Origin: Arcticibacter tournemirensis
GTDB taxonomy: Bacteria > Bacteroidota > Bacteroidia > Sphingobacteriales > Sphingobacteriaceae
Reading direction: 5' to 3'
Assembly: GCF_006716645.1 (NCBI RefSeq)
Contig: NZ_VFPL01000001.1
Coordinates: 2,542,001-2,606,000, forward strand
DNA length: 64,000 nucleotides
Part shown: positions 1 through 64,000 of the stretch, piece after piece
How the letters are laid out: every line of letters begins with the position of its first letter
How positions within the stretch are numbered: the stretch's first letter is position 1
Translations under genes and position numbers: made by a program
Notes under the pieces: generated by a model
Told to the model about the DNA's origin: nothing
Databases searched by the model: none
The model's input: only the letters and a program-made list of their open reading frames with translations

Positions 1-34
1 ATTAAAACATAATTTAGAGTACTTAGAAGGCCTA

Positions 35-54
35 TTTAACAAAATTTAACAAAA
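35..54. repeat. Tandem 10-bp direct repeat upstream of kup
   Basis: Two exact, adjacent copies of TTTAACAAAA lie about 100 bp upstream of the kup promoter. A regulator-binding role is possible but nothing else in the sequence supports it. Confidence 0.4.
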
Positions 55-146
55 TGTTGTATGTACTTATACGAGAGCGCGATAATAAAGTAACAAAGTA
101 CTTGATTTTCAGTTTCAATTAATTTTTAAAACTACTGATAAACGCC

Positions 147-178
147 GTTGTTTAATTGTCTGGCATATCTTACTTTTG
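147..178 (+). promoter_or_regulatory. Probable kup promoter (Bacteroidetes type)
   Basis: A perfect match to the Bacteroidetes -7 consensus TAnnTTTG (TACTTTTG, 171-178) is preceded after 20 nt by GTTG (147-150), close to the -33 consensus TTTG. The spacing fits the known primary-sigma promoter architecture of this phylum. Transcription would begin near 185, only a dozen bases before the GTG start at 199. Confidence 0.6.
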
Positions 179-198
179 TGCCCGGTTAAAAAAATAGA

Positions 199-2145
199 GT
201 GGCAAATCATAAAGACATTCACAAACTCTCCGGAGCAGGACTGCTGATAAGTTTAGGGATTATATACGGAGACATAGGCACTTCCCCTCTGTACGTTTTT
301 AAAGCCATCATCGGAGAACGCGAAATAACCCCTGATCTGATACTTGGAGGACTTTCCTGTATATTCTGGACCCTTACTTTACAAACGACCATTAAGTACG
401 TAATAATCACCTTAAGGGCCGATAATAGGGGGGAAGGTGGTATATTCTCACTCTTCTCGCTTGTGCGGCGCCGGGCCCGCTGGCTTGCAATCCCCGCGAT
501 GATAGGGGGCTGCGCACTGCTGGCTGATGGGATCATTACCCCTCCAATTACTGTTTCGTCGGCTATTGAGGGACTTGGACTAAAGTATCCCGGACTTCCA
601 ACGGTTCCCATAGTCATCGCTATTATAACAATTCTCTTTGTTATTCAGCAATTTGGTACATCGCTCGTAGGAAAAACGTTTGGCCCAATCATGTTTCTTT
701 GGTTTACCATGATGGGGGTTCTCGGTTTTGTATACGTTTTGCAATTCCCTGAGATCGTTAAGGCGCTGAATCCATATTATGCATGGCATTTACTCACTTC
801 TTCTCCTGACGCGTTTATTATCCTTGGCGCCGTATTCTTATGTACTACAGGAGCCGAAGCTTTATATTCAGATCTTGGACATTGCGGGCGGGAGAATATA
901 CGTATCAGCTGGATATATGTAAAAACGTGTCTCGTGCTCAATTATCTCGGACAAGGCGTTTGGCTATGGCAGAGACAGGGCACTATGCTGAATGCAGATA
1001 TCAATGAAAATCCGTTCTATCAGATAATGCCCGACTGGTTCCTGATTTTTGGTATTGCCATTGCAACTGCGGCTGCAATTATAGCCAGCCAGGCGCTTAT
1101 CTCCGGTTCGTTTACGCTTATTTCTGAAGCGGTGCGGCTCAATCTGTGGCCAAAGGTAAAGATCAATTATCCCACAATACAGAAAGGGCAGTTATACGTC
1201 CCTTCTATGAACTGGCTCCTATTAACAGGATGTATCCTCGTCATGCTAATATTCCAGGAATCGGCCAGGATGGAGGCTGCTTACGGACTGTCGATAACGG
1301 TTGCTATGCTGATGACTACCATCCTGGTGGCGGTGTATCTTTACCGTAAAAGATTGCCTTTTTATCTGATTGTGATATTTATTACGATATATGGAATAAT
1401 AGAGCTCACTTTCCTCGCTGGTAATATGGTGAAATTTACGCATGGCGGATGGTTTAGCTTATTAGTCGGATCTATTCTTTTTTCCGTCATGTGGGCGTGG
1501 TCCAGTGCCCGGCGGATAAAAAACAGATATGTCAAATTTGTTGAAATAGAGGACTATTACGACATAATAAGTGAGCTTAGTGAGGACGAAAGCGTCCCGA
1601 AATACTCGTCCCAACTGGTATACCTCACCAGTGCAAATTTTAAATCTGAGATAGAGTCGAAAATTATGTATTCTATTCTTCAGAAACAGCCGAAGCGCGC
1701 CGATCTGTACTGGCTCGTGCATGTAGATGTAACCGACGAGCCTTACACAACAGAATACAAAGTTGATTTTCTGGTTCCGGGCAAATTAATACGGATCGAT
1801 TTTCGTTTGGGTTTCAGGGTAGAACAACGCATCAATATTCTTTTCAGGCTCGTTGTTGAGGAGCTTGTAAGGAAAGGAGAAGTTGATATCACTAGTAAAT
1901 ATCCCTCACTAAATAAGCATAAGATTGTAGGCGACTTTAAATTTGTTGTTTTAGAGAAAGTGCTGTCCCGCTCCAATAAGTTACGTCTTATGGAACGCTT
2001 CATTATGGCATACTACTTCATTCTTAAACATGTAGGACTTTCGGAAGAAAGAGGTTTTGGACTCGATCTTAGCTTTGTTACGGTAGAAAAGGTTCCTTTG
2101 ATCGTTTCCACAGCCGAAGATATCAGGCTGAAGAGAATTGATTAA
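199..2145 (+). CDS. kup: Kup/Trk-type low-affinity potassium uptake protein
   Basis: Inner-membrane K+/H+ symporter of the KUP/HAK family. The N-terminal hallmark YGDIGTSPLYVF is present at about residues 23-34, followed by roughly twelve hydrophobic segments and a hydrophilic C-terminal cytosolic domain from about residue 440, giving 648 aa, the usual family length. The start is a GTG; no in-frame ATG lies near, and the family alignment (MANHKDIHKLSGAG) supports it. A Bacteroidetes-type promoter sits directly upstream. The next gene follows after 141 bp on the same strand and has no functional link that I can see. Family assignment is secure; substrate (K+) is inferred from the family. Confidence 0.95.
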   Translation: MANHKDIHKLSGAGLLISLGIIYGDIGTSPLYVFKAIIGEREITPDLILGGLSCIFWTLTLQTTIKYVIITLRADNRGEGGIFSLFSLVRRRARWLAIPAMIGGCALLADGIITPPITVSSAIEGLGLKYPGLPTVPIVIAIITILFVIQQFGTSLVGKTFGPIMFLWFTMMGVLGFVYVLQFPEIVKALNPYYAWHLLTSSPDAFIILGAVFLCTTGAEALYSDLGHCGRENIRISWIYVKTCLVLNYLGQGVWLWQRQGTMLNADINENPFYQIMPDWFLIFGIAIATAAAIIASQALISGSFTLISEAVRLNLWPKVKINYPTIQKGQLYVPSMNWLLLTGCILVMLIFQESARMEAAYGLSITVAMLMTTILVAVYLYRKRLPFYLIVIFITIYGIIELTFLAGNMVKFTHGGWFSLLVGSILFSVMWAWSSARRIKNRYVKFVEIEDYYDIISELSEDESVPKYSSQLVYLTSANFKSEIESKIMYSILQKQPKRADLYWLVHVDVTDEPYTTEYKVDFLVPGKLIRIDFRLGFRVEQRINILFRLVVEELVRKGEVDITSKYPSLNKHKIVGDFKFVVLEKVLSRSNKLRLMERFIMAYYFILKHVGLSEERGFGLDLSFVTVEKVPLIVSTAEDIRLKRID

Positions 2146-2286
2146 GGGAGCGGTATTAAATTGTTCGTTATCAGACAACTGGTGTACATAAATGAACAGT
2201 TAAACCATATAAACAGCCTCAAATATGCTCCTGCAGCCATGGCGCCGTTCTTGAGCAGGTACCTTGTTCTGCTTAAATTGAGGATC

Positions 2287-4683
2287 ATGCTGAAAAATAA
2301 TATTATCGTTGCCTGGCGGAGTTTCTTTAAAGATTCATTTTATTCCCTTCTTAACGTAATCGGCATAGCTATCGCCATAGCTGCCTTTATGCTCATCATT
2401 AATTATGTAAGATACGAACATAGTTACGAGAGCTTTCATACGAAAGCAGATAATATCTATCGCGTCACATTGGATCTCTATGAAGGAAAGCAATATATTG
2501 TTACTGACTGCGAAACCCATCCCCCTCTCGGGCCACTTCTGAAAACTGAAGTGCCGGAAGTGATCGATTATGTAAGGATACAGAGAACTGAAGAACTTCC
2601 GGAAGTAAGTCACAACGGTAAGTTTTACAAAGTGGACAGGCTGTATGCAGCCGATCCTTCTCTATTCAACGTATTTAGCTACCGGCTTATTGATGGGGAC
2701 CCGTCTACGGCACTTAGTTTGCCCATGCAGGCAGTAGTTACAGAAACACTGGCCCGCAGGATATTCGGTACTACCGATGTAAAAGGAAAAGTATTGAAAA
2801 GCGGCGAGCGGGTGTTCTCTATATCGGGAGTAATGGAAGATCCGCCTCTCAATACCCATCTCAAGTTAGATATGTTACTTTCATTTAGCTCACTCGCGAA
2901 GATGGGCTGGGATTTAAACAGCTGGAATGGGAATAATAATTATACATATCTTTTATTGCGGTCCGGTATTAACCTGGCATCTTTTAACAGCAAGCTGCAA
3001 TCAGTTACTAAAGAAAAAATAAGAAACAGACAATATGTTGCGGAGCCGGTTAAGGACATTCATTTGAAGTCACATAAGACATTCGAGCCGGAGGTAAATG
3101 GAAATAAGAAAACTGTTGATTTTCTGCTGATAACAGCAATACTGATCTTGATTATCGGATCGGTAAATTACGTAAACGTCGCCACTGCGCGCTCGGCCGA
3201 AAGGTTAAAAGAAGTGGGAGTACGTAAAGTGTTAGGCTCGTCGCGCATTCTGCTGATTAAACAGTTTATGACCGAAACGCTGCTGACAAACCTCTTTGCT
3301 TTTATGATATCGGCTTTGCTGATCCGGCTTACGCTTCCAGCATACTTAAATCTGGTGGACAGGCCTGCTGATACAGCTTTTTTTGCCTCTAAGACTTTCT
3401 TTTTAAGTTATGCGGCACTGTTCCTATTCAACTGCCTTTTGTCGGGTATGTACCCCGCCCTGGCACTCTCCGCCACAAAACCGGCGAGTGTAACTAATCG
3501 AATGTTTACCAGCTCAGGGAAGAGCGATCTGTTGAGGAAGGTGCTTGTAACAGGACAGTTCACTATTGCCCTTGTGGTTCTTACAGCTTCCTTCATTGTG
3601 TTCAGGCAGTTATCCTATATGCGGCACCAGGATCTGGGGGTGAACGCCTCTCAAATCCTGACGATCAGAGCTCCATTCAATAATGAGCAGGATTCCGTCA
3701 GCCGCTACCAGAGTTTGACGTTTAAAAATTCACTTATGCAGTTGCCCGGGGTTGAAAAAGTCGCAATTTCAGGCGCTCTCCCGGGACTGAGCCTGCATGA
3801 ACTCTCTACTATGACATCGATAACACGTTATGGCTCTGTTGCCGGGAAGGGATATAATTACTATATGTACGGCATTGACGCCGATTTTATTCCGGCCATG
3901 ACGATAGAGATGGCTGCGGGGAGAAATTTCCGTCCGGGACTGCCTAACAAAGACGAGGTGGTCATTACAGAAGAAGCTTCCCGCCTGATGGGATTTAAAA
4001 ATGCCAAAGAAGCGGTAGGAGAGAAACTAAGCCTTACCTTATCACCGGATGCTAAATTTTCAACAATCATCGGGGTAATGAATGATTATCACCAGCAGTC
4101 ATTAAAGGAGTCGCTGCTTCCCATGATCCACTGGTACCAGGACAGAGCTGGTTTTTTTTCTGTGAAGATTGCCAGCTCGGATATACCAGGTCTTATAAGC
4201 AAAGTGAAGGCAGTTTACGATCAGCAATTTCCCGGACATCCAATTGAGTATCACTTCTTAGATGATATGTTCGACCAGCAATATAAGGCGGATCAGCAGT
4301 TTGGCAAAATTGTAAGCATATTCTCTGCATTAACGCTGTTTATTACCTGTCTTGGACTACTCGGATTAGCAGCTTACAGCATCAGCCGCCGCACAAAAGA
4401 GATAGGGATCCGTAAAGTAATGGGAGCTTCAGTCTCAGACATCACGAGGCTACTTTCCGTAGATTTTATAAAGCTCGTGATGATCGCAATATGTATTGGC
4501 ACTCCCATTGCAGCATACGTAATGAGCCTTTGGCTAAACGGCTATGCTTACCGGCTCTCGCTTCAATGGTGGATGTTTATACCCGCTGCAATTCTGGTAA
4601 TGGTTATAGCAATCCTCGCTGTTAGCTTTCAATCGGTAAAAGCAGCACTGATGAATCCTGTAAAATCATTGAGGTCGGAATAA
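2287..4683 (+). CDS. FtsX-type ABC transporter permease (two FtsX modules)
   Basis: A 798-aa inner-membrane permease of the MacB/FtsX superfamily. It begins with an N-terminal TM segment (about residues 20-42), then a periplasmic MacB-like core domain, three TMs (about 280-430), a second TM and periplasmic domain, and a final set of three TMs (about 670-790), so two complete FtsX modules are fused. The arginine/lysine-rich loop after the first TM of each trio (RLKEVGVRKVLG; RTKEIGIRKVMG) is the family signature. I chose ATG 2287 because MLKNNIIVAWRSFFK matches the usual family start and an AGG-type ribosome site precedes it; a TTG 126 bp upstream would add a non-homologous leader. No ATPase gene is adjacent, as is common for these proteins in Bacteroidetes, so the substrate (lipoprotein, peptide or drug) is unknown. 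Confidence 0.88.
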   Translation: MLKNNIIVAWRSFFKDSFYSLLNVIGIAIAIAAFMLIINYVRYEHSYESFHTKADNIYRVTLDLYEGKQYIVTDCETHPPLGPLLKTEVPEVIDYVRIQRTEELPEVSHNGKFYKVDRLYAADPSLFNVFSYRLIDGDPSTALSLPMQAVVTETLARRIFGTTDVKGKVLKSGERVFSISGVMEDPPLNTHLKLDMLLSFSSLAKMGWDLNSWNGNNNYTYLLLRSGINLASFNSKLQSVTKEKIRNRQYVAEPVKDIHLKSHKTFEPEVNGNKKTVDFLLITAILILIIGSVNYVNVATARSAERLKEVGVRKVLGSSRILLIKQFMTETLLTNLFAFMISALLIRLTLPAYLNLVDRPADTAFFASKTFFLSYAALFLFNCLLSGMYPALALSATKPASVTNRMFTSSGKSDLLRKVLVTGQFTIALVVLTASFIVFRQLSYMRHQDLGVNASQILTIRAPFNNEQDSVSRYQSLTFKNSLMQLPGVEKVAISGALPGLSLHELSTMTSITRYGSVAGKGYNYYMYGIDADFIPAMTIEMAAGRNFRPGLPNKDEVVITEEASRLMGFKNAKEAVGEKLSLTLSPDAKFSTIIGVMNDYHQQSLKESLLPMIHWYQDRAGFFSVKIASSDIPGLISKVKAVYDQQFPGHPIEYHFLDDMFDQQYKADQQFGKIVSIFSALTLFITCLGLLGLAAYSISRRTKEIGIRKVMGASVSDITRLLSVDFIKLVMIAICIGTPIAAYVMSLWLNGYAYRLSLQWWMFIPAAILVMVIAILAVSFQSVKAALMNPVKSLRSE

Positions 4684-4692
4684 AGGTCACAA

Positions 4693-6423
4693 TTAACTTA
4701 ATCTTTTTAGCGTTTTCCCAAGTTTACTATTTCTATAACCATAGCCAAAATAAACAAGCAATCCGAGGCCCAGCCAGATCAAAAACCTGAGCCAGTTGGT
4801 ATAGCCGAGCTCGGTCATCAGATAAAAGCAGCTTAGCAACCCCATTACGGGGATGAGCGATAATCTCTTTATAAAGCACAATACAGTAATAACGATGGAA
4901 ACCAGTATAAACAGGAAATAGGGGAGTGTGTCCTTATAAGTATGCCAGTCGCCTGAGTATGTGAATAATCCCGAAACAGGCTGCCAGAATACGATCAGAG
5001 CCCCGATGAACAAGCCCGGAATGATATATCTCGAGTTGATATAAGGTATCCGGAACCGTCCTTTTTGTAATTGTTCGTCCTTGTCGAGCACCAGAACACC
5101 GCCGCATACCAGTACAAACGCAAACAACGTACCTATGCTCGTAAGATCCGTCACTTCTGTGAGGTTCATAAAAAGAGCCGGTACCGCCACCACAATCCCG
5201 GTTACGATGGTAGAGAATCCGGGTGTTTTGTACTTTGGATGTATTTTCGAAAATGCCTTTGGTAACAAGCCATCTCTGCTCATACTCATCCAGATGCGGG
5301 GTTGCCCCATTTGAAAGATCAGCAGAACGCTGGCAGTAGCGATCACAGCGCTTATGGAAATAATGTAACTGATCTGATGCAGTCCTACCCGCGCAAATAC
5401 AAAAGCAAGAGGGTCGCCCACAGCAAGTTCCTTATAATTCACCATTCCGGTAAGAACGAGGGCGATGAGGATATAGAGCACCGTACAGATCACCAGCGAA
5501 TAGATCATGCCTTTGGGGAGATCTCGCTGCGGGTTCTTACATTCTTCGGCGGTTGTAGAAATCGCATCAAATCCTATATATGCAAAGAACACGCCCGAAA
5601 CGCCTCTCATAACGCCTCTGAAACCGTTTGGCATAAAGGGGCTCCAGTTTTCGGGAGTGATATAAAAGCAACCCAGAACAATAACCGCGATGACGATCCC
5701 TATTTTAAGGATTACCATCGCATTCGTGGCACGTTTTGTTTCCCTGATACCAATATAAACGAGATATGTTATCGCGATTACAATGGCTAATGCAGGAATA
5801 TCAGCTATAAGCTTAAAATGGCCGATCCCCGGCGCTGAACTCCACGCTACGGCCTGGCGCTGAAGCTGAGAGGTGATCTCCGAAATATTTCCGGCTGCCG
5901 TGAGCTGCTGTATCTTCTCATGAGCCCTGAAAGCCGACAGGTAATCCATTGTAAGGTATTCTGGGATGTGAATATGGAATCCCTCCAGCAGGTTGGTGAA
6001 GTATTGGCTCCAGGAAATTGCAACGGCGATATTCCCGATTGCATACTCCATGAGTAAATCCCATCCGATGATCCAGGCAATCAGTTCGCCAAACGAGGCG
6101 TATGCATAAGTATAAGCACTACCTGATACCGGTATTCTCGCGGCAAACTCAGCATAGCACAAGGCAGAAAAACCACAGGTCACAGCTGTGAGTACGAAAA
6201 GAATGGTAACTCCCGGGCCCCCGTGAAAGGCAGCTTCCCCTATAGTAGAAAATATTCCGGCTCCAATTACAGCCGCTATACCCATGAAGGTTAGATCCCG
6301 TACTCCTAGTACTTTTTTTAATCCCGACAAGCCCGATCCGTTGCCTTCGCCATCACTATAACCACTTTCTACATCGGAGAGAATATTTGAAAGAGGCTTT
6401 TTGCGGAAGTAGTTTTTCAACAT
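4693..6423 (-). CDS. APC-superfamily (cationic) amino-acid permease
   Basis: A 576-aa integral membrane transporter of the amino acid-polyamine-organocation superfamily, closest in pattern to the CAT/YhdG group. The N-terminal signature LTFMGIAAVIGAGIFSTIG (about residues 44-62) marks TM1, and GFDAISTTAEECKNPQRDLP (about 285-304) is the conserved loop after TM6. Twelve to fourteen hydrophobic segments follow. The insert between TM3 and TM5 (about 150-200) is longer than in bacterial APC members but normal for CAT-like ones. It converges with the FtsX permease, leaving only 9 bp. A long hairpin terminator of the upstream minus-strand gene separates the two transcription units. The transported amino acid cannot be told from sequence. 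Confidence 0.9.
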   Translation of the reverse strand: MLKNYFRKKPLSNILSDVESGYSDGEGNGSGLSGLKKVLGVRDLTFMGIAAVIGAGIFSTIGEAAFHGGPGVTILFVLTAVTCGFSALCYAEFAARIPVSGSAYTYAYASFGELIAWIIGWDLLMEYAIGNIAVAISWSQYFTNLLEGFHIHIPEYLTMDYLSAFRAHEKIQQLTAAGNISEITSQLQRQAVAWSSAPGIGHFKLIADIPALAIVIAITYLVYIGIRETKRATNAMVILKIGIVIAVIVLGCFYITPENWSPFMPNGFRGVMRGVSGVFFAYIGFDAISTTAEECKNPQRDLPKGMIYSLVICTVLYILIALVLTGMVNYKELAVGDPLAFVFARVGLHQISYIISISAVIATASVLLIFQMGQPRIWMSMSRDGLLPKAFSKIHPKYKTPGFSTIVTGIVVAVPALFMNLTEVTDLTSIGTLFAFVLVCGGVLVLDKDEQLQKGRFRIPYINSRYIIPGLFIGALIVFWQPVSGLFTYSGDWHTYKDTLPYFLFILVSIVITVLCFIKRLSLIPVMGLLSCFYLMTELGYTNWLRFLIWLGLGLLVYFGYGYRNSKLGKTLKRLS

Positions 6424-6494
6424 GCAGTTTCCTGATAATTTTATGTTTTAATAAATCGGCCAAACATAAAGAATATTTGAAAAAAATATAAAAG

Positions 6495-6556
6495 TTGAGG
6501 ACTAAAAAATCAGAAATAGCCTCGTTCATGGGTTTTTTCTGATTTTTAGTCCTCAA
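6495..6556 (-). terminator. Long hairpin terminator of the 6579-7241 gene
   Basis: The arms 6495-6516 and 6536-6556 are complementary over 21 bp with a single-nucleotide bulge and a 19-nt loop. Read on the minus strand, a U-rich tract follows the stem, fitting an intrinsic terminator for the envelope-protein gene that ends at 6579. The stem is longer than most terminators. Confidence 0.75.
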
Positions 6557-6578
6557 ATAAGATTGTTATAGCGTTTTT

Positions 6579-7241
6579 CTAAATTCTTCGTCGCCTTCGT
6601 CTCATTATAATTAAGATAACGACGATCACCACTAACAAAAGACCTCCGCCTATCATCATTAAGTTCATGCTGCCAGCCGGCTTTTTCCCGTTAGTGTTCT
6701 CTGGTTCAGTAAACTGGGTTGCTACGTCGGCTTCCGGAGGGATCCTGATGGAATTGAAGAATGTTTCAGACTCACCTTTAGCGTACTGGGCATGTATCTC
6801 CTTATAAAGAAACTGAAAGGAGTATGTAGCGCTGTTTTCGTGAAGAATGCGGATGTTCCGGTATTGTTTGCCGCTACCGCTGTCCACCTCAAGAGTGAAG
6901 TCTTTAACATGCAATTTTCCCAGAAGAGTATCCCGTTCGTTACTGACTGTACCCTTTGACGTGGAGCTTATTCTCTTGACAAAGTCGTCGTAATAGCTGT
7001 TCAGGTGCTTTACCTTCTCGATGTCGGGAGTACTTACCGGGTTGTCAGGTTGTTTCGTGATGATGATATTGCCGAACGATGTCGACGCGTTAATTACGGT
7101 TTGCCCCAGGGTATCAGTCTTCTTAAAGCCAGGTGGTAACGACACCTGAACTGAATCATCAATCTTTACTGGTTTCCAGCTCTGTGCAACTGTTGCAAGA
7201 GAGTAGAATATAAATGTGTATATAAGAAATAGCTTTTTCAT
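6579..7241 (-). CDS. Unknown envelope protein with C-terminal membrane anchor
   Basis: A 220-aa protein of no family I recognise. Residues 1-19 form a Sec signal peptide (MKKLFLIYTFIFYSLATVAQ, cleavage near AQS). The body (about 20-165) is a small mixed alpha/beta domain with no cysteines or catalytic motif that I can see. A low-complexity linker (EPENTNGKKPAGS) leads to a single TM helix (about 192-213) and a terminal RRRRRR tail. The layout predicts a periplasm-facing domain anchored in the inner membrane with the arginine tail in the cytosol. It is transcribed alone, with its own terminator. Fold similarity to PsbP/LpqN-like domains is conceivable but not shown. Confidence 0.8.
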   Translation of the reverse strand: MKKLFLIYTFIFYSLATVAQSWKPVKIDDSVQVSLPPGFKKTDTLGQTVINASTSFGNIIITKQPDNPVSTPDIEKVKHLNSYYDDFVKRISSTSKGTVSNERDTLLGKLHVKDFTLEVDSGSGKQYRNIRILHENSATYSFQFLYKEIHAQYAKGESETFFNSIRIPPEADVATQFTEPENTNGKKPAGSMNLMMIGGGLLLVVIVVILIIMRRRRRRI

Positions 7242-7501
7242 TCCTTTTTAACCTGCAAAACGGAAAAAAAGTTTTTGAGACGCCTTTTGCGGCCCATCTA
7301 TAAACCTTCCGGTACCAGAGATTTTTTAAAATGAAAATACGAATTGATTTTTCCGTTATCTCAAGTTAACTTAGCGAAACATTCATCGTCCTTAACTACA
7401 TTTCCTGACAACATCCCGCAAATCATTACCTAAACTGTACCTGCTCCTGCCCCTCGCTGTACCATGTTCTCCATGAGTCTTTTGTGTACCCATAGTGCGA
7501 G

Positions 7502-7545
7502 CATAGAGAGTCCACGTCTAAAGGTTTTTATGTGGACTTTCTATG
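7502..7545. repeat. 16-bp inverted repeat with 12-nt loop
   Basis: Arms 7502-7517 and 7530-7545 pair over all 16 positions, two of them G-U in RNA, around a 12-nt loop. A further fragment of the same motif (GACTTTC) recurs at 7567-7573. There is a short T-run only in the loop, so it is not a typical terminator. It could be the scar or end of a mobile element, or a structured RNA. Confidence 0.55.
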
Positions 7546-7566
7546 GGTTAAATAAAGGTTCTGTAG

Positions 7567-7842
7567 ACTTTCACAGATAAGAAGGCTCAGAGAAGGGACG
7601 GCCATGACGCAGGGCAGCTCAGTAAGATACAGGAAGTAAAGAGGGACGACTGGAAACAGGAGTTGCGAAGTCTTCCTGATCCCGTTTCTTTGGTTGAAGG
7701 CGAACCTTTATTCGCCATTTAGGGTTTTAAGTTCGTACTTAACCCGGATCATAAACCTGCGACTTCTTTACAAAGTTACAAAAACAAGCATCAATACGAG
7801 TGGCACAACAAAATGAAAAAGTTGATATATATCAACTTCTAA
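7567..7842 (+). pseudogene. Possible degraded coding stretch with one in-frame TAG
   Basis: One frame stays open for 51 codons, meets TAG at 7720-7722, then stays open for a further 39 codons to TAA at 7840. The translation looks protein-like (KRDDWKQELRSLPDPVSLVE before the stop, GFKFVLNPDHKPATSLQSYK after it), but I recognise no family. There is no start codon at the left edge. It may be a gene remnant or chance. Confidence 0.2.
7819..7838. promoter_or_regulatory. Perfect 20-bp palindrome, operator candidate
   Basis: AAGTTGATATATATCAACTT is fully self-complementary. It lies 120 bp upstream of the gene at 7961, a plausible place for a dimeric regulator site. Confidence 0.45.
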
Positions 7843-7862
7843 TTTGAAATATTCTTGCAAAC

Positions 7863-7876
7863 TTTACTTAAGTAAA
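7863..7876. promoter_or_regulatory. Perfect 14-bp palindrome
   Basis: TTTACTTAAGTAAA is fully self-complementary. Its left half (CTTTACT, 7862-7868) can also pair with AGTAAAG at 7944-7950, at the far end of the heptamer array. Confidence 0.35.
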
Positions 7877-7909
7877 CCCTTTCAGCTCCCGGCCATAAAA
7901 TCTTGTCAT

Positions 7910-7951
7910 ACTGATGGCTGACCGCTGAAAGCTGAAAGCAAAAAGTAAAGA
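7910..7951. repeat. Heptamer array, about 6 units (GCTGAAA type)
   Basis: Six consecutive 7-bp units in strict register, with the core units GCTGACC, GCTGAAA and GCTGAAA, then decaying to GCAAAAA and GTAAAGA. TTTCAGC at 7880-7886 and CTTTACT at 7862-7868 are complementary to units in the array and in the right nested order to form an interrupted stem-loop. The array ends 9 bp before the start codon at 7961. It is related in sequence and period to five other arrays in this window. Confidence 0.6.
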
Positions 7952-7960
7952 CAAAAAAGA

Positions 7961-8941
7961 ATGGCAACAATAGACAAACAAGGGCGGGTGCATGGTAAAG
8001 CCGGCCCGCTGGTGTACCGCACCATCGGAGAGATTAACGTTGTGCAGAGCAGGCCACGACGGTTCAAGCAGACACAGGCAACGCGCGAAAGCGGCATTGA
8101 GTTCGGCCTGGCGAGCAATACAGCACGGATAATGCGTGAGGCGCTCTGGCCTGTTTTTTATTCGCCGGATAAAGGGATGGTGAACCGCTTCACCTCCAGG
8201 ATACTTAAATGCATCCGCGGAAGCCAGACAAAGGGCAGGGGAGAGCGTGACCTTCACGACGGCGACCTGAGCTACCTGGCAGGGTTCCAGTTCAATAAGA
8301 ATTCGTCCTTGCAGCAAGCACTTCAGGTACGGCCGGAAGTACAGGTAGCAGCAGACGGCAGGCCGGAGGTAAGGGTACCGTCCTTTAACAGCTACCACGA
8401 CATCCGCTGTCCGATGAACCGCTACAGCGGCATTACACTGCGCTTAACGGCCACGGCCTTTCATTTCCGTGCAGGATACTACGAACACCTTGCCAGCCGG
8501 GATGTCTGGGTAGATTACGGGGCAACGATGCCCGGGCAGGTATGGAAGGTAGAGAAGGAACTGCCGGCAGGCAGCATTGTACTGGTGACGGTGTCGCTGA
8601 TCATGTCGATGAACAAGACCTTTTCGGACCAGACACTGAACACAAAGGACTGGAGCCCTGCGGAGATCCTCTATGCGGTGCAGGTACCTCAGGGGGAGGA
8701 AGATGTTCAGAAACCGGAGTTCACGTATACAGGAGACCCCTATGAGAAGAAGCCGCTGAACGCCTACCGCGGAGAGGCAACTCTTTCTTTGATCCAGCGT
8801 ATCCGGGAAAAGGTGCAGAAGGCCGAGGTAAAGAAAGATGCGGCCCTTTATGAGAAGGTAGAAAAACTCCGACAGCAGATCCTTCAGGAATCTCCGCCAT
8901 CTGGTCCTCCGGCTTTGCCCGAAGGGAAGATCCGGTTTTAA
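7961..8941 (+). CDS. Unknown protein, Bacteroidetes-restricted DUF6266-like type
   Basis: A 326-aa soluble protein without signal peptide or TM segment. The N-terminus (MATIDKQGRVHGKAGPLVYR, then VVQSRPRR and QTQATRESGIEFG) follows the pattern I associate with small Bacteroidetes hypothetical proteins that begin with a GKxG..V/Y segment followed by a short basic stretch (DUF6266-like); that link is from memory and tentative. The middle is beta-rich, and residues 275-305 look like a charged helix or coiled coil (RIREKVQKAEVKKDAALYEK). The gene stands alone between a palindrome-rich spacer and an unrelated gene, and its codon third positions look more GC-rich than those of its neighbours, which together hint at recent acquisition. 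A 176-codon open frame on the opposite strand is a by-product of this composition. Function unknown. Confidence 0.75.
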   Translation: MATIDKQGRVHGKAGPLVYRTIGEINVVQSRPRRFKQTQATRESGIEFGLASNTARIMREALWPVFYSPDKGMVNRFTSRILKCIRGSQTKGRGERDLHDGDLSYLAGFQFNKNSSLQQALQVRPEVQVAADGRPEVRVPSFNSYHDIRCPMNRYSGITLRLTATAFHFRAGYYEHLASRDVWVDYGATMPGQVWKVEKELPAGSIVLVTVSLIMSMNKTFSDQTLNTKDWSPAEILYAVQVPQGEEDVQKPEFTYTGDPYEKKPLNAYRGEATLSLIQRIREKVQKAEVKKDAALYEKVEKLRQQILQESPPSGPPALPEGKIRF

Positions 8942-9039
8942 GGTGCGGCTAAATGCTATTGCTATTGCAGATATATTGTTTTATATTTATAAAACGGGAA
9001 TTCAACAATACCTTGCTACGGACCTAATCAATTAAAACT

Positions 9040-10560
9040 ATGATCAAAAAATCATTCTTCAGAACCTTTCTGCTTTTAACCGTCTCTTTTCTGTTTTACG
9101 CGGCAAAAGGGCAGACCATTTTGAGTACGCCTAAACAAGTAATTATAACCGGTAAAGTCAACCACTATAGCCCGGACATTCCCGTTATGATTTATGTAAA
9201 CAGACTGGGTTTCTCTACCCAGCATGTTACTGCCAAAACGGATAGCCTTGGGAATTTCTATGCAACCTTTGAAAGCTATATTCCTACCGACGCCTGGATA
9301 ACGTATAAAAGTAATTTTTTGGTGTTAACCTACCCCGGTGACAGTTTGCATGTGGAATTTGACGGACAGCCCGACTACAGACCTGATGTACTGCGAACTG
9401 TTAAGTATAGTGGAAGTACCGCCGAGTCCAACCGGTACGCATCAGTCTTTCAGCAATTGTTTTTTTCTGATCCGCTATATACCGATTTCAATAAAAAGAA
9501 TCAGGCTATAAAGGATTATGAAGTGGGCAAGTATACTCTATATCTGAATGCACTTAAGTCTCATTCGGACAGCCTGTACAAGATGTTCGTCAGCCAGTAT
9601 CATCCCGACGAGAGAAGTAAAAAATGGGCTTTACTATATGTCGAACAGGAATACTATGATCGGCTGGCTTTTTATCCAAAAGACCACAGAGAAGCCAATA
9701 ACATGTCTATCTTCAATGGCTGGGATGTACCAAAAGGCTATTTTCAAAAACTTGCCAACCGCTTGCCTTTAGATTCAACTATGCTTGTCTGCGGGTACAG
9801 TCTGTTGAATTTTTCTGACCGGTTTAATAAATATGTTGCCGATCAAACGAAAGGTAATCTCCCTGAAGGTGGCGCTGTGAATGCTGGTGGCTGGTTTTTA
9901 CCGGCAAACATTGGCGATTCTATCATTATTCATAGCATCATTAAATATGTTCCGGACACTCTTTTACGACAAATTATGCTGACGGATTATTTTTCCCGGA
10001 AACTGGAGAAGCAACAGATAACGGAATACGGGAGATTTAAACAGCTTAGAGAAGAGTATATAAAGCTTCCATTCCTTAAGGAACCGCTTGATCAGTTGTA
10101 CCAGCAAACAAAGATGAGGATTGATAATCCTAACTTATATACCAAAACAGTTTTGAAGGAGGCTGCAGGCTCGTCGGTAGCCCAGCTGCTGGATAGTATT
10201 CTTAAGGACAATAAAAATAAGGTGATATACATTGATGTATGGGCGACCTGGTGCGGCCCTTGTCTGAGTGAATTTCCAAATTCGAAATTGGTGGAACAGC
10301 AAATGAAAGACCGGAACGCTGCGTTCATTTATCTGTGTACAGCCTCACAAAAAGATCAGTGGAAGGCTACCCTTGCAAAGTTCCAGCTTGGTGGGCAACA
10401 TTACTTTCTTACAACTCAGCAGAGTCGAGAGTTAACCCGGACTTTTGAGATAAAAGGGATTCCGTTCTATATATTAATTGATAAAAATGGCGTCATCAGG
10501 GAAAAAGGAAATCAGCTGAGGCCGCTGGACGCAAAGAATAAAATGGAAAAGTTACTTTGA
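9040..10560 (+). CDS. TlpA-family thioredoxin-like envelope protein
   Basis: A 506-aa exported protein with a signal peptide (residues 1-25, ending AAKGQ) and a C-terminal thioredoxin/TlpA domain (about 365-506) that carries the redox motif WCGPC, with cysteines at 405 and 408. The long N-terminal part (26-360) resembles the beta-sandwich plus helical region seen in Bacteroidetes TlpA-like proteins often labelled DUF4369-type. It should act in the periplasm, or at the membrane, as a disulfide reductase or oxidoreductase on unknown partners. It converges with the GldL-related gene. A weak AT-only inverted repeat (8978-8995) lies upstream. Confidence 0.85.
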   Translation: MIKKSFFRTFLLLTVSFLFYAAKGQTILSTPKQVIITGKVNHYSPDIPVMIYVNRLGFSTQHVTAKTDSLGNFYATFESYIPTDAWITYKSNFLVLTYPGDSLHVEFDGQPDYRPDVLRTVKYSGSTAESNRYASVFQQLFFSDPLYTDFNKKNQAIKDYEVGKYTLYLNALKSHSDSLYKMFVSQYHPDERSKKWALLYVEQEYYDRLAFYPKDHREANNMSIFNGWDVPKGYFQKLANRLPLDSTMLVCGYSLLNFSDRFNKYVADQTKGNLPEGGAVNAGGWFLPANIGDSIIIHSIIKYVPDTLLRQIMLTDYFSRKLEKQQITEYGRFKQLREEYIKLPFLKEPLDQLYQQTKMRIDNPNLYTKTVLKEAAGSSVAQLLDSILKDNKNKVIYIDVWATWCGPCLSEFPNSKLVEQQMKDRNAAFIYLCTASQKDQWKATLAKFQLGGQHYFLTTQQSRELTRTFEIKGIPFYILIDKNGVIREKGNQLRPLDAKNKMEKLL

Positions 10561-10592
10561 TTGTACTACGACACCTCAAAAGTATTTTACTG

Positions 10593-10898
10593 TCATCTTT
10601 TACTTCTCATAAGGCAGTATAAGATGGCAGTAACTACGCTGAAGAAAATAAACCCAATTGTCCATATAATTTTCTCTGTACTACTGATTCTGTACGAGCC
10701 ATTGATTTCAAACAATGAAGTAATCACAAAAACAACATGAGCGATAATGCCTGCAATGAGGAGCCAGTAACCATACGGCCCGCCTAGATGAAGTATTTTT
10801 AGCGTCAGGCCCACCGTTGAAAAAAGAATGCTTATTAACAGAGATGATCTCCAAATTTCTCTTCTAATCATCGTGTAAAGAGTTATTGATTTTTCCAT
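10593..10898 (-). CDS. GldL-related small membrane protein
   Basis: A 101-aa protein with three predicted TM helices (about 17-36, 42-63 and 77-97). The segment LKILHLGGPYGYWLLIAG matches the pattern of the N-terminal GldL membrane domain (G..LKILHWPGA.. type), so it is best called GldL-related, not GldL itself, because the long periplasmic/cytosolic C-terminus of GldL is missing and no gldKMN genes are adjacent. I start it at ATG 10898, where the family-like sequence begins; an upstream ATG at 10967 would overlap the preceding stop codon and add a non-conserved 23-residue leader. It is the last gene of the minus-strand group headed at 14398. Confidence 0.7.
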   Translation of the reverse strand: MEKSITLYTMIRREIWRSSLLISILFSTVGLTLKILHLGGPYGYWLLIAGIIAHVVFVITSLFEINGSYRISSTEKIIWTIGFIFFSVVTAILYCLMRSKR

Positions 10899-10966
10899 TA
10901 CTGCTTTTGTTTTTTTGTATCTATTCAAATATAAGGAATCACCAGCCATACTTCGGTATTGCACCA

Positions 10967-12352
10967 TTAATCGGATGCTTTTAACCTCATATTGTCGAAG
11001 TCTAAGGTTATTCGTGGTCCCAGTCGTTTAAATAATCTGACTCCGATGCCCCCGTCGAAGGTGTTGAAAATTAGGTTTTTGTCCCATACAAGAACATCAC
11101 CGATATTGTGATTTATGCCCCTTCCATTTAGGTAAATTTTTGCATCTTTCACTATCTCGTGGGGGATATTAAACGAACTTCCGGTCGTATTATTAAATTG
11201 AAAAGGTCTTTTTTGTGTTACCGAATCAATTTCTATCCGACCTTTATTCTTCTCATAAAATGAAAATCTCATGTTTAAAAACTCATCAGATCCTGTACTT
11301 AGATTCCCCACATAATTCAGTCCATTGACCTTCAGCTTTAAGAAAAGATTATTATCTGTTAAATACATATTTGAGAAATCGCTGGAGTCTATCTTTTCAG
11401 TATGGTACGGAAAAGAAACGGCACGCCTTTCCCAGTCAAACGCAATTCTTCCTATCAGCTTCATTGCTGGTAGTCCCATTACTACCTGCTCGTCGTTAAA
11501 TGTTTTTTCGATATTTGATTCTGTTTTAGCATTTAGAGTGTCTGGCGGATTCCGCGAAACTTTATCATTAAAAACCAATACCGGGATATTATAAAGTCCT
11601 ACACCTGCAAATTCTACTTTTTCAATGATTTCTATCCTTATTTTTGTTGGGACGCCATTAAACATCTGCACACTATCCTGCCTTTTATTTGCCAATTTAG
11701 TGCCTATTTTATCTGCCAGGCTTCGTGTTATCATAAAGTGAGCTGTAAGCCCGGTATCAAACAATGTTTCTGCAGTAACACCGTTGTACTTAGCATTAAA
11801 TCGGATATGCTCACTGTCATTCAGCTTTGCTGTTTGGTCTTTACCGGAATTAGTTCTCTCAATTTTAATCCTGGGTTCGATTAAATCCCTGTATATGAAT
11901 GACTCTTTGGCCTTGTCTATATAATTTGTCTCATTCTGGATAAACTCGCGTTCCTGGTTAAGCGGATTTCTGATTAAGTATCCCAGATATTTATCGCATA
12001 CTTTTATCCCATCTTTGAATCGCTGCTGACTATCGTACACAGATAATAGTTTTTTGTAAAAAACGCCGATGGCCGGACCTAATTTAAATTCATGATTAAC
12101 AACCAAATCCTCCAGGTAAATAGCTGTACTATCCGGCTTGTTGAAAAATGACGCCATTTCTGCCTTGTAGAGGAGATCGAGTGTTTTGTCATTTAAAGGG
12201 AGCTTGTCTGCATATTGTTCATAGAGATCCCTCGCTTCAAAAGCCTTGCGCTGTTGAAGTAGGTTAATAAGGTCTTGAGCATAATTACGTTGGGCGTAAG
12301 ATGACAAAATGAAGGAAAAGGTTAATAATAGTGTTGGAAAAAATCTTTTCAT
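10967..12352 (-). CDS. Exported retropepsin-like aspartic protease homologue A
   Basis: A 461-aa protein with a signal peptide (residues 1-20, ending SSYAQ), an alpha-helical, TPR-like region (21-160), and a retropepsin-like domain (about 180-318) with the catalytic triplet DTG at 199-201 in ETLFDTGLTAHFMI and the family closing motif VMGLPAMKLIGRIAFDW. A second, similar lobe follows (about 333-461), in which the triplet reads STG (352-354) and the close is GGIGVRLFKRLGPRITLDFD. The second lobe therefore looks like a degenerate copy that has lost the aspartate. It is a tandem paralogue of the gene at 12422-13762 (about half the residues identical by eye). Proteolysis is inferred from the first DTG only. 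Confidence 0.8.
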   Translation of the reverse strand: MKRFFPTLLLTFSFILSSYAQRNYAQDLINLLQQRKAFEARDLYEQYADKLPLNDKTLDLLYKAEMASFFNKPDSTAIYLEDLVVNHEFKLGPAIGVFYKKLLSVYDSQQRFKDGIKVCDKYLGYLIRNPLNQEREFIQNETNYIDKAKESFIYRDLIEPRIKIERTNSGKDQTAKLNDSEHIRFNAKYNGVTAETLFDTGLTAHFMITRSLADKIGTKLANKRQDSVQMFNGVPTKIRIEIIEKVEFAGVGLYNIPVLVFNDKVSRNPPDTLNAKTESNIEKTFNDEQVVMGLPAMKLIGRIAFDWERRAVSFPYHTEKIDSSDFSNMYLTDNNLFLKLKVNGLNYVGNLSTGSDEFLNMRFSFYEKNKGRIEIDSVTQKRPFQFNNTTGSSFNIPHEIVKDAKIYLNGRGINHNIGDVLVWDKNLIFNTFDGGIGVRLFKRLGPRITLDFDNMRLKASD

Positions 12353-12421
12353 GTCGTCAGATTCTATTTGTAATTACTACATGTATATGGAGTATGAAAG
12401 TTCTGTCCTGTTTATATAAAG

Positions 12422-13762
12422 CTACCTGGATACTTTCACCCTCATATTATTGAAGTCGAAGATGATTTTTGAGCCTAGTTTTTTAAAGAGGTTTACACCG
12501 ATTACACCGTCAAAAATATTAACGCGATGTTTTCTATCCGAAATAAGAACCTCATTTTCGTTAGTTATTAATTTAACGTCGAGGTTGACATCAGGAAAGA
12601 TATTCCCTGCCGTGGTATGGTGAACTAACGGCTTCCTTTGTGCAATAGAATCTGTTTCTGCCTGCCTTTTATACTTCTCATGAAATGAAGATGTCATATT
12701 TAATGTGCAATCAGATCCGGTATTCAGATACCCCACATAATTTAATTCATTAATTTTTAACTTCATATAAAGATCTCTATCTGCGAAATAGATGTTTGAA
12801 GAGTCACTAGATCCAATCTTCTCAGTACTGCCAGGAAAAGAAACGGTACGCTTTTCTAAATCAAAATCAATTCTTCCGATGAGTTTCATCGCTGACACTC
12901 CCATTACGATTTGCCGATCATTGATCTTTTTTTCAATATTTGCGTTAACATTCAACGAATCAGCGGTATATGGAACGAATCGCTCGTTAAAAACTAATAC
13001 AGGAATATTATAAAGTGTTACGCTGCCCATAGTTATTTGGTCGATTACTTCAATTCTCGCTCTTACTGGGATACCATTTATAATTTGTACGCTGTCCTTG
13101 CTTTTATTTATCAATTTAGTCCCTATATTATCTGCGAGGCTTCGTGTTATCATAAAGCCTGGCACTCCTGTATCGAACCATGTTTCTGCTGTGACGTTGT
13201 TGTATTTAGCGTTAAACCGGATATACTCACCATCATTAATTTTTATTGCTTCCCTAGCGGCGCTATCTCTCTCAATTTTGATCCTGGGTTCTATTTCGTA
13301 ATACCCAAATTCTTTCTTTATATTTTCTATAGTTGTAAGCTCATTTTGAATGAACCTCAGATCCCTGTCAAATGGATTTCTTTTTAAATGATCCATGTAT
13401 TTATCACATAATAGGATCCCTTCGTTGAATCGTTGTTTACTATCATAAACTGTCAATAGCTTACCATAATAGGTTCCAATTCTAGGTCCAATTTTGAGTT
13501 CATGATTAGCGATCAGGTCTTCCAGATAAATTGCGGCGCTATCCGGTTTATTAAAAAACAGGGCCATATGTGCCTTATAAAATACATCAAAGGTTCTGTC
13601 GTTTGACGGTAACTTGTCTGCATATTGCGAGCGATATTCCCTTGCTTCAAAGCATCTGCCTTGTTCTATTAGGCTAATAAGTTCCTGAGGGTAATTGCGC
13701 TGGGCAAAGGATGATAAAGTAAAAGAAACAGATAATAGTAAGGTTAAAAGAATTCTTTGCAT
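12422..13762 (-). CDS. Exported retropepsin-like aspartic protease homologue B
   Basis: A 446-aa paralogue of the downstream gene with the same order of parts: signal peptide (1-20, ending SSFAQ), helical region (21-160), a retropepsin-like lobe with DTG at 197-199 (ETWFDTGVPGFMI) and closing motif VMGVSAMKLIGRIDFDL, then a second lobe where the triplet is NTG (347-349). The Asp-to-Asn change here and Asp-to-Ser in the other copy indicate that the second lobe is no longer under selection for catalysis in either paralogue. The ATG at 13762 lies 1 bp after the stop codon of the upstream small gene, so the two are surely co-transcribed. Confidence 0.8.
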   Translation of the reverse strand: MQRILLTLLLSVSFTLSSFAQRNYPQELISLIEQGRCFEAREYRSQYADKLPSNDRTFDVFYKAHMALFFNKPDSAAIYLEDLIANHELKIGPRIGTYYGKLLTVYDSKQRFNEGILLCDKYMDHLKRNPFDRDLRFIQNELTTIENIKKEFGYYEIEPRIKIERDSAAREAIKINDGEYIRFNAKYNNVTAETWFDTGVPGFMITRSLADNIGTKLINKSKDSVQIINGIPVRARIEVIDQITMGSVTLYNIPVLVFNERFVPYTADSLNVNANIEKKINDRQIVMGVSAMKLIGRIDFDLEKRTVSFPGSTEKIGSSDSSNIYFADRDLYMKLKINELNYVGYLNTGSDCTLNMTSSFHEKYKRQAETDSIAQRKPLVHHTTAGNIFPDVNLDVKLITNENEVLISDRKHRVNIFDGVIGVNLFKKLGSKIIFDFNNMRVKVSR

Positions 13763-13763
13763 G

Positions 13764-14093
13764 TCATTGATTTGGTTTATTTAGTACGCCTCTTTCTTTC
13801 AGTATCGCTTCCAACTTTCGATACAATTGCAGTTTATGTTTCCACTGATTTTCTTCACTAAAAAGAGCTTCCTCGAACTCATGATCAAGTTCAGGAGCAG
13901 AAATCTGCTCAGAGGGTTCTTCAAACTCTGATATTAGAAACTCATATTCTATACCCTCCTTCATTCTTTGAGATGAAAAAATATATCCTGCACCTTCTAT
14001 TAAGAACCTTTGCTGATCGGATATCAAACTTAATATCGCAAATTGGGGAATCCGATATTCCCGCCCCTCTTTTTGAGTCACTAATCCGATCAT
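13764..14093 (-). CDS. Small acidic cytosolic protein, unknown
   Basis: A 109-aa protein with no signal peptide or TM segment. The N-terminal half is beta-rich (MIGLVTQKEGREYRIPQFAI), the middle is strongly acidic (FEEPSEQISAPELDHEFEEA), and the C-terminus is a charged helix (QWKHKLQLYRKLEAILKERG). I recognise no family. It sits 2 bp after the stop of the 100-aa gene and 1 bp before retropepsin homologue B, so all three form one transcript. Small acidic partners like this are seen as immunity or chaperone proteins in Bacteroidetes, but nothing here proves that. Confidence 0.7.
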   Translation of the reverse strand: MIGLVTQKEGREYRIPQFAILSLISDQQRFLIEGAGYIFSSQRMKEGIEYEFLISEFEEPSEQISAPELDHEFEEALFSEENQWKHKLQLYRKLEAILKERGVLNKPNQ

Positions 14094-14095
14094 AA

Positions 14096-14398
14096 TTATA
14101 TTAATCCTTTATTTTCTAACTCTGCTTTTAGATCCAGGTATCTTTCCTTGATATAGTCAATGTTTTGTTCCTTAATTTCGGATGGCTCGTCAATACACTG
14201 TATATCTTTCACCTTGATATTTACTTTGTCGCCCGATTTCAATATCTGATTTGGCCATTTTACCCGGTTCCCGGATAGATCAGTTCCACTAATAAGCAGG
14301 AGAACATTCGATTCGATTACAGTGAGGAATAGTTGGCTGCTTTGTGATGCAATTTTGATTGGGATATCATTGTTGATTTTCACCTCAAATCCTATCAT
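14096..14398 (-). CDS. Small cytosolic protein, unknown, first gene of its operon
   Basis: A 100-aa protein without signal or TM segment. It begins MIGFEVKINNDIPIKIASQ, contains a beta-rich middle with LKSGDKVNIKVKDIQ, and ends in a charged helix (YIKERYLDLKAELENKG). The start pattern and the GDK.NIKV segment resemble small Bacteroidetes proteins often found beside secreted toxins or polymorphic effectors; this is from memory and weak. It heads the minus-strand operon that continues through the 109-aa gene and two retropepsin-like genes. The 332 bp before it hold a strong terminator belonging to the neighbouring peptidase gene. Confidence 0.7.
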   Translation of the reverse strand: MIGFEVKINNDIPIKIASQSSQLFLTVIESNVLLLISGTDLSGNRVKWPNQILKSGDKVNIKVKDIQCIDEPSEIKEQNIDYIKERYLDLKAELENKGLI

Positions 14399-14640
14399 AT
14401 ACTTATTTTGAAGTTAATAGTCGTAAGTTTCTTCATTCTTAGATTTTAGGTTACAGTAAATATCGGGCGGCGATCAACCCGAGGGTGAGTACTTGTTGTT
14501 GAGTATAGAGTTTAAGCATTTTGGTTAGGGTGCCTCGAACGAAAATAAGATTTCAATGAATAAAGGTGATGATTAGCCCGGAATTTCGTTATACAAATCG
14601 TCTCAAGATTTAGCTTTAATGTCTCATTTGGTTTGAGGGT
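14399..14640. other. Intergenic region upstream of the retropepsin operon
   Basis: Presumed promoter region of the minus-strand operon starting at 14398. I find no clear TAnnTTTG box. A short minus-strand open frame around 14450-14540 (ending QQQVLTLGLIAARYLL) has no recognisable family and could be a leader peptide, a gene scar or chance. Confidence 0.4.
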
Positions 14641-14702
14641 ATTCTTTATAAGTAAAAAGGAGAAACCTGATAACAGGCATCTCCTTTTTGCTTATAAAGA
14701 AT
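14641..14702. terminator. 23-bp hairpin terminator, likely bidirectional
   Basis: Arms 14641-14663 and 14680-14702 are complementary over 23 bp with one mismatch. The stem contains an A-run on one side and a T-run on the other, so it can terminate in both directions. It lies 28 bp after the stop codon of the M3 peptidase gene (minus strand). The 16-nt loop contains a small nested stem (CCTG/CAGG). Confidence 0.85.
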
Positions 14703-14730
14703 TATCGCGTTGAGTCAGCCTATTCGCTTT

Positions 14731-16440
14731 CTATTGCTCCAGCGTTTCGAGTTCGGCCTGAACAAAGGTTACCAGTTCGCGAACGTAGTCGGCGCTGAAA
14801 TCGAATTTAATGCCGGCGGTTTCGTAAATCTCCTTAATGGTTTTGGTATAGCCAAGTTTGAGGGCTTCCTTGTAGTTTTTAAGTCCTAGAGCGCGGTCTT
14901 CCTTGTAGTTTTTCCAAACGGCAATCGCACCGAGTTGGGCTATAGCGTATTCAATGTAATAAAAGGGTACCTCAAAGATATGTAATTGCTTCTGCCAAAG
15001 GTTGGCAAGGGCGTCTTCATAACCGGTCCAGTCGGCAAAGTTATGTTTGAAGGGCTCGAATATTTTCACCCAGGCTTCGCGGCGCTCCTCTGCGGTGTGG
15101 TCAGGATTAGTGTAGATCCAGTGTTGAAACTGATCGACTACGGCTACCCAGGGAAGAGTCTTCAGAACATCTTTCAGCTGGTCTTTTTTTGCGCGAACCA
15201 GGTCTTCAGGATTGCTAAAGAAGACGTCCCAGCGATCCATCGAGATAAGCTCCATACTCATAGACGCCAGCTCCGCCACTTCGGAGGGGAGGTGCTTGAA
15301 GTCGTTTAGCTCGAGATCGGCCGAAATAAAGGTGTGCAGAGCGTGGCCGCCTTCGTGGACCATTGTCGTGAGGTCGCGGAATGTATTAGCCGAGTTCATA
15401 AATATAAACGGAGCGCCTGTTTCGGCGAGAGGATAATTGTAGCCGCCGGGTGCTTTACCTTTCCTGCTTTCAACATCGAACAGGTTATTGGCTTGCATGA
15501 TGCTCAGGCTTTCTCCGATATAAGGGTCTAGTCCTTTAAAGCACTCTACGGACTTTTGGATCAGTTCGGCTCCTGTTTCGAACGGTTTTAATGCCGGTTT
15601 GCCAGAGGTATCGACATCCATATCCCATGGCTTTAATGCTTCAAGTCCGAGCGCTTCCTGCCGTTTCTGAGCATGTGCTTCTAATACAGGAACGACCTCC
15701 CGTTCAATGGCTTCATGGAATTTATAGCAATCATGGGGCGTATAGTCAAAACGCCCCATAGCACGGAACATATAATCCCTGAAATTTTCGAAGCCTGCGT
15801 TCAGGGCCACCTGATGTCTAAGTTTTAAGAGTTCGTCAAACAGGCTGTCGAGCTGCTCCCTGTCTTCCAATCTTCTGGTGGCGATAGCCTCCCATGCGTT
15901 CTGTCTGAGAGCCCTGTCGGGATTCTTGAGGAATACGGAGGCTTGCTCAAGTGTATATTCTTTTCCGTCGATCGTGACGCTCATGGCTCCTGTAATCGAC
16001 TGATACTTTTGTTGTTTAACCTGTATCTCCGTAAAAAGAGGAACGTTCTCTTCGCGGAACAGGTCGAGCGCATTCTTTATGCTCCTGATCAGGACATGGT
16101 ATTTATCCTGATCCAGTTGTTCGGTAAAAGGGTTGTCAATAAACTTTTTATTCAGATCGTTTGCCAAAGGGGCAATTTTAGGCTCAATTTCGGTAGCAAA
16201 GTACTGAAAGTCTTTGAGCAGGCTTTCACTGGCCGTATCGCAGGTCATGCGGATATACCTCCATGCGAAATCTTCCTCGAGTACCGCTTCTAGTTCGCTG
16301 CGGTTCTGTAACCATCGTTCGAGCTCTACGACCGACTGGATTTCCCTCGCTTTTAGTTCGTTAAATAATGGCTCTATGTTTTCCCATTTTATCTCCAGGT
16401 TTTCGGGGACGTATGTTCTTGATTTTTTCTTAATGATCAT
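14731..16440 (-). CDS. M3-family oligoendopeptidase (PepF-like)
   Basis: A 569-aa zinc metallopeptidase, the usual length for oligoendopeptidase F-type M3B enzymes. The zinc-binding motif HEGGH is at residues 362-366 (TTMVHEGGHALHTF) and the third ligand is expected at Glu390 in SEVAELAS. The tail (YYIEYAIAQLGAIAVWKNYK) is also typical of the family, with the substrate-binding tyrosines. No signal peptide is present, so it acts in the cytosol on short peptides. It is the last gene of a minus-strand run and is followed by a strong terminator. The upstream epimerase gene ends 67 bp earlier, so co-transcription is possible but not certain. Confidence 0.93.
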   Translation of the reverse strand: MIIKKKSRTYVPENLEIKWENIEPLFNELKAREIQSVVELERWLQNRSELEAVLEEDFAWRYIRMTCDTASESLLKDFQYFATEIEPKIAPLANDLNKKFIDNPFTEQLDQDKYHVLIRSIKNALDLFREENVPLFTEIQVKQQKYQSITGAMSVTIDGKEYTLEQASVFLKNPDRALRQNAWEAIATRRLEDREQLDSLFDELLKLRHQVALNAGFENFRDYMFRAMGRFDYTPHDCYKFHEAIEREVVPVLEAHAQKRQEALGLEALKPWDMDVDTSGKPALKPFETGAELIQKSVECFKGLDPYIGESLSIMQANNLFDVESRKGKAPGGYNYPLAETGAPFIFMNSANTFRDLTTMVHEGGHALHTFISADLELNDFKHLPSEVAELASMSMELISMDRWDVFFSNPEDLVRAKKDQLKDVLKTLPWVAVVDQFQHWIYTNPDHTAEERREAWVKIFEPFKHNFADWTGYEDALANLWQKQLHIFEVPFYYIEYAIAQLGAIAVWKNYKEDRALGLKNYKEALKLGYTKTIKEIYETAGIKFDFSADYVRELVTFVQAELETLEQ

Positions 16441-16506
16441 GATCCTTCCAGATTTGATTAATACTCTGCTAAGTTAAACCAAATTCGGGTCATGTTGTTG
16501 TCAAAC

Positions 16507-17436
16507 TCATTTAGCTTTATAAAACGTGTTTGCCAGGTGTTGTATTCCATCGCGATAGGACGTTGGATTTACAGAGAAGGCCTTTCCAAATTTAGACGAA
16601 TCAACATTATAGTCGTACTCGTACTGGTAATACATTTCCACTGTCCCTTTTATTACCGGGTTGAACAATCCAAGGGTTCGCAGCATAAGATTGTTTACTT
16701 TCATAAAAGAAGGTTTTACCGAGAAGATATCAGCAGCGAGGTTTATAAAGTCGTAACCCTTCATTGCCGGAGCCGTAGGTAAATGCCAGATCTGATTGCC
16801 TGATTCGGGGCGCTGCCCAAGCAGGAAGACTCCTTTTGCTGCATCCGGAATATAAATGAAGGAGTGCAGCGTATCAGGGTTACCGAGCCATTGCGCCTTT
16901 TGTTTTTTTGAGTATTTATCCAGCACCATCATGTCGAAGAAGCTGTTCATAGAATCGGTCGCTCCATAGAAGTCAGCAGCGCGTGCTATGGTTGCATTGA
17001 GGTTTCCTGCCTTTACTTCGTCCATGAGTGCAGTAGCGATCTTTGCCCGCACTTCTCCCTTTTCGCTCGATGGATTGTATGGTGTTTCTTCTGTCATCGG
17101 GCCCTGAACACGACCGTACATGTAAACATTATCGAAAAAGATCAGTCGTGCGCCGCTTTCTTTGGTAGCGTCAATTACATTTTTCATTATTACAGGCCAC
17201 TGCTCTTTCCATACTTCCTTATCATATTTAAGTCCGGCACAGAGGTAGATCACTTCGGATCCTTTTGTGGCAGTCAGGACCTCTTTAGAGTTTAACAAGT
17301 CTGCCCTTAACCATGTTGCTTTGTCGCTGATCGTCACCGGTCTCCGGCTTACCAGGCGTACCTGATCGTCGTTTTTTATTAATTCGAGAGCCAGCGCATT
17401 GGCCACCGGCCCTCCGGCCCCAAGTATTGTGTGCAT
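16507..17436 (-). CDS. NAD(P)-binding epimerase/dehydratase-like protein (SDR fold)
   Basis: A 309-aa extended short-chain dehydrogenase/reductase. The N-terminus MHTILGAGGPVANALALELI contains a Rossmann glycine motif (GAGGPVA), although the motif is GxGGxxx and not the canonical GxxGxxG. A YMYGRVQ sequence near residue 110 supplies the YxxxK-like tyrosine region but without an obvious lysine, so catalytic capacity is uncertain. The C-terminal substrate domain is short. It probably acts in the cytosol on a small molecule; substrate unknown. A -7-type box (TAAGTTTG on the minus strand, 17457-17464) lies upstream. Confidence 0.8.
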   Translation of the reverse strand: MHTILGAGGPVANALALELIKNDDQVRLVSRRPVTISDKATWLRADLLNSKEVLTATKGSEVIYLCAGLKYDKEVWKEQWPVIMKNVIDATKESGARLIFFDNVYMYGRVQGPMTEETPYNPSSEKGEVRAKIATALMDEVKAGNLNATIARAADFYGATDSMNSFFDMMVLDKYSKKQKAQWLGNPDTLHSFIYIPDAAKGVFLLGQRPESGNQIWHLPTAPAMKGYDFINLAADIFSVKPSFMKVNNLMLRTLGLFNPVIKGTVEMYYQYEYDYNVDSSKFGKAFSVNPTSYRDGIQHLANTFYKAK

Positions 17437-17456
17437 AACTGATTTATTTAGTAATG

Positions 17457-17464
17457 CAAACTTA
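17457..17464 (-). promoter_or_regulatory. Possible -7 box of the epimerase-like gene
   Basis: On the minus strand the sequence reads TAAGTTTG, matching TAnnTTTG, 20 bp before the ATG at 17436. No good -33 TTTG is found at the right spacing, so this is tentative. Confidence 0.35.
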
Positions 17465-17525
17465 CTAAAGCGCAGGTTGTGAAAACGTTAACAAAAGATA
17501 AGAAAATGCTTTTGTCTGCCAGGGA

Positions 17526-18149
17526 TTATATGGCAAAAGAATGTGCGGGACTTACAACCCGTTTTCTGATGCGTGAAAGTGAAACGGGTGTGATGCCAAG
17601 GTAGTTCGCTATATAATGTTGAGGGATACGGTGGATTATATCCGATCCGCTTTGCAGCAACTGGAGGTAACGTTCTTCGGGCGTTTGGGTAACAAATGAG
17701 AATACCCTGTCTTCATAGCAACAGATAGTGGCTTCGGCGACCATACGGCCAAAACGCTCCATTTTCAAGTTTACACGTTCATCTGTAAGGAGCAGCTGAA
17801 GACTGGCGCCTGAAAAAACAATCATTTCGGTGTTCTCAAGCGCTTCGACGTGCAGAAGAGAGGGCTGATGGGTAAGAAAGCTTTTATAAGAGCTTACAAG
17901 ATCGTTTTCAAGGCTGAAGTAGGTTGTTACTTCTTCTCCATCTTTTACATGAAAATAGCGGGCGGAACCTTTCAGAATAAAGCCTACCTCATTGCACACC
18001 CGGCCCGATTCAACAAAGAGCGCTTTCTTTCTCAGCTTCCTTAAAAACAGATGTTCAGAGAAAATACTCCATTCTTCGTTGTTAAAAGTCACAAAGCTGG
18101 TGAGGTAATCTCTGAATACGTTCAGTTGCTTTTCAGCAGGCTTTTCCAT
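17526..18149 (-). CDS. Crp/Fnr-family transcriptional regulator
   Basis: A 207-aa regulator with an N-terminal cyclic-nucleotide-binding (cNMP) beta-roll (about 25-120, with VGFILKGSARYFH and TYFSLENDLV) and a C-terminal helix-turn-helix in which IANYLGITPVSLSRIRKR (about 180-197) is the recognition region. The pattern is that of the Bacteroidetes Crp/Fnr subgroup that lacks a canonical cAMP-binding arginine site, so the ligand is unknown. It starts 9 bp after the stop codon of the UbiA-type gene and is probably co-transcribed with it. Its target genes cannot be told. Confidence 0.9.
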   Translation of the reverse strand: MEKPAEKQLNVFRDYLTSFVTFNNEEWSIFSEHLFLRKLRKKALFVESGRVCNEVGFILKGSARYFHVKDGEEVTTYFSLENDLVSSYKSFLTHQPSLLHVEALENTEMIVFSGASLQLLLTDERVNLKMERFGRMVAEATICCYEDRVFSFVTQTPEERYLQLLQSGSDIIHRIPQHYIANYLGITPVSLSRIRKRVVSPAHSFAI

Positions 18150-18158
18150 AATGAGGCG

Positions 18159-19010
18159 TTATCTGAAATAAATGTCGAGCAGAAAACAGACAGCGAAAAT
18201 AACAGAGGCGATCCCGTTGGTGGTGCCGAAAGCGCGTCCAACCTTACTCAAGTCATCGGGTTTAACAAGACGGTGCTGGTAAATCAAAAGTAGGATAAAG
18301 AAGACGACTCCGGTAATATAAAATCCCCCTAAGGTGGTATAAAACATGGGTAGGGTTACAAAGATAACGCTTAATACATGGAGGAATGAAGATACAGCCA
18401 GCGCTCTTTTTCTGCCCAGCCATGCCGGAATAGAAAAGAGTTTTTCCTGTTTATCAAATTCATCGTCCTGGAGAGAGTAAATTATATCGAAACCACTTAC
18501 CCAGCATACCACTGCCAGCGAAAAGAAGATGGGCAGCAGGGCGAACTCTCCCGTTACAACAAGGTAAGCGCCAATAGGGGCAAGGCCCAGACCGATTCCC
18601 AGTATCAGGTGGCATAAAGGCGTGAAGCGCTTGGTGAAACTATAACCCAAAACGACTGCGAGCGCCACGGGCGATAAATAAAAGCACAATGTATTAATAA
18701 AATAGGTGGTGAAAATAAACAGGACGCAGTTGGTGATAGTAAAAAGCAGCGCGTTTTTTGCGGGGATCTTACCTGCGGGGATATCCCTAATGGCAGTCCT
18801 CGGGTTCTTTGCATCGAAGTTGCGGTCGAGATACCGGTTAAAGGCCATCGCCGAGTTTCTGGCAAAGACCATACAGAGGATCATAAACGCGAGCTTCATC
18901 CAGTCGAACTGATATTCGGTGGTGCTTAAAGCCAGAAAAAAACCAATAAACGCAAAAGGCATTGCGAAGATGGTATGAGCAAAGAGTACGAGTGATAAAT
19001 ATTTCTTCAC
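18159..19010 (-). CDS. UbiA-family prenyltransferase
   Basis: A 283-aa integral membrane prenyltransferase with about nine TM helices. Both aspartate-rich motifs that bind Mg-prenyl diphosphate are present: NRYLDRNFDAKNPRTA (about residues 58-73) and DIIYSLQDDEFDKQ (about 175-188). The second motif and overall length fit the group annotated as putative 4-hydroxybenzoate polyprenyltransferase. Because Bacteroidetes of this type use menaquinone, a role in quinone prenylation is the natural inference, but the aromatic acceptor is not determined. It lies 36 bp downstream of engB and 9 bp upstream of the Crp-type regulator, suggesting one transcript. Confidence 0.9.
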   Translation of the reverse strand: MKKYLSLVLFAHTIFAMPFAFIGFFLALSTTEYQFDWMKLAFMILCMVFARNSAMAFNRYLDRNFDAKNPRTAIRDIPAGKIPAKNALLFTITNCVLFIFTTYFINTLCFYLSPVALAVVLGYSFTKRFTPLCHLILGIGLGLAPIGAYLVVTGEFALLPIFFSLAVVCWVSGFDIIYSLQDDEFDKQEKLFSIPAWLGRKRALAVSSFLHVLSVIFVTLPMFYTTLGGFYITGVVFFILLLIYQHRLVKPDDLSKVGRAFGTTNGIASVIFAVCFLLDIYFR

Positions 19011-19014
19011 GTAA

Positions 19015-19049
19015 ATTGTAAGTTGTAAGTTCTACGTTGTAAGTTATTA
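19015..19049. repeat. Heptamer array, 5 units (GTTGTAA type)
   Basis: Five 7-bp units in register (ATTGTAA, GTTGTAA, GTTCTAC, GTTGTAA, GTTATTA) fill the gap between ubiA and engB and run into the engB stop codon at 19047. The same period and related unit sequence occur at 23.3 and 58.4 kb. Confidence 0.65.
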
Positions 19050-19652
19050 GCTTATCTCAAATCTTCCGTTTACCTCGTTAATAAACGCCAGGACGTCATC
19101 ACGGCCTTCCTGATTTTCGGAGGAAGTAATAAAGTATTGCGGCACTTCTTCAAAGTACTCAAGGAATGCTTTCTTGAAGCCGTTCACGTTCTGAAGTGTC
19201 TTAACCTTGGATTGCTTATCGGCTTTTGTAAAAGTAAGGACAAACGGAATGCCATGCTCGCCCAGCCAGAAACAGAAGTCGAGATCTGCTTTCTGAGGTT
19301 CAAGCCTGCTGTCGATCAGTACAAAAACGCACTGCAGGTTTTCACGGTTTTTAAGATAATAGCGGATAAAGCGTTCCCACTCTTCGCGGCTCTTACGTGA
19401 AACTTTTGCATAGCCATAGCCGGGGAGATCGACAATATACCAGTTTTCATTGATCAGGAAGTGATTAATAAGCTGAGTCTTACCGGGCGTCTGCGAGGTT
19501 TTTGCAAGCCCTTTTTTATTTGTAAGCATGTTAATGAGCGAGGACTTTCCCACATTAGAACGCCCGATGAAGGCATATTCGGGCAACACCGGAGGAGGTA
19601 ACTTCTCTGTTCTTGTATTGCTGCACTTAAATTCGGCTGATCGTATCTGCAT
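19047..19652 (-). CDS. engB: Ribosome-biogenesis GTPase EngB (YihA/YsxC)
   Basis: A 201-aa TrmE-Era-EngA-EngB GTPase needed for large ribosomal subunit assembly. G1 is GRSNVGKSS (residues 30-38), G2 contains TSQTPGKTQ, G3 is DLPGYGYAK, and G4 is TKAD within TFTKADKQ. I set the start at ATG 19652 (MQIRSAEFKCSN), which matches the family. The frame is open for another 75 codons upstream, but that extension (rich in basic and aromatic residues) spans the perfect inverted repeat at 19796-19844 and is not homologous. Probably the first gene of a run with ubiA and the Crp-type regulator. Confidence 0.94.
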   Translation of the reverse strand: MQIRSAEFKCSNTRTEKLPPPVLPEYAFIGRSNVGKSSLINMLTNKKGLAKTSQTPGKTQLINHFLINENWYIVDLPGYGYAKVSRKSREEWERFIRYYLKNRENLQCVFVLIDSRLEPQKADLDFCFWLGEHGIPFVLTFTKADKQSKVKTLQNVNGFKKAFLEYFEEVPQYFITSSENQEGRDDVLAFINEVNGRFEIS

Positions 19653-19795
19653 TCCGGCAAAGTTATGAAAATGAAAGGTTATATCTTCATGGTGCTGCAC
19701 AGAGCGCGACGGGAAATTTGTCTTTAAGGATACGTACTGCCGGTGGCAGGGAAATCGTTTGGACCGATTTTGCCTCTCTTCGGTGCACCTTGCCG

Positions 19796-19844
19796 CTTCC
19801 TCCTGTGCTTCTTCGGGAAAATACCGAAGAAGCACAGGAGGAAG
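19796..19844. repeat. Perfect 21-bp inverted repeat, 7-nt spacer
   Basis: The arm CTTCCTCCTGTGCTTCTTCGG (19796-19816, 21 nt; here only named by position) is exactly reversed and complemented at 19824-19844 around the spacer GAAAATA. Neither side carries a T-run, so it is not a standard terminator, and no transposase flanks it. It lies upstream of both divergent genes. Confidence 0.8.
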
Positions 19845-19948
19845 ACAAAGTATGGTCGCCAGATGGTGCCTTACCACGCAAAAGCATTTCAGAAGTGCGT
19901 GCGAAGCGGATATCCTTGCCCGGGATGTTAAAAAATATATTTTATAGC

Positions 19949-19960
19949 TAAAACGTTTTA
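19949..19960. promoter_or_regulatory. 12-bp palindrome with central CG, LacI-type operator candidate
   Basis: TAAAACGTTTTA is a perfect palindrome with the central CG dinucleotide typical of LacI-family operators, placed about 80 bp upstream of the GH92 start. No LacI-type gene is present in the window. Confidence 0.4.
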
Positions 19961-20038
19961 AGTATTATATTTGACCTTAATTAATCAGTTTTTGTTCCCA
20001 ACTTCTGTGTAAACTATGAAGTGGGGAGAGCTCCTAAG

Positions 20039-22219
20039 ATGATGAATAGAATTAGAAATATTTCGGCTTTAGCTTCTCTTGTTTTGGTTATACTCTTTAA
20101 GACGGCATCAGTTTCTAATGCACAGACTAAAACTAACCTAACAAAGTACGTAAACCCCTTTATTGGTACGGCGCCTCTTACAGACCCGAAGATTTTAGGT
20201 TATACACTTCCTGAAGGCTGGCGGTCGTGGGCGGGACTGGTATATCCGGGTAGTTCATTGCCAAATGCAATGGTTCAGTTAAGCCCGATCACTGAATATG
20301 GCTCTGGTGCCGGTTATGAGTACGAGGATGATATGATCTATGGTTTCACTCATACCAACAAAGGGCACTGGAATCTTTGTAATATTCCCATCCTTCCGGT
20401 TTCGGCATCGGGAAGTTCGTCTGAAAAGTTCGGCTCACACTTCTCCCATAAGAATGAAAGCGCTTCGCCGGGGTTCTATCAGGTATTTCTGAGCGACTAT
20501 AAGGTGAATGTTAGTCTCACTTCTACTTTGAGGTGTGGGTATCATAAATACGAGTTTGCCGATAATAAAGGCCGGCAGATTCTTTTTGATCTCGCTAAGG
20601 CTAATAATGGAGTTAACAATTGGAAAATTGAACAGGTAGGAACGAATGCGGTGCAGGGTTTTCAGGACGTGGGCGAGAAGATTTATTTCTATGCCGAACT
20701 GAATAACCCGATCAGCAAGCTGGAAAAGATTGGTGAGGGTACGCGCAGGGGCCGTGCCTTATTAAATATAAGTGATGGGAAGCAAGGTCCTGTTGAGTTA
20801 AAAATAGGTTTGTCGTTTGTGAGTGTTACGAATGCAAAACAAAATCTTCAGCAGGAAATAGGCGGAAAATCATTTAATGAAGTACTTAAGGCAGGTACGC
20901 AGACGTGGGAAACTTTTTTGTCGAAGATCCAGGTAAAGGGTGGAACAGAAAAGCAAAAGCAGTTATTGTATACTTCGCTGTACAGGGCAGTATTATGGCC
21001 AGCGTTAAGAAGCGATATAAACGGTGAATATACCGACGTTAAGGGAAAGGTTATAAAGGCCGACTTTAATTACTATACTGTTCCTTCCTTATGGGATACA
21101 TATCGCAATAAGTTAGTGCTCCTGGCTATAACTTCTCCTAAAGTAACGGTTGATGTGATTAAATCGCTGAAGGACATGGGCGACAAAACCGGCTTTATAC
21201 CTACATTCTTTCATGGGGACCATGCAGCATCGTTTATAGCTGGTTCTTACTTAAGAGGTTTAGATGGTTTTGATGTGAAGGGAGCTTATGAACTGCTGCT
21301 CCGGAATGCAAATATAGAGGGCGGTACCCGTCCGTTTATAAAGGAATATATCGAAAAGGGCTATATTTCAGAGCCTGATATCGCTGCTCCACATGTAGAA
21401 ACGAAGGCGAAAGCGGGCGTCTCTAAAACCCTGGAATATGCGTACGACGATTACGCCCTTGCACAGATGGCCAAAAAACTTGGCGACACAGCCAATTATC
21501 GCGTGCTCATGCAACGATCAAAGAATTACAGGAACGTTTTTGATCCTTCGACGCGTTTTATGAGGGGGCGGCTGGAAAGCGGCGAGTGGGTAAAGAATTT
21601 TGATCCGCAGTATCCTTACTACGAGTACATGTATCGCGAGGCTAACGCCTGGCAGGTCTCTTTCTTTGCACCGCATGATATGAAGGGTTTGATTGATTTA
21701 TATGGTGGAGAAAAGGGTTTTGAATCGAAACTTGATTCGCTTTTCTCGGTGCCCTGGAATCCGAAACATATTGCAAGAAATGTTGAAACAATGGTGGGGC
21801 AGTACTGTCATGGTAACCAGCCTGATCATGAAGCGCCTTTTGCTTATCATTTTATCGGGAAGCCCGAGAAATCGCAGAAGATGCTTGATTACATCATGAA
21901 CAATCTTTACGGAATAGGAGAGGACGGACTGGCTTTATGTGGTATGGATGATGCAGGCGAAATGTCGTCGTGGTACGTATTCAGTGCTTTAGGCCTATAT
22001 CCTTATTGCGCTGTTGACGATGAATACATCGTTACTGTTCCTCTTTTTGATGAGGTGAAATGGCAAACGGCCAACGGAAAAGTGCTTTCTATCAAGAAGG
22101 CAGGGAATGGCCGCAAGATGACCGGTATCACTGTTAATAAAGCGACCAATAAGGGTTATTTCGTATCACACGACCTGTTTAAGAAAGGCGGCGAAATAGT
22201 GATCAGCTCGGCTGAATAA
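20039..22219 (+). CDS. GH92 family glycosidase (alpha-mannosidase type)
   Basis: A 726-aa exported calcium-dependent exo-alpha-mannosidase-type enzyme. It has a signal peptide (MMNRIRNISALASLVLVILF, cleavage near SNAQ), an N-terminal beta-sandwich with the family motif VYPGSSLPNAMVQLSP and YGFTHTNKGHW, and a C-terminal (alpha/alpha)6 domain with SLWDTYRN, GNQPDHEAPFAYHF, and GIGEDGLALCGMDDAGEMSS followed by WYVFSALGLYPY, all GH92 signatures with the catalytic and calcium-binding acidic residues. I chose ATG 20039 (another ATG follows at once) over a GTG 18 bp earlier. It stands alone and ends 3 bp before a convergent gene. Likely substrates are alpha-mannosides of N-glycans or mannan, inferred from the family. 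Confidence 0.93.
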   Translation: MMNRIRNISALASLVLVILFKTASVSNAQTKTNLTKYVNPFIGTAPLTDPKILGYTLPEGWRSWAGLVYPGSSLPNAMVQLSPITEYGSGAGYEYEDDMIYGFTHTNKGHWNLCNIPILPVSASGSSSEKFGSHFSHKNESASPGFYQVFLSDYKVNVSLTSTLRCGYHKYEFADNKGRQILFDLAKANNGVNNWKIEQVGTNAVQGFQDVGEKIYFYAELNNPISKLEKIGEGTRRGRALLNISDGKQGPVELKIGLSFVSVTNAKQNLQQEIGGKSFNEVLKAGTQTWETFLSKIQVKGGTEKQKQLLYTSLYRAVLWPALRSDINGEYTDVKGKVIKADFNYYTVPSLWDTYRNKLVLLAITSPKVTVDVIKSLKDMGDKTGFIPTFFHGDHAASFIAGSYLRGLDGFDVKGAYELLLRNANIEGGTRPFIKEYIEKGYISEPDIAAPHVETKAKAGVSKTLEYAYDDYALAQMAKKLGDTANYRVLMQRSKNYRNVFDPSTRFMRGRLESGEWVKNFDPQYPYYEYMYREANAWQVSFFAPHDMKGLIDLYGGEKGFESKLDSLFSVPWNPKHIARNVETMVGQYCHGNQPDHEAPFAYHFIGKPEKSQKMLDYIMNNLYGIGEDGLALCGMDDAGEMSSWYVFSALGLYPYCAVDDEYIVTVPLFDEVKWQTANGKVLSIKKAGNGRKMTGITVNKATNKGYFVSHDLFKKGGEIVISSAE

Positions 22220-22222
22220 GAC

Positions 22223-22987
22223 CTATTTTTTGCGGACGTAAATATGCTTAAAGTGGTTCTTTCCGGTTTCCCGTTCGTCGATTTCGAACTGGTTCATGCT
22301 TCTTATGAGCGGCAGCATTTTTGAAAAGCCATAATTTCGCGGGTCGAAGTCGGGTTTCTTTTTTAATATCAGGTTGCCAAGTTCTGCCAGGAAGGCCCAT
22401 CCGTCGTCGTCTGCAAGGTCGCTGATGCTGTCGGTAAATAGTTTGATCGTCCTGGGGTCGATCTTGCTTATCGGTGTATTGTTCGACGCAGTCTTGCTCT
22501 TCGATTCCTTCTTAGGGTCATTGTCGGCAGGGACGACCGTTTTCTGTTCAAGGATCTCAATATAGATGAACTTATCGCATGCAGTGATAAATGGATTTAA
22601 TGTTTTCTTTTCTCCGATTCCGATCACTTTCATGCCTGCTTCACGCAGCCTGGTGGCGAGTCGCGTGAAATCGCTGTCGCTGGAGACGATGCAGAATCCG
22701 TCGACCTTGCCGGTATATAAAATATCCATCGCGTCGATAATAAGGGCGCTGTCGGATGCATTCTTCCCGGTTGAATAGCTGTACTGCTGGATGGGAGTGA
22801 TGGCATTCTCCAAAAGGACTTTTTTCCAGCCGGAGACTGTCGGTTTAGTCCAGTCGGCATATATCCTTTTAAACGTTGGCGTGCCGTATTTCGCTATTTC
22901 TTCGAACATTTCCTTTACATTGGCATAAGGAACATTATCGGCGTCGATTAATACGGCTAATTTGAGGTCATTCTGGGAGTCCATCAT
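22223..22987 (-). CDS. NYN-domain protein with C-terminal LOTUS-like region
   Basis: A 254-aa cytosolic protein of the NYN/LabA-DUF88 family, a PIN-like nuclease fold that acts on RNA. The first motif is VLIDADNVPY (D15, D17), the second is NASDSALIIDAMD, and the third is IVSSDSDFTRLATRLREAG, together giving the conserved metal-binding acidic residues. The C-terminal part (about 165-254, ending NHFKHIYVRKK) resembles the OST-HTH/LOTUS domain that follows NYN in many bacterial members. An RNase or RNA-binding role is inferred from the family. It lies 53 bp after a small unknown gene in the same direction and converges with the GH92 gene. Confidence 0.88.
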   Translation of the reverse strand: MMDSQNDLKLAVLIDADNVPYANVKEMFEEIAKYGTPTFKRIYADWTKPTVSGWKKVLLENAITPIQQYSYSTGKNASDSALIIDAMDILYTGKVDGFCIVSSDSDFTRLATRLREAGMKVIGIGEKKTLNPFITACDKFIYIEILEQKTVVPADNDPKKESKSKTASNNTPISKIDPRTIKLFTDSISDLADDDGWAFLAELGNLILKKKPDFDPRNYGFSKMLPLIRSMNQFEIDERETGKNHFKHIYVRKK

Positions 22988-23040
22988 TTTATCGGATCTG
23001 TTGTTTGTTTCTTCAGTAAATGTTTGTTGTCTTCATTGCT

Positions 23041-23292
23041 TTATTGATGAAGCGCCTGTAGCTGCAGGGCTATAGCCTGTAACAGGTCTTTATCAGGCAT
23101 ATTTTCTTTTTTGTCCATTTGTTCGGCACTGCTGATCGCCCGGTAATTACGCTCTTCGTCGGGTTCAAATATCACTTTAAAGCCACCGATGTCTACTTCT
23201 ACGCGGTATGTATATCCGTAGCTGAAGATGCGTGTTTCAAATTTAAGGGATTCTCCCCGGTATTCAACAGGAAGCACTAAAAGGTCGTCCAT
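23041..23292 (-). CDS. Small unknown protein
   Basis: An 83-aa soluble protein without signal or TM segment. The N-terminal two-thirds look like four beta strands (LLVLPVEYRGESLKFETRIF, then YTYRVEVDIGGFKVIFEPDE), and the end is a helix (KDLLQAIALQLQALHQ). I know similar short conserved hypothetical proteins in Sphingobacteriaceae but no function. It is 53 bp upstream of the NYN gene; the two are probably co-transcribed. The heptamer array at 23314 begins 22 bp upstream of its ATG. Confidence 0.7.
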   Translation of the reverse strand: MDDLLVLPVEYRGESLKFETRIFSYGYTYRVEVDIGGFKVIFEPDEERNYRAISSAEQMDKKENMPDKDLLQAIALQLQALHQ

Positions 23293-23313
23293 TTAGCAAA
23301 GGTACCTGAATGG

Positions 23314-23411
23314 GTTGAAAGTTGAAAGTTGAAGGTTGAGGGTTCAGAGTTGAAAGTTGTACGTTTTAAGTTAAGGGTTGAGTGTTCAGAGTTTAAAGTT
23401 GAGTGTTGCTA
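23314..23411. repeat. Heptamer array, 14 units (GTTNNNN)
   Basis: Fourteen consecutive 7-bp units, all beginning GTT, run without any slip from 23314 to 23411. Units include GTTGAAA (three times), GTTGAAG, GTTGAGG, GTTCAGA (twice), GTTGTAC, GTTAAGG and GTTGAGT (twice). The array fills the gap between the small gene at 23292 and the Bcr-type exporter, and its last unit contains the exporter's stop codon. The unit sequence drifts while the period is held exactly. Confidence 0.85.
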
Positions 23412-24626
23412 TTCTTTATTTTTCTCTTTCATGTTATAGATAATTGTCATCACTGCCATCGCAAAAATTGCCAGTATGAGGTAGCTGTAGCCAAGGTTGT
23501 GTTCGTCTTTGGCGGGTAGGAATTCGATAATTCCATAACTGAGGAGGGATACGATTACATACGTAATTCCGCCGGTGAGTCCGCTGGCGATACCGGCATT
23601 TTTAGGGAATTTGCCGAGGCAGAACGTAAAGTAATTATTAAAGGTATATCCCGCGGTTACATGGATTATAAAGGCGAAGAAGATCATAGAATAAAGATTT
23701 TCAATAAAGCTGATACTGATGATCATCGCTGCTGCAAAGGCTATCTGAAATCCGTGATTTATGAACATCTTTCTGAAGAAAGGACGGTTGATAGTGGCTT
23801 TGCCGGCAAAACCGCCGACCATCCATGCCAGTCCGAGGAACAGGGAGCTGTAGCCTGCTACTACCGGCGACAGTTTGAGATGGTGCTCTATGATGAAGGG
23901 CCCGGTCATGTTGTAAACCATTACCATGGTATAGGCAAGTCCAAGCATTACGATGCCCAGGCTGAAGCTCGATGTGCGGATCATCCGGGCATATACACCG
24001 GCTATGTTACCGAGGTGGAAGCTGGTAAAGTGTTTCAGCGTTTCTCCGCTATAAATGAGCTCAAGGATCACCATAATAAAGGCGAAGGCTGCAAGGAAAT
24101 AAAAGTTCGACTCCCAGCCGAAATGTGTTTGCAGGTGTCCGCCTATAAACGGAGCTACAATGGGGCCAGTAGACCAGATGATTGAAAAAAGACTTAAATA
24201 GTGTTTTAATTTCTCTCCACTAAATACATCTACAAAATATGCTCTTTTCCCCACGATGATGATGGCCGTGGTGATACCATGAATCACTCTCATGAAATAT
24301 ATAAGATAGATATTATGAGTAGATGCGATGACGAGACTTGCAATGCCGAATATGACGAGTGAAACGAGACAGAGTTTATATCTTCCGAAGCTATCGAGGA
24401 TGCTTCCAACAAACAATTGGGACACTCCGTAGCTGATGAGAAAAAGGCTCAGGCTAAGCTGTACCTGTATACTGCTTACTCCCATCGAAGCGGCCATTGA
24501 TGGCAAAGAGGGGAGGTATACGTCGGTAGCAAAACCAGAGAGGGGAAGTAAGGCAAAAGCGAGGAATGTTGATATGTCCTGATTCTTTTTCTTTAACGTT
24601 TTAGTTTTTACTGTGTTTGTGATCAT
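23409..24626 (-). CDS. Bcr/CflA-type multidrug MFS exporter
   Basis: A 405-aa major facilitator with twelve predicted TM helices. The TM1 pattern LLPLSGFATDVYLPSLPSMA (residues 27-46) and the loop 2-3 motif GSILDSFGRYK are typical of the Bcr/CflA drug:H+ antiporter subfamily. Substrates are unknown. The stop codon TAG lies inside the heptamer array at 23314-23411, so the natural 3' end borders repetitive DNA. A -7 box (TACTTTTG on the minus strand, 24695-24702) lies 69 bp upstream of the start codon. Confidence 0.9.
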   Translation of the reverse strand: MITNTVKTKTLKKKNQDISTFLAFALLPLSGFATDVYLPSLPSMAASMGVSSIQVQLSLSLFLISYGVSQLFVGSILDSFGRYKLCLVSLVIFGIASLVIASTHNIYLIYFMRVIHGITTAIIIVGKRAYFVDVFSGEKLKHYLSLFSIIWSTGPIVAPFIGGHLQTHFGWESNFYFLAAFAFIMVILELIYSGETLKHFTSFHLGNIAGVYARMIRTSSFSLGIVMLGLAYTMVMVYNMTGPFIIEHHLKLSPVVAGYSSLFLGLAWMVGGFAGKATINRPFFRKMFINHGFQIAFAAAMIISISFIENLYSMIFFAFIIHVTAGYTFNNYFTFCLGKFPKNAGIASGLTGGITYVIVSLLSYGIIEFLPAKDEHNLGYSYLILAIFAMAVMTIIYNMKEKNKE

Positions 24627-24694
24627 CTGCTTTGCCCGTGCTCTTTTCGTTTGCTATGTTTTTCGGCAATCTGCCTCTGTTTTTTTGGAAGGCA

Positions 24695-24702
24695 CAAAAG
24701 TA
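24695..24702 (-). promoter_or_regulatory. Possible -7 box of the Bcr-type exporter gene
   Basis: On the minus strand the sequence reads TACTTTTG, a match to TAnnTTTG, with a 69-bp leader to the start. The -33 element is not clear. Confidence 0.4.
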
Positions 24703-24811
24703 GATTTTTCCTTCAGCCTTTCCTGAGCGAATCAAACAGCGTTGTGTAAAAAATGATTATTCTTTCGGTCGGGAAAAGTATCCGGCAGCCATCGGATCTG
24801 TCGCTGAAATA

Positions 24812-24843
24812 TTTGGTTTGTATTTTTTTTAATCCTACCTTTG
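24812..24843 (+). promoter_or_regulatory. rpsO promoter (TTTG-N20-TAnnTTTG)
   Basis: TTTG at 24812-24815 and TACCTTTG at 24836-24843 are separated by 20 nt, an excellent match to the Bacteroidetes primary-sigma promoter. The leader to the rpsO start codon would be about 40 nt. Confidence 0.75.
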
Positions 24844-24888
24844 CCCCCTAATTAACAGATGGTTTAACGCTTTAATACTATTCAGGTA

Positions 24889-25176
24889 ATGTATTTAAGT
24901 AAAGAGAAAAAGGCAGAGATTTTTGCCAAACATGGCAAAGGCGCCGAAGACACAGGTTCTGCCGAAGGCCAGGTAGCATTATTTACAACTCGTATTGCTC
25001 ATTTAACAGGGCATTTGAAGAAAAACAGGAAAGATTTTTCTACTCAGTTAGCACTTCAAAAATTAGTTGGTAAACGTCGTGCATTGTTATCTTATTTATA
25101 TAAGAAAGACATTGAAAGATATCGTGCTATCATCAAAGCATTAGAATTAAGGGATATCATTAAAACTATCAAATAA
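24889..25176 (+). CDS. rpsO: 30S ribosomal protein S15
   Basis: A 95-aa S15 protein, slightly longer than the 89 aa of E. coli as is usual in Bacteroidetes. The core motifs GSAEGQVALFTTRIAHLTGH, then LVGKRRALLSYLYKKD are present and bind 16S rRNA helices 20-22 in the platform of the small subunit. The neighbour downstream is pnp, the ancient rpsO-pnp pairing, but an intrinsic terminator sits between the two genes. Confidence 0.97.
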   Translation: MYLSKEKKAEIFAKHGKGAEDTGSAEGQVALFTTRIAHLTGHLKKNRKDFSTQLALQKLVGKRRALLSYLYKKDIERYRAIIKALELRDIIKTIK

Positions 25177-25194
25177 TTCTTTTTTTTAAAAATT

Positions 25195-25225
25195 AAAAGC
25201 CATCTCATCCGGGGATGGCTTTTTT
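25195..25225 (+). terminator. rpsO terminator
   Basis: A stem GCCATC/GATGGC flanked by AAAA and TTTTTT (25195-25225) forms a classical intrinsic terminator 18 bp after the rpsO stop codon. Read-through into pnp remains possible. Confidence 0.85.
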
Positions 25226-25307
25226 AGTTTAATTTAGCAAACAAAAAGTCTAAAATAAATTATTGATGTACTTCTAAAGACGAAAGGTACATTGCAATGA
25301 ACACAAG

Positions 25308-27455
25308 ATGAGTTACAATTTAATTAAAAAGTCGTTCGATTTAGGCGATGGCCGTACAATCGAAATCGAGACAGGCAAGCTGGCCAAACAGGCTGACGGT
25401 TCTGTCGTGGTAAAAATGGGTGATACAATGCTCCTGGCTACAGTTGTATCGTCTAAAGAAGCAAAAGAAGGTGTAGATTTCCTGCCCCTGTCTGTTGACT
25501 ACCAGGAAAAGTATGCAGCTACCGGACGTATTCCGGGTGGTTTCCTTCGCCGTGAGGCACGTTTATCAGATTATGAGGTATTGATCTCACGTTTGGTTGA
25601 CCGCGCACTGCGTCCGATGTTCCCGGAAGATTATCATGCTGAAACGCAGGTGATGATCTCCCTGATCTCTGCTGATAAAAATATCATGCCGGATTCATTA
25701 GCCGGACTTGCTGCTTCTGCAGCGCTTGCGGTTTCTGACATTCCGTTTAACGGCCCTATATCTGAAGTAAGGGTTGCAAAGGTTGATGGAAAGCTTGTAA
25801 TTAACCCTTATATGAGCGATCTGGAACGTGCTACCCTCGAGTTTATCGTTGCTGGTTCAGAAAACGATATCGTGATGGTGGAAGGCGAGTGCAGTGAGAT
25901 CTCTGAAGAGGAAATGGTTGAAGCGATTGAATTTGCACACCGGGCCATAAAGGTACAGGTGCAGGCGCAGCGCGAACTGACTGAAGCTACAGGAAAGACT
26001 GAAAAACGCGTATACTCTCATGAACACAGTAATCCTGAATTAAAGGAACGTGTGTATGCTGCAACGTATCAGAAAGTATACGAAATTGCTAAATCGGGTT
26101 CTGCAAAACACGAGCGTTCTGAAAAATTCGAACAGATTCAGAATGAGTTCATCCTTACACTGGGTGAAGAAGTTGATGATGTTACGAAATTCCTTGCAAA
26201 GAAATATTTCCATGATGTACAGTATGACGCTGTCCGTAATCTGGTTCTTGACGAAGGAATCCGATTGGATGGCCGTGATGTACGCACCGTACGTCCGATC
26301 TGGAGTGAAGTAGGATATTTGCCTGCTGCACACGGTTCTGCTGTATTTACCCGTGGCGAAACCCAATCACTGACTACAGTGACACTGGGAACGAAACTGG
26401 ATGAGCAGATGATTGACGGAGCCTTTATCAATGGTTATCAGAAATTTATCCTGCATTACAATTTCCCTGGCTTTTCGACAGGTGAAGTTCGTATGAACCG
26501 TGGCGCCGGTCGCCGTGAAATCGGCCATGGTAACCTGGCTCAGCGTTCATTGAAGAAAGTTCTTCCTGAAGGTGATGATAATCCGTATACAATCCGCGTA
26601 GTTTCTGATATCCTTGAATCGAATGGTTCGTCGTCTATGGCAACTGTTTGTGCCGGTACACTGGCGCTTATGGACGCAGGGGTTAAATTAAAGGCTCCGG
26701 TTTCTGGTATCGCAATGGGTTTAATTACCGATGAGAAAACCGGAAAATATGCTGTATTAACCGATATCCTCGGCGATGAGGATCATTTAGGTGACATGGA
26801 CTTCAAGGTAACCGGTACTGAAAATGGTATTGTTGCCTGCCAGATGGACCTTAAGATCAACGGGTTGAGATGGGAAGTTTTAAGAGGTGCGTTAGAACAG
26901 GCTAAGGAAGGCCGTCTTCATATCCTGAACGAAATGAAGAAGACTCTTGCTGAACCACGTACTGACTTGAAACCTCACGCTCCGCGTATCGTAGTGCTTA
27001 AGATAGACAAAGAGTTTATCGGCGCGGTAATCGGACCAGGTGGTAAGATCATCCAGGAAATGCAGCGCGAAACGAATACTACGATCACTATCGAAGAAAA
27101 AGATAATCAGGGTATCGTTAGTATCTTCGCTCCGGATAAAGATGCAATTGACAGTGCGGTAAGACGTATTAAAGGCATCGTAGCTAAACCGGAAGTTGGA
27201 GAGATCTACGAAGGTAAGGTGAAATCGATCATGCCTTTCGGCGCTTTCGTTGAGATCCTTCCTGGCAAAGACGGATTACTTCACATTTCTGAAATAGACT
27301 GGAAACGTTACGAAACGATGGACGGTATATTCCAGGTTGGTGACGAAGTTCGTGTGAAACTTCTGGATGTAGATAAGCAAGGCAAGCTGAAGCTTTCCAG
27401 AAAAGCTCTTCTGCCAAGGCCTCCAAAGCCTGAAGGTAAACCGGCTGGCGAGTAA
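25308..27455 (+). CDS. pnp: Polynucleotide phosphorylase
   Basis: A 715-aa phosphorolytic 3'-5' exoribonuclease that forms the ring of the RNA degradosome-like machinery. Two RNase PH-like domains (about 10-215 and 310-540) are followed by a KH domain with the GXXG loop ([12 protein letters not shown], about 575-586) and an S1 domain (about 620-690, with [20 protein letters not shown]). The motif [14 protein letters not shown] and the phosphate-binding GSSSMATVC segment are intact. Length is normal. It follows rpsO after a terminator and has its own terminator at 27486. Confidence 0.97.
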
Positions 27456-27485
27456 TAGCTGAAGTTTACTGAATAATAGAACATT

Positions 27486-27523
27486 AAAGGTTGTTTCGCG
27501 ATATCGTGAAGCAACCTTTTTTT
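27486..27523 (+). terminator. pnp terminator
   Basis: Arms 27486-27497 and 27508-27519 pair over 12 bp (one G-U), with a nested CGAT/ATCG element in the loop, followed by a run of T to 27523. It lies 31 bp after the pnp stop codon. Confidence 0.88.
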
Positions 27524-27709
27524 GTTTGATGCCTGAACTGATTTCTTATTAGTCTGCCCCTTAAATTTTCTGTATTTCCTTCTTTGTCCTGCTGGTTTTT
27601 ATTTTGTAGCTTAGTAATTACTAACGATATAGTAACTAACCAGAAATCTAAAGCTTATGGGGTAGCCTCCACTATCCTAACATTAATCGCAAAAACCAAT
27701 GAACTAATC

Positions 27710-29263
27710 ATGAGAAAAACATTTTATTCTTCCGTGAAATCTATTCTTGTCAGCTTATTAATAGTTCACACAACTGGCTTAAATAGCTTGAAAGCTCAAG
27801 TAAAGGCGAACAAAACAACGCCGATTGAAAGGGCGGCGCAGCTAAGCTTAGCAAAGGCTGTTGAAACTGACATGAAAAATCTGGATCTCCATAACAAGTT
27901 TATCAGGAGCTTTAGGGGAAAGAATCAGCTTCTCGATTCGCAGTATGTTGTATGGGCGGCCAAATATCCATATATCAGGGAGGTGCCATTTGCCATAGGC
28001 CGGTATTATGCCAATCTGGAATTACCTCAGGCAAGGGACTGGTTATTTCGTGTCGTTAAAATCGATTCTCTTATGGCCGAGGCCTGGGTTTTATTATCAT
28101 ATGATGCCGTCAGAAGGGGAGATAGAAATCTGGAGCAGGATTATTTATTGAAGGCGTTAAATACCGGTAACGCAACATCAAAAGACTTTTTAAACTACGC
28201 GTATTACTATAAAAACAAGGATCAGGAGAAATTTCACACGCTGCTATCGGAGTTGATTCAAAAATTTAAGGGGGATCCTAACAGCGCATGGGCTCTGTCG
28301 TTAATTGCGCAGGACACTCAGGATAAGCAGAAAAAGAAAGTTTTGTACGACAGCTTATATAATGAATATTCGGGTGCAAAGTTCTCCGAAGCAGAATCTG
28401 GATTGTCATTGTATTTTCTCGAGCTTTTGGATGAAGACCCCCGGGCTGCGCATTTGTTGGTGCGGAAGATTCTGAATGACGGAAAGCTTAAGAAGTGGTA
28501 TTGGGTGGATAAAGAAAGGGTTGCCCGTCAGTTTTTCACAGTAGATTCTTTGCTTCTGGCTGGTGATTTGAGTCAGGCCTCCAAAGTGGCAGATTCAATA
28601 GACTTGATGGATCCTCACAAGGCAGAGCATATTATGGCAGAGGAAAGCCTCTTGTTGTTGAAGGCGAAAGTGAATAAGTACAATAATTTATTGAAGGCTG
28701 CCTATGACAGCCTTATTCTCTACTATAGTAAGAAGCCGTCTGATAAGGTTTTTTCTGCGTTATTAGCTAATGCAGGAGACATGAATATTTCGAAGGACAG
28801 CCTGTACATAGATATTTGGAAAATAAGGGATAGCCTGTCTAAACCTGCTACGGATTTTAGTCTCGTTAATTTTCTCGATGGACAGAAGGTATCGTTGAGT
28901 GATTTAAAAGGTAAAGTAGTATTGCTGACTTATTGGTTTCCAGGCTGCGGCCCCTGCCGCCGTGAGTTTCCTTTTTTTGAAAAAGCTGTCGGGAAGTATG
29001 CGGAAGATATAAAATACGTCGGTATCAACCTCATAAATAAACAGGACGACTATGTTGTTTCTTATATGAAATCTTCCGGATATACTTTCATTCCTTTGCA
29101 GAACGATCCGAAATGGGATAAAGGAACATTATATGCTTCAGGGGCACCGGTGAATTTTCTGATAGATCGCCAGGGGAGGATAGTATTCTCTCAGTTTTTT
29201 ATTAATGAAGAGAACTATGATATGTTTGAGACGATGATCGCTGAGATGATAGATAGAGGCTGA
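27710..29263 (+). CDS. TlpA-family thioredoxin-like envelope protein with helical repeats
   Basis: A 517-aa exported protein. It has a signal peptide (about residues 1-29, MRKTFYSSVKSILVSLLIVH with cleavage near LKAQ), a long helical, TPR-like region (about 45-370) and a C-terminal TlpA/AhpC-TSA domain with the redox motif GCGPC (cysteines 413 and 416, in WFPGCGPCRREF). I start it at ATG 27710 because a signal peptide begins there; the frame opens 126 bp earlier but with a non-homologous hydrophobic leader. It likely works in the periplasm in thiol-disulfide exchange. It precedes the PASTA gene by 29 bp, so the two may be co-transcribed. Partner proteins unknown. Confidence 0.85.
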   Translation: MRKTFYSSVKSILVSLLIVHTTGLNSLKAQVKANKTTPIERAAQLSLAKAVETDMKNLDLHNKFIRSFRGKNQLLDSQYVVWAAKYPYIREVPFAIGRYYANLELPQARDWLFRVVKIDSLMAEAWVLLSYDAVRRGDRNLEQDYLLKALNTGNATSKDFLNYAYYYKNKDQEKFHTLLSELIQKFKGDPNSAWALSLIAQDTQDKQKKKVLYDSLYNEYSGAKFSEAESGLSLYFLELLDEDPRAAHLLVRKILNDGKLKKWYWVDKERVARQFFTVDSLLLAGDLSQASKVADSIDLMDPHKAEHIMAEESLLLLKAKVNKYNNLLKAAYDSLILYYSKKPSDKVFSALLANAGDMNISKDSLYIDIWKIRDSLSKPATDFSLVNFLDGQKVSLSDLKGKVVLLTYWFPGCGPCRREFPFFEKAVGKYAEDIKYVGINLINKQDDYVVSYMKSSGYTFIPLQNDPKWDKGTLYASGAPVNFLIDRQGRIVFSQFFINEENYDMFETMIAEMIDRG

Positions 29264-29292
29264 TACTGAAGTAATCTTCGACTCTATAATAT

Positions 29293-30060
29293 ATGAATAG
29301 GCTTTTCCTATACCTGCGGACGATAGAATTTCGTAAAAATTTCCTACTAGCTATCCTATCCGTAATTATCCTTATTGTGTCAGTATTCTTTGCACTTAGA
29401 AGTTATACAAGGCATGGTGAATCCTTACCTGTTCCTGATTTAAAAGGCTTGAAAATTGAGGAGGCTGTGGCTTTGTTAAGAGACAGGGGACTCAGGTATT
29501 CCATTGATTCTCTCTACATTGCTGACTTGCCTGGAGGGACTATCACAGAACAGGATCCCGCCCCTAATACTACGGTTAAAGCAAAGCGTACCATTTATTT
29601 AACTGTAGTAAAAAAGCACCCGCCCGATATCAGCTTCCCCGATATAGAAAATAAACCGCTCGAGGAAGCGAAGGCAATACTTCTGAATGCCGGTATAAAG
29701 ATTGGAAACATGACTTATAGGTCGCATGTCTCACTAAATACTGTTCTCGGAGCATCACTGAATGGGAAATTTGTTCATGCCGGCGATGTCGTACCTAAGG
29801 GTGTCAGTATAAATCTCACGCTGGGTGATGGCAAAGGTGATGCCGAAGTCGATATTCCGAATCTGATCGGCCTGACTCTCAATGAAGCGCGTCTTGCCGC
29901 ATCCGGAGGTAGTTCTTCATTAAGTATTGGAGAGGTCATTTACGAAGGTTCTATAGCGGATACTTCAAAGGCCGTAATTATCAGGCAAAACCCGGTTGCC
30001 AGTGACACTTTAGTTCAGATTCCGATAGGAAGCCGAATTAATATCGTACTTTCTCAATAG
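29293..30060 (+). CDS. Membrane-anchored protein with three PASTA domains
   Basis: A 255-aa protein with one N-terminal TM helix (about residues 17-36) and three extracytoplasmic PASTA domains (about 45-113, 114-185 and 187-255), each with the pattern PDLKGLKIEEAVALLRDRGL or a variant of it. There is no kinase domain, which is normal for the stand-alone PASTA proteins of Bacteroidetes. PASTA domains bind peptidoglycan stem peptides or beta-lactams in other proteins; a cell-wall role is inferred. It lies 29 bp after the TlpA-like gene. Confidence 0.9.
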   Translation: MNRLFLYLRTIEFRKNFLLAILSVIILIVSVFFALRSYTRHGESLPVPDLKGLKIEEAVALLRDRGLRYSIDSLYIADLPGGTITEQDPAPNTTVKAKRTIYLTVVKKHPPDISFPDIENKPLEEAKAILLNAGIKIGNMTYRSHVSLNTVLGASLNGKFVHAGDVVPKGVSINLTLGDGKGDAEVDIPNLIGLTLNEARLAASGGSSSLSIGEVIYEGSIADTSKAVIIRQNPVASDTLVQIPIGSRINIVLSQ

Positions 30061-30093
30061 TATTTGTCGCAGCCTTTCAAAAGAATCGGAATC

Positions 30094-30101
30094 TATCTTT
30101 G
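30094..30101 (+). promoter_or_regulatory. Orphan -7 box in a gene-free spacer
   Basis: TATCTTTG matches TAnnTTTG on the plus strand, but no plus-strand gene follows for about 900 bp. A 15-nt inverted repeat (30132-30146, TTACTTC/GAAGTAA) lies just downstream. A small RNA is possible; chance is as likely. Confidence 0.2.
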
Positions 30102-30224
30102 TATACTGTGCGATGGCAGCAATAATAATAGTTACTTCTGAAGTAAGTGTATTTGGGTATCGTTATTAGCGGTTAAAAAATGAGTAGTTCATGCTTGTTT
30201 AGTATTTTAAGGGCTAAGCAAGAG

Positions 30225-30836
30225 TCAGTTTAAATACAATAGTAATGCTAAAGGCAGGTATTCTTTAAGTTCTTCGCGCAGGAGTTTAAGGGCCTGCTGG
30301 ATGCGGTAGTCGACTGTTTTAGGTGAAACATTGAGCTTTAATGCAATATCCTTATAAGTCATATTTTGAAACCGGTTCATTTCAAAGGCTACTTTGTATG
30401 ATTCGGGAAGCGCAGATATTGCAGTCTTTAACCGTTGTTTAAGTTCCTCGAAAATGTAGAAGTCGGGATCGTTGAATGTGCCTAACATTTCAGCCTGCAG
30501 AATATTGTCCCTTTTCTGCTTTACCTTGTTTCTATTGATTAAGGTGATGCATTTATTTCTTACGGATCGGAATAAGTAGTTTTGGACAGAAGTATCGACT
30601 GTTGCGTTTTTCCTGTTTTCCCAAAGCCATAGCATGATGTCCTGAACGATTTCTTCGGCATCTTCCATGTCTACAAATTGTGCTGCATAGGCGCATAATT
30701 TCGGATAATATCTTATGAACAAGGAATCAAATGCACTATAGCTTCCCTTGCAGATGGCTTTGTAGAGTATTTCGTCAGTCTGAATCGTTGCTTTTATCAC
30801 CGTTATAAAAGGATGCTGAAACGCATTGTATCTCAA
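30225..30836 (-). CDS. ECF sigma-70 factor, FecI-like, of the polysaccharide locus
   Basis: A 203-aa group IV sigma factor. Sigma region 2 spans about residues 30-95 (with VDMEDAEEIVQDIMLWLWEN), and region 4 about 135-190 with the helix-turn-helix TYKDIALKLNVSPKTVDYRI. It contains no signal or TM segment. It is divergent from the FecR gene at 31015 and so forms the usual Bacteroidetes FecI/FecR pair controlling the SusC/SusD operon downstream. The expected mechanism is that SusC, FecR and this factor form a relay from the outer membrane to transcription; that is inferred from family and position. Confidence 0.9.
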   Translation of the reverse strand: MRYNAFQHPFITVIKATIQTDEILYKAICKGSYSAFDSLFIRYYPKLCAYAAQFVDMEDAEEIVQDIMLWLWENRKNATVDTSVQNYLFRSVRNKCITLINRNKVKQKRDNILQAEMLGTFNDPDFYIFEELKQRLKTAISALPESYKVAFEMNRFQNMTYKDIALKLNVSPKTVDYRIQQALKLLREELKEYLPLALLLYLN

Positions 30837-31014
30837 ATATAAGCGATAATTTTTTAAGGAAACGCGCGTTCTGCGTTTAAAAGCTGTTTTTTTGGGGAGT
30901 AACCTTTTGATAATTAGTCGCGTTCTTTTGCATCTGAAAAAAAAGAATAAAAATCACCTGTCTGTTTAGGACATTTTCTTTGTCGTTAGTCATATATACA
31001 TTGAATGCACAAAA

Positions 31015-32040
31015 ATGACCGGAAGTCCAGACATAAATGAATCAACACTTATCCGTTACTTTTCAAATGAGTTAACAGAAGAGGAAAGAAAAGAGGTAGA
31101 GGACTGGATCGCTCTTTCTGATGAAAACAGGAAGGCTGCGAGAGAGGTGTACTACATCATTGCAGCCGGGGACGCTTTTTCGGTAATGAATACTGTCGAT
31201 ACGCGGGGTGCACTTCGTAAGGTAAGGGAAAGGATGCACATCCGGGAAAGAAAAACTACCCCTGTTGCTCTTTTTTATTTTCAACGTGCGGCGGCTATAT
31301 TATTTATTCCGCTTATTGGTGCCTTATTATACCTTCTGTTCTTTAAGATGGAAAAGTATGGTCAACAGTTTGTTGAGGTGAGGACAAATCCCGGGATGGT
31401 TACAAAAATTACACTTCCCGACAGCTCGAAAGTTTGGCTGAATTCAGATTCCTATATCAGATATCCGATGAGTTTTGAGGAAGGGCAACGAAAGGTGGAA
31501 ATATCGGGGGAGGCGTTCTTCGATGTAGAAAAAGACGCAGAGCGTGAATTTGTTGTCGCTACATCGGAGGGTGTGGATATAAGAGTGCTGGGAACGCAGT
31601 TTAATATAGAAGCGTACAAAGGAATGGAGAATATTTCTGCAACGCTTTTAACCGGTAAGATAAATTTAGTTTATACCAACAATGAGAATAAGAAGGCAGG
31701 AGTGCTGTTAAATCCGAACCAAAAAGTTGTATTTAATAAATCGCAGGCAACTGTTAAAATGTATACCGTGGATGTGAGTCCCGATATTGCCTGGAGAGAC
31801 GGGAAGATCGTTTTTCATAATACAGCATTAAGTGATGCTTTAAAGATGCTTGAGAAACGCTTTAATGTAAAATTCAGAATACTTAATCCGGGGCTGAAAG
31901 AGAATTACTTTACAGGTACGTTTGTTAATCAGCAATTGGAAAATATTCTCAAGCATTTTGAACTGTCTTCGAATATCAGATATCGTTATATTAAACCGAA
32001 GCCAGCGGAAACCACTAATACAATTATTGAAATTTACTAA
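31015..32040 (+). CDS. FecR-family anti-sigma factor
   Basis: A 341-aa inner-membrane anti-sigma factor. An N-terminal cytosolic domain (1-85), a single TM helix (about 90-113, AAAILFIPLIGALLYLLFF), a periplasmic FecR domain (about 125-220, with TLPDSSKVWLNSDSYIRYP and ISGEAFFDV) and a C-terminal STN-like DUF4974 domain (about 260-335) are all in the usual order. It is divergent from the ECF sigma gene and 147 bp upstream of susC. Its C-terminal domain should meet the STN domain of the SusC-like receptor. Confidence 0.94.
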   Translation: MTGSPDINESTLIRYFSNELTEEERKEVEDWIALSDENRKAAREVYYIIAAGDAFSVMNTVDTRGALRKVRERMHIRERKTTPVALFYFQRAAAILFIPLIGALLYLLFFKMEKYGQQFVEVRTNPGMVTKITLPDSSKVWLNSDSYIRYPMSFEEGQRKVEISGEAFFDVEKDAEREFVVATSEGVDIRVLGTQFNIEAYKGMENISATLLTGKINLVYTNNENKKAGVLLNPNQKVVFNKSQATVKMYTVDVSPDIAWRDGKIVFHNTALSDALKMLEKRFNVKFRILNPGLKENYFTGTFVNQQLENILKHFELSSNIRYRYIKPKPAETTNTIIEIY

Positions 32041-32086
32041 CCACTAAAGGATGAACATGAAGCATACCAAGACATGACATGAAAAA

Positions 32087-32120
32087 CATACAGGAAAATA
32101 TTGGCGTATTTCCCTGTATG
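32087..32120 (+). promoter_or_regulatory. Hairpin in the fecR-susC spacer
   Basis: Arms 32087-32100 and 32107-32120 pair over 14 bp with one mismatch around a 6-nt loop. No T-run follows, so it is not a plain terminator. It may protect or regulate the susC leader. Confidence 0.55.
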
Positions 32121-32187
32121 TAAACAGATCAGACTTGACTGTAACCAAGTCTTAAACCTATTTTTTTACTTGTAATCATTCAAATTT

Positions 32188-35100
32188 ATGGATAAAAATT
32201 TTTATGTCCAATGCTATTGGATTGTAAAAACAGTACGGCTAACCAATCTAAAAATACCACTACACATGAAGCTGTTTTTTTTCGCAATATTTCTCTCTGT
32301 TTGTATTGCAAACGCTGCTACGAGTTACGGACAGCTGATAAGTTTGAAAGAGAAGGACCGGAGAGTAGAGGATGTTCTGAAAAAGATAGAGGAACAGACC
32401 GGTTATACCTTCTTCTATAACACCAAACAGTTTGATATTAACAGAAAGATTAATCTGACGGTTGACAGAAAGGACGTATTTAAAGTTCTTGATGATCTGT
32501 TCAGGGGGACTCGTATATCGTATACGGTACTTAATAAGAGTATCATTCTTTCAAATTTGCATTATGCAGATGCCGAAAGATCCGGAGCAGTTTCAGAACA
32601 AGCATTTCAGGACAAGGTAATAAAAGGAATTGTTACCGACAGTAAAGGGGAGCCTGTTATTGGAGCAACTGTGAGGATAGAAGGATCGGCAAAAGGTACT
32701 TCAACCGACATGAACGGAAGGTTCACCATCACAGCGAACATAGGTGCAATACTTAAAATTACCTATATGGGTTTTTTACCTGTGGAAATCCCTGTTACGA
32801 GGGATATCCCTGCTTTGCTTCGAACAGAGCTTCGTGAAGATCTTCGCCAGCTGGATGAAGTGGTAGTGGTAGGATATGGGGTACAAAGGAAAAGTGATGT
32901 AACCGGGGCTATTTCGTCCGTTTCATCCAAGAAGCTAAATACAATTCCCTCTACCAGTCTCGGAGAAATGTTGAGGGGGAACGCAGCAGGTGTCCAGGTA
33001 ACTATGAGTAATGCAGCACCAGGCGGAAGCTCGTCTATTCTCATAAGAGGGCGCCGGTCGTTATCTGGAGATAATGCTCCTCTTTTTATTGTAGATGGTG
33101 TTCCAATGGCGAGTATTGATGATGTCAATTCGAACGATGTTCAGTCCGTAGAAGTATTAAAGGATGCATCGGCTCAGTCTATTTACGGGGCGCGTGCAGC
33201 CAACGGGGTTATTCTGGTAACTACTAAACGGGGTGTTTCGGGTAAAGCCAAAGTAAGTTATAGTGGTTACGCGGCATCACAAAGTCTGAACCGGAACTTT
33301 GAGTTTTACAATGGTGAAGAGTGGGCGGCATACAGGAAGGAAGCTTTTTATAATGCTAACGGTTATTATGATGAAACGGAAGCATTCAGGGGACTGATGC
33401 TGGATGCTTTGAAGTCAGGAGAATGGGTTGACTGGGAAAAACTAATGCTTAATCCGGCCTGGCAGCATAAACACGATGTATTTATTCAGTCGGGGAATGA
33501 TAAAACTAAGTATGCACTTGGTCTTGGGTATTTTAGTCAGGATGGGATGGTGCTTAACTCAGACTTTGAACGATTGACGGGACGTCTGAATGTCGACCAG
33601 AAATTATCAAAGAATGTAACGGTTGGCTCTAATATTTCTTTTATGAAATCGTGGAAAAATACAGCCGACGGAACGTTCAACTCCTTTATCACCATGCCTC
33701 CGCTTGCTAAAGTATATAATGACGACGGGTCCTTGCGTGAAGATGTAACAGAAGCCGGAGAATCACATTATAATCCCCTTTGGAATATAAATAATTCGGA
33801 GAACAAAAGTGAGACAGAAAGATTGCTGATTAATGTTTTTGCGGATATAGCACTTGCCAAAGGCACATCATACCGGGCAAATGCCAGTATAAGTAACAGA
33901 ACTGTTCATGGTAATACCTATCAGGGTGTCAACCATACAACCGGCAGGAATAACGACGGTCGTGCAACGGTTTCAACCAGCTTTGCAAATGATTACCTGT
34001 TCGAAAACATCTTCAACTTCAAGAAAGATTTCGGTAAGGTTCACCAACTCGACGCCACGCTGATGCAAAGCGTGAATGTTATAAAATGGAAAAATATCGG
34101 TTTGAATGGTACTGGTTTCCCGAATGACGATCTTTCATACAACGGAATTGGCTCGGCTTCTGAATACGGAAGTCCATCCTGGGAACTGTCTGATCGTAAA
34201 CTGCTCTCTTATCTCGGGAGACTCAGATATAATTTCATGGGAAAATACCTGTTTACAGCGGCCATGAGAATTGACGGATCGTCTGTATTCGGAAAAAATA
34301 ATAAATATGGTTATTTCCCGTCGGCTGCTTTTGCCTGGCGTGTAAAAGAAGAGCCGTTTTTGAAGGAATCAGTATGGATATCTAATTTAAAACTGCGCCT
34401 GAGTTACGGACAGGTAGGTAACCAGGGTGTAACTCCCTATACCACCCTTGGTCTGGCCGATAAATATCTTACGGAATTTGGTAATTCCACGGCAATAGGC
34501 TATCTCCCGGGAAGTGATCTTTGGAACCCGAATCTGAAATGGGAAACATCCACATCGGCAAATGCCGGACTCGATTTCGGATTCCTTAGAGAGCGGATCA
34601 GCGGGGCGTTCGAGTTTTATGATACCCAAACCACCGACCTCCTCGTAAGCCGGTCGCTTTCCAGAACTTCCGGATACGCTAACCAGATGGTCAACCTTGG
34701 TCATGTACAAAACCGTGGGGTTGAACTTTCTCTGAATTCGGTAGTGGTCGATAGTAAGAGTTTTTCATGGAATGTTAATCTTTCGTATACGCAGAATTGG
34801 AATAAGATAAAAAAGATCAACGGAGAGGTTGATAATACCGGAAAGCCAAAGGACGATATCAACAACAACTGGTTTATTGGTAGTCCGATCAATGTTTATT
34901 ATGATTATGCGTTCGATGGAATATGGCAAAAGGATGTTGATATTGCAAGTTCATATATGCCTGCGGCAACACCGGGAAGTATAAGGGTTAAAGATGTGAA
35001 CGGTGATCATCAGATATCGGCCGACGACAGGATCATAATGCAGCGTGATCCTGAATGGATAGGGACCCTCGGGACGACTCTTAACTGGAAAGCTTTTGAT

Positions 35101-35511
35101 CTGGCTGCAGATTTGCTTGTGTCGCAGGGCGGAATAATATATAATCCCTACCTGGCGACTTTTGAAACAGGGGGGGATATGACGGGAAAACGAAACGGAA
35201 TAAGAAGAAACTACTGGACTCTGAATAACCCTTCGAACGAGGCGCCTGCTCCGAATATGACCCAGCAGCCTGCTTACATCGGCGCGCTGGCCTATGAGGA
35301 TGCGTCGTATATACGCCTGAGAAATGTAACGCTTGGCTTTAATGTACCCGTGACGTTCGCAAGAAAATTACGTACAGAGAGTATCCGTATTTACTCGACT
35401 TTAACGAATTTCTGGACAAAATCAGATGTTCATGCCTATGGTCCTGAACAGAATCCGGGTGATTATCCGGAACCCAAAACACTGTTGTTCGGATTAAATG
35501 TCTCATTCTAA
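32188..35511 (+). CDS. SusC/RagA-family TonB-dependent receptor with STN domain
   Basis: A 1107-aa outer-membrane receptor that imports oligosaccharides with energy from TonB. After a long cytosolic leader and signal segment (about 27-48, MKLFFFAIFLSVCIANAATS), it has an STN signalling domain (about 50-118), a carboxypeptidase-regulatory-like beta domain (about 146-222, with IKGIVTDSKGEPVIGATVRI), the SusC signature VVVGYGVQRKSDVTGAISSV (about 230-249), a plug and a C-terminal barrel ending in FGLNVSF. The STN domain is found in receptors that signal to FecR-type anti-sigma factors, which fits the upstream pair. It overlaps nothing; susD follows after 10 bp. The bound glycan is unknown. Confidence 0.95.
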   Translation: MDKNFYVQCYWIVKTVRLTNLKIPLHMKLFFFAIFLSVCIANAATSYGQLISLKEKDRRVEDVLKKIEEQTGYTFFYNTKQFDINRKINLTVDRKDVFKVLDDLFRGTRISYTVLNKSIILSNLHYADAERSGAVSEQAFQDKVIKGIVTDSKGEPVIGATVRIEGSAKGTSTDMNGRFTITANIGAILKITYMGFLPVEIPVTRDIPALLRTELREDLRQLDEVVVVGYGVQRKSDVTGAISSVSSKKLNTIPSTSLGEMLRGNAAGVQVTMSNAAPGGSSSILIRGRRSLSGDNAPLFIVDGVPMASIDDVNSNDVQSVEVLKDASAQSIYGARAANGVILVTTKRGVSGKAKVSYSGYAASQSLNRNFEFYNGEEWAAYRKEAFYNANGYYDETEAFRGLMLDALKSGEWVDWEKLMLNPAWQHKHDVFIQSGNDKTKYALGLGYFSQDGMVLNSDFERLTGRLNVDQKLSKNVTVGSNISFMKSWKNTADGTFNSFITMPPLAKVYNDDGSLREDVTEAGESHYNPLWNINNSENKSETERLLINVFADIALAKGTSYRANASISNRTVHGNTYQGVNHTTGRNNDGRATVSTSFANDYLFENIFNFKKDFGKVHQLDATLMQSVNVIKWKNIGLNGTGFPNDDLSYNGIGSASEYGSPSWELSDRKLLSYLGRLRYNFMGKYLFTAAMRIDGSSVFGKNNKYGYFPSAAFAWRVKEEPFLKESVWISNLKLRLSYGQVGNQGVTPYTTLGLADKYLTEFGNSTAIGYLPGSDLWNPNLKWETSTSANAGLDFGFLRERISGAFEFYDTQTTDLLVSRSLSRTSGYANQMVNLGHVQNRGVELSLNSVVVDSKSFSWNVNLSYTQNWNKIKKINGEVDNTGKPKDDINNNWFIGSPINVYYDYAFDGIWQKDVDIASSYMPAATPGSIRVKDVNGDHQISADDRIIMQRDPEWIGTLGTTLNWKAFDLAADLLVSQGGIIYNPYLATFETGGDMTGKRNGIRRNYWTLNNPSNEAPAPNMTQQPAYIGALAYEDASYIRLRNVTLGFNVPVTFARKLRTESIRIYSTLTNFWTKSDVHAYGPEQNPGDYPEPKTLLFGLNVSF

Positions 35512-35521
35512 TTTACATATT

Positions 35522-37105
35522 ATGAAAAAGAAATTTACTGTAGCGTGGTTGTTCGTCTTTCTGTTTGCGTCGTGCTCTGATTTTCTTGATGAGCAAAATG
35601 AGACAAGATATTCTGCAGAATATATTTACAGCACTCCTGAAGGTTTGAAGCTTGCCACGAATGCTCTTTATGCACTGCAGCGGTATTATGCCAACGACAC
35701 TGAGAACGCCACCATTTTTGCTCTTGAACGAGCTACAGACCTTGCCGTAACAAACGGGGGAACCGGTAATTTTTTTGGAACTTATGATCCTAATTTTCTT
35801 AAACCGTCCGCTTCTCAGGTTGGTTTCATGTGGAGTACGATGTACCAGATCATAGGGAAAGCCAACGAGATCATTAATGCTTCAAAAGAAATGGAAGACT
35901 CGCCTTCCCTTAGAGAAACGGTCGCTGAAGCGAGATGTTTCAGGGCACAGTCGTATTTCCTGCTGTACCGGACTTTCGACCGCATCTGGCTGAATACGAC
36001 ACCAACTACCCCTGAAAATGTTAACGACCCGCGAGAGTACTATGCGGCATCGCAAAAGGATGTTTTTGACCTTATCTATTCGGATCTGAATTATGCAATA
36101 GAAAATCTGTCATGGACATCCTCTGAACCGGGACGATTTAATCAGGCAGCAGCCCGTCATATGAAAGCTAAGGCAGCCATGTGGATCAAAGACTGGACTA
36201 CCGCTTTAAACGAAGCAGAACAAATAGATAAATCGGGTAAATTTCATCTTGTTAATGCTGAGAATGTTTTCAACGCTGCCGACCTGAATCATGAGGAATC
36301 TCTGCTTGTGCAGCAATGGAGTAAGAATCCCGGAGGAAATCTTTCGGAAGCTACCCCTAAGGGAAATTATTTTGCGGCCTACTTTATTGCTCAATACCGT
36401 ACTGAAATTGGGGGTACTGCCGAGTATGCCTGTTCGTATGAAAACTGGGGATATACATATGGACGATGTTTACCGAGTCCTTACCTGTTTTCCTTGTATG
36501 ATAAGGCTAAAGACAAACGGTATACAACCTACTATGTACATCAGTATAAGAACACAACCAATAGTCCAATAGCATATGGATCGGTCAATGTTGCGCCGGG
36601 AAGCTATTTCCCACTTTATAAAAGTGGCAAGATTAACAGAAATGTGTATCCCGGATGTGTAAAATATGGAGATATATGGACCCGGACTCCTTCTGAAACG
36701 AGAGGATATAAGGATGTAATTCTTTATAGGCTTGCCGAAACTTACATTATAGGAGCCGAAGCAGCTTTAATGAAAGGGGACCAGGCATTAGCAAAATATT
36801 ACTACAATAAAACCTGGGAAAGAGCAGGTAACGATAAGTTTACCGGTGTTCTTACTCTGAAGGATGTTATTGACGAGCAGGCAAGAGAGCTCGCATTTGA
36901 GGGTGACAGGTGGTATTTTTTAAAGCGCCTTGGAATTCTGATAGAACAAGTACGAAACTATGCCGGCGATCCGGAAATTTCGGCGTCTATAGCCGGACGT
37001 ACTAACCTTCCTGCCAACCCTCATTTTGTAAGGTGGCCGATACCGGAAGCTGAAGTTATTAACATGGGAGCTGAAAACTTCCCGCAGAATGCGGGATACA
37101 ACTAA
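35522..37105 (+). CDS. SusD/RagB-family outer-membrane glycan-binding lipoprotein
   Basis: A 527-aa lipoprotein that sits as a lid on the SusC receptor at the cell surface. The N-terminus MKKKFTVAWLFVFLFASCSD has a lipobox with the lipid-bearing cysteine. The N-terminal SusD-like domain and the C-terminal RagB/SusD domain (from about 300, with EQARELAFEGDRWYFLKRLG and RWPIPEAEV near the end) are complete, TPR-like and of normal length. I use ATG 35522 because the lipoprotein signal begins there; a nearby upstream ATG lies inside susC. Substrate inferred only from its context with GH2-like and GH3 enzymes. Confidence 0.94.
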   Translation: MKKKFTVAWLFVFLFASCSDFLDEQNETRYSAEYIYSTPEGLKLATNALYALQRYYANDTENATIFALERATDLAVTNGGTGNFFGTYDPNFLKPSASQVGFMWSTMYQIIGKANEIINASKEMEDSPSLRETVAEARCFRAQSYFLLYRTFDRIWLNTTPTTPENVNDPREYYAASQKDVFDLIYSDLNYAIENLSWTSSEPGRFNQAAARHMKAKAAMWIKDWTTALNEAEQIDKSGKFHLVNAENVFNAADLNHEESLLVQQWSKNPGGNLSEATPKGNYFAAYFIAQYRTEIGGTAEYACSYENWGYTYGRCLPSPYLFSLYDKAKDKRYTTYYVHQYKNTTNSPIAYGSVNVAPGSYFPLYKSGKINRNVYPGCVKYGDIWTRTPSETRGYKDVILYRLAETYIIGAEAALMKGDQALAKYYYNKTWERAGNDKFTGVLTLKDVIDEQARELAFEGDRWYFLKRLGILIEQVRNYAGDPEISASIAGRTNLPANPHFVRWPIPEAEVINMGAENFPQNAGYN

Positions 37106-37119
37106 AACACATTTTATTT

Positions 37120-38775
37120 ATGACAAAGAAACTAATACTGATCATATTTTTCCTGGGAGTGGTCTGGTTGCCGCGTACAATAGCGGGCGCCGGTTTGTAT
37201 GATATCTGTGTATACGGCGAGTCGGCCTCAGGAGTGATAGCTGCGGTTCAGGGCGCCCGCATGGGAAAGAAAGTGGTACTTATTTCTAAGAATCGACATG
37301 TTGGCGGATTGGCTACGTCGGGTCTTACCGCTACCGATATGAACCGGAATGATCTCGTTGGAGGTATAACACAGGAGTTCTATAAAAAAATATACTCCCA
37401 TTATCTTAATCCTGAGGCCTGGAAGAATCAGGACAGGGACTCGTTCATGACATCTACACTGAAAAGGACTTATAGAGGGAAAAATGACGAACGTGGTATG
37501 CAATGGGTCTATGAATCATATGTTGCAGAGCAGATTATGATAGGAATGCTTAAGGATGCCGGTGTCGAAGTGTTATATAACGAACGGCTCAATCGTAAGA
37601 AGGCTGCGATGAGAGAGGGAAATAAAATAAAAAGCATACTTCTTGAAAGCGGTAAGATAATCAGCGCGAGGATGTTTATCGATGCGAGCTATGAAGGTGA
37701 CTTACTTGCCAATGCCGGTGTTTCTTATATAGTAGGCCGGGAAGCAAATAGTCAGTATAATGAAACCTTCAACGGAATTCGCGTGAACTATGATCAGGGG
37801 AGGGATATGTCGTCGATTAATCCTTATGTAAAGGAAGGGAAGCCGGAGTCGGGACTGTTGCCTTATATTACTCCACAGCTCTGGGGAGAGCAGGGAGCTG
37901 CTGACAAAAGGGTACAGGCTTATTGCTACCGGTTAACTCTAACCAATGATCCCCGGAACAAACGTATTATCAGGAAACCGAATAACTATCAGCCACTTTG
38001 GTACGAACTGCTGGCCCGTCAGTTAAGAGCTGAACCTGAGACGAAGCTTGAACAGATCATTACTCTGACCCCAATGCCGAATAAGAAAACGGATACAAAC
38101 CATCTTGATTTTTTTGGAGCCAGTTATGATTACGCCGAAACAGATTATAAAACACGGGACGTAATAGAGAGGCAGCATAAGGATTACGCATTAGGTATGC
38201 TCTGGTTTCTGGCCAACGACAGGCGGGTACCGGAACATATTCGGCTTCAGATGCGTGAATGGGGATTACCTAAGGATGAGTTCAGTGATACCGATAATTT
38301 TCCCTATCAGATCTATGTAAGAGAGGCACGTCGTATGGTGGGCTCTTTTATAATGACCGAGAAAAATGTGATAAAAAACGGACGGGTACCGGCTGAACAT
38401 TCAGTGGGGCTTGGTTCATACGCCCTTGACTGCCATTATGTATCGCGCCTGCTGGATAAAGACGGAAAGCTGAAGAATGAGGGTACGATCTTTTCACCCA
38501 CTGTTCCTTATACAATCAGTTATTATTCAATTGTTCCGAAGGAGGAAGAGTGTGCCAATCTGCTTGTCCCTGTATGTATGTCAGCTTCGCATGTTGCTTA
38601 CAGCTCCATTCGAATGGAACCGGTATATATGATCCTCGGGCAATCAGCCGCGACTGCTGCCTGCATTGCCATTGACTCGGGACTTCCGGTGCAAAGAGTA
38701 TCCTATGATGTGTTAAGAGACAGATTATTAAAAGACGGCCAGCTCTTACTGACCCCTGAAAAAGATAAAGAATGA
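37120..38775 (+). CDS. Exported FAD-dependent oxidoreductase (PF12831-type)
   Basis: A 551-aa protein with a signal peptide (about 1-22, ending AGAG) and an N-terminal FAD-binding Rossmann domain (about 27-75; ICVYGESASGVIAAVQGARM, then HVGGLATSGLT). The later segment VREARRMVGSFIMTE and the C-terminal LGQSAATAACIAID belong to the FAD_oxidored (PF12831) family common in carbohydrate loci of Bacteroidetes. It is probably periplasmic. Its 3' end overlaps the next gene by 4 bp (ATGA), so translation is coupled. What it oxidises is unknown; a sugar or sugar-linked alcohol is an inference from position. Confidence 0.85.
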   Translation: MTKKLILIIFFLGVVWLPRTIAGAGLYDICVYGESASGVIAAVQGARMGKKVVLISKNRHVGGLATSGLTATDMNRNDLVGGITQEFYKKIYSHYLNPEAWKNQDRDSFMTSTLKRTYRGKNDERGMQWVYESYVAEQIMIGMLKDAGVEVLYNERLNRKKAAMREGNKIKSILLESGKIISARMFIDASYEGDLLANAGVSYIVGREANSQYNETFNGIRVNYDQGRDMSSINPYVKEGKPESGLLPYITPQLWGEQGAADKRVQAYCYRLTLTNDPRNKRIIRKPNNYQPLWYELLARQLRAEPETKLEQIITLTPMPNKKTDTNHLDFFGASYDYAETDYKTRDVIERQHKDYALGMLWFLANDRRVPEHIRLQMREWGLPKDEFSDTDNFPYQIYVREARRMVGSFIMTEKNVIKNGRVPAEHSVGLGSYALDCHYVSRLLDKDGKLKNEGTIFSPTVPYTISYYSIVPKEEECANLLVPVCMSASHVAYSSIRMEPVYMILGQSAATAACIAIDSGLPVQRVSYDVLRDRLLKDGQLLLTPEKDKE

Positions 38776-40124
38776 AGACGTTAAAATGCCTGCTCCTGTT
38801 CAGTTTTGTTTGTACAGGGCTTTTATCATCATGTAAAGAAGATGATTATGTCATACCCAAAGCTTCGTTTGAAGAGGTCGAGGGAGCTTCTCCGGCTAAA
38901 GCAGAGCTTGTAAAGGAGAGCGGAAAATGGAAAATGACTGTTAATGGAAGGGACTTTTATATAAAAGGTGTAGCCAGCAATAATTTTTATACAAATGCCG
39001 CGCTTTATGGCGCTAACACAATCCGTACATACGGTGTAAGTGACCAGAGCCGGCTAATCCTCGATTCAGCCTATCATGCGGGCTTGTTCGTTAATTTTGG
39101 CTTATATCTGAAACGGGAAACAGATGGCTTTGATTACAATAATGAAGTTGCTGTGAAGGCTCAATTTGAAGAAATGAAGGCTGCTGTGAACCGGTTTAAG
39201 GACCATCCGGCTCTTTTGGTGTGGTCTATCGGAAATGAAGCCGAAGCAAGCTACACGAATACTAAATTATGGGACGCTATGAATGATATCGCGGAAATGA
39301 TCCACGAGATTGATCCTAATCATCCTACTACAACAGCACTGGCATCATCGAATGTAGAGCATATTAAGAATATCATGGAAAAGGCGCCTGAAATCGATAT
39401 CCTTTCGGTTAATTCTTATGCACCTAATTTGCCCGGTGTGCTTTCCAATATTCGTTCGGCAGGTTGGACGAAACCGTATTTGATCACTGAATTTGGTCCA
39501 AGGGGAACCTGGCAGATGAGTCCGGAACCGACGAGGGTATTACCCTGGGGCGGCCTGGTAGAACAGACAAGCAGCGAGAAGGAAGCAATTTACCTTGATT
39601 GCTATCAGAATTATATTGCAGCGAATAAGGATAACGGATGTCTTGGCTCTTTTGTTTTTCTATGGGGATATCAGACTCATGGAGAAGTTTTAAACTGGTA
39701 TGGGTTATTCGATAAGCGGGGCTTTACCTATCCGGCCGTTGATGCAATGCAGTATGTGTGGACCGGGCAGTACCCGGTAAATCGTGCTCCTGTTATCGCC
39801 ACGAGGAATGATGTTCTGATGAACGGGCTGAAGGCTGAAGCGGCAATAACGGTCAGTAAGACTTCTTCCAATACGGCTGTTGTTACAGCTTCAGATCCTG
39901 ATGGAGATCCTCTGACTTACGAATGGATGATCATGAAAGAAGGAAGTGCAGCATCTGATGGTAGTTTACCGGCGGGGATATCAGGACTTATTGACGATAA
40001 TACTAAAAATTCAATCACATTTAAGGCGCCATCCGAAACTGGTGCTTTCAGGCTGTACGTATTTGTACGAGATGCGGGTCATGAAAAAGTTGCAAGTGCG
40101 GTAATTCCATTCCTGGTTCAATAA
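38772..40124 (+). CDS. GH2-like TIM-barrel glycoside hydrolase lipoprotein
   Basis: A 450-aa lipoprotein (lipobox cysteine at 21, LLSSCKED). The body is a (beta/alpha)8 domain (about 52-340) with the acid/base motif WSIGNEAE (Glu156) and the nucleophile motif PYLITEFGP (Glu240), the clan-A arrangement of GH2/GH5-type retaining enzymes. It lacks the beta-sandwich domains of full GH2 proteins. The C-terminal about 110 residues (from NRAPVIATRN) look like a cadherin/PKD-type beta-sandwich. It is coupled by 4-bp overlap to the FAD oxidoreductase. Substrate is uncertain; beta-glucoside-type linkages are suggested by the two adjacent GH3 genes. Confidence 0.85.
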   Translation: MKTLKCLLLFSFVCTGLLSSCKEDDYVIPKASFEEVEGASPAKAELVKESGKWKMTVNGRDFYIKGVASNNFYTNAALYGANTIRTYGVSDQSRLILDSAYHAGLFVNFGLYLKRETDGFDYNNEVAVKAQFEEMKAAVNRFKDHPALLVWSIGNEAEASYTNTKLWDAMNDIAEMIHEIDPNHPTTTALASSNVEHIKNIMEKAPEIDILSVNSYAPNLPGVLSNIRSAGWTKPYLITEFGPRGTWQMSPEPTRVLPWGGLVEQTSSEKEAIYLDCYQNYIAANKDNGCLGSFVFLWGYQTHGEVLNWYGLFDKRGFTYPAVDAMQYVWTGQYPVNRAPVIATRNDVLMNGLKAEAAITVSKTSSNTAVVTASDPDGDPLTYEWMIMKEGSAASDGSLPAGISGLIDDNTKNSITFKAPSETGAFRLYVFVRDAGHEKVASAVIPFLVQ

Positions 40125-40146
40125 AATGCTCTAAAAGATTGTAGAT

Positions 40147-41370
40147 ATGAAAATATTGAAATTAACGACGGGATTGTTATCCTGTCTTATATTTTTTGTT
40201 TTTTCTGGTTGCAGCAAAGATGATGAGATTGCTGAACCGAAAGCCAAAGTTTCTTTTCGTTATGAAACGACAGGGAATGTCCCTTTGCTGGCGTATCCGA
40301 ATGACGAATTGACGATTGAACTGAATATAGCGTCGTCATCGGATGTCCGCAAAGTTGTGACGATGTTAGACGGAGAGGAGATTTCGGGCAGCAGCAGGGA
40401 GTATACAGCCGGAACTTCCAACACCACTTATAGTACTTTATATAAAGTCAAAACAGAAGATGTAGGGAATACCTTACTGTTTGTAGTAGCAAGTTTCGAC
40501 AGCGAGGGGAACAAAGGAACGAAGGAATTTCCTGTGTATATTCAATCAGCTAAGCCTAATATAAAAATAACTATTCCGGAAATTGCTCCCGAGAGTATTC
40601 CTTCCAATGAAGTAGTTATATTCGATATTTCTGTGACGTCGGATATTGCACTGAAGAGTATAAAGACCTATCTCAATAATACAGAACTGGAAGGCTTGAG
40701 TAAAACGTCGTTCAGTGATCCTAACAGTGATGTGTATACTTTTTCTTATAGGCCTCAGGCCGTCGATATTGGTCAGAGCCTTGTATTTGTTTTTGAAGTG
40801 ATGGATGCAAATGGTAACATCATGAAAGCCGAATATCCTCTTACAGTAACGAGGGTAGAAGAGTTAACGATAAATGAATATTACAATATTCAAATGGGTG
40901 CACAAAAGTGTACCGTGGCAGGACCGTTTATGAACGCGATATCGGGACAGATCTATGTGGTTGCAGGATCTGCCGCAGTAAGTCCTTCTATTGATCTGAT
41001 TGCTTTTTACAGCGGCAGCACGAGGGCCTATTTTATTACATCGCCCACTTTTGCCAATGTTGCAAGTAATATTTATACAGTAGCGGCATCAGGGGCCGAT
41101 GCGATGGAAAACTGGACTGTTCGCAACCAAACGATACTTAAACAACTATCTCTTACTCCGGAGCAGTTTGCTTCTGTAAACAACGGGGAGATGATCCGGA
41201 ATTATTACAATAGTGGCGGGGCGGAACTGGAAACTACGGCCGGATTGAAAGATAACGATGTGGTTGTATTTAAAACTGCTGCGGGTAAACACGGGATCTT
41301 AGTGATCAAGGGAAGATCAGCGAATGCGAACACCGGTTATATGACCATTGATATGAAGGTGGAAAAATAG
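40147..41370 (+). CDS. Ig-like surface lipoprotein, possible glycan-binding protein
   Basis: A 407-aa lipoprotein (MKILKLTTGLLSCLIFFVFS followed by the lipobox GCSKDD). Two Ig-like beta-sandwich repeats can be seen: about 34-135 (KVSFRYETTG through FPVYIQ) and about 138-240 (PNIKITIPE through YPLTVTR), with shared motifs (DVRKVVTMLDG versus IALKSIKTYLN). The C-terminal 165 residues (from NEYYNIQMGAQKCTV) form a third beta-rich domain. It sits in the position of SusE/SusF or surface glycan-binding proteins in other loci. I do not recognise it further; a carbohydrate-binding role is inferred from place and shape. Confidence 0.75.
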   Translation: MKILKLTTGLLSCLIFFVFSGCSKDDEIAEPKAKVSFRYETTGNVPLLAYPNDELTIELNIASSSDVRKVVTMLDGEEISGSSREYTAGTSNTTYSTLYKVKTEDVGNTLLFVVASFDSEGNKGTKEFPVYIQSAKPNIKITIPEIAPESIPSNEVVIFDISVTSDIALKSIKTYLNNTELEGLSKTSFSDPNSDVYTFSYRPQAVDIGQSLVFVFEVMDANGNIMKAEYPLTVTRVEELTINEYYNIQMGAQKCTVAGPFMNAISGQIYVVAGSAAVSPSIDLIAFYSGSTRAYFITSPTFANVASNIYTVAASGADAMENWTVRNQTILKQLSLTPEQFASVNNGEMIRNYYNSGGAELETTAGLKDNDVVVFKTAAGKHGILVIKGRSANANTGYMTIDMKVEK

Positions 41371-41379
41371 AAATGGGCT

Positions 41380-43710
41380 ATGAAGTTAAAAGATAATATA
41401 TCTGTTATTTTATTGGCAGTGATTTGTATCTCAGTAACAGAAGTTTGGGGCCAGAAGCAAACTGTTCAACTTGCTTATCTTAACCCCAGGCTTCCGATTG
41501 AAAAACGAATCGAAAATCTGATGAGTCAGATGACACTGAAGGAAAAGATAGCCCAAATGTCTCAGTATGTTGGTCTGGAGCATATGAGGGAGGCAGAAAA
41601 GAATGTTACGGAAAATGAACTTCTAAACGGACATGCAAGGGGTTTTTACAAAGACTTGCATTCGAGCGGTGTGGAGCGGATGGTCGCCGGTGGGGAAATA
41701 GGTTCTTTTCTTCATGTTTTGACAGCTACAGAGGCAAACCATCTTCAGAGCCTGGCGGAAAAGAGCCGCTTGAAGATCCCTTTATTGATTGGGATTGACG
41801 CTATTCATGGCAATGGGCTGGTCCGCGGTTCAACTATTTACCCGTCTCCTATTACAATGGCATCGACCTTTGCCCCCGGCCTCGTAGAGGAGGCGGCCCG
41901 ACAAACAGCAGTTGAGATGCGAGCAACAGGTTCACACTGGGCCTTTTCGCCGAATATAGAGATTGCGCGAGACGCGAGGTGGGGACGCGTGGGAGAGACG
42001 TTTGGAGAAGACCCCAGCCTTGTATCGCAGATGGGAATAGCGATGATCAGGGGGTTGCAGACCAACGATTTTACTGGTACCGATAAAGTGCTTGCCTGTG
42101 CCAAGCACCTCGTGGCGGGCGGTGTGCCGGCCAATGGAACCAATGCGGCACCGGTTGAATTAAGCGAGGGAGAGCTGCGAAATACATATTTGGCGCCGTT
42201 CAAAGCTGCAATACGGGAGGCGCATCCCTTCACTCTGATGCCTGCACATAATGAATTGAACGGAATCCCGTGTCACGGAAACAAATGGCTGATGACCGAT
42301 ATTGTCCGTCGGGAATTTGGTTTTAACGGGTTTATAGTCAGCGACTGGATGGATATGGAAGCTATCAGCACGAGGCACCGGCAGGTAGAGAATGTGAAGG
42401 AAGCATTTCGCTTATCGGTTGACGGTGGAGTAGATATGCACATGCATGGGCCGGTATTTGCCGGCAATATAGAACAACTAACCGGAGAAGGCCGGCTTAG
42501 CGTAGCGAGGGTTGACAGTGCCTGTTACAGAATATTGGAAGCAAAATTCAAGTTGGGTCTTTTTGAGAATCGCTACGTAGATGAAAAAATGATCCATAAG
42601 GTTGTTTTTACTAAAGAACATCAACAGACAGCGCTCGAAATAGCAAGACGGGGCATTGTATTACTGAAAAATGAGAACAACTTGCTACCGATCCGGGCCG
42701 GGAAGTACAGGAGAATCCTCGTAACGGGGCCGAATGTCAATAATCAGTCAATCATGGGCGACTGGGTATTTGATCAGCCGACGGAAAACGTGTGGACGGT
42801 ATTGAAGGGCATACAGCAGGAGGCCGCGCCTTCAGAAGTGAATTTTGTGGATGTTGGGTGGAACCTGAGGAATCTGGATGAGAAAAAGATAGAAGAGGCT
42901 GTAAGTGTCGCCAAATCGTCTGATCTGGCCATTGTAGTGCTTGGAGAAGATTCGTTCAGGGAGCACTGGGAAGAGAAAACGTGCGGAGAGAACCGGGATC
43001 GCATGGACATTACTCTATGGGGAAAACAAAACGCATTGATCGAGTCGATACAGAAAGCCGGTATTCCGGTGATTGTCGTTCTGGTTAACGGCAGGCCGCT
43101 GGCTACGCCGTGGATTGCTGAAAATATCCCCGCTATCGTGGAGGCATGGGAACCCGGATCGATGGGAGGAAAGGCGCTGGCAGAAATTCTTTTCGGAAAA
43201 GTGAATCCCAGTGGAAAATTGCCGGTCACCATTCCACGGCACGTCGGACAAATATCCACGGTGTATAACCACAAACCTTCGCTGTTTTTGCACCCTTATA
43301 TCGACGGCGAAAAGGAACCTCTTTATTCTTTCGGTTACGGGCTGAGCTATACATCCTTTACTTATAGCGACTTGAAGGTATCGTCGTCTGCTATAAAAGC
43401 GGGTGACAGTGTGACGCTCACGGTAACAATAACGAATAAAGGCGACAGGAAAGGGGAAGAAGTGGCCCAGGTGTATATCCGTGATGATTATAGTACCACC
43501 ACCCGGCCGGTAAAAGAACTAAAAAAATTTAAACGGATAGTTCTTGATAAAGGACAAAAGCAAACGATTTCGTTTACGATAGGCAAAGAAGAGCTGGCGT
43601 ATTATAACCGTCGTGCGGAGTATGTTCTTGAGTCAGGTACTTTTACGCTGATGGTGGGAAGCAGCTCGCTCGATAAAGATCTTTTAAAGACTAAACTAAC
43701 CGTTCAATAA
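41380..43710 (+). CDS. GH3 family beta-glycosidase, copy 1
   Basis: A 776-aa exported glycoside hydrolase (signal peptide 1-24, ending VWGQ) with the three-part GH3 structure: TIM barrel (about 40-395), alpha/beta sandwich (about 405-625) and C-terminal fibronectin-III-like domain (about 680-775). The nucleophile aspartate is D322 in GFIVSDWMDME. The KH pair before the active site is K242-H243 (ACAKHLVAGG). Retaining beta-glucosidase or xylosidase activity is typical. It ends 7 bp before a second GH3. The two are only moderately alike, so they probably act on different linkages or chain lengths. Confidence 0.94.
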   Translation: MKLKDNISVILLAVICISVTEVWGQKQTVQLAYLNPRLPIEKRIENLMSQMTLKEKIAQMSQYVGLEHMREAEKNVTENELLNGHARGFYKDLHSSGVERMVAGGEIGSFLHVLTATEANHLQSLAEKSRLKIPLLIGIDAIHGNGLVRGSTIYPSPITMASTFAPGLVEEAARQTAVEMRATGSHWAFSPNIEIARDARWGRVGETFGEDPSLVSQMGIAMIRGLQTNDFTGTDKVLACAKHLVAGGVPANGTNAAPVELSEGELRNTYLAPFKAAIREAHPFTLMPAHNELNGIPCHGNKWLMTDIVRREFGFNGFIVSDWMDMEAISTRHRQVENVKEAFRLSVDGGVDMHMHGPVFAGNIEQLTGEGRLSVARVDSACYRILEAKFKLGLFENRYVDEKMIHKVVFTKEHQQTALEIARRGIVLLKNENNLLPIRAGKYRRILVTGPNVNNQSIMGDWVFDQPTENVWTVLKGIQQEAAPSEVNFVDVGWNLRNLDEKKIEEAVSVAKSSDLAIVVLGEDSFREHWEEKTCGENRDRMDITLWGKQNALIESIQKAGIPVIVVLVNGRPLATPWIAENIPAIVEAWEPGSMGGKALAEILFGKVNPSGKLPVTIPRHVGQISTVYNHKPSLFLHPYIDGEKEPLYSFGYGLSYTSFTYSDLKVSSSAIKAGDSVTLTVTITNKGDRKGEEVAQVYIRDDYSTTTRPVKELKKFKRIVLDKGQKQTISFTIGKEELAYYNRRAEYVLESGTFTLMVGSSSLDKDLLKTKLTVQ

Positions 43711-43717
43711 TGCTTCG

Positions 43718-45961
43718 ATGAAAAGAATATTTCCAGTATGCATAATATTTATGTTATCCGTATTCTATACATCTTATGGGCAGCAGGTACAGGACATAGA
43801 ACAGAAAATTGAATCTACTTTGTTGAAAATGACAATACGGGAGAAAGCCGGTCAACTGAACCAGTTGGACGGTCGTGGCATTCATGGTACAATTGAAGAA
43901 TTAAAGGCCTTGATTAAGGATGGAGAAATAGGTTCATTAATGAATATCACAGATCCGGAAGTATTGAACGATTTACAGGAAGTTGCCTGTAAACAGTCGC
44001 GGACCGGTATACCCTTGATTTTCGGCAGGGACGTTGTTCATGGATTCAAAACGATGCTCCCAATACCGTTAGGGCAGGCAGCAACGTTTAACCCGGATTT
44101 GATAAAAGAAGGTGCGAAAGTTGCAGCAGCCGAGGCTACAGAACACGGTATCAAGTGGTCTTTTGCTCCGATGATTGACATATGCAGAGACGCTCGCTGG
44201 GGGCGCATCGCGGAAAGTTTTGGGGAAGACACTTATCTTACCGGAAAGATGGCGGTAGCCGTGGTAAGGGGTTTTCAGGGCGAAGACCTGTCGAACGCGC
44301 AATCGATGGCTGCATGTGCCAAACATTTTATCGGATATGGAGCTGCGGAGGGCGGCCGCGATTACAATTCTACCTATATTCCTGAAAGACAGCTGCGCGA
44401 AGTTTATCTTCCCCCATTCAGAGAGGCTTTGAATGTGGGATGTGCCAGTATAATGACTTCGTTTAACGATAATAACGGCATACCAGCAACAGGAAATAAA
44501 TATCTGCTGAATAATGTGCTGCGTAAAGAATGGAAGTTTGACGGTGTGCTTGTCTCGGACTGGGGTTCTGTAATTGAAATGATTAAACATGGTGTTGCGG
44601 AAGACGACAGGTCAGCGGCGAAAAAGGCTATTGAAGCCGGGCTGGATGTGGAGATGTCGTCAAAGTGTTTTATCCGGAATCTGGAACAATTGGTAGCTGA
44701 AGGGCAGGTATCAGAGACTACGCTGGATAATGCGGTACGTAATATACTGAGACTGAAATACAGGCTTAATCTTTTTAATAATCCTTATACTAATACTGGC
44801 AACTCTGAAGTCTATTCAGCAAAGCACCTTTCCATTGCCAGGAAAATAGCAGAAGAATCGATTGTGTTGTTAAAAAATGAATCTGGTATTTTACCTTTAT
44901 CGGATAAGATTACCAGCGTTTTAATAACCGGCCCGTTGGCGGATGCACCTCATGATCAACTTGGCACGTGGACGATGGACGGCGAAACCGATAAGACACA
45001 AACTCCTGCCAAAGCGATAACTGCAATGTATGGCAACAGGGTAAAAGTACATTTTGTGCCAGGCCTGAAATACAGCAGAGATAAAGACCGGTCTAAATTT
45101 GATGAAGTTTTAAAAATAGCAGGTTCGGCAGATGTTATTATTGCGTTTGTAGGAGAAGAGGCGATTTTGACCGGAGAGGCTCACTGTCTGGCAAATTTGA
45201 ATCTTCAGGGAGCACAATCAGAGTTGATAAAGCAGCTTGAATCAACCGGGAAACCATTGGTGATGGTGGTAATGGCCGGCAGACCCCTGACATTAGGCAG
45301 GGAAATTGAACAATCAGATGCAGTACTATACGCCTGGCATCCCGGCACCATGGGCGGTCCGGCAATAGCTGATGTCTTATTTGGAAATGCTGTGCCGTCA
45401 GGTAAGTTACCGGCTACTTTTCCTAAGGCGACAGGTCAAATTCCCATTTACTATAATCACAACAATACAGGCCGGCCGGCTACAGGCAAGGAAAAATCGT
45501 TGGACGATATACCGCTGAATGCAAAACAATCCGTGTTAGGCCATTCGTCCTACTATCTCGACATTGGTTCTGATCCTTTATATCCTTTTGGTTATGGGTT
45601 ATCCTATACCACGTTTGAATATTCCAATCTTAGAATAACGAATGACAGCCTGAGTTACCTTGATACGCTAAACATAAGCATCGACATTAAAAATACCGGA
45701 AAATACGCCGGGACTGAAGTGGTACAGCTTTATGTAACAGATGTTGTTGGTTCTGTTGTCAGGCCGGTAAAAGAGCTGAAAGATTTTAAGCGGATAGAGC
45801 TAAATGTAAAGGAGTTAAAAACGGTTCATTTTCATCTTCCGGTATCTGATCTGGCCTTCTGGAATATTGATATGCAAAAGAAAGTTGAACCAGGCAAGTT
45901 TAAAATGATGATTGGCACGAATAGTCAGTCGGGAATGGAAGCATATTTTGAGGTACAATAA
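43718..45961 (+). CDS. GH3 family beta-glycosidase, copy 2
   Basis: A 747-aa exported GH3 enzyme (signal peptide about 1-21, ending SYGQ). The nucleophile is D281 in GVLVSDWGSV, and the KHF triplet (ACAKHFIGYGAAEGGRDYN) matches the BglX-type beta-glucosidases of Bacteroidetes. A C-terminal FnIII-like domain (about 645-740) is present. The start codon lies 7 bp after the stop of copy 1, so these two genes share a transcript. Likely acts in the periplasm on beta-linked oligosaccharides delivered by the SusC/SusD pair. Confidence 0.94.
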   Translation: MKRIFPVCIIFMLSVFYTSYGQQVQDIEQKIESTLLKMTIREKAGQLNQLDGRGIHGTIEELKALIKDGEIGSLMNITDPEVLNDLQEVACKQSRTGIPLIFGRDVVHGFKTMLPIPLGQAATFNPDLIKEGAKVAAAEATEHGIKWSFAPMIDICRDARWGRIAESFGEDTYLTGKMAVAVVRGFQGEDLSNAQSMAACAKHFIGYGAAEGGRDYNSTYIPERQLREVYLPPFREALNVGCASIMTSFNDNNGIPATGNKYLLNNVLRKEWKFDGVLVSDWGSVIEMIKHGVAEDDRSAAKKAIEAGLDVEMSSKCFIRNLEQLVAEGQVSETTLDNAVRNILRLKYRLNLFNNPYTNTGNSEVYSAKHLSIARKIAEESIVLLKNESGILPLSDKITSVLITGPLADAPHDQLGTWTMDGETDKTQTPAKAITAMYGNRVKVHFVPGLKYSRDKDRSKFDEVLKIAGSADVIIAFVGEEAILTGEAHCLANLNLQGAQSELIKQLESTGKPLVMVVMAGRPLTLGREIEQSDAVLYAWHPGTMGGPAIADVLFGNAVPSGKLPATFPKATGQIPIYYNHNNTGRPATGKEKSLDDIPLNAKQSVLGHSSYYLDIGSDPLYPFGYGLSYTTFEYSNLRITNDSLSYLDTLNISIDIKNTGKYAGTEVVQLYVTDVVGSVVRPVKELKDFKRIELNVKELKTVHFHLPVSDLAFWNIDMQKKVEPGKFKMMIGTNSQSGMEAYFEVQ

Positions 45962-45977
45962 TTTTTTTTCATTATAT

Positions 45978-47819
45978 ATGGGATTTTTGAACGGTGTTAA
46001 TGCCCTTACTTTAGTTTTTGCGGCTTTGTTGGTGTTTGCCATTGCCTATAGGTACTATGGTGTTTTTATGGCCGCCAAAGTGTTGCGATTAAACGCTAAA
46101 AATGTTACACCTGCAATAGAGTTTGCAGACGGTAAAGATTATGTTGCTACTAATAAAAATGTACTTTTTGGCCATCACTTTGCAGCAATAGCAGCGGCGG
46201 GCCCATTGGTTGGCCCTGTGCTTGCAGCTCAGTTTGGTTATTTGCCAGGGGCGTTGTGGATTTTAATTGGGTGCGTACTGGCAGGAGGTGTCCACGATAT
46301 GGTTGTACTTTTTGCCTCGGTGAGACACAAGGGAGAAAGTCTGGCGACCATAGCCAGCAAGGAAATTGGTAAAGGTACAGGTCTGATAGCAGGATTTGCC
46401 ATTCTTTTTATTCTGATACTGACACTCGCAGGACTTTCTCTTGCCTGTATAAGTGCCATGCATGAAGCATCATGGTCGCTGTTTACGGTAATTGCAACTA
46501 TGCCGATTGCCATCATAATGGGTCTGATTATGCGTTTCCGGAAGAATAGTGTGATTTTAGCCAGTATCATAGGTGGTATTTTGTTGTTTGCCGGTATTGC
46601 TGGCGGACATGAACTGATGCAGTTTAAAGAAATCAGCAATTTGTTCCACTGGAGAATAGAAACCATATCCATTGCTATTACGGTATATGGCTTTTTGGCA
46701 TCGGTATTACCGGTTTGGTTGCTTTTAGTTCCAAGAGATTATCTATCAACTTATTTAAAAATAGGAACGATACTAATGCTGACAATAGGGGTAATCTTTA
46801 TTCATCCTACGTTGCAAATGCCTGCAATCACAGAATTGGTACATGGCGGTGGTCCGGTAATAGGTGGCCCGGTTTTACCTTTCATCTTTATCGTAATTGC
46901 ATGTGGCGCTATTTCGGGTTTTCATGCCGTAATTGCGACAGGAACAACACCCAAAATGCTGACTAATGAGCGTGAAATTCTTTTTGTTGGTTATGGCGCT
47001 ATGTTGGTTGAAGGCTTCGTCGCATTAATGGCTCTGATTGCTGCCTGTACGTTAGCACCCGGTGATTATTTTGCCATCAATACACCAAAGGAAATGTATG
47101 AAGCTTTTGTTGCCGCAAATCCCAATTTACATCCTGTCGATCTCGATTATTTTGTCGAAAAGATAGGAGTAGACTTATATGGAAGAACAGGAGGTGCCGT
47201 TTCTTTGGCAGTCGGGATGGCACATATATTCAATAAAATACCATTTATAGATGATTTAATGACCTATTGGTACAATTTTGCAGTTATGTTTGAAGCCGTC
47301 TTTATTTTAACCGCTATTGATGCCGGAACCAGAGTGGGACGGTTCTTTCTGCAAGAGATGTTAGGTAATGTAATTCCAAAATTTAATGACAAGAGCTGGA
47401 TACCTGGTATTGTTATAAGCAGTTTAACTTTCACTTTCTCATGGGGCTATTTAGTTTACACGGGGAATGTAAGTAGTATATGGCCTTTATTTGGCATCAG
47501 TAACCAACTGCTGGCAGCCTGCGGGTTGATTGTCTGTACTACCATGCTCATCCGGATTAACAGGAAGAAATACGCTTTGTGTTCAGCCATCCCAGGTGTT
47601 TTTATGGCCATTATAACTTTTTGGGCAGGGTATGAACAAATCAAGTATATGTATCTGCCACAAAAGCAGTATTTATTGACTTTTCTCGCATCTCTGGCAA
47701 TAGTGTTGATGTTGGTGGTGTTTGTTAATACCTTTAAGAGATGGTATCATCTGTTAAAATTGAAAGCAGATAAGACTGATCAATATGGAGAGACAGTGAA
47801 GGAACTGGCAGAAAGATAG
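45978..47819 (+). CDS. cstA: CstA-family carbon-starvation permease
   Basis: A 613-aa inner-membrane transporter of the CstA/BtsT family with about sixteen hydrophobic segments. The hallmark segments GHHFAAIAAAGPLVGPVLAA and GGVHDMVVLFASVRHKG are present, as is SGFHAVIATGTTPKM. Family members import pyruvate (BtsT, CstA) or peptides. I chose ATG 45978 (MGFLNGVNALTLVF); an in-frame extension upstream would overlap the second GH3. Only 16 bp separate it from that GH3 gene, so it is most likely the last gene of the polysaccharide operon, an unusual partner. Its base composition and codon use look slightly more AT-rich than the GH3 genes. Confidence 0.93.
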   Translation: MGFLNGVNALTLVFAALLVFAIAYRYYGVFMAAKVLRLNAKNVTPAIEFADGKDYVATNKNVLFGHHFAAIAAAGPLVGPVLAAQFGYLPGALWILIGCVLAGGVHDMVVLFASVRHKGESLATIASKEIGKGTGLIAGFAILFILILTLAGLSLACISAMHEASWSLFTVIATMPIAIIMGLIMRFRKNSVILASIIGGILLFAGIAGGHELMQFKEISNLFHWRIETISIAITVYGFLASVLPVWLLLVPRDYLSTYLKIGTILMLTIGVIFIHPTLQMPAITELVHGGGPVIGGPVLPFIFIVIACGAISGFHAVIATGTTPKMLTNEREILFVGYGAMLVEGFVALMALIAACTLAPGDYFAINTPKEMYEAFVAANPNLHPVDLDYFVEKIGVDLYGRTGGAVSLAVGMAHIFNKIPFIDDLMTYWYNFAVMFEAVFILTAIDAGTRVGRFFLQEMLGNVIPKFNDKSWIPGIVISSLTFTFSWGYLVYTGNVSSIWPLFGISNQLLAACGLIVCTTMLIRINRKKYALCSAIPGVFMAIITFWAGYEQIKYMYLPQKQYLLTFLASLAIVLMLVVFVNTFKRWYHLLKLKADKTDQYGETVKELAER

Positions 47820-47830
47820 AACCTTTCTGC

Positions 47831-47861
47831 TTTTTCCTTTCGGCTCAAAAACCTACCTTTG
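47831..47861 (+). promoter_or_regulatory. rpe promoter, predicted leaderless transcript
   Basis: TACCTTTG (47854-47861) matches TAnnTTTG and ends only 4 nt before the rpe ATG at 47866. A weak -33-like TTTT (47831-47834) lies 19 nt upstream. With the usual 5-8 nt between -7 box and start site, the mRNA would begin at or next to the start codon. Confidence 0.5.
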
Positions 47862-47865
47862 CGAT

Positions 47866-48537
47866 ATGAACCATCTGATCGCCCCTTCTGTTCTTGCGGC
47901 CGACTTTGCCAACCTTCAGCGTGATATTACCATGGTAAATGAAAGTGAGGCCGACTGGTTTCACATCGATATTATGGACGGTGTATTTGTGCCGAATATT
48001 TCGTTTGGGTTTCCGGTGCTGGAGGCTATAAGGAAATATGCAGGGAAACCCCTGGATGTTCATCTGATGATAACGGATCCTGACCGGTATCTTGAAGCTT
48101 TTGCTAAGGCAGGGGCGTCGGTGATTACTGTGCATTATGAAGCTTGCCCTCATTTGCATCGTACGATCGCGGCAATAAAGGATCTGGGTTGTAAAGCCGG
48201 TGTTGCTTTAAATCCGCATACTCCGGTTCATTTGCTGGAGGATATCATTCAAGATGTGGATCTTGTCCTGATCATGTCGGTTAACCCCGGGTTTGGTGGT
48301 CAGAAGTTTATTCAGCGTACGTTTGAGAAGATCCGTACATTGAAGCTGATGGCAGCGGAAAGAAATAACTCATTGCTTGTTGAGGTAGATGGGGGAGTAA
48401 ACCTTTCGAACGCAGGTAAGCTTCTTTCATGCGGGGCAAATGTGCTGGTAGCGGGTAATTTTGTTTTTACAGCAAACGACCCTAAGTCTGTTATTTCGGA
48501 CCTGAAGAATTTAACGCCGGGACTGATCGGCGTGTAA
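47866..48537 (+). CDS. rpe: Ribulose-phosphate 3-epimerase
   Basis: A 223-aa (beta/alpha)8 enzyme that interconverts ribulose 5-phosphate and xylulose 5-phosphate in the pentose phosphate pathway. Signature motifs are HIDIMDGVFVPNISFG (with metal-binding His and Asp), VHLMITDPDRYL and VDLVLIMSVNPGFGGQKFI, plus the phosphate-binding end VDGGVNLSNAGKL. Length is normal and no signal is present. It is convergent with sufR and ends 7 bp before that gene's stop codon. A -7 box directly abuts the ATG, which suggests a leaderless message. Confidence 0.96.
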   Translation: MNHLIAPSVLAADFANLQRDITMVNESEADWFHIDIMDGVFVPNISFGFPVLEAIRKYAGKPLDVHLMITDPDRYLEAFAKAGASVITVHYEACPHLHRTIAAIKDLGCKAGVALNPHTPVHLLEDIIQDVDLVLIMSVNPGFGGQKFIQRTFEKIRTLKLMAAERNNSLLVEVDGGVNLSNAGKLLSCGANVLVAGNFVFTANDPKSVISDLKNLTPGLIGV

Positions 48538-48544
48538 TCCCGTC

Positions 48545-49177
48545 TTATTGCTGCTGGTAGGTTTGGCTTTTGATCCGGTAGGTGCATCTTCTTTCTCCTG
48601 ATGCGATGTGATCCATGCGTTCTACAGTTACCTCTTCGCCGAGTATCTTCTGCAAAATACGCATATCCGACTGGCAGAAATGCTTACACGAACTTGCCGC
48701 TGCTCCAATGGGGCAGTTGTTCTCAAAAAGAAGGTATTCGCCGTTGTCTTCTTTCCTGAATTCGGCCATATAGCCTTCATGTGTCCTTATCGCTGTATAG
48801 CCGCTGATGAGGCTTTCAAGGTCACTGCAGTCCCTTAATATTACTTTATACCGCTTTACCGTCTCCGCTTCACGGGAAGCTATTACTGTATCCAACGCTT
48901 CCTCTCCGAGCTGCTCTTTGATCGTATCAAGAAGCTGCACCGTCAGCGCAGCGTGAGAGTTTGGAAAAGATGTATTCCCTTGTTCAGTTAATTCGTATAC
49001 TTGCACCGGACGTCCAACGCCCTTCGTCGAAGAGACATACTTCACCAGTCCGTCTTCAGAAAGACGTACCAGTTGCTGACGGGCACCTTCATTGGTGATG
49101 CCTAATTCTTCAGCAATCTCCTTCGCAGTAAGAGGCCCTCGTGTCTTTAGTAGCTGTAAGAATTTATTAGGACGCAT
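48545..49177 (-). CDS. sufR: SufR-like regulator of Fe-S cluster biogenesis
   Basis: A 210-aa regulator with an N-terminal winged helix (about 12-60, with LTAKEIAEELGITNEGARQQ) and a C-terminal sensor domain with cysteines at 155, 164, 168 and 198 (NCPIGAAASSCKHFCQSD and GERRCTYRI). This Cys pattern is that of SufR/COG2345 regulators that bind an Fe-S cluster and repress the suf operon when clusters are plentiful. It lies divergent from sufB across 143 bp, the place expected for a local suf regulator. The exact ligand set differs from the C-X12-C-X13-C spacing reported for cyanobacterial SufR. Confidence 0.88.
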   Translation of the reverse strand: MRPNKFLQLLKTRGPLTAKEIAEELGITNEGARQQLVRLSEDGLVKYVSSTKGVGRPVQVYELTEQGNTSFPNSHAALTVQLLDTIKEQLGEEALDTVIASREAETVKRYKVILRDCSDLESLISGYTAIRTHEGYMAEFRKEDNGEYLLFENNCPIGAAASSCKHFCQSDMRILQKILGEEVTVERMDHIASGERRCTYRIKSQTYQQQ

Positions 49178-49198
49178 AAATATTTTTCCAAGTTTTTA

Positions 49199-49227
49199 CT
49201 TGTTTAATTGCAAAAGTAGTAACTTTG
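49199..49227. promoter_or_regulatory. Back-to-back -7 boxes of sufR and sufB, operator candidate
   Basis: On the plus strand TAACTTTG (49220-49227) matches TAnnTTTG for sufB, with CTTG (49199-49202) 17 nt upstream. On the minus strand TACTTTTG (49211-49218) matches for sufR. The two boxes are one base apart and form an imperfect palindrome (CAAAAGTA G TAACTTTG). A dimeric regulator bound here would block both promoters. A small hairpin (CCCTCT/AGAGGG, 49280-49305) follows in the sufB leader. Confidence 0.55.
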
Positions 49228-49320
49228 TAACAAATAAGACTAAACTATTTTTTAAAAAAGTTATTAAAATATAGGTTATCCCTCTGATACTGAATAGAAA
49301 GAGGGTATAATGTTTGAATT

Positions 49321-50763
49321 ATGAGTAAAGACCAGGAGTTATTGGAATCGCTTGCCACCGGCGAATATGAATACGGGTTCAGTACGAATATAGAGATGGA
49401 GATGGCTCCGAGGGGTCTTGATGCCGACACCATCCGTTACATTTCTGCCAAGAAAAATGAACCCGAATGGCTGCTAGAATGGCGGCTTAAAGCCTTGGAT
49501 CGTTTTCTGCAGATGGAGATGCCACACTGGCAAAACTTCAACATGCCGGAAATCGACTTTCAGGCTATATCTTATTTTGCAGCTCCGAAGAAAAAGCAGC
49601 TAAACAGTCTGGATGAGGTAGATCCTGAACTCCTTGATACCTTCGAGAAATTAGGCATTCCTCTTAACGAACAGAAGATCCTTTCGGGAGTGGCCGTGGA
49701 TGTTGTATTCGACAGCGTTTCTGTGGCTACTACATTTAAAGCTAAGCTTGCAGAAAAAGGTGTTATCTTTTGTTCTTTTGGTGAGGCTGTACAGAATCAT
49801 CCTGATCTTGTAAGAAAATATCTCGGGACTGTAGTGCCTGCAAATGACAATATTTTTGCGGCGTTAAATTCGGCTGTGTTTTCGGATGGCTCCTTCGCCT
49901 ACATTCCTAAAGGGGTAAGATGCCCGATGGAACTTTCTACCTATTTCCGGATCAATGCGATGAACAGCGGCCAGTTTGAACGTACACTGATTGTTGCTGA
50001 CGAGGGAAGTTACGTTAGTTATCTCGAAGGATGTACTGCTCCTATGCGCGATGAAAATCAGCTTCATGCGGCAGTAGTTGAAATGGTAGCGCTGGATGAT
50101 GCAGAGATAAAATATTCTACTGTACAGAACTGGTATCCGGGTGATAAAGAGGGTAAGGGAGGTGTATATAATTTTGTAACAAAACGCGGAATCTGCAGAG
50201 GGAACAATTCCAAGATCTCCTGGACACAGGTTGAAACTGGATCTGCTATTACCTGGAAATATCCGGGTGTAATACTTAAGGGAGATAACTCTTCGGGTGA
50301 GTTTTATTCTGTTGCCATGACCCGTCATCATCAGATCGCTGATACGGGCACCAAAATGATCCATATTGGAAAGAATACGAAAAGCAGGATCATCTCTAAA
50401 GGTATTTCGGCCGGAAAAAGTCATAATAGTTACCGCGGATTGGTATCCATAGGTGCAAATGCTGAAAATGCACGTAATTTTACCCAGTGTGATTCGTTGC
50501 TGATCGGTGATAAATGCGGTGCCCATACTTTCCCTTATATAGAGGGTAAGAACAGCAGTGCTATCATTGAACATGAAGCTACTACTTCAAAAATCGCTGA
50601 AGACCAGATTTTCTACCTGAACCAGCGCGGTATTGATACCGAGAAAGCTGTAGCGCTGATTGTGAATGGTTATGCGCGTGAAGTGTTGAACAATCTTCCG
50701 ATGGAATTTGCGGTGGAAGCTCAGAAACTCCTTGCGATATCGCTTGATGGAAGTGTGGGATAG
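49321..50763 (+). CDS. sufB: Fe-S cluster scaffold protein SufB
   Basis: A 480-aa scaffold subunit of the SufBCD complex where Fe-S clusters are built. The C-terminal half contains the family's beta-helix with [40 protein letters not shown], and [20 protein letters not shown], including the conserved cysteines and the GxxxY segment. It is the first gene of the suf operon, divergent from sufR. No close Shine-Dalgarno motif is seen. A heptamer array fills the 104-bp gap to sufC. Confidence 0.97.
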
Positions 50764-50770
50764 CTTTTGA

Positions 50771-50833
50771 GTTGAGAGTTGAAAGTTTAAAGTAAAGAGT
50801 TGCTGAATGCTGATTGCTGAAAGCTGATAGCAA
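50771..50833. repeat. Heptamer array, 9 units, between sufB and sufC
   Basis: Nine in-register 7-bp units: GTTGAGA, GTTGAAA, GTTTAAA, GTAAAGA, GTTGCTG, then a shift to AATGCTG, ATTGCTG, AAAGCTG and ATAGCAA. The first half is of the GTTGAAA type found at 23.3 kb and the second of the GCTGAAA type found at 7.9 kb, joining both subtypes in one array inside an operon. Confidence 0.75.
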
Positions 50834-50867
50834 GTAATAAATTTAAAAAGTAAAAAATATATAAGAA

Positions 50868-51638
50868 ATGCTTAATATAAATAATCTTCAAACTTCTGTT
50901 GAAGGGAAAGAGATTCTAAAAGGAATAAGCCTGCAGGTGAATGCTGGTGAAATACATGCGATAATGGGTCCTAACGGTTCGGGAAAAAGTACTCTTGCTT
51001 CGGTTCTGGCCGGTAAGGAGAGCTATGAAGTGACCGGCGGTGAAGTATCCTTCGACGGAAAAGACTTGCTTGACATGTCTCCCGAAGACCGGGCGAGAGA
51101 GGGTTTATTTCTTGCATTTCAGTATCCAGTGGAAATTCCCGGCGTATCGAATATTAACTTTTTAAAGACTGCTTTAACCGAAATACGTGCATATAAAGGT
51201 TTACCTCCTTTATCGTCTAAAGACTTTTTAAAGCTTCTTAAGGATAAACAGGAAGTGGTAGAGCTGAAGGCTTCATTGGTGAACCGCTCATTAAATGAAG
51301 GCTTTTCGGGTGGCGAGAAAAAGAGGAACGAAATACTTCAGCTGGCCATGCTTGAACCTAAGCTGGCTATCCTTGATGAAACAGATTCAGGTCTTGATAT
51401 TGATGCTTTGAGGGTGGTTGCCAGTGGCGTTAATAAGCTCCGGTCGGAAAACAACGCTTTCCTGATAATCACACATTATCAGCGTTTACTTGATTATATC
51501 GTGCCTGATTTCGTACATATCCTTTATGATGGAAGAATTATTAAATCCGGCACCAAGGAGCTGGCTTTAGAACTTGAGGAAAAAGGGTACGACTGGGTTA
51601 AAGACGAATTAAGTGCAGCAGCATCGCATTCTCTTTGA
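50868..51638 (+). CDS. sufC: Fe-S assembly ATPase SufC
   Basis: A 256-aa ABC-type ATPase that powers the SufBCD complex. Walker A is GPNGSGKST (residues 34-42), the Q-loop is FLAFQYPVEIPGV, the signature is NEGFSGGEKKRNE, and Walker B is KLAILDETDSGLD, as in SufC (which has DETDSGLD). Its length is normal. The stop codon TGA overlaps the ATG of sufD by one base, so the two are translationally coupled. Confidence 0.97.
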   Translation: MLNINNLQTSVEGKEILKGISLQVNAGEIHAIMGPNGSGKSTLASVLAGKESYEVTGGEVSFDGKDLLDMSPEDRAREGLFLAFQYPVEIPGVSNINFLKTALTEIRAYKGLPPLSSKDFLKLLKDKQEVVELKASLVNRSLNEGFSGGEKKRNEILQLAMLEPKLAILDETDSGLDIDALRVVASGVNKLRSENNAFLIITHYQRLLDYIVPDFVHILYDGRIIKSGTKELALELEEKGYDWVKDELSAAASHSL

Positions 51639-52975
51639 TGTTTAGAACACAACAAATGGAAAAAGGAATATTCAATAACTTTTATCAATATCTAATAAAT
51701 CGTTTTCCGGAAGGGCAGGCCTTGTCGCGACTGAATGAACCCGCGTGGCTTTCGGAGAAGAGGGAGGCTGCTTTTGAGATATTTAAAAAAGACGGATTAC
51801 CCTCCAGGAAGAATGAAGAATGGAAGTTCACCAATCTTGAACGCTTGTTGCGTGACGATTATAAGTTCCAGTCGCAGGATGTTTCGGGTAAATTTTCTGC
51901 CGCTGTAGAAAATCTGGAAGCAAGCCGCATCTTTATTCTTAACGGGAAATTTGCCCCGGATCTTTCTGATCCACTTCCGGATGGAATGACATTCCTTGAC
52001 ACAGCTGCCGCGTTGGCTGACGCACGTTTTGAAGGAAAGCTGGGCGCAATTGCCAATGATCCTGACAATTCTATGCTCGCTCTAAATACGGCGTTCTTTA
52101 AGGATTACAGCGTTCTGCACATCGAGGCGAAGAAGGTGATTGAGCGTCCGGTGCATGTTACTCATATTTACACCGGCAGCCAGGAAGCAGCGTTTGTTCC
52201 TTACCGGATGCTGGTTGTTGCAGAAAAGCTTAGCGAGGCAACGCTGATAGAAACTTTTCATTCTGATACAATTTCCCCGGTATTTGTTAGCTATGTAAGT
52301 GAACAGCAGATTGACGAGTCGGCTATTTTTCATTCCCATATCGTCAATACCTTAGGGGACAATGTTTACTTTATTCATCACCGTGAAGTGTTTCAGTTCA
52401 GAAACAGCGTGCTGAATAATTCAAATATCCTGCTGGGAGAGAATCCTCTGGTAAGGAACGATCTCAATTTTCAGCTAAAGGGAACCGGTACTGAAACAAA
52501 CCTGATAGGAGCCTACATTATGAGCGGGGAGCAGCATGCTGATAACCACACGCTTGTAGATCATCAGATGCCTAATTGTAATAGCAGCGAGTTGTATAAG
52601 GGTATTTTGGATGATAGATCAAGATCGGTTTTTAACGGGAAGGTATATGTTCGGCCCGATGCCCAGAAGACTAATGCTTTTCAGCAAAATAATAACATGC
52701 TGCTAAGCGATCAGGCTACGGTAAACAGTAAGCCACAGCTGGAAATATTTGCCGATGATGTGAAATGCTCTCACGGTTCTACTGTTGGGCAGATGAATAA
52801 GGAAGCGCTTTTTTATCTCAATTCAAGAGGAATAGGAGAGGATACTGCCAGGCGCTTGCTTATGCAGGCCTTTGTTTTTGACGTTCTTTCGCGGATCGAG
52901 ATTCCGGAACTGCGGGATTATACAGAGAGCTTACTTCATAAAAAACTTCATACAGAGAATCTGGAAATAGCTTAG
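51638..52975 (+). CDS. sufD: Fe-S assembly protein SufD
   Basis: A 445-aa partner of SufB in the SufBCD complex. The N-terminal region (1-150) is family-like (SEKREAAFEIFKKDGLPSRK and WKFTNLERLL), and the C-terminal beta-helix holds NCNSSELYKGILDDRSRSVF and DVKCSHGSTVGQMNKEALFY, the conserved CSHG region. I take ATG 51638, coupled with the sufC stop codon; ATG 51656 (MEKGIFNNF) is equally likely and would give 439 aa. sufS follows after 26 bp. Confidence 0.94.
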   Translation: MFRTQQMEKGIFNNFYQYLINRFPEGQALSRLNEPAWLSEKREAAFEIFKKDGLPSRKNEEWKFTNLERLLRDDYKFQSQDVSGKFSAAVENLEASRIFILNGKFAPDLSDPLPDGMTFLDTAAALADARFEGKLGAIANDPDNSMLALNTAFFKDYSVLHIEAKKVIERPVHVTHIYTGSQEAAFVPYRMLVVAEKLSEATLIETFHSDTISPVFVSYVSEQQIDESAIFHSHIVNTLGDNVYFIHHREVFQFRNSVLNNSNILLGENPLVRNDLNFQLKGTGTETNLIGAYIMSGEQHADNHTLVDHQMPNCNSSELYKGILDDRSRSVFNGKVYVRPDAQKTNAFQQNNNMLLSDQATVNSKPQLEIFADDVKCSHGSTVGQMNKEALFYLNSRGIGEDTARRLLMQAFVFDVLSRIEIPELRDYTESLLHKKLHTENLEIA

Positions 52976-53001
52976 ATTACAGACCAGGGGGCCGTTATAA
53001 T

Positions 53002-54255
53002 ATGGAAGTCAATACCGAAAATATAGTCAGACAGTTCTTATACGGAGGCGAGCCGATAGGCAAACAGTTTCCCGCATTACATCAGTCGGTTTACGGAAAG
53101 CCGCTGGTGTACTTTGATAATGCTGCCACAACCCAGAAACCATATTCTGTTATTCATGCTATCAGTGAATACTACAGTACGATAAATAGTAACATTCATA
53201 GGGGTGTGCATCACCTGAGTCAGAAAGCGACAGACGCCTATGAAGTGTCGAGAAATGCGGTTGCTGCATTTATTAATTCGCGCAGTTCATCTGAAGTGAT
53301 ATTCACGAAAGGGACTACCGACGGTATCAACCTGATTGCTGATGTTTACGGGAGTTATGCTGTAAAGGAAGGTGATTCTGTGATTATTTCGGCGATGGAG
53401 CATCACTCAAATATTGTTCCATGGCAAATAATGTGTGAAAAGCGTGGTGCAGTCCTGAAGGTCATTCCCATGAACGAGAACGGTGAACTTCTGATGGACG
53501 AGTTTGAGCGTATGCTCGATGAGAGGGTAAAGATAGTTGCTGTTACATATATCTCTAATACACTGGGGACAATTAATCCGGTGAAGCGAATCATCGAACT
53601 GGCGCATGCTAACGGCACGCCTGTATTGATAGATGCAGCGCAGGCTGTTCAGCATGTTGCTGTAGATGTACAGGATCTGGATTGCGATTTCCTCGCTTTT
53701 TCCGGTCACAAGATGTACGGGCCTACCGGAATTGGCATCCTTTACGGAAAGGAAGAATGGCTTGAAAAGCTACCTCCTTACCAGGGAGGCGGAGACATGA
53801 TCAAAACGGTAACATTTACCGGAACTGAATATAATGAGCTTCCCTTTAAATATGAAGCTGGTACACCTCATATTGAAGGCGCTATTACCCTTAAATCGGC
53901 CGTAGATTTTATTACTGAGCTTGGCGTTAATGAAATCGCCGCTTTTGAGAATGGCCTGCTGCAGTATACGACTTCATTGGTGACAGAAATTCCAGGAATT
54001 GACATTATTGGGACGGCAAAGGCGAAAGCCGGTGCTCTTTCATTATCGGTTAAAGGCGTGCATCCCTATGATGTAGGCGTGCTTCTTGATAAAATGGGCA
54101 TTGCCGTGAGAACAGGCCATCATTGTACGCAGCCTGTAATGGACTTTTATTGTATTCCTGGTACTGTAAGGCTCTCTTTTGCAGTATATAACACTATCGA
54201 AGAAATTGATTACTTCATAAGCAGCCTGAAGAGGGCAATAAATATGCTTGTTTAG
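53002..54255 (+). CDS. sufS: Cysteine desulfurase SufS
   Basis: A 417-aa PLP-dependent enzyme that takes sulfur from cysteine for Fe-S clusters. Signature motifs are PLP Lys237 in AFSGHKMYGPTG and active-site Cys375 in RTGHHCTQPVM, a group II arrangement. The N-terminal motif KPLVYFDNAATTQKP and the HHSNIVPWQ segment are typical. The gene lies 15 bp before sufE, its activator. Confidence 0.97.
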   Translation: MEVNTENIVRQFLYGGEPIGKQFPALHQSVYGKPLVYFDNAATTQKPYSVIHAISEYYSTINSNIHRGVHHLSQKATDAYEVSRNAVAAFINSRSSSEVIFTKGTTDGINLIADVYGSYAVKEGDSVIISAMEHHSNIVPWQIMCEKRGAVLKVIPMNENGELLMDEFERMLDERVKIVAVTYISNTLGTINPVKRIIELAHANGTPVLIDAAQAVQHVAVDVQDLDCDFLAFSGHKMYGPTGIGILYGKEEWLEKLPPYQGGGDMIKTVTFTGTEYNELPFKYEAGTPHIEGAITLKSAVDFITELGVNEIAAFENGLLQYTTSLVTEIPGIDIIGTAKAKAGALSLSVKGVHPYDVGVLLDKMGIAVRTGHHCTQPVMDFYCIPGTVRLSFAVYNTIEEIDYFISSLKRAINMLV

Positions 54256-54270
54256 AGTATTAATTATAAG

Positions 54271-54702
54271 ATGACTATAAACGAGAAACAGGACGAATTA
54301 ATTGAGGAATTTGAATTTCTTACCGACTGGGTTGATAAGTATGAACAGATCATTCAGCTGGGTAAGGAGCTGCCTCTTATAGACGAACAGTATAAGCAGG
54401 ATAAATACCTGATTAAAGGATGTCAGTCTAAGGTTTGGCTCTATCCCGAATTTAAAGAGGGCAGGATCTTTTTCTCTGCCGACAGTGATGCCATCATCTC
54501 TAAAGGTCTGGTGAGTCTCATCATTAATGTACTGTCGGGGTTTAGCCCTGAAGAGATCATGAATGCTGATTTATATTTTATCGACAGGATTGGACTTAAA
54601 GAACATTTATCACCTACCCGCTCAAACGGCTTGCTTGCTATGGTGAAGCAAATTAAACTTTATGCAATTGCTTACGATGCGGCACTTGTGAAAAAGGAGT
54701 GA
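54271..54702 (+). CDS. sufE: SufE-type sulfur acceptor
   Basis: A 143-aa protein that accepts the persulfide from SufS and carries it to SufB. Active Cys51 is in YLIKGCQSKVWLY. Length and the motif SKGLVSLIINVLSGFSPEEI match the family. Its stop codon (54700-54702) lies inside the heptamer array that begins at 54696, so the last two codons are part of repeat units. Confidence 0.95.
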   Translation: MTINEKQDELIEEFEFLTDWVDKYEQIIQLGKELPLIDEQYKQDKYLIKGCQSKVWLYPEFKEGRIFFSADSDAIISKGLVSLIINVLSGFSPEEIMNADLYFIDRIGLKEHLSPTRSNGLLAMVKQIKLYAIAYDAALVKKE

Positions 54703-54772
54703 GGAGTGAGATATGAGTATCAAGTATCAAGTATCAAGAATTAAGAAATAAAGTATAAGGTTCAGTATTAAT
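54696..54772. repeat. Heptamer array, 10-11 units, overlapping the sufE stop
   Basis: In-register 7-bp units: GGAGTGA twice, GATATGA, GTATCAA three times, GAATTAA, GAAATAA, AGTATAA, GGTTCAG, and a decayed TATTAAT. CAAGAATT (54735-54742) can pair with AATTCTTG (54786-54793) to fold back. The first unit encodes the last sufE codons. Confidence 0.75.
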
Positions 54773-54847
54773 TCAATCTGTTCTCAATTCTTGTTTCTTT
54801 ATTAAAGTCGTTGGCAGCTTATTGCTGAAAGACAATAACTTAGTAAA

Positions 54848-55168
54848 ATGATTATTAACGATCAGGCAGGGATTAAAGATAAGGTTATCGAAAGGCTCAA
54901 AATGGTATTTGACCCCGAAATACCTGTGGATATATATGAGCTTGGGTTGATATATGAGCTTCACACGTTTCCTGATGGGGTTGTAAAAGTTGTAATGACC
55001 CTTACCGCTCCTGCCTGCCCGGCTGCGGACCAGATACTGCAGGACGTTCAGAATACTCTTGCCGAAGTTGAAGGCATTAAGGAAGCAAGGGTAGAAATTA
55101 GTTTCGATCCCCCCTGGGACAAGGGAATGATGAGCGAAGATGCAAAACTTGAGCTCGGCTTTTTCTGA
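54848..55168 (+). CDS. sufT: DUF59/MIP18-like Fe-S maturation protein (SufT-like)
   Basis: A 106-aa protein with the DUF59 core: FDPEIPVDIYELGLIYEL (residues 19-36) and MTLTAPACPAADQI with the conserved cysteine (about residue 57), plus SFDPPWDKGMMSEDAKLELG at the end. Members assist late steps of Fe-S insertion and are regularly the last gene of suf operons. It is separated from sufE by 145 bp that hold a heptamer array. Confidence 0.9.
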   Translation: MIINDQAGIKDKVIERLKMVFDPEIPVDIYELGLIYELHTFPDGVVKVVMTLTAPACPAADQILQDVQNTLAEVEGIKEARVEISFDPPWDKGMMSEDAKLELGFF

Positions 55169-55508
55169 TACAGCTTACCGGAACCCATATTTGTTTTCCC
55201 GCCACTGATACCATTCTAACCTAACCTGGAAACCCCAAAAGAGATATACTGATCTGATCAGATCGTAGGAAATATCTTAAATAATAAACTTTTACTTAAA
55301 CAAATACAGAACTTCGGGCTAAGTCTGCTTTGATTGTTTCTGAAAAAATCGTCTGTGTATTTACTTTGGCATCTTTGATGTTATTTTTTTATTCTTTTTA
55401 TATGAAATTTGTAAAAAACAGAAATATTATTGTAAATTCGTTTCTATAATTAGTTTTTTAATAACAAAGTATTCATATTTGAATTAAATATTTCCGAAAT
55501 CATCAAAA
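55169..55508. other. 340-bp AT-rich upstream region of glnA
   Basis: No gene is visible. It contains a perfect 14-bp palindrome (GATCTGATCAGATC, 55251-55264) and a very AT-rich final 130 bp that presumably hold the glnA promoter. No strong TAnnTTTG box at the right place was found. Confidence 0.5.
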
Positions 55509-56519
55509 ATGGCGACAAAATTAGAGTACATTTGGCTTGATGGCTATAAACCCACTCAAAGCCTGCGCAGCAAAACAAAAATCGAAAAGAATTTCAGCGG
55601 TAAGTTAGAAGATTGCCCAATGTGGAGCTTTGACGGATCTTCTACCGAGCAAGCACCAGGCGGATCGTCTGATTGTGTTTTGAAACCTGTTTTTATTTGT
55701 AAGGATCCTCAGAGAAAAGATGCTTACCTTGTTATGTGTGAAGTGCTTGATTCTACTGGTGCCCCTCATCCATCAAATGGGCGTGCGACCATTGAAGATG
55801 ATGATAATGACTTCTGGTTTGGTTTTGAGCAGGAATATTTCCTTTGGGATCCTGAAACGAACAAGCCACTTGGTTTTCCAGCTGGTGGATACCCAGGACC
55901 TCAGGGACCGTATTATTGCTCTGTAGGCGCTAAGAATGCCTACGGCAGGGAAATAGTAGAAGAACATCTTGATGCTTGTCTGGAAGCCGGCCTTAATGTA
56001 GAAGGTATTAACGCCGAAGTAGCTGCTGGCCAGTGGGAATTCCAGATCTTCGCAAAAGGTGCAAAAGAAGCAGGCGATCAGATATGGATTGGCCGCTATC
56101 TTCTTGAAAGAATAGGTGAAAAGTACGGAGTAGCGATCAACTGGCACTGTAAGCCTTTGGGTGAGTTAGACTGGAACGGCTCGGGTATGCACGCTAACTT
56201 CTCAAATTCTGTATTGCGGACTGCAGGCAACAAGGATACTTACGATAAAATCTGCGAAGCTTTCCGTCCGGTTGTTAAGGAACATATCGAAGTTTATGGT
56301 GCCGACAACCACCTTCGCCTTACCGGTAAACACGAAACAGCGTCTATTCACGACTTTAGCTATGGCGTTTCAGACCGTGGCGCTTCTATCCGTATTCCTC
56401 TGGCGACAGTAGAAAGAGGCTGGAACGGATATCTTGAAGATCGTCGTCCTAATTCTGCGGCTGATCCTTATAAAGTGGCGGCACGTATTATCAAGACTGT
56501 AAAGTCTGCCATCCTATAG
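55509..56519 (+). CDS. glnA: Type II (eukaryotic-type) glutamine synthetase
   Basis: A 336-aa enzyme that makes glutamine from glutamate, ammonia and ATP. The length and the motifs LEYIWLDGYKPTQSLRSKTK, PMWSFDGSSTEQAPG, WFGFEQEYFL, NVEGINAEVAAGQWEFQIF, and RLTGKHETASIHDFSYGVSD with RIP mark the GSII group, found in eukaryotes and some bacteria including several Bacteroidetes. All catalytic acidic and basic residues appear to be present. It has its own terminator. A separate type-I-fold homologue lies 540 bp downstream. Confidence 0.96.
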   Translation: MATKLEYIWLDGYKPTQSLRSKTKIEKNFSGKLEDCPMWSFDGSSTEQAPGGSSDCVLKPVFICKDPQRKDAYLVMCEVLDSTGAPHPSNGRATIEDDDNDFWFGFEQEYFLWDPETNKPLGFPAGGYPGPQGPYYCSVGAKNAYGREIVEEHLDACLEAGLNVEGINAEVAAGQWEFQIFAKGAKEAGDQIWIGRYLLERIGEKYGVAINWHCKPLGELDWNGSGMHANFSNSVLRTAGNKDTYDKICEAFRPVVKEHIEVYGADNHLRLTGKHETASIHDFSYGVSDRGASIRIPLATVERGWNGYLEDRRPNSAADPYKVAARIIKTVKSAIL

Positions 56520-56535
56520 AATAAAGGTTATTGTT

Positions 56536-56569
56536 AAAAAGGCTGAATTGTAATGGTTCAGCCTTTTTT
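56536..56569. terminator. glnA terminator, overlapping convergent gene end
   Basis: Arms 56536-56547 and 56557-56569 form a stem of about 12 bp (AAAAAGGCTGAA and TTCAGCCTTTTT) with a 9-nt loop and T-runs on both strands. The downstream arm contains the stop codon of the convergent gene at 56558, so one hairpin can end both transcripts. Confidence 0.85.
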
Positions 56570-56962
56570 GTATAGAATATAGTCTCCTGATGGAATTGCA
56601 GGCAGATGAACGTAAGAACGGTTATAAACGTAAGTCCAGCATATTTTAACTTCATTTCCAGCTAAAACCTCGCACTCGCATCTGATAAATTCACTCGATT
56701 CGAGGTGGTCTTCATTAAATCCTTCGTATTCGTCCAGTACTTTAAAAATGTCGTGACGGTTCGGTCCGAGTTCATAAATACTCCCATGGACCAAATTGGG
56801 AGATGCAGTATCATAAATAGCTGCCGGATAATCACCGGTGTCATATAGAGTACCCTTTATGCAACCTTTGCTCCATAATGTGCTGTTCTCCATTAAGTAG
56901 GCGCCGAATGGGTTGGAGGGTGTTAAAAGAGAACCGTAAATAAACAGAAAGTTTTCTTTCAT
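56558..56962 (-). CDS. Gamma-glutamylcyclotransferase-like (AIG2-type) protein
   Basis: A 134-aa protein of the GGCT-like/AIG2 fold. The signature is LFIYGSLLTPSNPFGAYL (residues 5-22; phosphate-loop-like YGSL), then KGTLYDTGDYPAAIYD, and DEYEGFNED where the glutamate is the likely catalytic acid. Family members cyclise gamma-glutamyl groups or gamma-glutamylamines. It stands between a true glutamine synthetase and a glutamine-synthetase-like ligase, so a role in gamma-glutamyl compounds is tempting, though strand and spacing argue against shared transcription. Confidence 0.85.
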   Translation of the reverse strand: MKENFLFIYGSLLTPSNPFGAYLMENSTLWSKGCIKGTLYDTGDYPAAIYDTASPNLVHGSIYELGPNRHDIFKVLDEYEGFNEDHLESSEFIRCECEVLAGNEVKICWTYVYNRSYVHLPAIPSGDYILYKKG

Positions 56963-57059
56963 ATCGCGGTAGTAAGTGCTTTTGCAAAATAAAAAAACCT
57001 TCGCAAGTTTAGCGATTCCTTCTTAACTTGAGGAAATTTTACTGCTTAACCCTTTGTTT

Positions 57060-58418
57060 ATGGACAATAGTCAGGTTATAAAATATTTACAGGATAAAGA
57101 TATTCATAAGATCAAGTTTGCGTTCGCAGACATCGACGGCATCCTCCGGGGTAAGGTTATTCACCGGAAAAAGTTTGTCGACGGCTTGCAGGATGGTTAT
57201 GGATTCTGCGATGTCACCTTTGGCTGGGACAGCAATGATGCTCTTTACGATGAGGTTGCGGTTACTGGTTGGCAAAGCGGCTTTCCTGACAAAGCCTGCA
57301 GGATTGATCTCAACACGTTCCGTACTGTTCCATGGGAGGATCATATACCATTTTTCCTGGCTGATTTTAGCAGGCATGATGGAACAAGCCTTGCTGTTTG
57401 CCCTAGAAGCTTATTGAAACGAATTATTCAGCAATGCGATTCTATGGGGTTTCACGCCGAGTTTGCCCAGGAGTTTGAATGGTTTAACTTCAAAGAAACT
57501 TCCCATTCGTTACAGGAAAAAGGCTTTACCGGACTTCAGCCCTTAACTTCGGGTATGTTTGGTTATTCCATTTTGCGTCCCTCGCAAAACAGCGCCTTCT
57601 TTTACGATCTGTTTAACCTTTGCGAACAGTTTAACATTCAAATTGAGGGCCTGCATACAGAAACCGGCCCCGGCGTTTATGAGGCGGCTATTCTCCATAA
57701 CGGAATACTTGAAGCTGCTGATAAGGCTGTCCTTTTTAAATCAGCCGTAAAAGAAATTGCATCGCGGCATGGTATTGTAGCTTCTTTTATGGCGAAATGG
57801 AATACCGACCTGCCGGGCTGCAGTGGTCATATTCATCAGAGCTTATGGACTAAAGATAAGGAACGGAATCTTTTTTATGATGCTGATAACCAGGAGTCTG
57901 TTAGTGAACTGTTAAAGCAATACATTGCCGGTCAGCTCTATTGTTTGCCGTATATTCTTCCGATGTACGCACCAACGGTTAATAGTTATAAACGTTTAGT
58001 AGAAGGCGCATGGGCGCCTACCACAGTGAGCTGGGGCTTTGATAACCGCACAGTTGCGCTCAGGGTGTTAAATCCATCTGAAAAATACACCAGACTTGAA
58101 ACAAGAGTACCAGGCGCTGACACGAATCCATACCTGGCCATGGCAGCAGCACTTGCGTCAGGTCTGTATGGTATCAGGAATAAGCTTTTGCTTGACATTC
58201 CTGCTACCACGGGTAACGCTTATAAAGAGCAGGAGAAAGAACGGCTCCCTGCCGACCTGTATTCAGCTACTCAATCAATGATGGCTTCTCCGGTGGCGAA
58301 GGATTTGTTCGGTGAAGAATTTACCGACCATTTTACCAGAACGCGGCTTTCGGAGTGGAATCATTTTGTTAAACATGTTAGCACCTGGGAACTGAAGCGA
58401 TATTTGGAGATAATATAG
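57060..58418 (+). CDS. Glutamine-synthetase-like gamma-glutamyl ligase (type I fold)
   Basis: A 452-aa glutamine-synthetase-fold ligase. Beta-grasp start (KFAFADIDGILRGKVIHRKK), catalytic glutamates in FAQEFEWFNF, HTETGPGVYEAAI, then SGHIHQSL (histidine of the glutamate-binding loop), PTVNSYKRLVEGAWAP, SWGFDNRTVALRV and RLETRVPGADTNPYLAMAAA are all intact, so the enzyme should be active. It differs from housekeeping GSI in length and in the region near the adenylylation loop, and from GSII upstream, so a different amine acceptor (as in PuuA or FluG-like proteins) is likely. I start it at ATG 57060. A heptamer array begins at its last base and fills the gap to the next gene. Confidence 0.85.
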   Translation: MDNSQVIKYLQDKDIHKIKFAFADIDGILRGKVIHRKKFVDGLQDGYGFCDVTFGWDSNDALYDEVAVTGWQSGFPDKACRIDLNTFRTVPWEDHIPFFLADFSRHDGTSLAVCPRSLLKRIIQQCDSMGFHAEFAQEFEWFNFKETSHSLQEKGFTGLQPLTSGMFGYSILRPSQNSAFFYDLFNLCEQFNIQIEGLHTETGPGVYEAAILHNGILEAADKAVLFKSAVKEIASRHGIVASFMAKWNTDLPGCSGHIHQSLWTKDKERNLFYDADNQESVSELLKQYIAGQLYCLPYILPMYAPTVNSYKRLVEGAWAPTTVSWGFDNRTVALRVLNPSEKYTRLETRVPGADTNPYLAMAAALASGLYGIRNKLLLDIPATTGNAYKEQEKERLPADLYSATQSMMASPVAKDLFGEEFTDHFTRTRLSEWNHFVKHVSTWELKRYLEII

Positions 58419-58536
58419 GTTGCAGGTTGTGGGTTGTAGGTTGTAGGTGACAATTATGAATTATGAATTTTGAATGTCGTAAAAACGTTCGCAACCCGCA
58501 ACTCACAACTCACAACCCACAACCCATAACACATAT
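58418..58536. repeat. Heptamer array, about 16 units, with complementary halves
   Basis: From the last base of the upstream gene to 11 bp before the next, the whole spacer consists of 7-bp units in one register: GGTTGCA, GGTTGTG, GGTTGTA twice, GGTGACA, ATTATGA twice, ATTTTGA, ATGTCGT, AAAAACG, TTCGCAA, CCCGCAA, CTCACAA twice, CCCACAA, CCCATAA. The GGTTGTA units of the left end and the CCCACAA units of the right end are complementary and can form an imperfect stem of about 30 bp. The register is kept across the central AT-rich units. Confidence 0.85.
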
Positions 58537-58539
58537 GCA

Positions 58540-59577
58540 ATGGATTATTCGAGGATTATAAAAAAAGCATGGAGAGAATACGATGCATCAAAAGTTATTC
58601 TTAAGATCCAGGATATCAGTGCCATGGTTTCGACAAACCATGTGTTCAGGATTGTTTTTGAGGACGAGGATATTGTAATCGCAAAGCTGTCTTACTTCGG
58701 CAAGTATGAACACTTTAAGGAGGATCATCGCATTATTCATTCGCTGGCGAATAATTTACTTTATCCATTTGAAAATCTGCTGGCCAAGTCGCTTCTCAAA
58801 AATAACCGGGTATTTACATACCGGTATAAAACAGGTACGACGGATGCCTGGGTGGTGTTCTATAATCCTGTACGGGTGCAGAAACGCTTGCCAAAAAGGC
58901 TTTCGGAAGCACAAATACGGGTATTTGGACAGCAGATCGGGAAGTTTCATAAAGCTTGCTCCCGGATCAGGAATGTGCTCCCCCAGTCATCAAAGACCCT
59001 GAGCACGGATATTAAAGTTCTTTTAAGACAAACTGCGAACAGAAGGAATACGACGTTTGATCCTGACCAGAAGGGAATTATCAGGCAGCATTGCGAAGCT
59101 TTTCAGAAAAACCGCCTGCGGTTGAGAGCCGATAAGTTTGAGAATATCCCGGTGTTTATTGACTGGAATATTGGAAATTTCTCTGTTACGTCAAGCCTGA
59201 AGCTATATTCACGATGGGATTATGACTGGTTCAGGATGAGCAGCAGGATGATGGACTTCTATTTCTTCAGCAGAGTGGTGTCGGATATAGGAGACCGCAC
59301 GGTGTTTAGTTATCTGATCGGACCCATGATGGAGGACCGCTTTCTGCTTTTCCTTGAAGAATATCATAAAGTAAACCCGCTTACAGCAAACGAAATACGC
59401 TTTCTGAAAGAAGTCTACCGTTTCTTTATTCTCAATTATGTGATTAAAGATGGTAACTACTTTTTCAGCGGTCAGTATGCTGAGAAATTGCAGGCTGAAG
59501 CCTTCGAAATCTACCTGCCATCTATTGAAACTGAGTTTGACGCTGATAAGCTTATAAAGACACTAAACCTCAAATAA
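58540..59577 (+). CDS. APH-fold small-molecule kinase
   Basis: A 345-aa protein of the aminoglycoside phosphotransferase/choline-kinase fold. The ATP-binding lysine is K49 (VIAKLSYFGKY), the Brenner-like catalytic motif is FIDWNIGNF (D208, N213, in place of HGDxxxxN), and the metal-binding DYDWF follows (D227 or D229). The usual HG before the catalytic Asp is replaced by FI, so activity is possible but not certain. It sits between a glutamine-synthetase-like gene and a HAD-IIA gene in the same direction. Substrate unknown; not evidence for aminoglycoside resistance. Confidence 0.75.
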   Translation: MDYSRIIKKAWREYDASKVILKIQDISAMVSTNHVFRIVFEDEDIVIAKLSYFGKYEHFKEDHRIIHSLANNLLYPFENLLAKSLLKNNRVFTYRYKTGTTDAWVVFYNPVRVQKRLPKRLSEAQIRVFGQQIGKFHKACSRIRNVLPQSSKTLSTDIKVLLRQTANRRNTTFDPDQKGIIRQHCEAFQKNRLRLRADKFENIPVFIDWNIGNFSVTSSLKLYSRWDYDWFRMSSRMMDFYFFSRVVSDIGDRTVFSYLIGPMMEDRFLLFLEEYHKVNPLTANEIRFLKEVYRFFILNYVIKDGNYFFSGQYAEKLQAEAFEIYLPSIETEFDADKLIKTLNLK

Positions 59578-59588
59578 TTAATATAACA

Positions 59589-60440
59589 ATGGATAATATT
59601 TTCGCATTCAGAGAGGTCATTGAGCAGTATAAGGTGGTTTTTTTTGATGCTTTTGGAGTAGTAAAGAACTATAAAGGACTTGTTCCGGGTATTGAAAAGA
59701 CCTTTGAATATCTCGAGGCGGAGAAAAAGGAGTATTATATCGTTACAAATGATGCGTCAAGAAGTCCTGTTCAGCTGGCCGAAAAGTATCACCAGATGGG
59801 CCTGAAAGCGATAAGCCACGACAGGATCATTTCTTCAGGAATGCTCGCCAAAGAATATCTTGATTTAAAGGTGAAAGATGGAATTGCAGCTTATTTGGGA
59901 ACCACCGACAGCGCACATTACATTGAGAGCTCGGGCCTGCATACCCTTCGGGTAAAGGAAGTTACAGCCGACAATATTCAGCAGGTGAATGCGCTGGTAT
60001 TTTTGGACGACGAAGGGTTTGAATGGTGCAGGGATTTGAATAAGACAGTGAATCTGCTTAGAAAGAGGACTATCCCGGTAATAGTAGCAAACACAGATGA
60101 TGCTTACCCTCTGAATGTAAGCGAGGTATGTATTGCAGTTGGAAGCATTGCAACGATGATCGAGAATATCGTAGGTAAAGAGTTCATTCGCTTTGGTAAG
60201 CCCGATTCACAGATGTTTATGTTTGCTTATGACCTTGTACGTGAGAAACTACAGGTAACAAAGAAAGATATTGTAATGGTCGGAGACACTCTTCACACCG
60301 ATATTTTAGGCGGTAACAAGTTCGGATTAGATACCATATTGGTGCTTTCGGGTAATACGCTTGCCTCGGAGGCGGAAACAAGAATAAATACCACCGGAAT
60401 TATCCCTACCTATATTTGTCAATCTGCAGTGATCGAGTAA
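59589..60440 (+). CDS. HAD-IIA-type protein with altered first motif
   Basis: A 283-aa HAD-superfamily class IIA protein. Motif I reads FFDAFGVVKNYKG with nucleophile D20, but position D+2, normally aspartate, is phenylalanine (F22). Motif II is near YIVTNDASRSPVQLAEKY, motif III has FGKPDSQMF (lysine in GKP), and motif IV is MVGDTLHTDILGG, all as in NagD-like phosphatases. Substitution of the general acid/base suggests altered or lost phosphatase chemistry, as in some related groups with DxW motifs. It begins 11 bp after the kinase gene and ends 8 bp before the TatD-like start. Confidence 0.85.
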   Translation: MDNIFAFREVIEQYKVVFFDAFGVVKNYKGLVPGIEKTFEYLEAEKKEYYIVTNDASRSPVQLAEKYHQMGLKAISHDRIISSGMLAKEYLDLKVKDGIAAYLGTTDSAHYIESSGLHTLRVKEVTADNIQQVNALVFLDDEGFEWCRDLNKTVNLLRKRTIPVIVANTDDAYPLNVSEVCIAVGSIATMIENIVGKEFIRFGKPDSQMFMFAYDLVREKLQVTKKDIVMVGDTLHTDILGGNKFGLDTILVLSGNTLASEAETRINTTGIIPTYICQSAVIE

Positions 60441-60448
60441 TTACGGGT

Positions 60449-61126
60449 ATGTTCCTTAATCTGCATTCTCATTACGATTTGGAGCCCGCAGGCGGGAGGG
60501 TGATAACCAATATTATCATGTCATGCAAAGGGCAGGAGGAGGGGGTTCTGTTGGCTAACTATTCCGGCAAATGGGTATCAGCCGGCATTCACCCCTGGTA
60601 TATCGACGAGCTAAATTACTCTTTGCAATTCCATGCGATGGTGGAGTTTGCAGGTAAAGAAGCCGTTAAAATGATCGGTGAGTGTGGCCTGGATCGACTC
60701 CGCGGGCCGTCGCTTGATCTGCAGCAGCGTGTTTTTGAAGATCAGATACATTTGGCTGAGAAATTGAAGAAGCCGGTTATTATTCATTGTGTTAAATGCT
60801 TCAGTGAGTTGCTAATGGTAAAAAAGAAACTGAACCCTACAGTTCCTCTTGTCGTACACGGTTTTAACAATAAAGCTGACGTAGCTCGGGAGCTAATCAG
60901 ACATAACTTTTATCTTTCGTTTGGAGCTGCTTTACTTTTGGATGGATCGAACGCACAAAAGGTGTTATCATTAATTCCGGAAAACCGTATTTTCCTTGAG
61001 ACTGATGATCGTGATGTTCCTGTCGAAAGGATTTATGAAAAGGCGGCCCTTTTGAAAAATGTTTCAGTAAATCAGCTCAAAGAGATTATTTTTGCGAATT
61101 ATCAGAGTTTAGGGAATAAGTTTTAA
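60449..61126 (+). CDS. TatD-family metal-dependent hydrolase
   Basis: A 225-aa TIM-barrel amidohydrolase of the TatD DNase family. Ligands are H6 and H8 (LHSHYD), E78 (MIGECGLDRL), H113 (VIIHCVK), H137 (LVVHGFN) and D186 (FLETDDRDV), the complete set for a two-metal site. It is slightly shorter than the usual 250-260 aa. I start it at ATG 60449 because MFLNLHSHYD matches the family; an earlier ATG would overlap the HAD gene. It overlaps nothing and lies 3 bp before tcdA. DNase or deacylase activity is inferred. Confidence 0.87.
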   Translation: MFLNLHSHYDLEPAGGRVITNIIMSCKGQEEGVLLANYSGKWVSAGIHPWYIDELNYSLQFHAMVEFAGKEAVKMIGECGLDRLRGPSLDLQQRVFEDQIHLAEKLKKPVIIHCVKCFSELLMVKKKLNPTVPLVVHGFNNKADVARELIRHNFYLSFGAALLLDGSNAQKVLSLIPENRIFLETDDRDVPVERIYEKAALLKNVSVNQLKEIIFANYQSLGNKF

Positions 61127-61129
61127 TTT

Positions 61130-61948
61130 ATGATGGATTTGGGCTGGCTTTCGAGTTCGGCTTTATTGGTGGGAGATGACGGTATTCATACCCTGCAAAA
61201 TTCGCATGTTTTAGTAGTGGGTCTTGGTGGTGTGGGATCGTTTGCAGCAGAGTTTATTTGTCGTTCGGGAGTGGGCGAAATGACTATAGTTGACGGAGAT
61301 GTTGTAGATCCTTCAAACCGAAATCGCCAGCTGCCTGCCTTGTCCACCAATCACGGTTTATCGAAAGCAGATATTATGGCAACGCGGCTGCTCGAGATCA
61401 ATCCCGATTTAAAGCTTCATGTTATAAAGGACTTCTTAAAACCTGAAATGTGCCGCGAGATACTGCAAACACCTTTCGATTATGTAATGGATTGTATTGA
61501 CAGTGTTACTCCTAAGTTATTTCTTCTTTCCACGGCCTATCAGAGCGGCCAGCGCATTGTCAGCTCGATGGGTGCGGGTGGAAAGCTCGATCCGACCAAG
61601 TTAAGAGTTGCCGACCTGTTCGATACCTATCAGTGCCAGTTCGCACAATATGTGAGAAAGCGGGTGAAAAGACTCGGCGTTGGGGAGGGCATCAAAGCGG
61701 TGTTTTCTACTGAAGAGGTAATGCGTTCTTCGCTGATCATGACCGATGGAAGCAACTTTAAGCGGTCAGCTTACGGCACGGTGTCTTACCTGCCTGCTGC
61801 CTTTGGAGGAATTTGTGCTTCCGTAGTGATAAGGGATCTGCTCGAATACCCCATTGATAGAGAACAACGGCCACTGGGAATAAGAATAAAAAAAGCTGCA
61901 CGCAATACCCCTGGAAAAGTTAAGGACGGCGAGTTGAACCCAGCCTGA
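61130..61948 (+). CDS. tcdA: tRNA threonylcarbamoyladenosine dehydratase TcdA (CsdL)
   Basis: A 272-aa E1-like enzyme that cyclises t6A37 to ct6A in ANN-decoding tRNAs. The nucleotide-binding motif VVGLGGVGSFAAEFICRSGV (about 29-48) is followed by VDGDVVDPSNRNRQ, which is the typical adenylation-domain segment, and DCIDSVTPK and SSMGAGGKLDPT match YgdL/CsdL. Length and order are normal. It starts 3 bp after TatD, so the two are co-transcribed. Confidence 0.94.
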   Translation: MMDLGWLSSSALLVGDDGIHTLQNSHVLVVGLGGVGSFAAEFICRSGVGEMTIVDGDVVDPSNRNRQLPALSTNHGLSKADIMATRLLEINPDLKLHVIKDFLKPEMCREILQTPFDYVMDCIDSVTPKLFLLSTAYQSGQRIVSSMGAGGKLDPTKLRVADLFDTYQCQFAQYVRKRVKRLGVGEGIKAVFSTEEVMRSSLIMTDGSNFKRSAYGTVSYLPAAFGGICASVVIRDLLEYPIDREQRPLGIRIKKAARNTPGKVKDGELNPA

Positions 61949-61974
61949 AGAAAAAAGATTCAGGGATGAATGTT

Positions 61975-63090
61975 TTAGAACAAATTTTTAAGTGTGATAG
62001 TGAACACTGTCCCTAAGCCAGGTTTGCTCTTTACGGAGATCTGGCCTCCGAGAGTTTCTACCTGCGTTTTAGTAAAGTGCAAACCGACGCCTCGTCCTTC
62101 ACGGGTCAGGTCAAATCTTTTGTAAAGGCCAAATAATTTATTTCCAATAGCATCAAGGTCCATTCCCACACCATTATCCTTTACCGAAAGCACAAAGGCA
62201 TCTTTTTCGCGCCTGGCTTTGAGGTTAATTAACGGCGATGTACCTGTTTTGTGGTATTTAATTGCATTGCTCAGGAGGTTGTATACGATGCTCTGAAAAT
62301 AGGCTTTAAAGGTATAGATGTTCTCAGCATCGGGCGATATATGTTCCCTGATTATTGCCCCCGAACTACTAATTTGGGTCGAGAGAGTATTTTTAACCGA
62401 CGAAATGATATCCGAGAGCGAAATTTCCTCCAGACTCTCGTTTATTGGAGTGCGCACAGCGAGAAGCGAAGTCAAATCCTTGATAATCATATCCATTGAT
62501 TCGGCAGATTTATGAACCATGTCAATCAGTTCTGTATCAGCTGTATTTTCAGATCTAAGCAATCCTGTAAGGCCGAGAATGTTGGCAATAGGCACACGAA
62601 GATTATGGGAGACAATATAGTTGAATTGCATGAGTGCGTTGTACTTTTGAGTTAGTTCGCTCAATAGTCTTTCGCGTTCTTTTTCAAGTCTTTTTCTTTC
62701 TGTTATTAAGCTTCTTATCGACAGGTAATGAGTTATGTGCCCATCGTTGTTTAACATAGGAGAAATAGTTGTATCTACCCAATAGAAGCTTCCGTCTTTT
62801 GCTTTGTTCCTAACTTCGCCATGCCACACATTTCCAGTCGAAATGGTTCGCCATAACGATGAAAAGAACGATTTAGGATGATAATTACTGTTGATAATGC
62901 GATGATTATTACCAACAAGTTCATTCTCCTGATATTTTGAAATTTGGCAGAAAAGTTCGTTTACATAGGTGATAATGCCTCGTTTATCGGTAATAGATAC
63001 TATAGCTGCCGAATTAACAGCTTGCTGATATGCATTCAATGCATTTATAGCATGTAAACCGCTGTTTTTATTATCACTCTCAATCGTCAT
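61975..63090 (-). CDS. Soluble PAS-sensor histidine kinase
   Basis: A 371-aa cytosolic kinase without TM segments. A PAS/PAC sensor domain (about 15-133, with ITYVNELFCQISKYQENELV and DTTISPMLNNDGHITHYLSI) precedes the HisKA-like region with H162 (YIVSHNLRVPIANILGL) and an HATPase_c domain (N-box N271/N275 in YNLLSNAIKYHKTG; G1 box VKDNGVGM with D305; G2 GRGVGLHFT). No partner response regulator is adjacent. The PAS ligand is unknown. Confidence 0.92.
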   Translation of the reverse strand: MTIESDNKNSGLHAINALNAYQQAVNSAAIVSITDKRGIITYVNELFCQISKYQENELVGNNHRIINSNYHPKSFFSSLWRTISTGNVWHGEVRNKAKDGSFYWVDTTISPMLNNDGHITHYLSIRSLITERKRLEKERERLLSELTQKYNALMQFNYIVSHNLRVPIANILGLTGLLRSENTADTELIDMVHKSAESMDMIIKDLTSLLAVRTPINESLEEISLSDIISSVKNTLSTQISSSGAIIREHISPDAENIYTFKAYFQSIVYNLLSNAIKYHKTGTSPLINLKARREKDAFVLSVKDNGVGMDLDAIGNKLFGLYKRFDLTREGRGVGLHFTKTQVETLGGQISVKSKPGLGTVFTITLKNLF

Positions 63091-63324
63091 GTATGTTTTG
63101 GCTCTTTAATACAAAGGCGGTACCAAAAATGCGCGATTTTCTCTGTCTTCAGAAATATAACGGAGCTTTTACACTAAGCGTTTAGTATAAAGGAGTTATA
63201 TCGGATATAGTATAAAAAAAGCAGAAACATTTTAATGTCCCTGCTTTTAACCAAATTTTTATGGGGATTTATTTCTACAAAGCGAATCAGATACGAGATT
63301 TTGCTTAACAATTTATTCCCGAAT

Positions 63325-63852
63325 TCAGCCCTGTTTTACAAGCTGTATTTCGCACAGAATGCGGATATCGTCGCTCACAACCACTTGCCCTGCTTCGGTA
63401 ACGGCGTTCCACGTTAGGTTAAAGTCCTTACGACTGATTTTGCCTTTAACGGTGAAGCCAGCTTTCGTCTGTCCGTACGGGTCGACAACAATGCCGCCAA
63501 AGTCAACATCGAGAGTTAATGGCCTGGTAACACCACGGAGTGTAAGGTCGCCATGAAGCTTATAGTCGTCGCCATCCTGTTCGTATTTGTTCCCTGTGAA
63601 AGTTAACGTTCCGAACTGTTCGGCATCAAAGAAATCGGCCGATTTTAAATGCGTATCTCTCTGGTCGTTATTCGTGCTGATAGAATTGATATCAGCAGAA
63701 AACTCAATTTTCGAAACAGACGAAAAATCATCGCCTTCAGTTTCTGCTTCCACATCAAATTCTTTAAAATAACCGGTCACAGTAGTGATCATTAAATGTT
63801 TTACCTTGAACTGCACTTCGCTGTGCGTCGGGTCAATTTTCCATTTAGCCAT
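63325..63852 (-). CDS. YceI-family lipid-binding-like protein
   Basis: A 175-aa protein with the extended lipocalin-like YceI fold. The start MAKWKIDPTHSEVQFKVKHL and the segment LTLRGVTRPLTLDVDFGGI are family hallmarks, and GLIxxG-like repeats are replaced by the usual beta-strand pattern. No signal peptide is present, so it is cytosolic, unlike the periplasmic E. coli YceI. Family members bind polyisoprenoids. An 8-bp inverted repeat (63946-63965) and a -7 box TAATTTTG (63919-63926, minus strand) lie upstream. Confidence 0.93.
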   Translation of the reverse strand: MAKWKIDPTHSEVQFKVKHLMITTVTGYFKEFDVEAETEGDDFSSVSKIEFSADINSISTNNDQRDTHLKSADFFDAEQFGTLTFTGNKYEQDGDDYKLHGDLTLRGVTRPLTLDVDFGGIVVDPYGQTKAGFTVKGKISRKDFNLTWNAVTEAGQVVVSDDIRILCEIQLVKQG

Positions 63853-63918
63853 TTTTTTATTTTTTTAAGATTAACAAACAATTTTACATTCTGATTTAAA
63901 TAACTTTCGTTATGCAAG

Positions 63919-63926
63919 CAAAATTA
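63919..63926 (-). promoter_or_regulatory. Possible -7 box of the YceI gene
   Basis: On the minus strand the sequence reads TAATTTTG, a match to TAnnTTTG, 66 bp before the ATG. No clear -33 box accompanies it. The 8-bp inverted repeat CTCTTAAT/ATTAAGAG (63946-63965) lies just upstream, where a regulator could sit. Confidence 0.4.
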
Positions 63927-64000
63927 GCCTGTTGATTTCATTTTACTCTTAATGCAGATTAAGAGAATTTGATCCTGATGAACTTTAGCAACAATTTTCG

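Follow-up and report, generated by a model that had tools for sequence, protein, structure and literature searches.

Period-7 arrays at gene ends in Arcticibacter tournemirensis and other Sphingobacteriaceae: polarity, distribution and possible origin

The 58417-58535 spacer and its junction

The window (a 64,000-nucleotide stretch of the Arcticibacter tournemirensis genome, contig NZ_VFPL01000001.1, positions 2,542,001 to 2,606,000) contains two neighbouring genes separated by a spacer that is built largely of 7-bp units (Table 1). The upstream gene, which a first-pass annotation had called a ligase, encodes a glutamine-synthetase-family protein. The "kinase" of the same annotation is unsupported: a Pfam and NCBIfam search of the downstream ORF gives no family match at E 0.001.

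Table 1. Features of the junction and further arrays in the window (positions counted from the first nucleotide of the stretch)
Feature	Position	Strand	Basis or remarks
Sister array, CTGAAAG-type	7911..7961	+	breaks the polarity rule (G-type just ahead of a start)
Sister array, GTAAGTT-type	19011..19045	+	
Sister array, GTTGAAA-type	23314..23408	+	
Sister array, GAGTTGA then AAGCTGA-type	50765..50827	+	begins 1 bp past a stop codon
Sister array, AGGAGTG then AGTATCA-type	54695..54760	+	overlaps the preceding gene's stop
Upstream gene, glutamine-synthetase family (PF00120)	57054..58418	+	ORF call and family match
G-type (C-poor) arm	58417..58472	+	units read and lag-7 test; first bases overlap the upstream stop codon
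Centre/loop, no clear repeat, ~17 bp	about 58473..58489	.	AATGTCGTAAAAACGTT
C-type arm (G-type on the - strand)	58490..58535	-	4 bp short of the downstream ATG
Downstream ORF, 345 aa	58540..59577	+	no Pfam/NCBIfam match

The first-pass annotation had read the spacer as a period-7 structure and had proposed lag-7 autocorrelation against shuffled sequence as the check. The period is real: 77 of 117 positions match at lag 7 in 58416-58539, far above the mean of 29.5 (sd 4.7) in 5,000 exact dinucleotide shuffles, none of which is as high; the best lag-7 segment scores 31, the top shuffle 14.4. Lags 14 and 21 are also raised. Ten other lags between 3 and 13 were tested, and of these lag 11 alone departs nominally, on the low side (P = 0.03). 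The description of about 16 units whose phase never slips holds inside each arm and fails for the spacer as a single run, which is instead two inverted arms placed head to head (lag-7 segments 58417-58481 and 58490-58535) around a non-repetitive centre; phase has no meaning across the junction because the arms are inverted there. The left arm reads AGGTTGC, AGGTTGT, GGGTTGT, AGGTTGT, AGGTGAC, AATTATG, AATTATG, AATTTTG, and the right arm CGCAACC, CGCAACT, CACAACT, CACAACC, CACAACC, CATAACA, CATA.

The ends of the spacer are complementary, as had been claimed (58413-58444 against 58505-58536, at 78%). Its RNA fold reaches -42.0 kcal/mol (z = -4.6; 0/200 shuffles as good) and its DNA fold -21.4 (z = -3.0; 2/200 as good). 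There is one GGG, and no quadruplex motif on either strand. A search for intrinsic terminators (G+C-rich stem followed by a T run) in 58300-58700 found none, and in 57000-60500 nothing in Rfam exceeds its gathering score, the only match being MIR8643 at 26.2 bits against a required 135.

How widely is the array shared at this junction? Among nine loci compared, the spacer measures 121 bp in A. tournemirensis, 71 bp in the congeneric genome G004, where it holds a short heptamer run of its own, and 1-62 bp in the other seven relatives. A synthetase gene lies directly upstream in 69 of the 80 named loci; L107 (score 26) and L098 (the same record as G004; score 15) alone stand out among these, the next score being 10.2, and the array is therefore recent and local. 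The possibility that it exists only in this genome, as a recent slippage event, had been named as what would overturn the initial reading: the exact array is indeed nearly private, but its kind is widespread, and it is not a lone slippage event because such arrays occur genome-wide and in other genera. The 58417-58535 array is, in short, a recent and local instance of a wider habit. (L107, from a Chitinophagaceae MAG, carries long TTTTGGA-type period-7 tracts at 2384-2759 and 4352-4554, one of which sits in the spacer homologous to that of the window.)

Abundance, words and relatives

The window holds five further arrays (Table 1); at the junction occupied by the array at 54695, the spacers of G004, G003 and G001 are 7, -5 and -5 bp. 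In a genome sample of 864 kb out of 5.66 Mb (the window and two 400-kb stretches), lag 7 yields 34 segments at score 18, irrespective of position, while each other lag from 4 to 13 yields 0-3; lag 14, a multiple of 7, yields 20. The sampled part thus averages ~39 strong segments per Mb. At score 14, the lag-7 segments of the first 464 kb divide as 14 intergenic to 1 coding, and five shuffles of the intergenic pieces give 0.0 on average.

Similar arrays are present in other genera of the Sphingobacteriaceae: G012, from one of these, has 18 lag-7 segments in 400 kb at score 18. Samples from the same genus have none at that score (180 kb of G004, 100 kb of G003, 120 kb of G001). With the threshold lowered to 11, G004 shows 6 lag-7 segments, but lag 11 gives 8; intergenic lag 11 is raised at this threshold both there (L038-L046) and in G001 (L052-L057), with 6 segments as against 1 at lag 7 in the latter.

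The words AGTTGNN and AGTATCA recur in several genera. Of 151 genomes of the order, 28 contain three copies of RGTTGNR followed by RGTTG, each of them 1 to 122 times, although the pattern read backwards is not a clean control (46 hits in A. tournemirensis, 35 in G061), since arrays like GAGTTGA also satisfy it. When one mismatch is allowed, AGTATCAAGTATCAAGTA is found in 63 of the 151 genomes and 5 of 12 genera; its backwards control is 0 in most genomes and high in some, where we read it as a different heptamer word, AGTTCAT on the other strand. In some genomes (G036, G059, G136 and others) the backwards AGTATCA control is abundant in the absence of AGTATCA hits. The unit is not always 7: Mucilaginibacter loci carry period-8 arrays of related words (L131:960-1078, L138:2164-2309 and L128:2216-2261; AATGTGCA, GATGTGCA, CAAATGTG), and these include inverted pairs. 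A dispersed repeat of ~180 bp in G050 (L223:14338-14517) begins ~70 bp past a heptamer array; among 19 candidates scored, it has at least 18 more copies in that genome, 83-89% identical.

Within the arrays the units drift. Those of A. tournemirensis comprise 239 distinct words among 422, with a consensus of about RRGTWGW. Over 81 arms of at least 70 bp, unit similarity falls from 0.724 at lag 7 (a value raised by the choice of arms) through 0.694 at lag 14 to 0.558 at lag 63, which is what copying from neighbouring units would produce; the suggestion of the first-pass annotation that a period-7 process was followed by divergence is supported by this slow decay with distance. By eye, the left arm of L113 (Mucilaginibacter) has one extra whole 7-mer in alignment.

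Polarity at gene ends and its counterparts elsewhere

Arms scoring at least 16 were pooled from A. tournemirensis, G012, G050, G061, G148 and the 80 named loci and typed by G-C strand skew: 7 of 209 were dropped for little skew, and 6 of the remaining 202 lie without a gene on one side, leaving 196 in the polarity counts. Genes were called by a longest-ORF rule, not from curated annotation. (A technical note: the G050 and G148 regions, and 100 of the 500 kb of G061, were picked at or near pattern hits; densities there are accordingly inflated, but polarity was no criterion of choice.) The G strand contains 4-10% C in all six sets, a figure that is partly by construction since arms were oriented by skew. 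An asymmetry test on sequence windows is free of that circularity: |G-C|/(G+C) is at least 0.6 in 52% of 337 array windows, in 19% of 179 windows with repeats of other lags, and in 8% of 11,066 other intergenic windows.

The arrays have period 7, one of their strands is C-poor, they abut gene ends beyond random expectation, and the C-poor strand, read 5' to 3', leads away from the gene end that it touches. Within 15 bp of a 3' end the coding strand is G-type rather than C-type by 65:6; within 15 bp of a 5' end it is C-type rather than G-type by 21:6. The polarity fades with distance, the corresponding 3' and 5' ratios being 9:8 and 18:4 at 15-60 bp, 3:6 and 11:9 at 60-150 bp, and 5:5 and 8:12 beyond 150 bp; 24 of the 137 arms within 60 bp break the rule. 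Set against array-free 50-bp stretches, which have no overall 3' bias and a mild 5' bias, the polarity is significant at both ends (Fisher p = 6e-10 at 3' ends, p = 0.005 at 5' ends), with the qualification that this background comes from the five genomes (100 kb of G061), while the arms add the 80 named loci and 400 kb of G061.

Neighbouring arms of opposite type are ordered G-to-C in 53 cases and C-to-G in 7. For the 58 pairs with no intervening gene the two orders stand at 33:3 in tandem, 11:3 in divergent and 7:1 in convergent spacers; the order being the same in all three, it does not follow transcription. Placement is non-random as well: for 98 of 188 arms a gene end is no more than 15 bp away, against 50.3 expected from random placement in the same spacers, and in roomy spacers 64 of 152 against 23.0. 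By arrangement, the proportion is 27/34 in convergent and 63/124 in tandem spacers, and only 8/38 in divergent ones.

Selection on start and stop codons could give part of this polarity. C-type arms at 5' ends contain 2.4 start codons per 100 nt as found and would contain 8.0 if flipped; G-type arms at 3' ends have stops in all frames in 54 of 74 cases as found and in 27 of 74 if flipped. Quadruplexes, on the other hand, are ruled out as the cause. The motif (four GGG runs on the G strand, with loops of 1-7) occurs in 2 of 202 arms, and any GGG at all in 91. Without the two motif arms the polarity within 15 bp is 64:6 (3') and 20:6 (5'); without every GGG-containing arm it is 32:2 and 12:4, with pairs at 17:4. 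The geometry of heptamer arrays is independent of quadruplexes.

Heptamer arrays of a comparable sort have a history elsewhere. The original paper on the STRR of filamentous cyanobacteria reportedly dates from 1990. These sequences share with the present arrays the 7-bp unit, the intergenic location and the capacity to form hairpins, and differ in phylum and in words (PMC2670836); 7-nt tandem units above chance, in many intergenic copies per genome, are what A. tournemirensis also has. The closest likeness is to the G-rich heptamers of Rehm et al. 2015 (Xanthomonas GGGAATC, Nostoc GGGGAYT), which are quadruplex-prone, intergenic and mostly <50 bp from gene ends, lie on the coding strand downstream of genes and on the non-coding strand upstream, and form inverted pairs of convergent arrays, which number 70 in Xcc and 75 in Xac and are few in Nostoc (PMC4692102, which also mentions heptanucleotides of Calothrix). 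The arrays described here are likewise intergenic with 7-nt units, have the same geometry of strand and distance, and form convergent pairs; in place of one G-rich, quadruplex-prone word with a GGG unit, they are many-worded and drifting, with a consensus in A. tournemirensis of about RRGTWGW, and nearly all of their arms are without the motif. TAACTGA direct repeats are reported in Beggiatoaceae, some Cyanobacteria and five Bacteroidetes (PMC4679880): these too are intergenic heptamers, often near gene ends, and some Bacteroidetes cases appear there among other heptamers, but they are a single fixed word, mostly in short sets, proposed as translation-regulator sites. The BrickBuilt MITE of Porphyromonas gingivalis, also of the Bacteroidota, shares tandem repeats inside an intergenic element; it has a 23-nt unit with leader and tail subunits (PMC4596501), where the present arrays have a 7-nt unit and no conserved core.

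The initial view that no named element answers to the description thus has to be given up: intergenic heptamer arrays were already known (PMC2670836, PMC4692102, PMC4679880), and the present arrays belong to that kind in a more variable form, with the gene-end polarity seen again in another phylum. No description of Sphingobacteriaceae heptamer arrays was found among the literature matches listed, in which few subscription journals are covered; looking up a sequence string brought out one human paper with no bearing on them. That the polarity recurs in another phylum, and in nearly quadruplex-free arrays, points to something general about the origin or the survival of such arrays. Since arrays lengthen operon spacers, they may alter the expression of neighbouring genes within a genus.

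Origin of the arrays

What might generate arrays with this geometry? The most likely answer, to which we give a probability of about 0.4, is polar growth that leads away from gene ends 7 nt at a time and is filtered by selection, with the hairpin mostly a by-product. An array would start near a gene end and grow one way, the 3' end of its C-poor strand slipping back by one unit and then being extended with errors. Inward-pointing arrays would be lost, because they would enter the gene, and outward ones would survive until two met in mid-spacer; the G-to-C inverted pair and its hairpin would then follow from geometry. Near-mirror arms, which are found at a few loci (e.g., Mucilaginibacter moaA-moeA), would need fold-back copying or later maintenance as well. 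Taken together, polarity, abutment, head-to-head pairing and drift are most simply accounted for by directional growth. An encroachment on coding sequence is seen in G050, where one array has replaced a gene's last codons and supplies its stop (by eye, against two relatives).

Several observations count against this account, or at least against its simple version: 1) growth at the tip predicts a more uniform tip half, and the trend is slightly the opposite (0.689 in the tip half, 0.717 in the base half; 107 arms, p = 0.02), so that newest units at the tip are not seen; 2) abutment is rare at the 5' ends of divergent genes; 3) the same words in several genera are not predicted by local growth from random seeds; 4) mirror arms, as at moaA-moeA, are unlikely to arise from two independent growths; 5) there are rule-breaking arms close to gene ends; and 6) searches for candidate genes (Y1, RVT_1, Ku, MutS, SbcD) identified no enzyme for the growth. 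Ku end joining does not discriminate: Ku occurs in 17 of 19 genomes, among them G001, G003 and G004, in whose samples no array reached score 18. Loss of MutS is rejected as the cause: a MutS match exceeds the cut-off in all 18 genomes searched, whether or not they are rich in arrays (it is split in the MAG G031). Loss of the hairpin nuclease SbcD makes no pattern either, SbcD being over the cut-off in 8 of 18 genomes, A. tournemirensis and G050 among them, and below it in G012, G061, G148, G031, G063 and G076 but also in the AGTTGNN-free G051, G054, G095 and G109. Comparing genomes dense in arrays with relatives whose samples have none offers a direct way of seeking the cause.

How closely need two arms match? 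A moaA-type gene stands directly ahead of a moeA-type gene in 34 of the 80 named loci (families checked on L149). A palindromic AGTATCA element of 103-124 bp lies between them in five, all Mucilaginibacter, whose moaA is 87-100% identical to that of L149; in 28 of the others the spacer is 6-30 bp, and in one it is an unrelated 249 bp. Across the five species, 131 of the 135 cells of 27 pairs are standard (97%) and 4 are unpaired; nine changes are one-sided and kept as G-U, one is two-sided, and covariation is no higher than in shuffles (384/500 as high). Elsewhere the arms of an element may be quite dissimilar: in G061 a left arm of (GAGTTGA)n faces a right arm of (TTACTGA)n, which are not complements, and the polarity holds. 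Similarity between arms of the same element, compared with arms elsewhere, is 0.37 against 0.26 in A. tournemirensis, 0.41 against 0.39 in G012 and 0.39 against 0.43 in L119. The non-complementary G061 arms, together with a within-element likeness that is at best modest, rule out the hairpin as a general unifying constraint. The cores between arms show no similarity beyond short matches within a genome, which excludes the conserved core of a MITE or foldback element, and at the nearest empty sites the non-coding flanks are too diverged for target-site comparison.

A mobile palindromic element of the foldback or MITE type, with heptamer arrays as its inverted ends and single arms as its remnants, is favoured by the same words at unrelated loci and in several genera, by the AGTATCA palindrome present at some moaA-moeA junctions and missing from others, and by the AGTATCA sites at other places in A. 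tournemirensis, G012, G050, G061 and G148. It is nevertheless an unlikely explanation, in view of cores that share just short matches and arms of one element that need not resemble each other; a REP/RAYT palindrome in particular is rejected, with no Y1 (IS200-like, RAYT-type) transposase match in A. tournemirensis or G012 (Y1 is present in 10 of 19 genomes). Slightly less probable again is a selected role for the arrays as RNA or UTR signals: start-free C-type leaders, G-type trailers that stop every frame, and hairpins at operon junctions that set mRNA stability. The strong fold of the window's spacer, the well-kept pairing at moaA-moeA and the start and stop counts all favour such a role, and transcript stability or translational coupling has been proposed for cyanobacterial STRR (PMC2670836). 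Signals of this sort sit poorly, however, with covariation at the level of shuffles, the lack of an array at the same junction in most relatives examined, a pair polarity that is alike whether spacers are convergent, tandem or divergent, and arms that need not be complementary.

Ordinary neutral slippage during replication, from random seeds and with no directional process, is close to the view of the first-pass annotation. It is in keeping with the frequency of heptamers among long simple repeats in prokaryotes (PMC4679880, PMC4692102) and with the decay of unit similarity; but it does not predict polarity, strand asymmetry, the excess at gene ends or shared words, and mutS loss is not behind it. 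Already strained by the polarity counts, it seems to us improbable. Hardly credible at all is templated writing, in which a reverse transcriptase would copy the arrays from a short RNA in the manner of telomerase or of DRT10, which makes tandem-repeat DNA (PMC12632851). The geometry equals that of DNA ends lengthened with a C-poor repeat, and RVT_1 matches number 11 in A. tournemirensis and 6 in G012; yet the units are much too diverse to come from a single template, and there are 0 RVT_1 matches in G031 (L119, with strong heptamer arrays; a MAG of uncertain completeness) and in G033 (L138, with octamer arrays), which rules out telomere-like writing as a necessary cause, subject in G031 to that uncertainty.

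A wider reading carries directional growth beyond this family. We think it distinctly unlikely, though conceivable, that several phyla share an undescribed directional process by which the C-poor strand is lengthened outward from gene ends in 7-nt steps, with few words to choose from, and of which the arrays of Xanthomonas, Nostoc and the Sphingobacteriaceae would be the footprint; a polymerase or a recombination pathway dedicated to the task may be behind it.

The search for reverse transcriptases brought up four equally scoring genes in G000 (C1:1508330, 3296407, 3427854 and 4944935), with open frames of 454 aa, which may represent a single retroelement in several copies. In G012, five such genes of its own score equally with one another.
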